Both the position numbers and the translations under genes were made by a program. The notes under the pieces were generated by a model, which did no database searches, was not told the origin of the DNA, and saw only the letters and a list, made by a program, of their open reading frames with translations. Positions 1 through 24,212 of a DNA stretch of 24,212 nucleotides are shown in pieces; within the stretch, counting starts at the first letter, position 1; each line of letters opens with the position of its first letter. The stretch is from a virus: positions 1 through 24,212 of IMG/VR virus record IMGVR_UViG_3300032236_000211; one strand, 5' to 3'.

Positions 1-260
1 ACACCACGAATCAATTTGTCTAAATCAGGTGCAACGGTTGGATGATCTCGTTTTACAGTTTTTGGGCGTTTCAATCGAAAGCGCATAGAAATAATTATAG
101 GGCTATCGATTGGTTTGCATCCGGCTTGTTTTGCCGCATTAGCAATTAAAGCTCTCCAAGTTGCAAGTTCAGTTGCGCGGCTGTGAATCATTCGACCATT
201 GCCAATATGCTTCATTGAACCCTGCGGGGTAGGAGTGCCTTCCGCGCTAAAGCGTATCAA
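1..260 (-). CDS. rusA: RusA-type Holliday junction resolvase, C-terminus cut by window edge
   Basis: The minus strand is open from a TTG at 260 to the left edge (86 codons visible). The product begins LIRFSAEGTPTPQGS, matching the G-x-P-x-PQGS opening of phage RusA resolvases, and near residues 73-86 has the family's metal-binding signature HPTVAPDLDKLIRGV (P-D-x-D-K-L). RusA enzymes cut four-way DNA junctions made during phage replication and recombination. The TTG start overlaps the stop of the upstream 60-residue gene as TTGA, with GGAG just before it. An internal ATG at residue 16 (position 215) would cut off the conserved GTPTPQGS part, so I prefer TTG even though the SD spacing is short. 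The rest of the catalytic domain, including the later acidic residue, is outside the window. The family call is confident; the start is less so. Confidence 0.85.
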   Translation of the reverse strand, partial: MIRFSAEGTPTPQGSMKHIGNGRMIHSRATELATWRALIANAAKQAGCKPIDSPIIISMRFRLKRPKTVKRDHPTVAPDLDKLIRG

Positions 261-439
261 ATCTCCACAGAAATTAAATCATTATCTGCAACAAACAAAG
301 CCTTATCGCCTTGATCGCCTTTTAGATATATTTCTTTACCAAGTTTTTCGTTTTCAATGTAAGAAACTTGATAACGGCAATCGTTATGAACCACCGTATC
401 TCCAACTTGTAATTGTTCTGCCGACAAAATCAAAGTCAT
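257..439 (-). CDS. Small conserved phage protein, unknown function (60 aa)
   Basis: The 60-residue product is acidic and mostly beta-like, with VGDTVVHNDCRYQVSYIE near residues 12-29. This looks like a small barrel of the kind found in many phage hypothetical proteins. A strong Shine-Dalgarno (AAGGGGG) lies about five bases before the ATG, and the stop is overlapped by the RusA start. It lies in the leftward replication operon between the replication protein and RusA. I do not recognise a function. Confidence 0.7.
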   Translation of the reverse strand: MTLILSAEQLQVGDTVVHNDCRYQVSYIENEKLGKEIYLKGDQGDKALFVADNDLISVEI

Positions 440-484
440 CAGAACCCCCTTTCGGAATCAAATTGTGGCATATTTCTTACTTAC

Positions 485-1222
485 TTACAAATCCGAAGTT
501 CGCTTAAAAATATCTCGTACTGAATCGGGCATAGGATTTGATTTGGGGGCCTCGTCTGACGAAAACCTAGGTGGGATAGGGGTTGGCATAGAAAGTGGCT
601 TAAAACCGCCTTCTGATGGGTTTCTAGGTGGTATAGGGTCATCTCCCCACCTGCCTTGATTGAGCCAAGTCGCGGGATGAGGTGTAAAGGTCAAAACTCG
701 ATTTGGATCAGCCACGAACCGTTTAAGCCCTTCAAAGATTTCTTCAAACGAGGCGTTGCGTAGAGCTCGCTCAAAAGCCTTCTTTGCATCCTGCTTTCCG
801 ACTTTCCTTGGATATAAATCCCAAAACTCATCAAACTTGTTTGATGATGTATTTATTTCTGTATTCTGTATTCTGTATTCTGAAAGCGTTTTTTCAGCGT
901 TACTAACGCGTTTGCGTGATTCTCTAAATCGCTCGCCACGCTCTCTAGTTTGCTCACGCTTTCTCTCAACCTCAGATTTAGGTGTTTGGTATTCGGTGTA
1001 ATTTGCGATCTGAATACCATCGGGTGTGATCTGCCAAAGCCCTTTTTCAATCAACTCTCTTGGATCACCAACCTGCTTAATGATGGCGGCAGGTATAAAG
1101 CCATCAGTTAAATACCTGCCGGAATAACAAAGCCCGGATATGTAAAGCCTAAATGAATGATCGCTTAATCCAATAATTTTTGGATTCTGAGGAAAACCAT
1201 CATCTAACTTAATCCAACTCAC
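485..1222 (-). CDS. Phage replication initiator / replisome organizer-like protein
   Basis: The 245-residue protein has an N-terminal winged-helix-like domain (about residues 1-80: [19 protein letters not shown], then [19 protein letters not shown]). A charged Arg/Glu-rich linker follows at about 83-125. The C-terminal domain (about 128-195) has the recurring [21 protein letters not shown] and [10 protein letters not shown] patterns of phage DnaD/replication-O-like proteins. Such proteins bind the phage origin and recruit helicase or loader. The start is GTG, overlapping the methyltransferase stop as GTGA, with GGGGCGGAG upstream. The linker DNA contains a 7-bp tandem repeat (listed separately) that could be the origin. 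No helicase or primase is present in the window. Two further stop-like triplets follow shortly after the TAA. Confidence 0.75.
855..882 (-). repeat. 7-bp tandem repeat (CAGAATA x3 plus one degenerate copy), candidate iterons
   Basis: On the minus strand three perfect CAGAATA units (882-862) are followed by a degenerate CAGAAAT unit (861-855), inside the replication-protein gene. They encode the SEYRIQNTE stretch of its linker. Seven is not a multiple of three, so each unit is read in a different frame. Iteron origins inside initiator genes are known from other phages such as lambda. An origin role here is inference. Confidence 0.6.
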
Positions 1223-2364
1223 TTAATCTCCGCCCCTAATCCAATTCGATCTACTGCTATATCAGCATATTCAGGATTCAATTCAGTACCAATAAATTTA
1301 CGCCCATTTCTTAGCGCAACTACGGCTACTGTTCCTGATCCTGTAAATGGATCAAGAATTAAAGATGAAGTAGATTTGCTATTATCGCAGTTGCAAGATT
1401 GTTGCCATCCAACTGTAATTTTTGGAATAACTTGCATATCAACACTATTCATTCGTGTTGGTTTATCTCTACCGGGTATTACATTTAACATATTATCTCT
1501 TGTTTTGCGTTCTTCAATTTTTCCTTTTTCTATAATTCTTGAATAAGGAGTGTTGCATATAGAGCAACTGCCACCTTCGGGAGAACCAGCTAATATACAA
1601 GGCTCAACCAATGCTTCGGGCATAACTGCAAAATGCGCCCCCTTGAAAGGTTTAGTTGCTATATTCCAAACATCGCGTTTGTTACGAGTATCTGTTGCTT
1701 TCCAAACATTACCTGACTTTGTAGCGTGTTTTGGATCATCACTATCGCCATATTTATTGCCACCAAATCTAATTTGCGCATTACCTATACTAGAAACTGA
1801 TGGCTCTTTGATTGCTTGATTATCAAAATAATACTTTGATGATTTACTCAACAAAAAAAGATATTCGTGAGATTTTGTGCAACGATCATTAACTGATTCA
1901 GGCATTGGGTTAGGTTTTGCCCAAATAATATCTTGGCGTAAATACCAACCATCTGCTTGTAGCGCAAAGGCTACGCGCCAAGGAATGCCCACCAAATCTT
2001 TTGGTTTCAGCCCATTGTCGTTAAGTTTAAATTTTGATCTAAAAACTTCATCTAAACCACCGCCATTGCTTGCATTGGTTTTGGCAATAGATTGCTTGTA
2101 TCCATTTCCATTACTGCCTGCATAACTATCACCCAAATTTAACCAAAGAGTTCCATCATCGCGTAATACGCGTTTGACTTCCCTGAATACTTCAACCATT
2201 GATCGAACATAATCATCCCAAGTTTGCTCAAGCCCAATTTGTGCATCTTGTCCATAATCTCTTAATCCCCAATATGGAGGAGATGTTACGCAAGTTTGCA
2301 CCGATCCATCAGGAATTTCCGCTAATCTTGTTCTTACATCGCCCACTAAAATTGTTGCGCTCAT
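1219..2364 (-). CDS. DNA methyltransferase, amino (N4-cytosine or N6-adenine) type, beta-like order
   Basis: The 381-residue protein shows catalytic motif IV TSPPYW at residues 27-32 (then GLRDYG), and SAM-binding motif I DPFTGSGT at 338-345 near the C-terminus. The order IV-then-I marks a beta-class amino methyltransferase. The SPPY core is more usual in m4C enzymes, but the base cannot be decided by eye. Two Cys pairs, C267-x2-C270 and C324-x-C326, flank a loop and may bind zinc. The start is ATG at 2364 with AAGGAGG seven bases upstream; an ATG eleven codons earlier would place that SD inside the gene. It overlaps the 33-residue zinc-ribbon gene as ATGA. No partner restriction enzyme is seen, so it looks like an orphan phage methylase that protects or marks phage DNA. 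Confidence 0.9.
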
Positions 2365-2462
2365 TTTGCCTCCTTGTTTAACCAACAATTTATACAATAA
2401 CCTTCTTGCAATCTACGCTTTTTTGCCCCACATTGTTTGCAATACTGATATGTAAAACTCAT
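2361..2462 (-). CDS. Tiny zinc-ribbon protein (33 aa)
   Basis: ATG at 2462 opens a 33-codon frame encoding [20 protein letters not shown], then [13 protein letters not shown]. The two CxxC knuckles (C8/C11 and C23/C26) are the complete ligand set of a zinc ribbon, a strong sign of a real gene despite its size. Both ends are coupled by ATGA: its start overlaps the stop of the 95-residue gene and its stop overlaps the methyltransferase start. It also carries the AAGGAGG ribosome-binding site used by the methyltransferase. Function is unknown. Confidence 0.75.
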
Positions 2463-2746
2463 TTAATTTCTTCTAACATTTTGATAACCACGCCAAATAC
2501 AACTTCAATAAATGCGGCGTATGAACCATCTTTAATGTTGGGTCTATCTAACCAACTATCCCTTACTTCGGCTACGCGAACTGCAATATCGGCGGCTATG
2601 TTGCTTTCAATAACTGCTTCGTATTCTTGAGCGCGTTTAATTAGTTGCTTGTGATTTCTTTGGCACTTAGACATATCACTTGTTTTGCAAGCGTGTAAGT
2701 GTTCATATTCAAATACATCTATCGCCTCTTGAATTATAGTTTTCAC
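2459..2746 (-). CDS. Hypothetical protein, helical (95 aa)
   Basis: The 95-residue product is predicted largely helical from its heptad-like spacing. It contains HLHACKTSDMSKCQRNHKQL (two His, two Cys; residues about 16-35) near the N-terminus and a hydrophobic C-terminal helix AAFIEVVFGVVIKMLEEI. The start is GTG, overlapping the WhiB gene stop as GTGA. A purine-rich GGAGAGGG lies further upstream. I do not recognise the family. Its place inside the coupled operon is the main support for it being real. Confidence 0.7.
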   Translation of the reverse strand: MKTIIQEAIDVFEYEHLHACKTSDMSKCQRNHKQLIKRAQEYEAVIESNIAADIAVRVAEVRDSWLDRPNIKDGSYAAFIEVVFGVVIKMLEEIK

Positions 2747-3249
2747 GAATGTAGATCCCTCTCCATATTTGAATCTTCTAATATATCCTCTAACGGTACT
2801 CCAAAGATTTTTAAATCCTTGCGTAATGCTTGTAAAAAGCGCGAGTCGTAGGCTTTCTTAGCAATCTCACCGCGTTCCCAAGATGTAACGCCACCGAACA
2901 TACCCCAACGCTCTTTCTCATAGCCGTACTGATAGCAATCACGGCGTATTGGGCAAGAGAAACAGATTTGGCGAATGTATCGAATCTGAATATATCTATG
3001 GCGTAAAAGATCATCTTCAAGATAAAACAAATCCGTATTGATACCTTTGCAATTAGCTCGTTCCCACTCAATCTTTTTCTCAGGCTTAGCGGGCTTAACT
3101 ATTTTGCTTAATAATTGATCTAGATCATCTTGGCTATAAGTATCGTGTTCGAATTCTTCAAGTTCTTTGCGCTTTACCCAACGGCGAATTGTTTTTTCTG
3201 TAACGCCGTAACGCACCATCGCATCTTCAACTGTTATTTTCCTTGGCAT
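2743..3249 (-). CDS. WhiB-family [4Fe-4S] regulator with N-terminal HTH domain
   Basis: The 168-residue protein combines two domains. Residues about 4-48 form an excisionase/MerR-like helix-turn-helix (ITVEDAMVRYGVTEKTIRRW). Residues about 62-130 are a WhiB-like module with C67, C96, C99 and C105 (C-x28-C-x2-C-x5-C), followed by WGMFGG at 115-120, the WhiB G-rich turn. WhiB proteins are actinobacterial iron-sulfur regulators that usually bind the main sigma factor, and phage copies are known to alter host transcription. The start at 3249 is chosen because AGGGGAAAT lies directly upstream; an earlier start would lengthen the overlap with the Cas4-like gene from 16 to 49 bases. Canonical WhiB proteins have no separate N-terminal HTH. 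The remaining C-terminal tail (131-168) is unassigned. Confidence 0.88.
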   Translation of the reverse strand: MPRKITVEDAMVRYGVTEKTIRRWVKRKELEEFEHDTYSQDDLDQLLSKIVKPAKPEKKIEWERANCKGINTDLFYLEDDLLRHRYIQIRYIRQICFSCPIRRDCYQYGYEKERWGMFGGVTSWERGEIAKKAYDSRFLQALRKDLKIFGVPLEDILEDSNMERDLHS

Positions 3250-3887
3250 CCAATTTCCCCTGTTCGATCGTAGTAACTGCAATAGTTTTGGCAGAAGAAA
3301 ACTGCCGATTTTTCGGGAGGTGGTGGGGATTGCATCTCCTTAATTTCATTTAACCAAGCCAAACCTTGATCGGCTTGCGATTGATCGTATGGTGCTTGCC
3401 AAACTTTAATATCCAACATCTTGCCATCTCTAGGAATAGCAACTAGGGCTACCTGCTCAACTTCATAACCGTTTTGAGTAAGTAAATGACCGTAAAGTTG
3501 CACTTGCATTTTTTGTTGTGAGCTTGGAAACTTCGCCAACCCTTTAAGCGTGGTTGTTTTCCAATCAGCCACCAACTTAGCCGACCTAGAATAAAAATCA
3601 CAATGCCCCTTGAGTTCCGGTACTGAGAATTCTTGTTCAATGAGAAAGTCCTCACCAAACAAATCGAGTGCCGATAACGCTTCTTGGATCGTGTGATGGA
3701 TAGCAGTACCGAGTATCGCACTTAGATTCTCCGTATCGTGATTTGTTTTAGGTGTTTGGTTGATGATGTGCCAAGCCTGCCTGCGACATCCACCAACCGA
3801 ACTTGCACCGATCTCTACCTGCACCGAGCGATCTTTAACGCTATCAGCTTCTCTCAGCGCAGTAGTTAAGGTTTTAACTATGTCCAT
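3234..3887 (-). CDS. Cas4/RecB-like PD-(D/E)XK nuclease with probable Fe-S cluster
   Basis: The 217-residue protein has the RecB-nuclease core: H64/H65 in GTAIHHTIQEA, G94-H-C-D97, D108-W-K110 (the D-x-K catalytic pair), and QVQLYG at 128-133. Four Cys, C34 (GGCRRQAW) and C199, C203 and C214 near the C-terminus, match the split Fe-S ligand pattern of Cas4 and AddB nucleases. It probably resects DNA ends for phage recombination, working with the annealing-like protein encoded upstream in the same operon. AAGG lies five bases before the ATG. The start overlaps the C2H2-finger gene by 14 bases. No cas genes or repeats are nearby, so a CRISPR role is not suggested. Confidence 0.88.
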   Translation of the reverse strand: MDIVKTLTTALREADSVKDRSVQVEIGASSVGGCRRQAWHIINQTPKTNHDTENLSAILGTAIHHTIQEALSALDLFGEDFLIEQEFSVPELKGHCDFYSRSAKLVADWKTTTLKGLAKFPSSQQKMQVQLYGHLLTQNGYEVEQVALVAIPRDGKMLDIKVWQAPYDQSQADQGLAWLNEIKEMQSPPPPEKSAVFFCQNYCSYYDRTGEIGCQGK

Positions 3888-4059
3888 TCAGCCTTACCAA
3901 CCAATCCGTTTTATCGTATAAACCATCGGCAGATTTATGCTTGTTCAGTTCGTGCCATTTTTTATGATATTTCATATTTTCGATATTTACGACACAACCA
4001 CAATCTTTGCAACGCCCTAAAGTGTTTTCAATCAATTTGATTACAGATGATCTACGCAT
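3874..4059 (-). CDS. Small C2H2 zinc-finger-like protein (61 aa)
   Basis: Residues 17-36 read C-x2-C-x11-H-x3-H (CKDCGCVVNIENMKYHKKWH), a near-canonical C2H2 finger, preceded by a basic helix MRRSSVIKLIENTLGR. The start couples to the coiled-coil gene as TAATG, and the end overlaps the Cas4-like gene. It is likely a nucleic-acid-binding accessory factor; this rests only on the finger pattern. Confidence 0.72.
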   Translation of the reverse strand: MRRSSVIKLIENTLGRCKDCGCVVNIENMKYHKKWHELNKHKSADGLYDKTDWLVRLNGHS

Positions 4060-4406
4060 TACAACTCCAAACTTGCTTTAACAGATGAACTTACGGATCG
4101 GGTTATATCTACCTGAGTACGAAGGCGATTAACATTTGCGCGGCTTGCCTTGACCTGAGCCTCAGCAAGCGCAACGCGTGTGTGTAACTTTTCGTTCTCA
4201 ATTAGAGCTTGATCCTCGCGCATTGTTGCGGTCATCTTCATATCAGTATGAGAGTTCTTAATGCGAGATTTTGCCATTGCCAATTCGTATTGCGCGGTTG
4301 CAATATGAAATTCGTTTTCGGCTTCCTCTAGATCATTGTGGGCTTGGTCAATCTCAGTTGAGAGATCAATCAAACGCTTTTCTATTTGTGCAGGTGTAAT
4401 CGTCAT
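4059..4406 (-). CDS. Coiled-coil protein of the recombination operon (115 aa)
   Basis: From MTITPAQIEKRLIDLSTEID onward the protein is almost entirely charged, heptad-like helix to about residue 115, with no Cys and no membrane segment. Similar helical proteins accompany recombination genes in actinophages, from general familiarity; no function is established. The ATG at 4406 is preferred over an earlier in-frame start because it couples to the 44-residue membrane-protein gene as TAATG. GGAAGG lies about ten bases upstream. Confidence 0.75.
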   Translation of the reverse strand: MTITPAQIEKRLIDLSTEIDQAHNDLEEAENEFHIATAQYELAMAKSRIKNSHTDMKMTATMREDQALIENEKLHTRVALAEAQVKASRANVNRLRTQVDITRSVSSSVKASLEL

Positions 4407-4540
4407 TAGATGTAATACCTTCCATACAAATACATTCCACCCCAAATAAGGGTTGCCCAAAATACAAAACGAAAGATTGATCTAAAGATCAGGAATCCGC
4501 GTGAGCGTTTAGCCGTTGCGATTGGATAGTGCATACTCAT
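4406..4540 (-). CDS. Small single-pass membrane protein (44 aa)
   Basis: An ATG at 4540 opens 44 codons: a basic N-terminus (MSMHYPIATAKRSRGF), then a hydrophobic helix (RFVFWATLIWGGMYLYG) with an aromatic-rich end. The Arg/Lys-rich N-terminus suggests the N-terminus stays in the cytoplasm. The start overlaps the upstream stop as ATGA and the stop overlaps the next start as TAATG, which strongly supports translation. A second ATG lies at 4534. Its role is unknown; the gene is embedded among recombination genes rather than lysis genes. Confidence 0.7.
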   Translation of the reverse strand: MSMHYPIATAKRSRGFLIFRSIFRFVFWATLIWGGMYLYGRYYI

Positions 4541-5115
4541 TTAGCGGCCTCCAAAACTTTCTTTCGTGCGCCGATAGACTTTTGAACAGTTAGCCCATTA
4601 ACAGGAATGTGCAGGATGCCTGCCTCTTGTGCGCCTGTATAGAACAACTTGAGTTCATTTACAGATTCGATCGCCGGAATCTGATCTAATGCCTCTTTTG
4701 CAAGATTGATTTGGTCATCTGAATAAACAACCTTTTCAATCTTTTCAGTAAGCATATTATTTTCAGCGCGAGCAACCTTTTCCATTTCTTCACGGCTTGG
4801 GCGTGATGCCTTGCCGTTTAGATTTCCTTGATAACCCATATCAGCTAGTGCGCGGCCTATTGCAGAAGTAGTGCAGTTCTCTAATGCCGATGTTCTATTT
4901 ACAGGCGATGAACCAACCATTTCTTCTGCGTAGTCTTGCGCCTTCAAAATATCGCCAAGCCATATTTGCGCTCTAACAATGTATTGAAGTGGCTTTCCTT
5001 CGGGTGTTCTTTCAACTGCAACGAGATCAGTAATTACTCGCATATTTGGATTATCCCCTAATGCGCGAGCTAATCGGTCTGCTACTGGCTCGTAGTTGTC
5101 TAAATTAAATGCCAT
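4537..5115 (-). CDS. Putative ssDNA-annealing/recombination protein
   Basis: The 192-residue protein starts MAFNLDNYEPVADRLARAL. It contains a beta-rich stretch (VITDLVAVE, then QYIVRAQIWLGD) and the conserved actinophage block GSSPVNRTSALENCTTSAIG followed by RALADMGY, around residues 85-110. A basic PSREEMEKVARAE helix and a C-terminal helical segment follow. The block and the proximity of a Cas4-like nuclease recall exonuclease plus annealing-protein pairs. I do not see a diagnostic Erf, RecT or Rad52 motif, so the assignment is tentative. The ATG at 5115 has AAAGGAGG upstream; an earlier in-frame ATG is less likely. It is the first gene of the leftward operon. Confidence 0.6.
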   Translation of the reverse strand: MAFNLDNYEPVADRLARALGDNPNMRVITDLVAVERTPEGKPLQYIVRAQIWLGDILKAQDYAEEMVGSSPVNRTSALENCTTSAIGRALADMGYQGNLNGKASRPSREEMEKVARAENNMLTEKIEKVVYSDDQINLAKEALDQIPAIESVNELKLFYTGAQEAGILHIPVNGLTVQKSIGARKKVLEAAK

Positions 5116-5152
5116 TCCTTTTGCCTCCTTTAATCTGCCCCATTTGGCATTA

Positions 5153-5187
5153 GTCAAATCTTACAAGAGAAATCTTACAAATTTGAC
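5153..5187. promoter_or_regulatory. Operator-like repeat block between divergent genes
   Basis: Two identical 11-bp direct repeats AAATCTTACAA (5156-5166 and 5170-5180; 14-bp period) lie between inverted arms GTCAAAT (5153-5159) and ATTTGAC (5181-5187). Each arm reads outward as a -35-like TTGAC (TTGACC rightward, TTGACT leftward). This block separates the leftward recombination operon from the rightward 63-residue gene, so it is a plausible binding site for a repressor or activator. I see no good -10 box at normal spacing in either direction. The function is inferred. Confidence 0.5.
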
Positions 5188-5225
5188 CATCAACACAAAC
5201 TATTTTTTTGTGGCAGGATGGGGGT

Positions 5226-5417
5226 ATGTTGATAGTCCGAATTGGTGCTTATGAGTTAATTGTGGAGATTCAATCCGATGCTCAGTACCCCGACCATTTG
5301 CAGGACATAGCCAATCGAGCGGCAGAAATTTTTAAGGAATCGGTACAAACTATGCAACGAGCTGAGATTCCCCTTGTAGGGGCTGACGAATTGCCCGATG
5401 AGGAAACCGAGATATAA
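5226..5417 (+). CDS. Small acidic protein on the opposite strand (63 aa)
   Basis: The 63-residue product starts MLIVRIGAYELIVEIQ (a beta hairpin) and continues as an acidic helix (LQDIANRAAEIFKESVQTMQ) with an acidic tail. GGATGGGGG precedes the ATG at 5226; an earlier in-frame ATG at 5208 lacks a comparable site. It runs against all its neighbours, is preceded by the repeat block and ends 22 bases before a perfect hairpin terminator, so it forms its own transcription unit. Similar short proteins occur in actinophages, as far as I recall, without known role. A regulatory role is possible but not shown. Confidence 0.68.
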   Translation: MLIVRIGAYELIVEIQSDAQYPDHLQDIANRAAEIFKESVQTMQRAEIPLVGADELPDEETEI

Positions 5418-5439
5418 TTTCTTTCCCCTGACGAAAGCG

Positions 5440-5469
5440 AAAAGCCCCGGCATCTTCACCGGGGCTTTT
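5440..5469. terminator. Bidirectional intrinsic terminator
   Basis: A perfect 11-bp stem AAAAGCCCCGG / CCGGGGCTTTT encloses an 8-base loop, with A and T runs on both sides. It lies between the end of the rightward gene (5417) and the end of the leftward gene (5485), so it can stop transcription from both directions. Confidence 0.93.
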
Positions 5470-5484
5470 ACTTTGACGGATTAC

Positions 5485-5787
5485 TTATTCAGTTACTTTT
5501 ACAAAGTGAGTGTTTTTTAATTCAGGATTGTATTTCATCCAATTTTTAACGCACTCATTACCTAGTCGAATAATTTCGCCATCGGTTGAATCAAATGAAA
5601 TAATTGCATCTCTTTGCCAAACATAACGAACTAACCAACCAGTTCTTTCAGCCATTCCTTTGCCACAATGTGCGCAACGATTTTCTTCTGCAAAACCGTT
5701 TTTATTTGCTGATTCGTTATTACGAAACCAATTTTCAGTAGCACCCATTCCGCCACATTCAATAATTGCTGATGTTGTTGTAGTCAT
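5485..5787 (-). CDS. Small zinc-binding-like protein (100 aa)
   Basis: The 100-residue protein has a CxxC knuckle at C38/C41 (RCAHCGKGM) and a later LGNEC (C79), with TGWLVRYVW between them. This resembles treble-clef or zinc-ribbon phage proteins that end in a G-x-x-C knuckle. C11 may be a fourth ligand. The ATG at 5787 follows GGAGG by six bases; the longer frame would bury that site. It forms its own short unit: a good promoter 45-75 bases upstream and the bidirectional terminator just after the stop. Function is unknown. Confidence 0.75.
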   Translation of the reverse strand: MTTTTSAIIECGGMGATENWFRNNESANKNGFAEENRCAHCGKGMAERTGWLVRYVWQRDAIISFDSTDGEIIRLGNECVKNWMKYNPELKNTHFVKVTE

Positions 5788-5831
5788 TTTCTTGCCTCCA
5801 TTTTTTAGGTTGCCGTTCAACCTATGGCTTA

Positions 5832-5861
5832 ATTATAGGCACACCAAAACTTCAATTTCAA
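5832..5861 (-). promoter_or_regulatory. Sigma-70-type promoter for the 100-residue zinc protein gene
   Basis: On the minus strand TTGAAA (5861-5856) is followed after 18 bases by a perfect TATAAT (5837-5832). Transcription would start near 5825 and run into the gene that begins at 5787. The surrounding region (5788-5900) is AT-rich and holds no other gene. This is the clearest promoter in the window. Confidence 0.8.
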
Positions 5862-5909
5862 CCATTTCAACAAGAAAATTAAAAATTTTTTTTGAATCCA
5901 CCCCTATCG

Positions 5910-5931
5910 GGGCAAATCGGACATTTTGCCC
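5910..5931 (-). terminator. Weak hairpin after the phosphoesterase gene
   Basis: GGGCAAA (5910-5916) and TTTGCCC (5925-5931) form a 7-bp stem with an 8-base loop beginning at the stop codon of the phosphoesterase gene. A competing CCCC/GGGG pairing and an A/T-rich tract (5881-5893) follow on the minus strand, but no immediate U-run, so termination may be partial. Confidence 0.4.
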
Positions 5932-6959
5932 TAGTCCAACCAAACCTGATACTGCGCCGTTACGCGCCCCTTGGCGGGATCAACGAAGTGCAGGCGTTGG
6001 CTAGGCATCCCTGAGGCCGCCATAGAATCACGCGCATAGCGGTTATCGGATTCGGTGCTACCTGTCCAATAAAGGTTGAAGTTCTTTTGGATTGGCTCTT
6101 GAGCGTGGCGATGATAATGCCCTAAATAGATGTCGTGGAAGTCGTAATCGTGCGCCCCTGCTTTCCAACGATTAGCCCCTGCGATCCAAGCGGCAGGTGA
6201 AGCAAATCCTGATCTACCCAACTCATCTCCGTGCATCAACAAAGCTCTGTAATTGCCAATCTCGATTTCTTGAATGTCCTCAGGGCAATCTTCCCAAGTT
6301 AAACGCTTTTCTCCTGCGAGAATTTGGCGCGACATTTCATAAACCATTCGATCCACATTATCGTTCTTTGGAACTTCGGCGCGCTTACCGCCAATACGAC
6401 CGTGATTACCCCATTCAGCGACAACAGTAACCTTATCGAAGTTAGCAAGCATTACACGAACAAAATCAACACATAGGCGAGATACGGTTGTGAATTGTCC
6501 AAAGAGAGAAGCATCTATCTGCCAAAGTTGTGCAGGGTAATTGAATAAGCCTTCAACCATATCCCCACCAAACATAACTACGCACTCACGAACAGGATGA
6601 TGTTCGCGTTGTAAGTCTGTAAGGTGAATAACTTTGTCGGCAAATTGCAAAACGCGCTTGCGCATAATCTCTGAGTTGTAAGAGGTTGTTACCTTTGCCC
6701 CTTGCCAATCCGTAGAGTGAATCAGCGCAACTTCGGCACTTGTCTTACGAACATCTTTCTTGGGTGCGGCAACAGGATCAACCTTGCCCAATGCCAGCAT
6801 AGCTTCATAAGCACCGCGAAGCGTAGCCGTAACTAATTCATCGTTACGAATCTTTGCCTTGGCTAGTTGCTTTTGAGCGTTATTTAATGCCTTGCGTAAT
6901 TCAACAATTTCAGGATCAGATTCTTTTTCAATCTTGGCTAGATCATCGGCTAGGCTCAT
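5931..6959 (-). CDS. Calcineurin-like metallophosphoesterase (Mre11/SbcD-like)
   Basis: The 342-residue protein has an N-terminal coiled coil (residues 8-45) and then the metallophosphoesterase motifs in order: D84-W-Q86, GGD at 131-133, GNH at 184-186 (EWGNHGR), H243 (LLMHGDE) and GHYH at 280-283. These residues bind the two metal ions of the family, which includes SbcD/Mre11 nucleases. The first motif is D-x-Q rather than D-x-H. It probably processes phage or host DNA, but phosphatase activity on another substrate cannot be excluded. The ATG at 6959 overlaps the upstream stop as ATGA with AGGTG in front. A partner SbcC/Rad50 gene is not in the window. Confidence 0.85.
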   Translation of the reverse strand: MSLADDLAKIEKESDPEIVELRKALNNAQKQLAKAKIRNDELVTATLRGAYEAMLALGKVDPVAAPKKDVRKTSAEVALIHSTDWQGAKVTTSYNSEIMRKRVLQFADKVIHLTDLQREHHPVRECVVMFGGDMVEGLFNYPAQLWQIDASLFGQFTTVSRLCVDFVRVMLANFDKVTVVAEWGNHGRIGGKRAEVPKNDNVDRMVYEMSRQILAGEKRLTWEDCPEDIQEIEIGNYRALLMHGDELGRSGFASPAAWIAGANRWKAGAHDYDFHDIYLGHYHRHAQEPIQKNFNLYWTGSTESDNRYARDSMAASGMPSQRLHFVDPAKGRVTAQYQVWLD

Positions 6960-7198
6960 TTGAAGCACCTACATTCTTTTCGGCGGTGTTTGTATAAGGC
7001 GCGCTCTGATACCTGAAAGCCGTTCTTTGCCAATGCCTTCAACAGATGCGGTACAGGGATTGTTCTATTATCAAATACAGACTCTAATGCTTCGCGTTCT
7101 TTAGGTTGTAACTTTTTAATGACTTCGCCAGCACTACAAGGTAATCCTTGCCCAATGCTAGATTCAGCCAATAGTTTGAGATCAGTAATCAAATCCAT
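6956..7198 (-). CDS. Small helix-turn-helix-like protein (80 aa)
   Basis: The 80-residue product is helical and basic at its C-terminus. Residues about 48-76 (VPHLLKALAKNGFQVSERAL, then YKHRRKEC) look like a DNA-binding HTH ending in a Cys-rich tail CRCFK. Comparable small HTH proteins precede Mre11-like phosphoesterases in some actinophages, to my recollection. The ATG at 7198 has AAAGGGGG upstream. The stop overlaps the phosphoesterase start as ATGA, indicating linked expression. It could be a DNA-targeting partner of the phosphoesterase; the target is unknown. Confidence 0.7.
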   Translation of the reverse strand: MDLITDLKLLAESSIGQGLPCSAGEVIKKLQPKEREALESVFDNRTIPVPHLLKALAKNGFQVSERALYKHRRKECRCFK

Positions 7199-7234
7199 AT
7201 TGCCCCCTTTGTTAAATCCTAGCATAACGCAAAA

Positions 7235-7264
7235 TAACCCCCCAACCGTTAGGCTGAGGGGTTA
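7235..7264 (-). terminator. Intrinsic terminator after the lysis operon
   Basis: A 13-bp stem with two G-T wobbles (TAACCCC on one side, GGGGTTA on the other) closes a 4-base loop, and on the minus strand is followed by ATTTTG. It lies 18 bases beyond the stop of the holin candidate, so it ends leftward transcription from the structural and lysis genes. Confidence 0.88.
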
Positions 7265-7281
7265 AGTTGAATCGTGTCTAA

Positions 7282-7530
7282 TTAAGCGGCAGGTGTTTCC
7301 TTAGCCGCGATTGCCTTTGTTGCATCGTCAATAGCGATGTTAGCTACTGCGCCAAATGCAGGATCGTTCTTATCATAAGCGCGGATTGCAGGTGCGATAA
7401 CGCCTGCGAATACTGCGGCTACATACGCCCAAGCATCCTTATTAGCGGTTGCAAGTAGCGGGGTAACTGCGACAACAACACCGCGTAGGTATGACTTAGC
7501 GATTGCCTTTGCTTTTGGTGATAGTTTCAT
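7282..7530 (-). CDS. Putative holin (82 aa, two membrane segments)
   Basis: The 82-residue protein has a basic start (MKLSPKAKAIAKSYLRG), two hydrophobic segments (about residues 15-29, VVVAVTPLLA, and 33-50, AWAYVAAVFAGVIAPAI), and a charged NDPAFG turn. This resembles small actinophage membrane proteins annotated as holins. It lies directly after the CHAP endolysin and is the last gene before a strong terminator. A holin forms membrane holes that release the endolysin at lysis. A second membrane-protein gene lies on the other side of the endolysin, so which one is the holin and which an accessory is open. Confidence 0.7.
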   Translation of the reverse strand: MKLSPKAKAIAKSYLRGVVVAVTPLLATANKDAWAYVAAVFAGVIAPAIRAYDKNDPAFGAVANIAIDDATKAIAAKETPAA

Positions 7531-7539
7531 AGCTTCTCC

Positions 7540-8022
7540 TTAGTTTGGGTATTTAGGGCGTACTACGGCGCGGATAGTTGAAATTGCGCGATGTTTGATA
7601 TATGTACCATCGCCATTTGCTTGTGATCCAGCATTTTCAGCCGCCGTATTGCCTTCAACAGTTGGTACTAAGTGGGTGTGCGGATCAAAACCGCCTGTGG
7701 CGATTCCTGTATGTTCTGCAACTCCTGATTTGTAAAAGTCAAACAAAAGAATATCGCCAGCCTGAACAGTTGCGGTTGGAACGATTAGATTGTGAGCTTT
7801 AGCCCACGCTTCAAAAGTTTGGCATCCGGCATAACCCTTTGGGCCTGCGGCAATTAGCGATGTAAGCCCGGCTTGGTTGAAGCACCAAGATACAAACATT
7901 GCGCACCAACTTTGCCCATCCATACCGTACCAAGCACCGTACTTGGTGATATTTACAGGCTTCTCTTTATAGCCAACCTCTTTTAATGCGATTGCAACAA
8001 CTTTATCTGCGCTTGCGCTCAT
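7540..8022 (-). CDS. CHAP-domain endolysin
   Basis: The 160-residue protein is a compact CHAP amidohydrolase. Catalytic Cys40 sits in SWCAMFVSW, His104 in AEHTGIA, and E123/N125 in VEGNT, with the typical QAGDILLFDF strand between. CHAP enzymes cleave peptide bonds of peptidoglycan. No signal peptide and no separate cell-wall-binding domain are visible, so release depends on a holin. The start overlaps the upstream membrane-protein stop as ATGA, and the holin candidate follows after nine bases. Confidence 0.9.
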   Translation of the reverse strand: MSASADKVVAIALKEVGYKEKPVNITKYGAWYGMDGQSWCAMFVSWCFNQAGLTSLIAAGPKGYAGCQTFEAWAKAHNLIVPTATVQAGDILLFDFYKSGVAEHTGIATGGFDPHTHLVPTVEGNTAAENAGSQANGDGTYIKHRAISTIRAVVRPKYPN

Positions 8023-8303
8023 TTGCCACCCTCCTCAATATGATTTTCTAATTTTCCTTCAAGTTTAGCGATTGCGCTAAAAGCCTTGTTTGTAAGTTTG
8101 GTGTTCTCAGCCAAACCCTTTTCTAAACGATTAAGCGCATCCTTTAATGACGATCCGCCATTTTCCCTGTAAGTGTATTTTTCAAGGTTATCTAGTTTGG
8201 CGGTAAATTTGAACCATAGCTTAAATCCACCGTAAGTAGTTCCTAGAGTTACTGCACCAAACCATAGGACTTGCGCCCAACTAGCGGCATCGTTCAGGGT
8301 CAT
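8019..8303 (-). CDS. Membrane protein with coiled-coil tail (94 aa), holin-like or lysis accessory
   Basis: Residues about 7-30 (ASWAQVLWFGAVTLGTTYGG) form one membrane segment, followed by a charged coiled coil to the end (KLDNLEKYTYRE, then NRLEKGLAEN and KLEGKLENHIEEGG). This layout is common next to phage endolysins. AAAGGTG precedes the ATG at 8303, and the stop overlaps the endolysin start as ATGA. It may be a second holin, an antiholin or a spanin-like accessory; the sequence does not decide. Confidence 0.68.
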   Translation of the reverse strand: MTLNDAASWAQVLWFGAVTLGTTYGGFKLWFKFTAKLDNLEKYTYRENGGSSLKDALNRLEKGLAENTKLTNKAFSAIAKLEGKLENHIEEGGK

Positions 8304-8319
8304 TCATTGCACCTTTCGG

Positions 8320-8505
8320 TTATGTATTAGTTTGTATTCCTTGTGGCCCATCAACTTTTGGCGTAACCGAAGTTGTGGTTGTAGGATTTTTAAGCGCAGA
8401 AATTGTGGCTTCTAAAACCGCAATTTGTTGTGCTTGATTTCCTATTTGATTTTTTAAGGATTCTAAAATATCTTCAATCCTTAATTGATTGTTGCTCATA
8501 TCCAT
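8320..8505 (-). CDS. Small coiled-coil protein after the tail fibre (61 aa)
   Basis: The 61-residue product is a short helix with heptads (IEDILESLKNQIGNQAQQIA, then VLEATISAL) and a Thr/Pro-rich tail. Its start couples to the fibre stop as TAATG with GAAGG upstream. It may be a fibre-associated or lysis-region protein; the function is unknown. Confidence 0.65.
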   Translation of the reverse strand: MDMSNNQLRIEDILESLKNQIGNQAQQIAVLEATISALKNPTTTTSVTPKVDGPQGIQTNT

Positions 8506-9806
8506 TATTTGCCTTCTAACTTGTCTAGACGATTTGATATTGTTTGTATTGCTTTAATTAAAAACAAAGGAATTTTGTCGTATTTAATTGCAGATGGCAA
8601 TCCTTTATCGTATTCAACCAAATCTTGCGCACCGGGTATAGCGTTCAAATCTTCGGCAATCATACCCATAATTACAGAATCAGGATCAATTACTTGATCT
8701 GCTTTATAGTTGAAGGTTACAGGGCGCATTTGATTAACAATGCCAAGATAATCTTTATTGGCAAAATTTGTTATGTTCTCTTTGTAAATCTCAGATGAAA
8801 GGTTGTTGTATCCATACACGCGACCAAGGGTTGCGCCCGATGAAGTTTTAGAAATTATGAGCGTATTGTAGTTAGCCGAAGTTGGAGAACCAACGGCAGG
8901 AACGCTATCAAGGATCATCGCGCCAGTTACTTCGGCAGTTCCATTGATAGATGTTTGACTACTTGTTACACCAATACCAACGCCTGATGCGCCATACAAA
9001 CTTGCACCAACGCTAGATACGGCAACGCTTGGATATGAAGTACCTCCACCATTTGCCGATGATCCGTAGTGCATAATTACACCATTGGCGGCTAGAGGAG
9101 TGATCCAACCTTGGGCGTTACTTGCAACATAAAAACCAAGAGCATTGCTATTGCCGGACATTACAACATAGTTACCTGATGATGCAGTTCTAATATAACC
9201 TGTACCTGAGCCAGTTAGTCCAGTTGAATCAATAATCCAACCGTTACTACTTGATCCAAAATAACCCGCAGTTGCTTTTACTGAACCCGTAATATAAGCG
9301 TTGGTTGCTTGCAAAGTTCCTGTTGTGCTTACAGAAAAAGTACCTGAACCATTATTGTATTCAATACCTGTAATAGTTCCCGAAACAATACTTCCAGCGT
9401 TAATAGATGCAATTACTGTTGAAGTAATGGGGTTAGAAACCCAACTGCTTCCATTCCAAGTGTATTGTGCAATTACTTGATTGCTACCGTTAAATTGAAA
9501 ATAAAGATCGCCATTAGTAGGGGTTGGTGTAGTTGATGGTGAGGCAGTTCCATACGAAACCGTATTTTTGCCATTAGCAGTTTGAACTGCGTAAGTCGCT
9601 TGGGTACTTGCAATGGTAGCTTGTGCCGATGCTTGAACCGCTTGAACTCCCGCAACATAAGCCGCAGTTTGCGCTTCGGTTGCTTGAGAGCTTGCATAAT
9701 CAGCCGTATCTTGTGGGCCGTTTGGTGCTAACTCTAATTTGTTAATACGATCACTAAGACTTTGAAACATATCGCGCAAATTAGGAGAAACATTTACATA
9801 AGTCAT
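8505..9806 (-). CDS. Tail fibre/spike with C-terminal S74 intramolecular chaperone
   Basis: The 433-residue protein has an N-terminal helix (NLRDMFQSLSDRINKLE), an Ala/Gln/Thr-rich coiled-coil region (residues about 38-80), a long Gly/Ser/Thr-rich beta region (about 85-335), and a C-terminal S74-type domain (about 336-433). The dyad spacing S337-x4-K342 (LSSEIYKENI) and MGMIAEDL fit the self-cleaving chaperone family, which trimerises the fibre and then cuts itself off. A final coiled coil (LFLIKAIQTISNRLDKLEG) fits as well. AGGAGG precedes the ATG. It probably binds the host surface. The cleavage residues are assigned by pattern, not proven. Confidence 0.82.
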   Translation of the reverse strand: MTYVNVSPNLRDMFQSLSDRINKLELAPNGPQDTADYASSQATEAQTAAYVAGVQAVQASAQATIASTQATYAVQTANGKNTVSYGTASPSTTPTPTNGDLYFQFNGSNQVIAQYTWNGSSWVSNPITSTVIASINAGSIVSGTITGIEYNNGSGTFSVSTTGTLQATNAYITGSVKATAGYFGSSSNGWIIDSTGLTGSGTGYIRTASSGNYVVMSGNSNALGFYVASNAQGWITPLAANGVIMHYGSSANGGGTSYPSVAVSSVGASLYGASGVGIGVTSSQTSINGTAEVTGAMILDSVPAVGSPTSANYNTLIISKTSSGATLGRVYGYNNLSSEIYKENITNFANKDYLGIVNQMRPVTFNYKADQVIDPDSVIMGMIAEDLNAIPGAQDLVEYDKGLPSAIKYDKIPLFLIKAIQTISNRLDKLEGK

Positions 9807-9814
9807 TTTGCCTC

Positions 9815-11047
9815 CTATGCCGGACTAATAGTTGCGTAAGGTAACATAAGGGTAATTGTAACTCTATCTGTTCCGTTACTTCCCGGCGTAACATTGATTT
9901 CAGTAATTCGATAATTGGTTACATCTAAACCGCTTGGAAAAAAATCATCTTTAATTACTAAACGAATTTGATCGCCAATACTATAAGTATAACCAACACC
10001 ATAACCGCCCAAAGTTGGATCAGCCCAAGGTGGCAAAATAACCTGAATGGTGGTTGGTGGGTAAGAAATACCTGATGTAATGCCCGAAGTTACTACGCCA
10101 AGAGTTGCAGTATCTTTAATATCTATAAAATTAAGATTTTCTTCAAGCAACGGCCAAGTTGCGCTACCTGTTATCTTACTTGCATCGTAAGCCGTATAAA
10201 TTAATTTATTAGCGTTTGCGCCATAACCAAGACCATAAACATAATTGCCAACAGTAGTGCCATCTTCTGTATATTTATAGCCAACAAGGTTGCCGGGTAA
10301 TTGAAAGACAAAAGCCTGAGATGGGGTCGAGGCATTATAAACTCTGTTTAATGGCGAGTTTGGAACGGCAGGTGCGCCAACTTTCAAACTTAAAACAATG
10401 TTGTTATATGCATCATATTGTCCGATTATTTTAAAATCAAAAAAACTGCCTTGAGATAAATCTTTAAGTGCTTGATAAACTGATTTTAATTCAAAATCAT
10501 AATAAGTTCTTGTAACATAAGAACCTGTTGTGAATAGATCACAAGCAATTCCTATATTGGTATGGGTTTTATGTACGCCTGTGTTATTGACTTGCATATT
10601 ATTTACAATGTCGTAAAGAACAGTTCCGGCATCTACGGCGGGCGATGAAGGATAAACTAAACCGCCCGTAGAACTACTGTAATACGCCGATCCAGTAAAT
10701 TTATTGATTCTGCGTTTTTGTAAGTAATACTCATACTCTTGGGCGGTGATATAAAGTGATTGACTATCGCTATCGTATTCTCGGCTAGTAATTATTCCAG
10801 ACCAAATAATTGAACCATTATGATCTACAAACAAAGATTTTTTCATTGGGATTGTTTGATTGATCGTATTTAATTTAGCGTTATCCATACCCGACAACAA
10901 GAGCGTTCCTTGAAATGAACCTATGCCATTTAGTTGCTGAGTAAAATCAACATTAGTAAAAGGCAATTCCGCGAGGATAGGATTAGAAGTGCCTGATGGC
11001 ATATAAAGATCAGTTATTAAATATCTATATGAATTTGTATCGGTCAT
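9815..11047 (-). CDS. Minor tail / baseplate hub protein (Gp37-like)
   Basis: The 410-residue protein has a beta-rich N-terminal part with DFTQQLNGIGSFQGTLLL and a SLFVDHNGSIIWSGIITSRE strand pair, as in ReqiPepy6 Gp37-like minor tail proteins of actinophages. It continues with YITAQEYEYYLQKRRI. The rest is beta-rich and ends TDRVTITLMLPYATISPA. It likely forms part of the tail tip between the distal tail protein and the fibre. The ATG at 11047 overlaps the upstream stop as TAATG; an earlier frame start adds only seven residues and lies inside the upstream gene. Confidence 0.78.
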   Translation of the reverse strand: MTDTNSYRYLITDLYMPSGTSNPILAELPFTNVDFTQQLNGIGSFQGTLLLSGMDNAKLNTINQTIPMKKSLFVDHNGSIIWSGIITSREYDSDSQSLYITAQEYEYYLQKRRINKFTGSAYYSSSTGGLVYPSSPAVDAGTVLYDIVNNMQVNNTGVHKTHTNIGIACDLFTTGSYVTRTYYDFELKSVYQALKDLSQGSFFDFKIIGQYDAYNNIVLSLKVGAPAVPNSPLNRVYNASTPSQAFVFQLPGNLVGYKYTEDGTTVGNYVYGLGYGANANKLIYTAYDASKITGSATWPLLEENLNFIDIKDTATLGVVTSGITSGISYPPTTIQVILPPWADPTLGGYGVGYTYSIGDQIRLVIKDDFFPSGLDVTNYRITEINVTPGSNGTDRVTITLMLPYATISPA

Positions 11048-11850
11048 TAGATAAAGGCATCTCTCCAAGAAACAGACATAGTGCCTGAGCTTAGCGATAA
11101 AGATGTGGCAAGGCTAGATGTATATGGCGGTATTGCTATCCAATCGCCGGAACTTAAAGTATTACGAGATGGGGTATTAGCAATTCCCTGAACTATGGTG
11201 CGTTGTAAGAGATCAATAGTTATGGATGCGCTAGTTACAACATTTGTAAAAACCATTGATGAAACGCTTGAGCCGTTTTCGTAATAAGAAATAGTAAAGC
11301 TAGAACTTGGGGAAGCGATTGAGATAAGCGGGCAGGTCGTAGCCCATCCATTATTTGTTATCGCAACTTGGCTAGAACCAATACTTGCCGTGTTAAGCGT
11401 ATTGTTGTAATAGCGTGGATCAGGGAAATAAAGGGTAAAAGTAGATTGAATATAACCATAGGTGTATTCAGGATCAACTATTGTATCGTTGGTGCGAACG
11501 CGACCATACATAACCATAAGATTACTGCCAGCATCCATTTTGAATTGAAATGTGCCTAAAGCGTTTGGATAACCAAGTTGTTGTGGAGTCCAAGCGGCTT
11601 GCAGTTGTCTAAAATAGTATTGCGCTGAGTGCGAACTATCGCCAACAGTTAAAATAGTTACAGTTACAGTTCTGCCATCGTAAAAATCGCGCCCTGAATA
11701 TGAGCCGTCAATGTATCCACGATTATCATCTTGAATACGCAATGGCGCAAAACTCATCAAGCCATCTACTGACTCAACAACATAGGGAGTGCCTGCGCCA
11801 ATAACAAAATCGTTAAATGCCATTTGATACGGACTTAATGACGATACCAT
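11047..11850 (-). CDS. Distal tail protein-like minor tail protein
   Basis: The 267-residue product is beta-rich throughout: DFVIGAGTPYVVESVDGL, then RTVTVTILTVGD, and the phage-tail-like FTLYFPDPRYYNNTL around residues 135-150. A C-terminal beta sandwich (about 165-267) follows. Its place directly after the tape measure and its two-domain layout fit a siphovirus distal tail (Dit-type) protein, which forms the ring joining tube and tip. AGGAGG precedes the ATG. Sequence similarity within this family is low, so the assignment rests on position and layout. Confidence 0.75.
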   Translation of the reverse strand: MVSSLSPYQMAFNDFVIGAGTPYVVESVDGLMSFAPLRIQDDNRGYIDGSYSGRDFYDGRTVTVTILTVGDSSHSAQYYFRQLQAAWTPQQLGYPNALGTFQFKMDAGSNLMVMYGRVRTNDTIVDPEYTYGYIQSTFTLYFPDPRYYNNTLNTASIGSSQVAITNNGWATTCPLISIASPSSSFTISYYENGSSVSSMVFTNVVTSASITIDLLQRTIVQGIANTPSRNTLSSGDWIAIPPYTSSLATSLSLSSGTMSVSWRDAFI

Positions 11851-11859
11851 TTGCGCCTC

Positions 11860-13134
11860 CTACTTTGTTCCGTTTTTAATCATACTTGTAAGACCCGGAC
11901 TTGAGCCAAATATATTCAAAGTTGTGTTAGTAACCGTACCACGCTCTTGCGATTTTACCGAAGGTGTTTTAACTTTGCTTGATTTAGTATTAACAGGACC
12001 TCTTATTACTCCACCAAGATTTGGCAAATCAGGAAGATTGCCCGACATTGGATTGTAAGGAGTTGATTTCTTTTTCTTAAGAAGTTGTTCTGCTTTAATT
12101 CCACCATAAATAGCCGCACCGCCAGCAATCAAAGGAATGGCAGTACCAGCAAGAGCCGCAGTAGCGGCAACCGCGCTTAAACCACCTGTTGCAAATGCTT
12201 CTGCAACGCCAGCAATTCCAGCCGCAACTGCTAACGCTCGCATAGTGCTAATAACATCTTTAAGAACACCAATAAAAGCAATAATTTTAGAAGTACCCCA
12301 AAGAAGGCCTAGAGCAATACCAAAATCTTTAACTAAAGTTAAATGTCCTGAAAACCAATCGCCTAATTCTTTTAATTTAGGTATGCCTGTTTTAATTAAC
12401 CAATCAGTAAATTTTTGCGCGTAAGGCACTAATTCAGTACCTATGCTAATTGCTAAAGCATTAAAATTGGCTTTGGCAATTTGTAATTTACCCGGCAAGG
12501 TTTCGCCAAATGCTTTAGCTAAATTACCTGTTCTATCTTCGATTGCTTTTAAGATTTGTTCAAAACTAGCACCTTTTGGAATAGTCTTACCAATAGCAAT
12601 ACCTAAATCGCCAAGACCTTTAGCTTGTCCTACGGATGCGCGAGCAATAAGTGTTCCTGCATCGGCTAATGAAATTTGCTTGTAACGCGCTAAATCTGCG
12701 GCTACGCCTAAAGAATTTAATGCTAATTGAGGACTACCTGATGCAGTAGTCATTTTAGTTAAAGCATCGTAAGTTTCACCATAGGTAAAACCAAGATTTT
12801 TCATTTGATCTGCGTGTGCTTTAATTATAGGTTCGGCGGCGGCAAAACTTACACCTGTATCTTTAACCGCAGTTTCTAATCTGACTTGCGATTGTTCAAA
12901 TGAATCTAACGCTTTAAGACTTGCGCCACCTAGAATACCGATTGTGCCTGCTAATCCTAAAAAGGCAGTTCCGGCTAATTTGCCTGCTCGTTCCATTTTG
13001 CCAAGCGCGCCACCTGCAAGAACACCATTTTTTTCCATCTTTGCAAGCTCAGTATTAACTTTGCCAAATTCAGCAATAGCTTCTGTTGCTTTAGCTTGAA
13101 CTTCAAATATAACGGGAGGAAAGAACTCAGCCAT
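11860..13134 (-). CDS. Short tape measure protein
   Basis: The 424-residue protein has the hallmarks of a tape measure: a helical N-terminal region (VQAKATEAIAEFGKVNTELA), a TMP core with DSFEQSQVRLETAVKDTG (about 78-95) and LGDLGIAIGKTIPKGASFEQ, and a long hydrophobic helical region (about 268-345, Ala/Gly/Ile-rich). A basic KKKKS linker and a low-complexity tail follow. It sets tail length and helps DNA entry. At 424 residues it is short; the rule of about 0.15 nm per residue would give a tail near 64 nm. The ATG at 13134 follows AAGGGGG; GTG three bases earlier is too close to that site. Confidence 0.88.
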   Translation of the reverse strand: MAEFFPPVIFEVQAKATEAIAEFGKVNTELAKMEKNGVLAGGALGKMERAGKLAGTAFLGLAGTIGILGGASLKALDSFEQSQVRLETAVKDTGVSFAAAEPIIKAHADQMKNLGFTYGETYDALTKMTTASGSPQLALNSLGVAADLARYKQISLADAGTLIARASVGQAKGLGDLGIAIGKTIPKGASFEQILKAIEDRTGNLAKAFGETLPGKLQIAKANFNALAISIGTELVPYAQKFTDWLIKTGIPKLKELGDWFSGHLTLVKDFGIALGLLWGTSKIIAFIGVLKDVISTMRALAVAAGIAGVAEAFATGGLSAVAATAALAGTAIPLIAGGAAIYGGIKAEQLLKKKKSTPYNPMSGNLPDLPNLGGVIRGPVNTKSSKVKTPSVKSQERGTVTNTTLNIFGSSPGLTSMIKNGTK

Positions 13135-13136
13135 CA

Positions 13137-13556
13137 CTACCCCCTTAGACTTAGATGCTTACGCATAATGGACATTGCAACTCTTTGGAACTTTTCAAAT
13201 GCAGGTTTCATATATGGGAATTTCTGATTATCGCGCCAGCTCTTAGGGGCATACTTACCGCCTAATTCAAGTGCGCGACCATAAACAATAGTTGGGCCAA
13301 CTACGGCTGAATAAGTAGCATAACCTTGACGATAGCGTTCGCCTTTAATAGATCGGCGCAAATTACCTGTGCGGTTCATAGGTGGCTCGCCCGATACGGC
13401 GCGTTCGCCGGGTTGCCGTCTGCCTTTGATTTCTTCTTTAGCATATTGAGTAAGAGTATTCATCATTTCATCACGCGCCATACGCGCACCTGTGTCTAAT
13501 TTATCGGTGGCTTTGGTAACTGCTCGGATGACTTGATTTATATTACTGTTGATCAA
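13137..13556 (-). CDS. HK97 gp10-like head-tail/tail completion protein
   Basis: The 139-residue protein matches the HK97 gp10-like pattern: basic helical N-terminus, then GEPPMNRTGNLRRSIKGERY (about residues 56-75), AVVGPTIVYGRALELGGKYA and FPYMKPAFEKF at the end. Such proteins act at the head-tail joint. Here the gene lies after the tail-assembly chaperone and before the tape measure, not between adaptor and tail terminator. The start appears to be TTG, with AGGACAGG seven to twelve bases upstream, overlapping the end of the chaperone extension frame by 14 bases. ATG codons further in would remove part of the domain's N-terminal helix. Confidence 0.75.
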   Translation of the reverse strand: MINSNINQVIRAVTKATDKLDTGARMARDEMMNTLTQYAKEEIKGRRQPGERAVSGEPPMNRTGNLRRSIKGERYRQGYATYSAVVGPTIVYGRALELGGKYAPKSWRDNQKFPYMKPAFEKFQRVAMSIMRKHLSLRG

Positions 13557-14090
13557 TTTGAACCTGTCCTACTGCGTTATGAATTGCGACTAACCAATCA
13601 ATCATAGGTGCGGGTTGGTTATCGGTTTCTTCAATAGTCCAACCAAATTCCTTAGCACAAAAATAATAAACAAATTGATCGTCAGGATAGGTTAGATCGG
13701 GATGCCTTTCGTGGCCCTCCAACGACTCCTTTAGCCGTTGGACTTGTCTAAAGGGCTATCGGGATTCGATTCGTTTTCAGGTGTTTTTGCAAAATTAGGG
13801 AACAAAATTTCTTGGGCTTTATTTGCTTCAATAGCGAGCGCATCATAATCAGCAATTTCAAGTTCGCCAATAGATGAAATTCGAATTGATGGCAAAACTA
13901 GATCAAGAGTCCAATCTTTAACCAAGAAAGCAATTAAGCCTTCGGTCATATCTAGACTCTGAATTAAAGCGTTATCTTGTTCAGATAAAGATGCCCAAAC
14001 CTTTTTGCGGTCTTTGTGGCGCATCTCTGTTGCATCGCGTAGCGTAACTTCTGCCTTAGATTTAGGCAGAATCATTTTTGTATCAGGCAT
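13543..14090 (-). CDS. Tail assembly chaperone, long form made by -1 frameshift
   Basis: Reading the first chaperone frame from 14090 to the slippery heptamer and then shifting -1 at 13749 gives a 182-residue fusion ending at 13543. The extension of 68 residues begins RQVQRLKESLEGHERHPDLT and continues with QFVYYFCAKEFGWTIEETDN and APMIDWLVAIHNAVG, typical of the second (T-like) chaperone domain. The extension frame is closed by a TAG just before the slip site and has no good start of its own, except a TTG close to AAAGGAG. Long and short forms usually act together to load tail tube protein on the tape measure. The frameshift is inferred from the sequence, not measured. Confidence 0.82.
13731..14090 (-). 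CDS. Tail assembly chaperone, short form
   Basis: The 119-residue protein begins MPDTKMILPKSKAEVTLRDA and is helical, with VWASLSEQDNALIQSLD and a C-terminal EANKAQEILFPNF, then a disordered ESNPDSPLDKSNG tail. It lies between the major tail protein and the tape measure, the usual place for the G-type chaperone. AAGGA lies five bases before the ATG at 14090; the longer frame would run through the inverted repeat at 14125-14161. Its last ten codons contain the CCCTTTA slip site used for the long form. Confidence 0.8.
   Translation of the reverse strand: MPDTKMILPKSKAEVTLRDATEMRHKDRKKVWASLSEQDNALIQSLDMTEGLIAFLVKDWTLDLVLPSIRISSIGELEIADYDALAIEANKAQEILFPNFAKTPENESNPDSPLDKSNG
13749..13755 (-). promoter_or_regulatory. 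-1 ribosomal slippery heptamer CCCTTTA
   Basis: In the chaperone reading frame the codons are CCT TTA preceded by C, giving a canonical X-XXY-YYZ heptamer (C CCT TTA). After a -1 slip the tRNAs re-pair on CCC TTT and reading continues AGA CAA GTC into a frame open for 68 codons. The -1 frame has TAG immediately upstream and the 0 frame stops 16 bases downstream of the heptamer. Confidence 0.82.
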
Positions 14091-14124
14091 TGCTTTCCTT
14101 CCATCCGCGCCTTCTCTGTGTAGG

Positions 14125-14161
14125 GTCGATAGGGAGTGGGAAGGCGGCACTCCCTACCGAC
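14125..14161. repeat. Inverted repeat between major tail protein and chaperone genes
   Basis: GTCG-A-TAGGGAGTG (14125-14138) pairs with CACTCCCTA-C-CGAC (14148-14161): 13 pairs with one mismatch around a 9-base loop. It lies 12 bases after the major tail protein stop on the minus strand and has no U-run. It probably lowers transcription beyond the tail protein gene or protects its mRNA 3' end. The effect is inferred. Confidence 0.65.
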
Positions 14162-14172
14162 ATCTTATCGGG

Positions 14173-15159
14173 TTATGCGTATGTACCCGAAGCCTTTGCG
14201 TTCTGTAATGTCCATTTGATAGGTGAGTAACCTGATGTAGCACCTGCATCTGTGGTGTTACCTTGGGCATTTAGATCGATTTCGATTTCTACAAAGTCCT
14301 TTGAGCGATCAATCATTGCCGCTACATAAGCACCCTTTGTTACAGTTGCTTGGATTTGAGTAGCAGTTGATCCTGTACCTTGCGACCAGTTAATTGTGAT
14401 TGCAGGTTGGGTATTTGTAAGGAATCGGGTTAATTCAGTATCAGCTTCCATTAGGAAACGAATCTTGCCCTTAACCTCTAAAGCACCTACGAATACTGAG
14501 TAAGGATTCTTGGTGTTAGAAATACCAAAGATAGGTGTAACAGGGCGAGTCATATCTATATTGCCTTCAACTGAGTTTGTGATTTGTGTGCCACCGATTG
14601 TTACGGTTGCAATCCAAGTTGGGGTAGGCAATACGGTTGAGAATGATGGGGTTGGGGTTGAAGCAGTTGCAGAAGCGTAGCCTGTTCCCTTTGCATCGTA
14701 ATCAAGTAGTCCGTCTGATGTAAATTTTAGAGATACATCGTGAATTTGAATACCTGCGTATGCGCGAACATTTGCGGCATAAAAATCGGTAAGTGTGTAA
14801 GCAACAGGTTGAGCATCTGATCCTGTTCCTGTTGCGTTCTTTAGCGAGATCGCGTGGGTGTATGGGGCTGATGCACCTGTTGTGGTTACATCGCCAAGCA
14901 ATCCTGCAAGTGAGTATCCGAAGGTGTCTGCAAATACAGGGCCACCAAAATCAAATGTTGAGTAGGTACGGCCTTGGATGTAGTTGTAGTTCTTTACAAG
15001 GCTACCGCGTAGGCCCTCATCGTATAACTCGCCAATTAGATCAACAGGCTTTAACTTTGATGCAGTAACAGGGATGAAGTCCGTTGGTGTAACGGCAGTT
15101 CCCTTTGTCGCTTCCTTAGCGATGCCGAGGTACGAGCGGTGGGTATTTTGTACGGACAT
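14173..15159 (-). CDS. Major tail (tube) protein
   Basis: The 328-residue protein begins SVQNTHRSYLGIAKEATKGT, followed by AVTPTDFIPV, the classical start of siphovirus tail tube proteins of actinophages (LGIAKE-x-T-x-GTAV). It is beta-rich, with PVFADTFGYSLAGLLG and a central EGNIDMTRPVTPIFG. The C-terminal part (about 255-328) ends in YSPIKWTLQNAKASG. It polymerises into the tail tube. The start couples to the 55-residue gene as TAATG with GGAG upstream. A stem-loop follows the stop. Confidence 0.9.
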   Translation of the reverse strand: MSVQNTHRSYLGIAKEATKGTAVTPTDFIPVTASKLKPVDLIGELYDEGLRGSLVKNYNYIQGRTYSTFDFGGPVFADTFGYSLAGLLGDVTTTGASAPYTHAISLKNATGTGSDAQPVAYTLTDFYAANVRAYAGIQIHDVSLKFTSDGLLDYDAKGTGYASATASTPTPSFSTVLPTPTWIATVTIGGTQITNSVEGNIDMTRPVTPIFGISNTKNPYSVFVGALEVKGKIRFLMEADTELTRFLTNTQPAITINWSQGTGSTATQIQATVTKGAYVAAMIDRSKDFVEIEIDLNAQGNTTDAGATSGYSPIKWTLQNAKASGTYA

Positions 15160-15326
15160 TATTCACTCTCCTGCGTTGGTGTAGGTGTTGGTGCAACTTG
15201 GGTGGTTGCTGAAACATCAGGTGCGCTGAAATTATCAGGCGCATCAAAACTATCTCCGGGCTTAACGGTTACTGCGATGGTTGGAAATACGCGCTCATCG
15301 CTTCCCTTGTATGTGTATTTAGCCAT
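15159..15326 (-). CDS. Small protein upstream of the tail tube gene (55 aa)
   Basis: The ATG at 15326 opens 55 codons: MAKYTYKGSDERVFPTIAVT, then VKPGDSFDAPDNF, and a Thr/Pro-rich tail. This short beta domain is often found just before the major tail protein in actinophages, as far as I recall; a tail or connector role is inferred from position. GGGAG lies four bases before the ATG and TAATG couples it to the tail tube gene. Low Met content and a good start site support a real gene. Confidence 0.75.
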   Translation of the reverse strand: MAKYTYKGSDERVFPTIAVTVKPGDSFDAPDNFSAPDVSATTQVAPTPTPTQESE

Positions 15327-15334
15327 TTTTCTCC

Positions 15335-15826
15335 CTAGGCTTGGATCATTTGGGTAACATCAAAACGAACTACCGCCCAAGTTTCAGTAGCGTTACCATC
15401 ACTCGAAGTAGGCTCTCCGTAGGATGTATCAATGCGTGGTTCTGCGCCTTGCCAAACTAGCGTTCCTGAATCATCACCAAAACGGTGATCTGAACGAATA
15501 CGATCTTTTAGATTATCAATTACATTATCAAAATTATCCATAGCATCTTCGGCATTGTTTTCCATTGAGTGATGGAATAGTTGAATCGCTATCTGATAAT
15601 CAACACGCTTCCAACCGCTATGTGCGCCACCTACGGCAATTCTTTCTTCGCGCTCAGATTCAATAAAGATAACTGCGGCGCAACGATTTTTATCCGATGG
15701 TAGGGCATTAACTTGAAAGTTAATACGCTTTGGAAATGATGTAAATACTTGATTGATGCCATCTACCTTTGGCGGTTGAATAAAGTCTGCAATGGTAGAA
15801 CGCGCTTGTTTGCGACCAACTGCCAT
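15335..15826 (-). CDS. Tail terminator-like protein
   Basis: The 163-residue protein has an alpha/beta pattern with KRINFQVNALPSDKNRCAAV, then IFIESEREERIAVGG and YQIAIQLFHHS, a central helix (MDNFDNVIDNLKDRIRSD) and a final beta strand (TWAVVRFDVTQM). This matches the layout of siphovirus tail terminators that cap the tube at the head end. It sits between the head-tail adaptor and tail tube genes, the expected place. Start TAATG-coupled to the adaptor. Sequence identity within this family is low, so the call is partly positional. Confidence 0.72.
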   Translation of the reverse strand: MAVGRKQARSTIADFIQPPKVDGINQVFTSFPKRINFQVNALPSDKNRCAAVIFIESEREERIAVGGAHSGWKRVDYQIAIQLFHHSMENNAEDAMDNFDNVIDNLKDRIRSDHRFGDDSGTLVWQGAEPRIDTSYGEPTSSDGNATETWAVVRFDVTQMIQA

Positions 15827-16719
15827 TATCTAACCCTTCTATAAGGTAATAGCAACTGTTCTGCTAAAAGTATATCCTCGCCTAACTTTTCTTTGCCGGG
15901 TACTGTTGGGCCTGCGCTTGTAGAGATAGACATAACCATCGAGTTATCACCACGAACTTTTAGAAAAGCGGTTGTAACAAGGATTGCGGCCTCTTTGATT
16001 GCAGGTGGTAGAGCTGAGATAGAAATACCTGTTGCGTGATTATTAACCAACGCAGATGTAAGTGGAATTGTGGTTGATCCAAATGTGTAAGTTGATGCTA
16101 CGGTTACAAACTCACTTGAGTAGCCGTCATAAATCTTTAGTGTTAATCCTGCGGTGATTCCTGTACCATCAGCAACGGTTAGGCTTGTTTGTCCTGCAGT
16201 TGCGGTAACGATAGTGGTGTTTGCGTAGCCTGCTACATAGGTGTATTTGATGTAGGTTTCAACGCGTGGTGATGTTGGAAAACCAAATTGAAGCGCGCCT
16301 TGAGATGAATAAGTTAAAGATAGATTTGCATAAGGCACGATGATCTCTGAATCTTCGATCCAAGCAACTGAGCAATCGCTTAGGGTTTGAAGCTGAGTTG
16401 ATGGGTTGCCATACTGAAAAGATGTAAGCGCAATAATTGGGTTGTAGCGTGGGTGAAGGCGAATAGTGCCGTCAGCGTTAATGCGTGTGCGTTGTTGCTC
16501 TTGTTCGGTTGTAGCGGCTAGAACTTGGTTGCAATAGGTATCAATCCAAGATGAAGCGCGAGCAATTACATTGGATAATTCGGCATCCTGAACATCAGGG
16601 TCTTGCGAATTAAAAACTAGGTTATCTATATCAATCGCGGTAGGCGCGTTCTTAAACTCATCTAGGGTTAGATATGGGGTTGAGAACTGATGCGTTGTAC
16701 CTGTGTATGCGTTACCCAT
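15826..16719 (-). CDS. Head-tail adaptor with beta-rich insertion
   Basis: The 297-residue protein has an HK97 gp6-like N-terminal helical part (LSNVIARASSWIDTYCNQVL, about residues 48-67). A region of beta strands (about 85-175) follows, with LHPRYNPIIALTSFQYG. Residues about 168-235 (TATAGQTSLTVADGTGITAG and following) look like an inserted beta domain, and the C-terminal helix ALPPAIKEAAILVTTAFLKV closes the fold. It forms the ring between portal and tail. It is long compared with usual gp6-like proteins because of the insertion. The start overlaps the zinc-ribbon protein by eight bases. Confidence 0.72.
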   Translation of the reverse strand: MGNAYTGTTHQFSTPYLTLDEFKNAPTAIDIDNLVFNSQDPDVQDAELSNVIARASSWIDTYCNQVLAATTEQEQQRTRINADGTIRLHPRYNPIIALTSFQYGNPSTQLQTLSDCSVAWIEDSEIIVPYANLSLTYSSQGALQFGFPTSPRVETYIKYTYVAGYANTTIVTATAGQTSLTVADGTGITAGLTLKIYDGYSSEFVTVASTYTFGSTTIPLTSALVNNHATGISISALPPAIKEAAILVTTAFLKVRGDNSMVMSISTSAGPTVPGKEKLGEDILLAEQLLLPYRRVR

Positions 16720-16975
16720 TTATTTCCCCACACTTTCCGCATTTCTTAAAAAATGATCCAAACCCGCACTTTTGGCAGGTATATCCGACTTGTGAAGGAT
16801 TTGCTAATACGCCTGATGCGCTCGCAATTCCCAAGCCCTCTTGTTTTAATTTTCTAACTAGCTTTGGATCGCTAACATTAAACAATCCATCTTTGCCAGC
16901 CTTTAATACTCTTTCGCCCTTTGAAGTATTTACGCCAAGTTCGCGCATACCTTTTGGGCCAATCATCTTTGGCAT
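16712..16975 (-). CDS. Head-region protein with C-terminal zinc ribbon (87 aa)
   Basis: The 87-residue protein starts MPKMIGPKGMRELGVNTSKG and ends with a zinc ribbon, C67-x2-C70 and C79-x2-C82. A proximal helical part (DPKLVRKLKQEGLGIA) precedes it. AAGGAGGG stands six bases before the ATG at 16975; the longer frame would start inside the stem-loop at 16999-17024. It follows the capsid gene and overlaps the adaptor gene. A role at the capsid or head-tail joint is likely from position; nothing more is known. Confidence 0.75.
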   Translation of the reverse strand: MPKMIGPKGMRELGVNTSKGERVLKAGKDGLFNVSDPKLVRKLKQEGLGIASASGVLANPSQVGYTCQKCGFGSFFKKCGKCGEING

Positions 16976-16998
16976 TGCAATCCCTCCTTCTAGTGCAA

Positions 16999-17024
16999 AG
17001 AGGGGCAGGTTTCCCCACCCCTCT
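16999..17024 (-). terminator. Stem-loop after the major capsid gene
   Basis: AGAGGGG (16999-17005) and CCCCTCT (17018-17024) pair around a 12-base loop that can form a few extra pairs. On the minus strand it follows the capsid stop by 15 bases and is succeeded by TTGCA rather than a U-run, so it probably reduces rather than ends transcription, giving more capsid than downstream protein. Confidence 0.55.
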
Positions 17025-17038
17025 CGCAATTAACCAAT

Positions 17039-18697
17039 TTATGCGTTCACGATTCCTGAAACGACACCATTCCAAGCAGGTGCGTAGCAGAAGAATGTTC
17101 CACGGAAATAGGTTGAGAATTCGTAGGCGAATTGTGTAACAGGCCATTGAATACCCATATAGTCTTGAACCATAACATTTGCCCAAACATCTGATACCTC
17201 TGTATCAGGAATTGGCAATGTGTAGGAAAGAACAGGTGCAACACCTTGTGGAAGCCAAGGATGAACAACAAGATCAACGAGCTTTCCGGTGATTTCGTTG
17301 TGTAGTGCGCCAATAACTGCGCCGCCTACATAATCGCCTGTATCTGTTTGTGAAAGATTTAGACGGTAGTTAGCGGTTGAGCCGTTCTTGATTGAGTCAG
17401 AAAGTTGCTTACGATCTGCACCGTTTAGCAAGATTTCATCAGGATCACCCTTAACTGAATCGTATAGACCTGAGAATACCTTTTGGAATTCTACGCCCGG
17501 ATTAGAGGTTGAGAATGAGGTGTTAATATCATTAACATAACCTGAGTTTGGACCAAGAACGGTGGCAAGAATTCCATCGTATCCTGTTGCGTAAGCAGAA
17601 GTATCTGCGTTAGCGCGAGCGGCTGTGATTGTGCTTGCAGTTGAATACACAAGGATATCGCCACCGCTTACTGTTGATGAACCAACAACATAAGCAGTAT
17701 TTGACTTAAATGTTCCAACATACTTAGCGTTTGCAGTACCAGTTGTTGTACCAACATACACATTGTAACCAAGTGCGCCTGTGATATCGGCAACTTGAAT
17801 CTTTAGAACTTGTGATGAAGGTGTTGATGATTGAACTGTTGAAACAATAGACTCACCAAAACCTGATGAAGAAATACCAGCATCGGCAGTTACATATACA
17901 TAGTATGTGTTGTTAGCGATTGCGGTTGTTCCTGTTGGTGCTGAAACAGAAGATAGAGTTACTGTTGGTGCGGTTAGCGCGCCTGAGTAACCTGATGCAG
18001 TTCCACGGCTCATTAGCATCATTCTTTCTTCCATTAGCATTGTTGCGTAAAGGGTAGAAGTTGATGATAGTTGGCGTAGGTCTTGGTATCCCAAACCTGA
18101 GAAGTTAGCATCGAATGATACTGAGTCAGATAGTGAGTATGAGTTGTAAGGTAGAACTAGGTCATCTGCTGAGTATGAAATCTTTGGACCGCGTTCAAAG
18201 TTAATTGAACCAAATGCGGTTGTTGTAGATTCTGTTATGCCCGGCCAAATGTTTCCTTGTCCGCCCGTGCCTGTACCTGTGTAACCTGTGATGCGCTTTA
18301 CACGGTGTGAAGTACCTACTCCGCGCTTACGAACGATCTTGTTGCGTAGAGGAGTTGGGCGAGGTGTTAGAAGTTTTGCAGGTGCTTCCAAGTCGAAAGC
18401 GGCAAAAGATGTTGAAAGTGGAGATGTTAGGGAAATATCCTTAACAATGTCTGCACTTGCGGTGCGTTGTGCGGCTAGAGCCGCGTTCAATGAACCAACC
18501 GCATCAGGTGATAGCGACTTGTTAGCTACAAGTGCTTCGATTTGTGCGGCAGGATCAACTGTTGGTGCTTGACCCGGTGTTGTTGAAGGGTTTGAGAAAG
18601 ACTTGTTAAGTTCTCCAAGATATTGTTCTTGAAGTTCTGCGGCTTTCTTTGGCTTCACATCACCGAATAGGTCTGTTGCTTTAGGCATCTGTGCCAT
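17039..18697 (-). CDS. HK97-fold major capsid protein with Ig/FN3-like insertion
   Basis: The 552-residue protein has an N-terminal helical/disordered delta-like region (1-95, with PKATDLFGDV and QEQYLGELNKSF), then an HK97-type core: TPLRNKIVRKRG near 115 and the long helix TLYATMLMEERMMLMSRG at 215-232. Residues about 241-365 form an insertion (APTVTLSSVS, then YYVYVTADAG and GYNVYVGTTTGTANA) with the alternating strands of a fibronectin-III/Ig-like domain. The capsid core resumes with YDGILATVLG (about 373) and ends with AYEFSTYFRGTFFCYAPAWNG. AAGGAAAA lies nine bases before the ATG. Insertions like this usually project from the capsid surface. Confidence 0.85.
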   Translation of the reverse strand: MAQMPKATDLFGDVKPKKAAELQEQYLGELNKSFSNPSTTPGQAPTVDPAAQIEALVANKSLSPDAVGSLNAALAAQRTASADIVKDISLTSPLSTSFAAFDLEAPAKLLTPRPTPLRNKIVRKRGVGTSHRVKRITGYTGTGTGGQGNIWPGITESTTTAFGSINFERGPKISYSADDLVLPYNSYSLSDSVSFDANFSGLGYQDLRQLSSTSTLYATMLMEERMMLMSRGTASGYSGALTAPTVTLSSVSAPTGTTAIANNTYYVYVTADAGISSSGFGESIVSTVQSSTPSSQVLKIQVADITGALGYNVYVGTTTGTANAKYVGTFKSNTAYVVGSSTVSGGDILVYSTASTITAARANADTSAYATGYDGILATVLGPNSGYVNDINTSFSTSNPGVEFQKVFSGLYDSVKGDPDEILLNGADRKQLSDSIKNGSTANYRLNLSQTDTGDYVGGAVIGALHNEITGKLVDLVVHPWLPQGVAPVLSYTLPIPDTEVSDVWANVMVQDYMGIQWPVTQFAYEFSTYFRGTFFCYAPAWNGVVSGIVNA

Positions 18698-18723
18698 AAG
18701 TATTTTCCTTTTCGTTAAGTGTG

Positions 18724-20304
18724 TTATTCGTTGTCGTTCGCAATAGGGAGGCCGCCTTTAGTGGAAAATTCCGCGTAAAGTGCTTGGTATCCCTTGCGAA
18801 GAACAGGATCGGTTGTTGCATCAGCCTTAGCCTTATATGTTGCGGCCTTGACTAGATATTCATTTGATTGTGCGCCTGAGATTACTGCGGTGCGCTTTGG
18901 GCCACCTGCAACACTCTTAGACAATGCCGTTGCTAGTTCGGTTTCAAGTTTTACTGACTTCTCTAGAGCAGACTCTTTTTCTGCCTTTAGTGAAGCAATC
19001 TCAGCTTCAACCGATTTCATAGCACTCTTAACGGCTTCTTCGATAATGGCTTCAACGCCCTTATCATCTGAGGTTTCACCCTCAGAAACTTCGGTAACTT
19101 CTGCAACTTCGGCAGGAGTTTCTGCTTCAACAGGTGCTTCTGCTTCGGCTTCGGTAGCAACTTCATCTGCTTCAACAGATTTAACTGATCCAGCACCCTG
19201 TTCAGGTGTAACGATCTGAGCAGTTGTTACATTTGCAGGTGCAACCATTGGATTAACATTTGATCCGCTTGGTGGGAGAACCTTGTCTAGTCCGTGTGTA
19301 GCACCGACATTGTGGCATCCGCACTCTAAGCACTTTGCGGTATCTGCTTGAACAGATTTTGCGGCCATATATGAACATCCCTTGCACATCTTGGTATCGC
19401 AACCCTTACAAGCCTTGCATCCATCGCATCCGCAATCAGCGCAAGAATCTTCGTGATCGCAATCGCCCTTAACAACTTCTGCGCCAGCAGATAGTTCAAT
19501 AGTGTTTAGATCAGGTGCGACAACTTCGCCTTCTGAAACTTCACCTTCGTACCAGTTGCGTAGGTGCTTTAGAGCATCCATTAGGCTTTCGATTGAATCG
19601 CGCTCGCTATTGTCGGCTGAGATTTCTCCCGCTTCAACAATGATTAAGTCTGCAATAGCCTTAACTGCGGTGTCGAATAGTGCTTGGTCAAACTTCACGG
19701 TATCAGGAGTCAAAGACTTAGCCAATTCCGTGATTTGCTTTATTTTATCCATCTTTGACCCTTTCTTAGTGGTCTTAATAACATCGCTAGGTAGCGGTGC
19801 TTTGTATTCGTGAAGTTCCTCAACTTGAACTAGAGATGATTCTCCTTCAACACTCTTTGCCATAATTAACTTCGCGTTTGGGTTGGCGGGCCGATCGACT
19901 AAAGAAACTTCGATGATCTGCCCATCAATGATGCGACCATTAACTGCCTTGGTATCGCGTACAACGCGTGGAGATTTAATACCTATTGAGAATCCTTTAA
20001 GAACTCCTGCCTCCACTTTCTTAACCGAAACAGGATCAACGACAAGAGCAGAAATGTAATGACCATCGCTTTTCGCTTCATATTCTTTTGCAACTCCCGC
20101 CGCAATGTTTGAATGTTGTTCGCGGATATTTCCGCCTGACTTAAACCATTGTGGCATAGCGGTATCTAGCCAAGCAGGATCGCAGATTTGCTGATCCATA
20201 TCAATAGAATCATCGGTTGCCTTACCATAAACGGTAAGTGTGCCGTCTGAGTGCTTATCTGCCTTGATTAACTCTGCATACGCATAAGTAAAATCAGTTG
20301 CCAT
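18724..20304 (-). CDS. Prohead protease fused to Cys-rich and scaffold-like regions
   Basis: The 526-residue protein has a prohead-protease domain (about 1-165) with H64 (REQHSN), S106 (LKGFSIGI) and EVSLVDRPANPNA at 132-144, the family's conserved block. A helical spacer follows (186-255), then a region with twelve Cys between 282 and 330. An Ala/Glu-rich low-complexity stretch (about 375-410) comes next. A coiled coil (420-465) and a helical C-terminus (485-515) make a scaffold-like end. Protease and scaffold fusions are known in tailed phages; the Cys-rich part is not something I expect here. M185 at 19752 has AAAGGG in front, so a separately translated scaffold is possible. GGAG precedes the ATG. 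Confidence 0.82.
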   Translation of the reverse strand: MATDFTYAYAELIKADKHSDGTLTVYGKATDDSIDMDQQICDPAWLDTAMPQWFKSGGNIREQHSNIAAGVAKEYEAKSDGHYISALVVDPVSVKKVEAGVLKGFSIGIKSPRVVRDTKAVNGRIIDGQIIEVSLVDRPANPNAKLIMAKSVEGESSLVQVEELHEYKAPLPSDVIKTTKKGSKMDKIKQITELAKSLTPDTVKFDQALFDTAVKAIADLIIVEAGEISADNSERDSIESLMDALKHLRNWYEGEVSEGEVVAPDLNTIELSAGAEVVKGDCDHEDSCADCGCDGCKACKGCDTKMCKGCSYMAAKSVQADTAKCLECGCHNVGATHGLDKVLPPSGSNVNPMVAPANVTTAQIVTPEQGAGSVKSVEADEVATEAEAEAPVEAETPAEVAEVTEVSEGETSDDKGVEAIIEEAVKSAMKSVEAEIASLKAEKESALEKSVKLETELATALSKSVAGGPKRTAVISGAQSNEYLVKAATYKAKADATTDPVLRKGYQALYAEFSTKGGLPIANDNE

Positions 20305-20313
20305 TGTTTCTCC

Positions 20314-21522
20314 TTAGTTTTCTTTTGCTAGCCAAACAGGTGCTTCCGTCATACCCAATAGCCACATAGCCATTAAGCGGTGGTGTCCGTCAATGATGAT
20401 TTGCTCACCATTGCGTTCTACTACGAGAGCAAAGTTACGATATGGGGTAATTCCTGCACCCATAGATTCAATATGTTTTTTAATTTTTTTACGGCGCATA
20501 TATTCATCCGTAGCAGTTAAATCTTCAAAGCGAACTAAGGCTAGTTCTGCGTTATCCCAAATGCTCGGATCAACCGTAATTACAGGTGTTACTTTCCAAG
20601 GCGATTCGACTACCTTTTCCACATCAATATCTTCGGGAACTTGTGGTGGATTAGGCAAAATCTTTAAGCGAGATAGTGCGCGTTCTACTTCTAATTTAGA
20701 AGGTACGAACTTAGCAAGATCAGGCATTACTGCTAATTGGATGTCGGTGCTATCGCTCATATAAGGTGCAATATCACACATACAGTTAGGATGAACAGGT
20801 GCATCGCCGTTAGGCCAATCTTCATCAATAGATATTGGTGAAGCATCCTCATTTACTGCACATTCCTCGCAAGGATCGGCTACTAGCCACTCAACCATCT
20901 CAACGCCTGAATCGCGGTATTGGGTAAGTTCAGATTGAACTACTGCGCGGCTCATTTCTGTTTGAGCGATAACGAGTGCTTGTTGTGGGTCATTGACTAC
21001 CTGATCCACCATAATAGAAACTTGAGAAGGTGTTACGCCTTGCGCAAGAGCCTGAGATAAAATTGTGCCAATACGATCTAACTTTGTGTTAGATATGCCA
21101 TCAATGGTTACTGATGCTTGGTCTAATAGGCTTTGTAATCCACCCTTAGGGCTTAGTAAAGCCGCCGCGCCTTGATTGCCCGGTGTCCAAGTTTCCCAAT
21201 TAACTACACCAACCTTAGGTGCAGTTACGGCTTTGTTACGAAGTAAGTGTGCAAGAACATAACGCCCTGCAAGATTACCTGTTACCCAACCATCGGCATA
21301 AGTTCTTTTAAGCGCATCTACTAAAGGTCGCTTATCAATGTTGATATGAACCTTGGCCCAATCACGCGCCATAGCAGGTGTTACTTGCCCACCCGCAGGA
21401 TGTGTTTGCGCAAAAGATTCTGCAACTGCTTGTGAATCAATCGCTTGGCTAAATGCTTTGCGTATTTTGTCGGCGTGTGAAGCCGCTATACGAACTATCG
21501 CGCCTTTCGCGGGGGATTTCAT
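20314..21522 (-). CDS. MuF-like minor head protein with C-terminal ParB-like domain
   Basis: The 402-residue protein contains the Mu F/SPP1 gp7-type minor head block at about 185-252 (AQTEMSRAVVQSELTQYRDS), followed by the metal-binding-like C218-x2-C221 and H244-PN-C247-x-C249. Residues about 310-402 form another domain, ending VERNGEQIIIDGHHRLMAMW and LLGMTEAPVWLAK. The DGHHRL core resembles ParB/sulfiredoxin-fold nucleotide-binding domains. MuF proteins sit inside the head near the portal, and many carry variable C-terminal effector domains. Start TAATG-coupled to the portal. The ParB-fold call rests on one motif. Confidence 0.8.
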   Translation of the reverse strand: MKSPAKGAIVRIAASHADKIRKAFSQAIDSQAVAESFAQTHPAGGQVTPAMARDWAKVHINIDKRPLVDALKRTYADGWVTGNLAGRYVLAHLLRNKAVTAPKVGVVNWETWTPGNQGAAALLSPKGGLQSLLDQASVTIDGISNTKLDRIGTILSQALAQGVTPSQVSIMVDQVVNDPQQALVIAQTEMSRAVVQSELTQYRDSGVEMVEWLVADPCEECAVNEDASPISIDEDWPNGDAPVHPNCMCDIAPYMSDSTDIQLAVMPDLAKFVPSKLEVERALSRLKILPNPPQVPEDIDVEKVVESPWKVTPVITVDPSIWDNAELALVRFEDLTATDEYMRRKKIKKHIESMGAGITPYRNFALVVERNGEQIIIDGHHRLMAMWLLGMTEAPVWLAKEN

Positions 21523-23363
21523 TACAACCCCAAATAGCGTTCAGCGTACCAGCGCGCACCGTCTAGGTCTTTAGCCTCGACAAACTTGTTTAGAACTTCG
21601 GCGTAAGTATCTTCGACATATTCAAAATTAAATGAGCGAGATGAATTACCCTTGCGAACCCAACGAATAAAAGTTTTGATTTCATCTTGAGCAGACTTAT
21701 CAACAGGCTTTTCTGCGGGCTTGGCAGGTGTTTCAGCAACAGGTTGTTCTGTTGGTTGTTCTACTTGCTCACCATTTTCATCAAGTTGTGTTCCTGCTTG
21801 AACCATACCGTTAGGAGTCATTAGGAATACTGATTGACCAGCAACAAAGATCGGCATATCAGCCTCAGGAGAATCCAATAGTGGAAGTCCTAAATCAGCG
21901 CGGTTTTCGTTAATGGTTTGTGATCCGTTGCGTGTGCGTAGATCATCGCGCTTTGCAATATCTTGATCGTTTGTGCGCTCGCTAGATGCAAGACGGAATT
22001 CAAGTTCGCGTGGCATACCTAACCAGCGATAAGAAAGATTTGAGATCATTTGGCTAATCCAACGAGCAGTTGGGATGATGCCAATTTGTTCTGCGGCTTC
22101 GGCTTCGCCTGCTTGATGACCTGAACCACCAAGGCCGCCCTTAGCACTAAATCCAATTTCAGTTGGCAGAACGCCAAAGTGTCCTGTAATAGAAGTGATT
22201 AGATAATCATCTAAGCGATCTGAGAACTTCTCGCTATATCCCGGCTCAAATTGCATCTTTGCACCCGGAATTAAGAAACGCATACGATTGCGTTGTTCTG
22301 TTTGTCCTGCTAGATCATCGTTAAAAATGTTTTCGTAAGCACGGATTTGTTCAGGCATTATATTTGCAGACTCAGGCAATTCAAGCCAAGTCTTAGGCAT
22401 AACACCATCGGTAAATTCTGCACGAATCCATTGCTGACGGCGCAAGTAAATATCAGCCATTGGCAATGCGCGCTCAACAGGTGAATATCCATAAACAGAA
22501 TTAGCGCGGCGGTTGCGTACAAAGTAAGCAAGTTCATCAGAACTAAATTCGCCATCTGCGGCTTCATCGTCAATAGTTGCGTTGAATTCTGAACGAGGGA
22601 AGCCATACAGAATTTGTTGGAAAGCAGGACCAGTAGAAGGATCAGGGCGCATACCGCGATCATCTAGAAGTGGCTTAATGGTTGCGCCATCAAGAATTTG
22701 TAATCCGCGAATCTCGCCACCAACAGTTGATTGAGGCCAAATAGCCCAAGCATCTAGCACATCAATTTCTTCAAGTGCCATATTAAGCCAATCAACAAAA
22801 CCTAAACCGTTTGCAGGATCAGGAGTTTCCCAAAACTTGCGAAGGCGAGCAATTTCAGGAGTAAATTTATCGCGGGCATCTGCCATAGCGCGTAGGTGAT
22901 TGCCACCTGCTTCGGAAATAATCTTTTCTGATGCCGCATCACTTAAAACAATATCCCATTCAAGACCTGAAATTTTGGCCTTCCGAACTTCAATGCAACG
23001 GCGCAAGATGTCTATTTGATCTGCGGCGGCTCGTAGTGTCTTGAAAGGCACTAGGCGGTTTTCGCTTACATTGATGTTCTGCGCAACTAAATACTCGTAA
23101 CGGCGTGGTGCAGGTCTGCCAGTTTCAGGATTTAATGGATTGAGTGCGCCCGGAATTAAAGGTAAGCCCGGTGCAAAAGGAACGCTTGCTAATAAAGGAT
23201 TGCGAGGCAATGGAGTGCTTGTACCGAATCCATATTGCGTTTGTGCAATACCGCCTGCTTGTCGCATTTGTTGTTCGGTCATAATGCCTGTGCCACTAGG
23301 GAGATTTGGGGCTTTTTCTAATTGGGTTGCAACGGCTTTTGCTATGCGGTCAATCAAGCCCAT
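21522..23363 (-). CDS. Portal protein
   Basis: The 613-residue protein has a portal core from about residue 95 (LVPFKTLRAAADQIDILRRC and IEVRKAKISGLEWDIVL), with FVRNRRANSVYGYSPVERAL, YLRRQQWIRAEFTDGVMPKT and MQFEPGYSEKFSDRLDDYLI, all typical of phage portals. The C-terminal part (about 480-560) is Pro/Glu-rich and ends with RKGNSSRSFNFEYVED and ARWYAERYLGL. The portal forms the dodecameric DNA gate at one vertex. Its start lies one base into the HNH stop (shared base at 23363). The terminase genes that usually precede it are not in the window. Confidence 0.9.
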   Translation of the reverse strand: MGLIDRIAKAVATQLEKAPNLPSGTGIMTEQQMRQAGGIAQTQYGFGTSTPLPRNPLLASVPFAPGLPLIPGALNPLNPETGRPAPRRYEYLVAQNINVSENRLVPFKTLRAAADQIDILRRCIEVRKAKISGLEWDIVLSDAASEKIISEAGGNHLRAMADARDKFTPEIARLRKFWETPDPANGLGFVDWLNMALEEIDVLDAWAIWPQSTVGGEIRGLQILDGATIKPLLDDRGMRPDPSTGPAFQQILYGFPRSEFNATIDDEAADGEFSSDELAYFVRNRRANSVYGYSPVERALPMADIYLRRQQWIRAEFTDGVMPKTWLELPESANIMPEQIRAYENIFNDDLAGQTEQRNRMRFLIPGAKMQFEPGYSEKFSDRLDDYLITSITGHFGVLPTEIGFSAKGGLGGSGHQAGEAEAAEQIGIIPTARWISQMISNLSYRWLGMPRELEFRLASSERTNDQDIAKRDDLRTRNGSQTINENRADLGLPLLDSPEADMPIFVAGQSVFLMTPNGMVQAGTQLDENGEQVEQPTEQPVAETPAKPAEKPVDKSAQDEIKTFIRWVRKGNSSRSFNFEYVEDTYAEVLNKFVEAKDLDGARWYAERYLGL

Positions 23364-23845
23364 TAGCGCGCACCTTTCATTAAGTTACATTTTCCGTGTG
23401 AAGGTCTAACATTTTCTAAAATATCTAAGCCACCCTTGGCAACAGGAATCAAGTGATCTATATGCAAACTATTTTCCCAACCCTGTTTTCCTGTTTTACG
23501 ATTAGCCATTAAATCTATATCTTTTCCGCAGATATGGCATAAAGAACCATAAGTGTTAATTACATCAGGTTCGGTATAAGGAGAAACGCCCTTATATCTA
23601 GAAGCATATAAAGCGTGAAATCTAATTTTTTGTTTTCTTGCATATTCAGGATCGGTAACCATCCGTTGTTTATGCCGTTTATTGATGTTGCCTAAAACCC
23701 TTTTTCTGTATTCAGGGTTATTTTTATACCGTTCTAATTTATAAATTCTGTGCGCTTCTTTGCATTGCAAACAAGGTTCTTCTTTTAATCTGCAATGTTT
23801 GTTATATCCGCTACGAGTGCCACATTCGGCTATTTTTCGAGCCAT
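23363..23845 (-). CDS. HNH endonuclease with N-terminal Cys/His motif
   Basis: The 160-residue protein has the N-terminal motif CGTRSGYNKH (C8, H17, C18) followed by C25-x2-C28. This is a small Cys/His module I associate with actinobacterial and actinophage proteins. The C-terminal HNH domain follows: C103-x2-C106, H128-I-D-H131, N145, H150 and C153, ending in GKCNLMKGAR. HNH proteins next to terminase and portal genes often help DNA packaging; a homing nuclease is the alternative. The ATG at 23845 has AGGAGGTGG in front; a GTG nine bases earlier would overlap that site. It is the rightmost gene of the leftward structural operon here. Confidence 0.88.
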   Translation of the reverse strand: MARKIAECGTRSGYNKHCRLKEEPCLQCKEAHRIYKLERYKNNPEYRKRVLGNINKRHKQRMVTDPEYARKQKIRFHALYASRYKGVSPYTEPDVINTYGSLCHICGKDIDLMANRKTGKQGWENSLHIDHLIPVAKGGLDILENVRPSHGKCNLMKGAR

Positions 23846-23873
23846 ATTTGCCACCTCCTAGTAGGATATATCT

Positions 23874-24212
23874 ATGAGCAATTTAGTTGAAAAATCAGTT
23901 CTTGTTGGGGGTAAGTTAGCACCTTTGGTAATCAATCAAACTTTTGGGGCTATGAACCCAAGCATCTTTATAGATGATGATGGAGATATTTTAGTAAATC
24001 TACGGTGTGTAAATTACATTCTCTACCACTCAGAGAATCAACAACGATTTCCTTCGAGGTGGGGGCCACTTTCGTACCTTCACCCTGAGAAAGATCAACG
24101 CTTAGTAACAGAGAATTATCTATGCCGACTAAACGAAAACTTAGAAGTTATTAACTCAGCAAAAGTTGAGATGCTAAATCTGCACGAACCTATTTGGGAG
24201 TTCGTAGGCTTA
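23874..24212 (+). CDS. Glycosidase-like five-bladed beta-propeller protein, N-terminal part (partial)
   Basis: The plus strand is open from ATG at 23874 to the right edge (113 codons). The product contains MNPSIFIDDDGDILVNLRCV, then NYILYH, later LVTENYLCRLNENLEV and HEPIWEFVGL at the edge. NPSI, then N-x-R-x-x-N-Y, T-x-NY and a final FVGL (normally followed by ED-x-R) are recurrent features of the GH130-like propeller family that processes or binds sugars. AGGA stands seven bases before the ATG. It is divergent from the HNH gene with a gap of only 28 bases. It may modify or bind host or phage glycans. The family call rests on pattern memory and a fragment. Confidence 0.6.
   Translation, partial: MSNLVEKSVLVGGKLAPLVINQTFGAMNPSIFIDDDGDILVNLRCVNYILYHSENQQRFPSRWGPLSYLHPEKDQRLVTENYLCRLNENLEVINSAKVEMLNLHEPIWEFVGL

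Follow-up and report, generated by a model that had tools for sequence, protein, structure and literature searches.

The window, a virus record of 24,212 bases analysed at its full length, very probably carries a siphovirus tail assembly chaperone locus on its minus strand. In this locus, the gene G would encode a protein of 119 aa, and a -1 slip near its end would join it, as a minority product, to a second reading frame (the extension, T), giving a predicted G-T fusion of 182 aa. The -1 frameshifting at the heptamer CCCTTTA had been proposed by the first-pass annotation, which was made from the letters of this DNA alone, and comparison with relatives strengthened the proposal: the slippery form of the site was kept through repeated changes of its letters.

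Anatomy of the locus and identity of its two parts

The coordinates of the features are listed in Table 1. Re-reading of the minus strand reproduced all the coordinates given earlier for G, CCCTTTA, the TAG and the 68-codon -1 frame, and a perfect X-XXY-YYZ heptamer was found in the right phase, as had been described. The 0-frame codons at the heptamer were CCT TTA, and after a -1 slip they would be CCC TTT, which is the phase of tandem slippage. In the -1 frame, the TAG stood directly ahead of the heptamer and was followed by 68 open codons up to the TAA. The last base of the heptamer was re-used by the first codon of the extension, AGA, and the overlap of the two frames was 7 codons.

Table 1. 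Features of the putative chaperone locus, its neighbouring genes and the WhiB-like gene in the window
Feature	Position	Strand	Evidence or remark
Tail tube (major tail) protein, upstream of the pair	14173..15159	-	Pfam Phage_tube_2 E 2.2e-19
Ribosome-binding-like site GGAAGG, ahead of G	14102-14097	-	sequence inspection
G (0-frame gene)	14090 (ATG) to 13731 (end of TAA)	-	119 aa + TAA
TAG closing the -1 frame, abutting the heptamer on its upstream side	13756..13758	-	
Slippery heptamer C CCT TTA	13749..13755	-	phase checked
Extension T (-1 frame)	13543..13749	-	68 codons + TAA (end at 13543)
Hairpin, 10-bp perfect stem, 5-nt loop	13718..13742	-	6 nt after the heptamer
AAAGGAG then TTG, -1 frame	13720..13732	-	rival start for a free extension
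HK97-gp10-like/Neck1-like gene	13137..13556	-	PHROG 5 E 1.4e-12; Pfam HK97-gp10_like below its cut-off
Tape measure protein	11860..13137	-	425 aa; PHROG 991 E 5.4e-10
WhiB-like protein	2743-3282		Pfam Whib E 1e-10; N-terminal helix-turn-helix match

The genes were arranged in the order tail tube, G/T pair, HK97-gp10-like gene and tape measure, and the TTG start of the HK97-gp10-like gene fell within the last part of the extension. The HK97-gp10-like family usually lies upstream of the tail tube gene. Among the relatives, the pair was followed by ORFs of the same sizes in the 16 loci examined, two of the 16 showing the first ORF only, and PHROG 5 matches confirmed four of the gp10-like ORFs. 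The annotated genomes of the Arthrobacter phages Mufasa8 and Sonali had the same gene order. The tape measure protein of the window was short, and a short tape measure protein suggests a short tail.

G was conserved in 26 aligned relatives. The G of the window had no Pfam match and no sequence match to a curated chaperone family, and a sequence search of solved structures with the G profile gave a single match, which was not significant (E 0.61). The AlphaFold model of G had a mean pLDDT of 83. Its two best matches among solved structures were YqbN (3klu; Z 7.3), which belongs to a chaperone family, and the HK97 tail assembly chaperone (2ob9_A; Z 5.9). The modelled fold of G resembled these two proteins over 84-86 aligned residues, with rmsd values of 2.9 and 3.8, at an identity of 5-12%; both Z-scores were middling (below 8), yet well above that of the next row. 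AcrIE3 (Z 2.0) also appeared in the structural comparison and was set aside. In the search of a viral library with the G model, no match reached E 0.001, and several of the weaker matches were named tail assembly chaperone.

The extension matched PHROG 9001, 'tail assembly chaperone' (E 3e-5; 17 of 20 members). Pairwise comparison of the region after the 0-frame stop gave dN/dS values of 0.02-0.34 in those 11 of 14 pairs for which a value was computable, and these values indicate that the extension is under purifying selection. The tail-assembly chaperone identity given to the locus in the first-pass annotation agreed with the gene order, with the PHROG 9001 match of the extension, and with the resemblance of the G model to YqbN and the HK97 chaperone.

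The WhiB-like protein encoded in the window bears on the host. Such a protein is a key indicator of actinophages, as cited in a paper on Nanopelagicales phages (PMC10202952), and the host of the present virus is likely actinobacterial. The GC content of the window was 42.5%. When species genomes were scanned, the single relative obtained was a weak one from a Bathyarchaeota assembly, and the scan pointed to no prophage or host species.

Conservation of the heptamer and the -1 frame in relatives

XXXYYYZ heptamers occurred at 22 of the 6,091 in-phase codon positions in 18 long ORFs elsewhere in the window, and from this background the chance of such a heptamer in an overlap of 7 codons was about 2.5%. 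Taken alone, the heptamer of the single window was suggestive, not decisive.

To avoid selecting on the extension, relatives were searched with the first protein (G) alone, which gave 464 relatives, of which the best 80 were kept. In these best 80 of 464, an in-phase CCCTTTA, CCCTTTC or CCCAAAA was present at the same spot in 57/57 distinct loci, and the extension was in the -1 frame in 56/56 distinct loci with a recognisable extension; in the remaining locus (L202), the heptamer was present and the extension was cut off by the contig end. The alignment to relatives that had been suggested as a check on CCCTTTA and on the -1 frame thus found both the in-phase heptamer and the frame conserved, with letters that vary. 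Relatives that had lost the heptamer while keeping both frames with independent starts had been named as evidence against frameshifting, and none was found among the 57 distinct contig loci from the best 80 of 464.

Searches with the extension led to a similar picture. When the extension was used as a query, 38 loci were obtained, and in 35 of them the match began right at a CCC heptamer; the three remote loci had AAAAAAC. With a profile of the extension, the best 80 of 92 viral loci and one locus from a species genome were collected, and together with the three remote loci they showed an in-phase heptamer in the overlap in 59/59 distinct loci. The G-based set (57) and the extension-based set (59) share contigs, and the two counts are not independent. 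Given the conservation in the relatives (57/57 and 59/59), chance is untenable as an explanation of the heptamer.

The same loci bear on two other accounts of the locus. A +1 frameshift was rejected, the extension being in the -1 frame in 56/56 loci (best 80 of 464). The two frames could also belong to a single gene that a mistake in assembly or sequencing had split, since a single base difference would join them and the source is a virus record; against this, the same -1 arrangement recurred in all 56 of those distinct loci and both parts are under purifying selection, and an error, already refuted by the relatives, has a vanishingly small probability.

A tree was constructed from 71 rows of the first protein plus the extension, with the shift-site codons left out. 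Omitted were loci in which G lacked an ATG or the extension was short or truncated, those containing ambiguous residues, and those whose protein was identical to another. Because rows were admitted to the tree only with a CCC heptamer, the unselected count of heptamers is that from the G-only set. CCCTTTA was present in 30 of the 71 rows, CCCTTTC in 29 and CCCAAAA in 12. On the tree, the heptamer switched type nine times or more and remained slippery each time; elsewhere in the same genes, XXXYYYZ occurred at 29 of 7,697 in-phase positions. The passage from TTT to AAA takes three base changes and alters a 0-frame residue, and these contigs showed slippery versions only. The comparison indicates that the conserved quantity at the shift site is its slippery form, not its letters.

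The TAG adjoined the heptamer directly in 43 of the 71 rows; in the other 28, TGA or TAA was found instead, with a single exception farther from the heptamer on its upstream side. On this comparison, the TAG just ahead of the heptamer is incidental. A conserved upstream element, GATAGCCC, was also considered. It appeared invariant in the first 22 relatives, but the adjacent TAG was present in only the 43 rows of the wider set, and the element was rejected. Much of the constancy of GATAGCCC would follow from the conserved Asp-Ser-Pro residues and the requirement for a C ahead of CCT.

The region downstream of the heptamer

Downstream of the heptamer, a hairpin was found (Table 1), and the 0-frame stop spanned the end of its first arm and its loop. 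The most studied spacing between a shift site and its stimulator is 5-9 nt according to a review (PMC5009743). The hairpin was absent from the first-pass annotation.

In an alignment of 12 relatives, 90% of the cells were paired at the positions of the stem, compared with 30-49% when the stem was slid by 1-3 columns; in an alignment of 22 relatives, the values were 78% and 33-46%. In both alignments, the count of two-sided changes in the hairpin pairs was not above that of the shuffles. Not all of the family kept the hairpin: folding after the heptamer was poor in several members (e.g., L016, L018, L070, L078, L085, and L032), and some other members folded into different stems. The hairpin is likely a stimulator in the lineage of the window, not a rule of the family. 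Four loci with CCCAAAA (L091, L096, L104, and L108) had in common another stem, of longer range, in which the differences seen in L108 appear to compensate each other.

The same bases contain a possible start for the extension. AAAGGAG was located 3 nt ahead of a -1-frame TTG (13722), right at the 0-frame stop, and on these grounds the extension might be a separate small gene that starts at this TTG and is coupled to the 0-frame stop. Several observations argued against such a gene. Among the 71 rows, an SD-like tetramer preceded a -1-frame start in only 3; up to codon 22, a -1-frame ATG was found in none, TTG or GTG in 30, and no ATG, GTG or TTG at all in 41. The conserved RxxxRL, with which the extension begins, precedes the TTG. 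The AAAGGAG/TTG site falls within the hairpin, and a separate gene would leave the slippery form of the heptamer unexplained. Because the SD-like tetramer was present in only 3 of the 71 rows and ATG in none, an independent start at TTG 13722 was rejected as a general route to the extension, and a separate gene is considered very improbable. The statement of the first-pass annotation that the extension has no convincing start of its own held for the family, given the 3 rows of 71, and was slightly too strong for the window, where the TTG and its AAAGGAG, not mentioned in that annotation, are present.

A mixed origin was weighed for the window's own lineage, in which the fusion would be made by frameshifting and some free extension would be made from TTG 13722. 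AAAGGAG and the TTG were kept in the window and its nearest kin, which speaks for it; however, the same bases are accounted for as the loop and an arm of the hairpin, and a close relative (L008) had the hairpin without the TTG. Production by both routes is regarded as unlikely, if somewhat less so than a separate gene. Frameshifting at the heptamer is the reading followed below.

A trade-off between the strength of the motif and that of the downstream structure, in which a weaker heptamer would be expected with a stronger stem, was also examined and found no support, since the mean z of downstream folding was alike for the three types: -1.70 for CCCAAAA (11 rows), -1.72 for CCCTTTA (12 rows), and -1.56 for CCCTTTC (14 rows).

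Comparison with known chaperone frameshifts and proposed mechanism

The heptamer of phage lambda is G GGA AAG, whereas the window has C CCT TTA. The window also differs from lambda in its strong lineage-specific hairpin, in the HK97-gp10-like gene before the tape measure, and in a G that lacks a sequence match to a curated chaperone family. The arrangement is otherwise like that of lambda G/GT, in which two overlapping frames lie between the tail tube and tape measure genes and a -1 slip occurs near the end of the first (PMC5009743). The same review describes the frameshifting of lambda G/GT as established and as widely conserved in long-tailed phages. Joined chaperone genes were annotated in 2,397 of 3,679 SEA-PHAGES genomes (PMC10885494).

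Three annotated phages showed a comparable arrangement, and in the records of all three (Sonali, Mufasa8, and Blastoid) the two parts were entered as separate genes. In Arthrobacter phage Sonali (L128), gp13 and gp14 resembled the pair of the window in the -1 relation, the start of the extension and the gene order. Within 5469-5729, an in-phase CCCTTTT stood directly behind a TAG, with the -1 frame open through gp14; gp14 was annotated from an internal ATG, and the fusion was not annotated in the record. Arthrobacter phage Mufasa8 (L127; gp13/gp14, about 5430-5712) was also similar in gene order, -1 relation and extension start; unlike the window, it had CCCTACT at the homologous place, so that the perfect heptamer was lost. 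Mufasa8 was the one exception to the perfect in-phase heptamer among the relatives examined. Because its -1 frame was open and similar right from CCCTACT and the ATG of the annotated downstream ORF lay further in, Mufasa8 reads as a variant shift site and not as a refutation. The C_CC.U tetramer is weakly shifty with a strong stimulator (PMC4066793), and on that account the C_CC.U just before CCCTACT of Mufasa8 is a candidate shift site.

In Bacillus phage Blastoid (L126), gp26 was annotated as a tail assembly chaperone and lay in the -1 frame of gp25; gp25 carried an in-phase AAAAAAG at its end, and the -1 frame stayed open through gp26 (2944-3201). Blastoid differed from the window in being very distant (E 0.8) and in having another heptamer. 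In Thermoanaerobacterium phage THSA-485A, inspection of the translation suggested that the gene after the tail protein was unlike G. Seven Listeria phage matches covered 16 residues only; Leo2 was in the same list.

All three CCC heptamers of the family are within the 21 motifs that were chosen as shifty in E. coli (PMC4066793): C_CC.U_UU.A and C_CC.A_AA.A were among the 18 shifty motifs of the E. coli test, and C_CC.U_UU.C was added for its high level. Under the rules given in that paper for E. coli, the most efficient motif classes include CCCTTTC and CCCAAAA and exclude CCCTTTA, and motifs ending in UUA rank below those ending in UUY and AAR. In the SEA-PHAGES data, all four bases were found at each position of the heptamer (PMC10885494). 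Outside phages, a paper on Giardia virus disputes an earlier proposal of CCCUUUA (PMC8230311), and CCCUUUC appears in a paper on a fungal RNA virus (PMC9029208). Among the open-access papers listed for tail assembly and CCC heptamers, none described, by title and term counts, such a heptamer at a phage tail chaperone shift site.

The shift site may perhaps be viewed as a natural experiment, a reading put forward tentatively and held to be possible, not probable. The heptamers CCCTTTA, CCCTTTC and CCCAAAA, whose classes differ in E. coli, would have been interchanged repeatedly, lineage-specific stems would have come and gone, and at the non-canonical C CCT ACT of Mufasa8 slippage would have to be brought about by the proline tRNA in the P site or by the preceding C_CC.U.

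In the proposed mechanism, most ribosomes would read the 0 frame only and produce the 119-aa chaperone G. A minority would slip back by one base at the moment when CCT and TTA fill the P and A sites, and the tRNAs would re-pair with CCC and TTT. In the lineage of the window, the slip may be aided by the stem-loop of 10 bp six bases downstream. The slipped ribosomes would read 68 more codons and produce the 182-aa fusion GT. On the model of lambda, G would coat the tape measure protein, with T as the part of GT that would recruit the tail tube protein.

The principle of chaperone frameshifting is long familiar from phage lambda, and the present locus adds to the lambda G/GT kind. Recognising the extension gives a full annotation to a tail gene that is otherwise split or missed by gene callers. 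The family offers many natural shift sites in which heptamers and downstream stems have changed, a large series that is useful for the question of how a set level of frameshifting is kept.

Follow-up and report, generated by a model that had tools for sequence, protein, structure and literature searches.

A prohead protease-scaffold protein with two probable zinc-binding modules, one of which also occurs as a free microprotein behind the capsid gene

Known protease-scaffold systems and the head-gene locus

A single gene encoding both protease and scaffold is known for phages lambda and P2 (PMC8508860). The lambda C/Nu3 pair resembles the system described here in this respect and in its in-frame internal start for the scaffold alone, a feature predicted in our case, with the difference that our internal product is deduced from synonymous constraint only. 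Lambda C is not known to belong to the S78/assemblin type of proteases, nor is Nu3 known to contain zinc modules. The HK97/S78 prohead proteases and T4 gp21 share with the protein analysed here the protease fold and the invariant His and Ser. It differs from them in adding a scaffold, putative zinc modules and an insert site to the protease, and from HK97 also in that HK97 uses the delta domain of its capsid protein as scaffold.

The window, that is the whole stretch of DNA analysed, comprises 24,212 nucleotides (positions 1 to 24,212 of the IMG/VR virus record IMGVR_UViG_3300032236_000211). In the reading direction, the head genes follow the order portal, MuF, protease-scaffold, capsid and a small zinc-ribbon-like protein near 16712-16975 (Table 1). 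The reading frame of the protease-scaffold gene lies on the minus strand, the plus strand of this segment being full of stops; the earlier note on this DNA had given no strand. The ORF starts with an ATG preceded by AAGGAG. The C-terminus of the small protein behind the capsid gene (16712-16975, minus strand), CQKCGFGSFFKKCGKCG, forms a zinc-ribbon-like tail, likewise found in loci L059, L062 and L073. In some relatives, namely L062 (6058-6130), L067 (4724-4796) and L073 (9118-9189), the capsid gene is followed by a tRNA-Gln (TTG), and none is present in the window. The HNH endonuclease encoded at 23363-23854 (minus strand) has an N-terminal part that matches WhiB-like PHROG families. A megablast search of the whole window against the named phages of the INPHARED collection returned no DNA-level match. 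Regarding the host, we infer an actinobacterium because a close relative (L280, 75% in the best segment) resides in an Actinomycetota MAG, and because a WhiB-like gene can be read from the sequence at 2743-3282 of the window. The virus is presumably of freshwater origin, a guess from the IMG/VR sample numbers.

Table 1. Positions in the window of the head genes and of the features of the protease-scaffold protein
Feature	Position	Strand	Basis or remark
Portal	21522-23363	-	precedes MuF in reading direction
MuF head protein with ParB-like C-terminal domain	20314-21522	-	follows portal, precedes protease-scaffold
Protease-scaffold gene	18724-20304	-	526-aa ORF; PHROG 80 head maturation protease, E 5e-16; between MuF/portal genes and capsid gene
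S78-type protease domain, residues 1-150	19855-20304	-	Foldseek match to T4 gp21; invariant H64, S106, E132, D137
Shine-Dalgarno-like AAAGGG of predicted internal start	19759-19764	-	synonymous freezing; AAAGG(G/T)TCAAAGATG kept
Internal ATG, Met185, predicted start of scaffold-only product (residues 185-526)	19750-19752	-	synonymous freezing and upstream Shine-Dalgarno-like stretch
Helical segment, residues 185-257	19534-19752	-	AlphaFold2 helices 185-197, 207-231, 235-257
Module A (C282, C288, C291, C293, C296, C299, C302, C307, C310)	19375-19461	-	sequence, ligand columns, C/H exchange at 310, duplicated in L022
Proposed protease site K316-S317, lying between modules A and B	19354-19359	-	K316 in 39/39, S317 in 37/39
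Module B core C325-G338, KCLECGC-x6-HG, ligands C325, C328, C330, H337	19291-19332	-	ligand conservation and free-standing homologues MCLECGC..HG
K375-S376, end of B segment, proposed protease site	19177-19182	-	KS downstream of B in 72/72
Scaffold coiled coil, residues 416-466	18907-19059	-	AlphaFold2
C-terminal helices, residues 479-516	18757-18870	-	AlphaFold2
Major capsid protein, 552 aa	17039-18697	-	phrog_13692, E 9e-82 (family itself unannotated in PHROG), position and relatives
ANKSL in capsid N-arm, K60-S61	18515-18520	-	ANKS[LM] in 22/22 unique relatives
Free B (form encoded by relatives), example sequence			MCLECGCNQPADNHGRDDVSTAEMITEK

AlphaFold2 modelling, with 48 sequences as input for the whole protein and 39 for the Cys module alone, places the protease fold at residues 5-136. 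Foldseek analysis of this model reports T4 gp21 as the best hit (5jbl, E 4.9e-6, TM 0.60 by target), followed by herpesvirus assemblins. The residues H64, S106, E132 and D137 are unchanged in 48/48 homologues, and by analogy H64 and S106 would be the catalytic His and Ser. The Pfam S78 profile (PF04586) scores 15.4 bits, under its cut-off of 21. With the fold, the conserved His and Ser and a gene sited between the portal and major capsid genes, the 526-residue protein is confirmed as a prohead protease of the S78 type to which a scaffold is fused. An acidic linker separates the Cys-rich stretch from the coiled coil, and P469, K470, R471, G505 and Y506 are invariant among homologues near the C-terminal end, the helices of which probably serve as the capsid-binding end.

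Two cysteine modules and their ligands

The earlier note had drawn attention to twelve Cys within residues 282-330, mostly in CxxC or CxC spacing, between the protease and the scaffold coiled coil. The translation bears out this count, with Cys at positions 41, 282, 288, 291, 293, 296, 299, 302, 307, 310, 325, 328 and 330, and the AlphaFold2 boundaries of the protease and the coiled coil bear out the location. The binomial chance of at least 12 Cys in 49 residues is ~7e-15 per stretch for the background of 0.82% Cys taken from the other window proteins, none of which exceeds 4 Cys per 49 residues. Shuffling the protein's own residues 20,000 times gave at most 8 Cys in such a stretch. The cluster splits into two separable modules, A (residues 282-310) and B (residues 325-338). 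The four ligands of B (C325, C328, C330 and H337) are invariant in 39/39 modules. The position of C310 is occupied by Cys in ~43 and by His in 29 of the 86 unique homologues, the other 14 being without a matching module; the module-bearing ones have no other residue there. In the 86 unique full-length homologues, the Cys count beyond residue 200 is 12 (n=8), 10 (n=33), 9 (n=29), 16 (n=1), 7 (n=1), 6 (n=1), 4 (n=9) or 1 (n=4), with module A ranging from 4 to 9 Cys and B (KCLxCGC-x4-9-HG) constant. The 16 Cys are those of L022 (4849-5196), in which module A is duplicated in tandem. Across ten close homologues, the amino acid never changes in most Cys columns, and many flanking columns differ in ~30-40% of comparisons.

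Four Cys/His ligands and a tolerance of Cys-His exchange characterize zinc mini-domains of the treble-clef, knuckle or ribbon class, and both are found here, the former in B (C, C, C, H) and the latter at C310. Modules A and B are very probably zinc-binding. The near-invariant Cys/His columns and the exchange at C310 make metal binding by the stretch probable, as the earlier note had suggested. Zinc appears to be the simplest reading of the metal; it fits C310, where a disulfide is disfavoured because the position is Cys or His only. The iron-sulfur option of the same note drew no direct support. Although the stretch is Cys-rich and Cys3His ligation is known for some iron-sulfur clusters, such a cluster is most unlikely: Pfam, PHROG and PDB-sequence searches returned no Fe-S family match, the short CxxCGC..H modules resemble zinc knuckles, and the same junction bears recognised zinc-ribbon or DnaJ zinc motifs in relatives. 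A redox switch, in which disulfides formed after lysis or in the head would lock or release the scaffold, agrees with the many Cys and with their varying number among homologues; it is nonetheless very improbable, since the replacement of Cys by His at one position in 29 homologues and the invariant His in B are what zinc sites, not disulfides, typically show, there are three Cys in free B (see below), and assembly takes place in the reducing cytoplasm. The suggestion that the cluster holds the scaffold together is possible, and the idea of a decoy for regulation, for which nothing speaks, has been dropped.

The density of Cys also calls to mind the SmtA-type bacterial metallothioneins, which are alike in ligand number and in CxC/CxxC density. 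Cyanobacterial SmtA uses 11 ligands for 4 Zn, and 62/86 homologues have a ligand total of 11 (9C+2H or 10C+1H). Modules A and B (10-12 Cys plus His) might then form a polynuclear cluster that buffers zinc in the course of infection or carries it into the particle. We consider such a zinc store unlikely: a Pfam scan of 16 modules gave no metallothionein match beyond one weak hit (a yeast family, E 0.19), A and B come apart readily, the free form of B has only 4 ligands, and fusion to the scaffold together with a tie to the capsid gene would be needless for a buffer. Indeed, it is the missing profile match, the divisibility into A and B and the scaffold fusion that set the window modules apart from SmtA. 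Searches of Pfam, PHROG and PDB sequences with the Cys module returned nothing usable, and a genome scan with the module pattern gave 28 pattern matches, none of them a relative. AlphaFold2, applied to the whole protein and to the Cys module alone, did not fold the Cys region with confidence (pLDDT about 30-50; 51 for the module alone), and no argument is therefore drawn from its geometry.

Fused and free forms of module B and exchange at the junction

IMG/VR searches yielded 74 loci with the whole protein and 80 with the Cys module; all module carriers among the latter match the protease-scaffold protein. Homologues devoid of a fused B usually possess instead a free ORF of 28-42 residues (MCLECGC..HG..TAEM.T..) directly behind the capsid gene, its ATG overlapping the capsid stop codon as TAATG. 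Among loci that include the region behind the capsid gene, 70 have a fused and no free B, 8 a free and no fused B, 2 neither and none both; 6 further loci, unscored for the spelling GAPKR, are fused types without free B and bring the fused total to ~76. A DNA-pattern scan for MCxxCGC..HG found 12 contigs with a visible scaffold gene, partly overlapping the earlier loci, and none of them has a fused B. These exclusivity counts share ancestry, and clustering leaves 20 fused, 8 free, 4 neither and 0 both at 97% identity (P 5e-5), 14, 7, 4 and 0 at 93% (P 7e-4) and a P of only 0.008 at 90%, values that ignore the remaining relatedness. Neither a fused nor a recognisable free B is found in L059 and L062, where the downstream region is present, nor in L279 and L281. 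In L280, B is placed elsewhere in the protein, ahead of the helices. Module B thus moves as a unit, since its fused and free forms exclude each other and since it lies elsewhere in L280, and we take it as an autonomous unit. The Cys-rich stretch resembles a self-contained component of head assembly, not a random insert, because relatives make part of it as a separate small protein encoded after the capsid gene and in none of the genomes examined are the two forms found together. A tblastn search of INPHARED with free B returned no match. Many other viral contigs, of the L160-L277 series (e.g. L167, 7275-7415), encode Lys-rich microproteins MCATCGC(G/M)KPKDKHG..., sometimes with a second MCATCGC ORF alongside, in a gene context unlike that of free B.

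The earlier note had held that homologues lacking the Cys with otherwise conserved flanks would speak against its reading. Such homologues exist (L062, L073, L074 and L053), so that the cluster is dispensable for the protease/scaffold function as such; however, a free B usually lies behind the capsid gene where the fused one is missing, and the function therefore looks relocated and not simply lost. The varying Cys number might on its own be taken as evidence against function, a reading given up in view of the free microprotein.

Mapped onto the protease tree, the Cys type undergoes 17 changes, compared with a minimum of 7 and a mean of 41.5 after shuffling. An identical 165-residue protease is encoded by the window and by L005, with 12 and 10 Cys, respectively, in the module, and their DNA identity falls to 60% at residues 281-300. 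Compared with the protease, the modules turn over more quickly, by exchange or by reshaping. Other inserts occur at the protease end, around residue 177, namely DUF5872 and unnamed ones (ERxL..PDGSYPI, YNxNH, HGDHDQ), in L016 (residues 178-247), L280, L066 and L071. For the ERxL insert ahead of the scaffold, Pfam did not report the expected DUF6582, and the insert is left unnamed. Some loci of the L084-L143 series carry an extra N-terminal domain (FFARHEVDK...GGDAGKSWA) ahead of the protease. The modules could be mere passengers, zinc mini-domains gained and lost neutrally at an insertion-tolerant junction and devoid of any head role. The 17 changes, the differing Cys types beside an identical protease in the window and L005, the other inserts (DUF5872, YNxNH, HGDHDQ) at the same place and the single Cys in the scaffold part of four unique homologues agree with this explanation. 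We hold it to be rather improbable, as the Cys are strongly conserved, and neither the mutual exclusion of fused and free B nor the tie of free B to the capsid stop codon is expected of neutral passengers.

Zinc-binding motifs unrelated in sequence are found at the same protease-scaffold junction in more distant relatives. In L285, an Actinocrispum locus, a zinc ribbon scores 23.4 bits (cut-off 25), and in L287, a MAG contig labelled Micrarchaeota, a label that may be a binning error, a DnaJ CxxCxGxG motif scores 33.5 bits (cut-off 32.7). This looks like parallel recruitment. Streptomyces and Rhodococcus phages bear an FWC..CxxC motif at the junction: the Stanwilliamsviridae capsid maturation proteases (LukeCage, Wakanda, Mildred21) and that of Rhodococcus phage Dorin carry an FWCxx[DH]..CxxC motif, with three Cys and a D or H, immediately after the protease domain. 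Theirs is a single short motif without A and B modules, in proteins annotated as capsid maturation proteases only. The cultured relatives THSA-485A and MMB025 have no Cys cluster.

Lys-Ser pairs, an internal start and the proposed role of module B

Lys-Ser pairs bracket module B. A KS pair lies at most 16 residues upstream of B in 67/72 unique homologues, as compared with 10% by chance composition, and at most 70 residues downstream in 72/72, as compared with 39%. Residues 150-526 contain KS 8 times where 2.9 are expected (P 0.004), and the homologues have a mean of 7.4 against 2.8. Since KS is enriched within the coiled coil too, some of these pairs may be structural. Some free B proteins end in ...ITEK or ...TPTETPK, where the fused forms read ...VTEK/S or ...PTETPK/S. 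In the other free versions the last residue is E, A, Q or N instead of K, so that the match at the terminal Lys is not universal. Phage HK97 is cleaved at K103/S104 (PMC10275583), from which the K/S preference is proposed here. The bracketing of B by KS, the free forms that stop at the corresponding Lys and the HK97 site together suggest that the phage protease cuts between Lys and Ser and releases fused B.

A second product may be nested within the gene. Codons 180-185 (AAG AAA GGG TCA AAG ATG) are without synonymous change across ten homologues, and KKGSK/KGSKM is the most synonymously frozen of 459 five-codon windows, with 0/208 differences against a gene mean of 0.36. The frozen stretch reads AAAGGGTCAAAGATG, and AAAGG(G/T)TCAAAGATG is present in 17/17 relatives with KGSKM; in a wider set of 17 sequences this window is still among the most frozen, though not the first. 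Most members of a second homologue group, with differing amino acids, carry an AAGG-type stretch before a Met at the same place, and in a third group GAGGGAG precedes an ATG just upstream of the Cys module. The anti-Shine-Dalgarno energy at Met185, -4.8 kcal/mol, is within the range of real starts but ordinary (rank 18 of 107 internal ATGs). Because the Shine-Dalgarno-like stretch and its ATG are synonymously frozen, we consider it likely that a scaffold-only protein is made from Met185.

Taken together, we favour, by a modest degree of belief, a polyprotein of protease and scaffold with a nested scaffold-only product, two zinc modules A and B, and an autonomous B that would be cut out between Lys and Ser. 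In building the head, module B would work in one of two forms, a free microprotein whose translation directly follows that of the capsid protein, or a bead within the scaffold. The fused form would enter the prohead together with the scaffold, and the phage protease would probably excise it to yield a peptide like the free microprotein. Its likeliest job would be to make contacts, as an element stabilised by zinc, with capsid, portal or scaffold partners while the head is built or matures. A broader proposal is tentative and in our judgement doubtful: the scaffold would act as a carrier, delivering zinc mini-proteins to the prohead interior to be freed there by Lys-Ser cleavage, with the B peptide, equivalent to the free microprotein of relatives, as a lasting and hitherto undescribed head component and with different zinc modules at the junction in different lineages.

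The protein family itself is not new. The zinc modules and the free counterpart of B, however, appear to be undescribed; a search for zinc or Cys-rich phage scaffolds found nothing on point in the searchable literature, the coverage of which excludes most subscription journals. Scaffolds are usually viewed as throw-away coils, whereas the scaffold gene analysed here bears conserved, probably metal-binding mini-proteins. The reading makes specific predictions, namely zinc, fragments ending at Lys-Ser sites and a nested product. It would account for the very small, unannotated ORFs that form a family downstream of capsid genes, and it points to an unrecognised small head-assembly factor in widespread, probably freshwater actinobacterial, phages.
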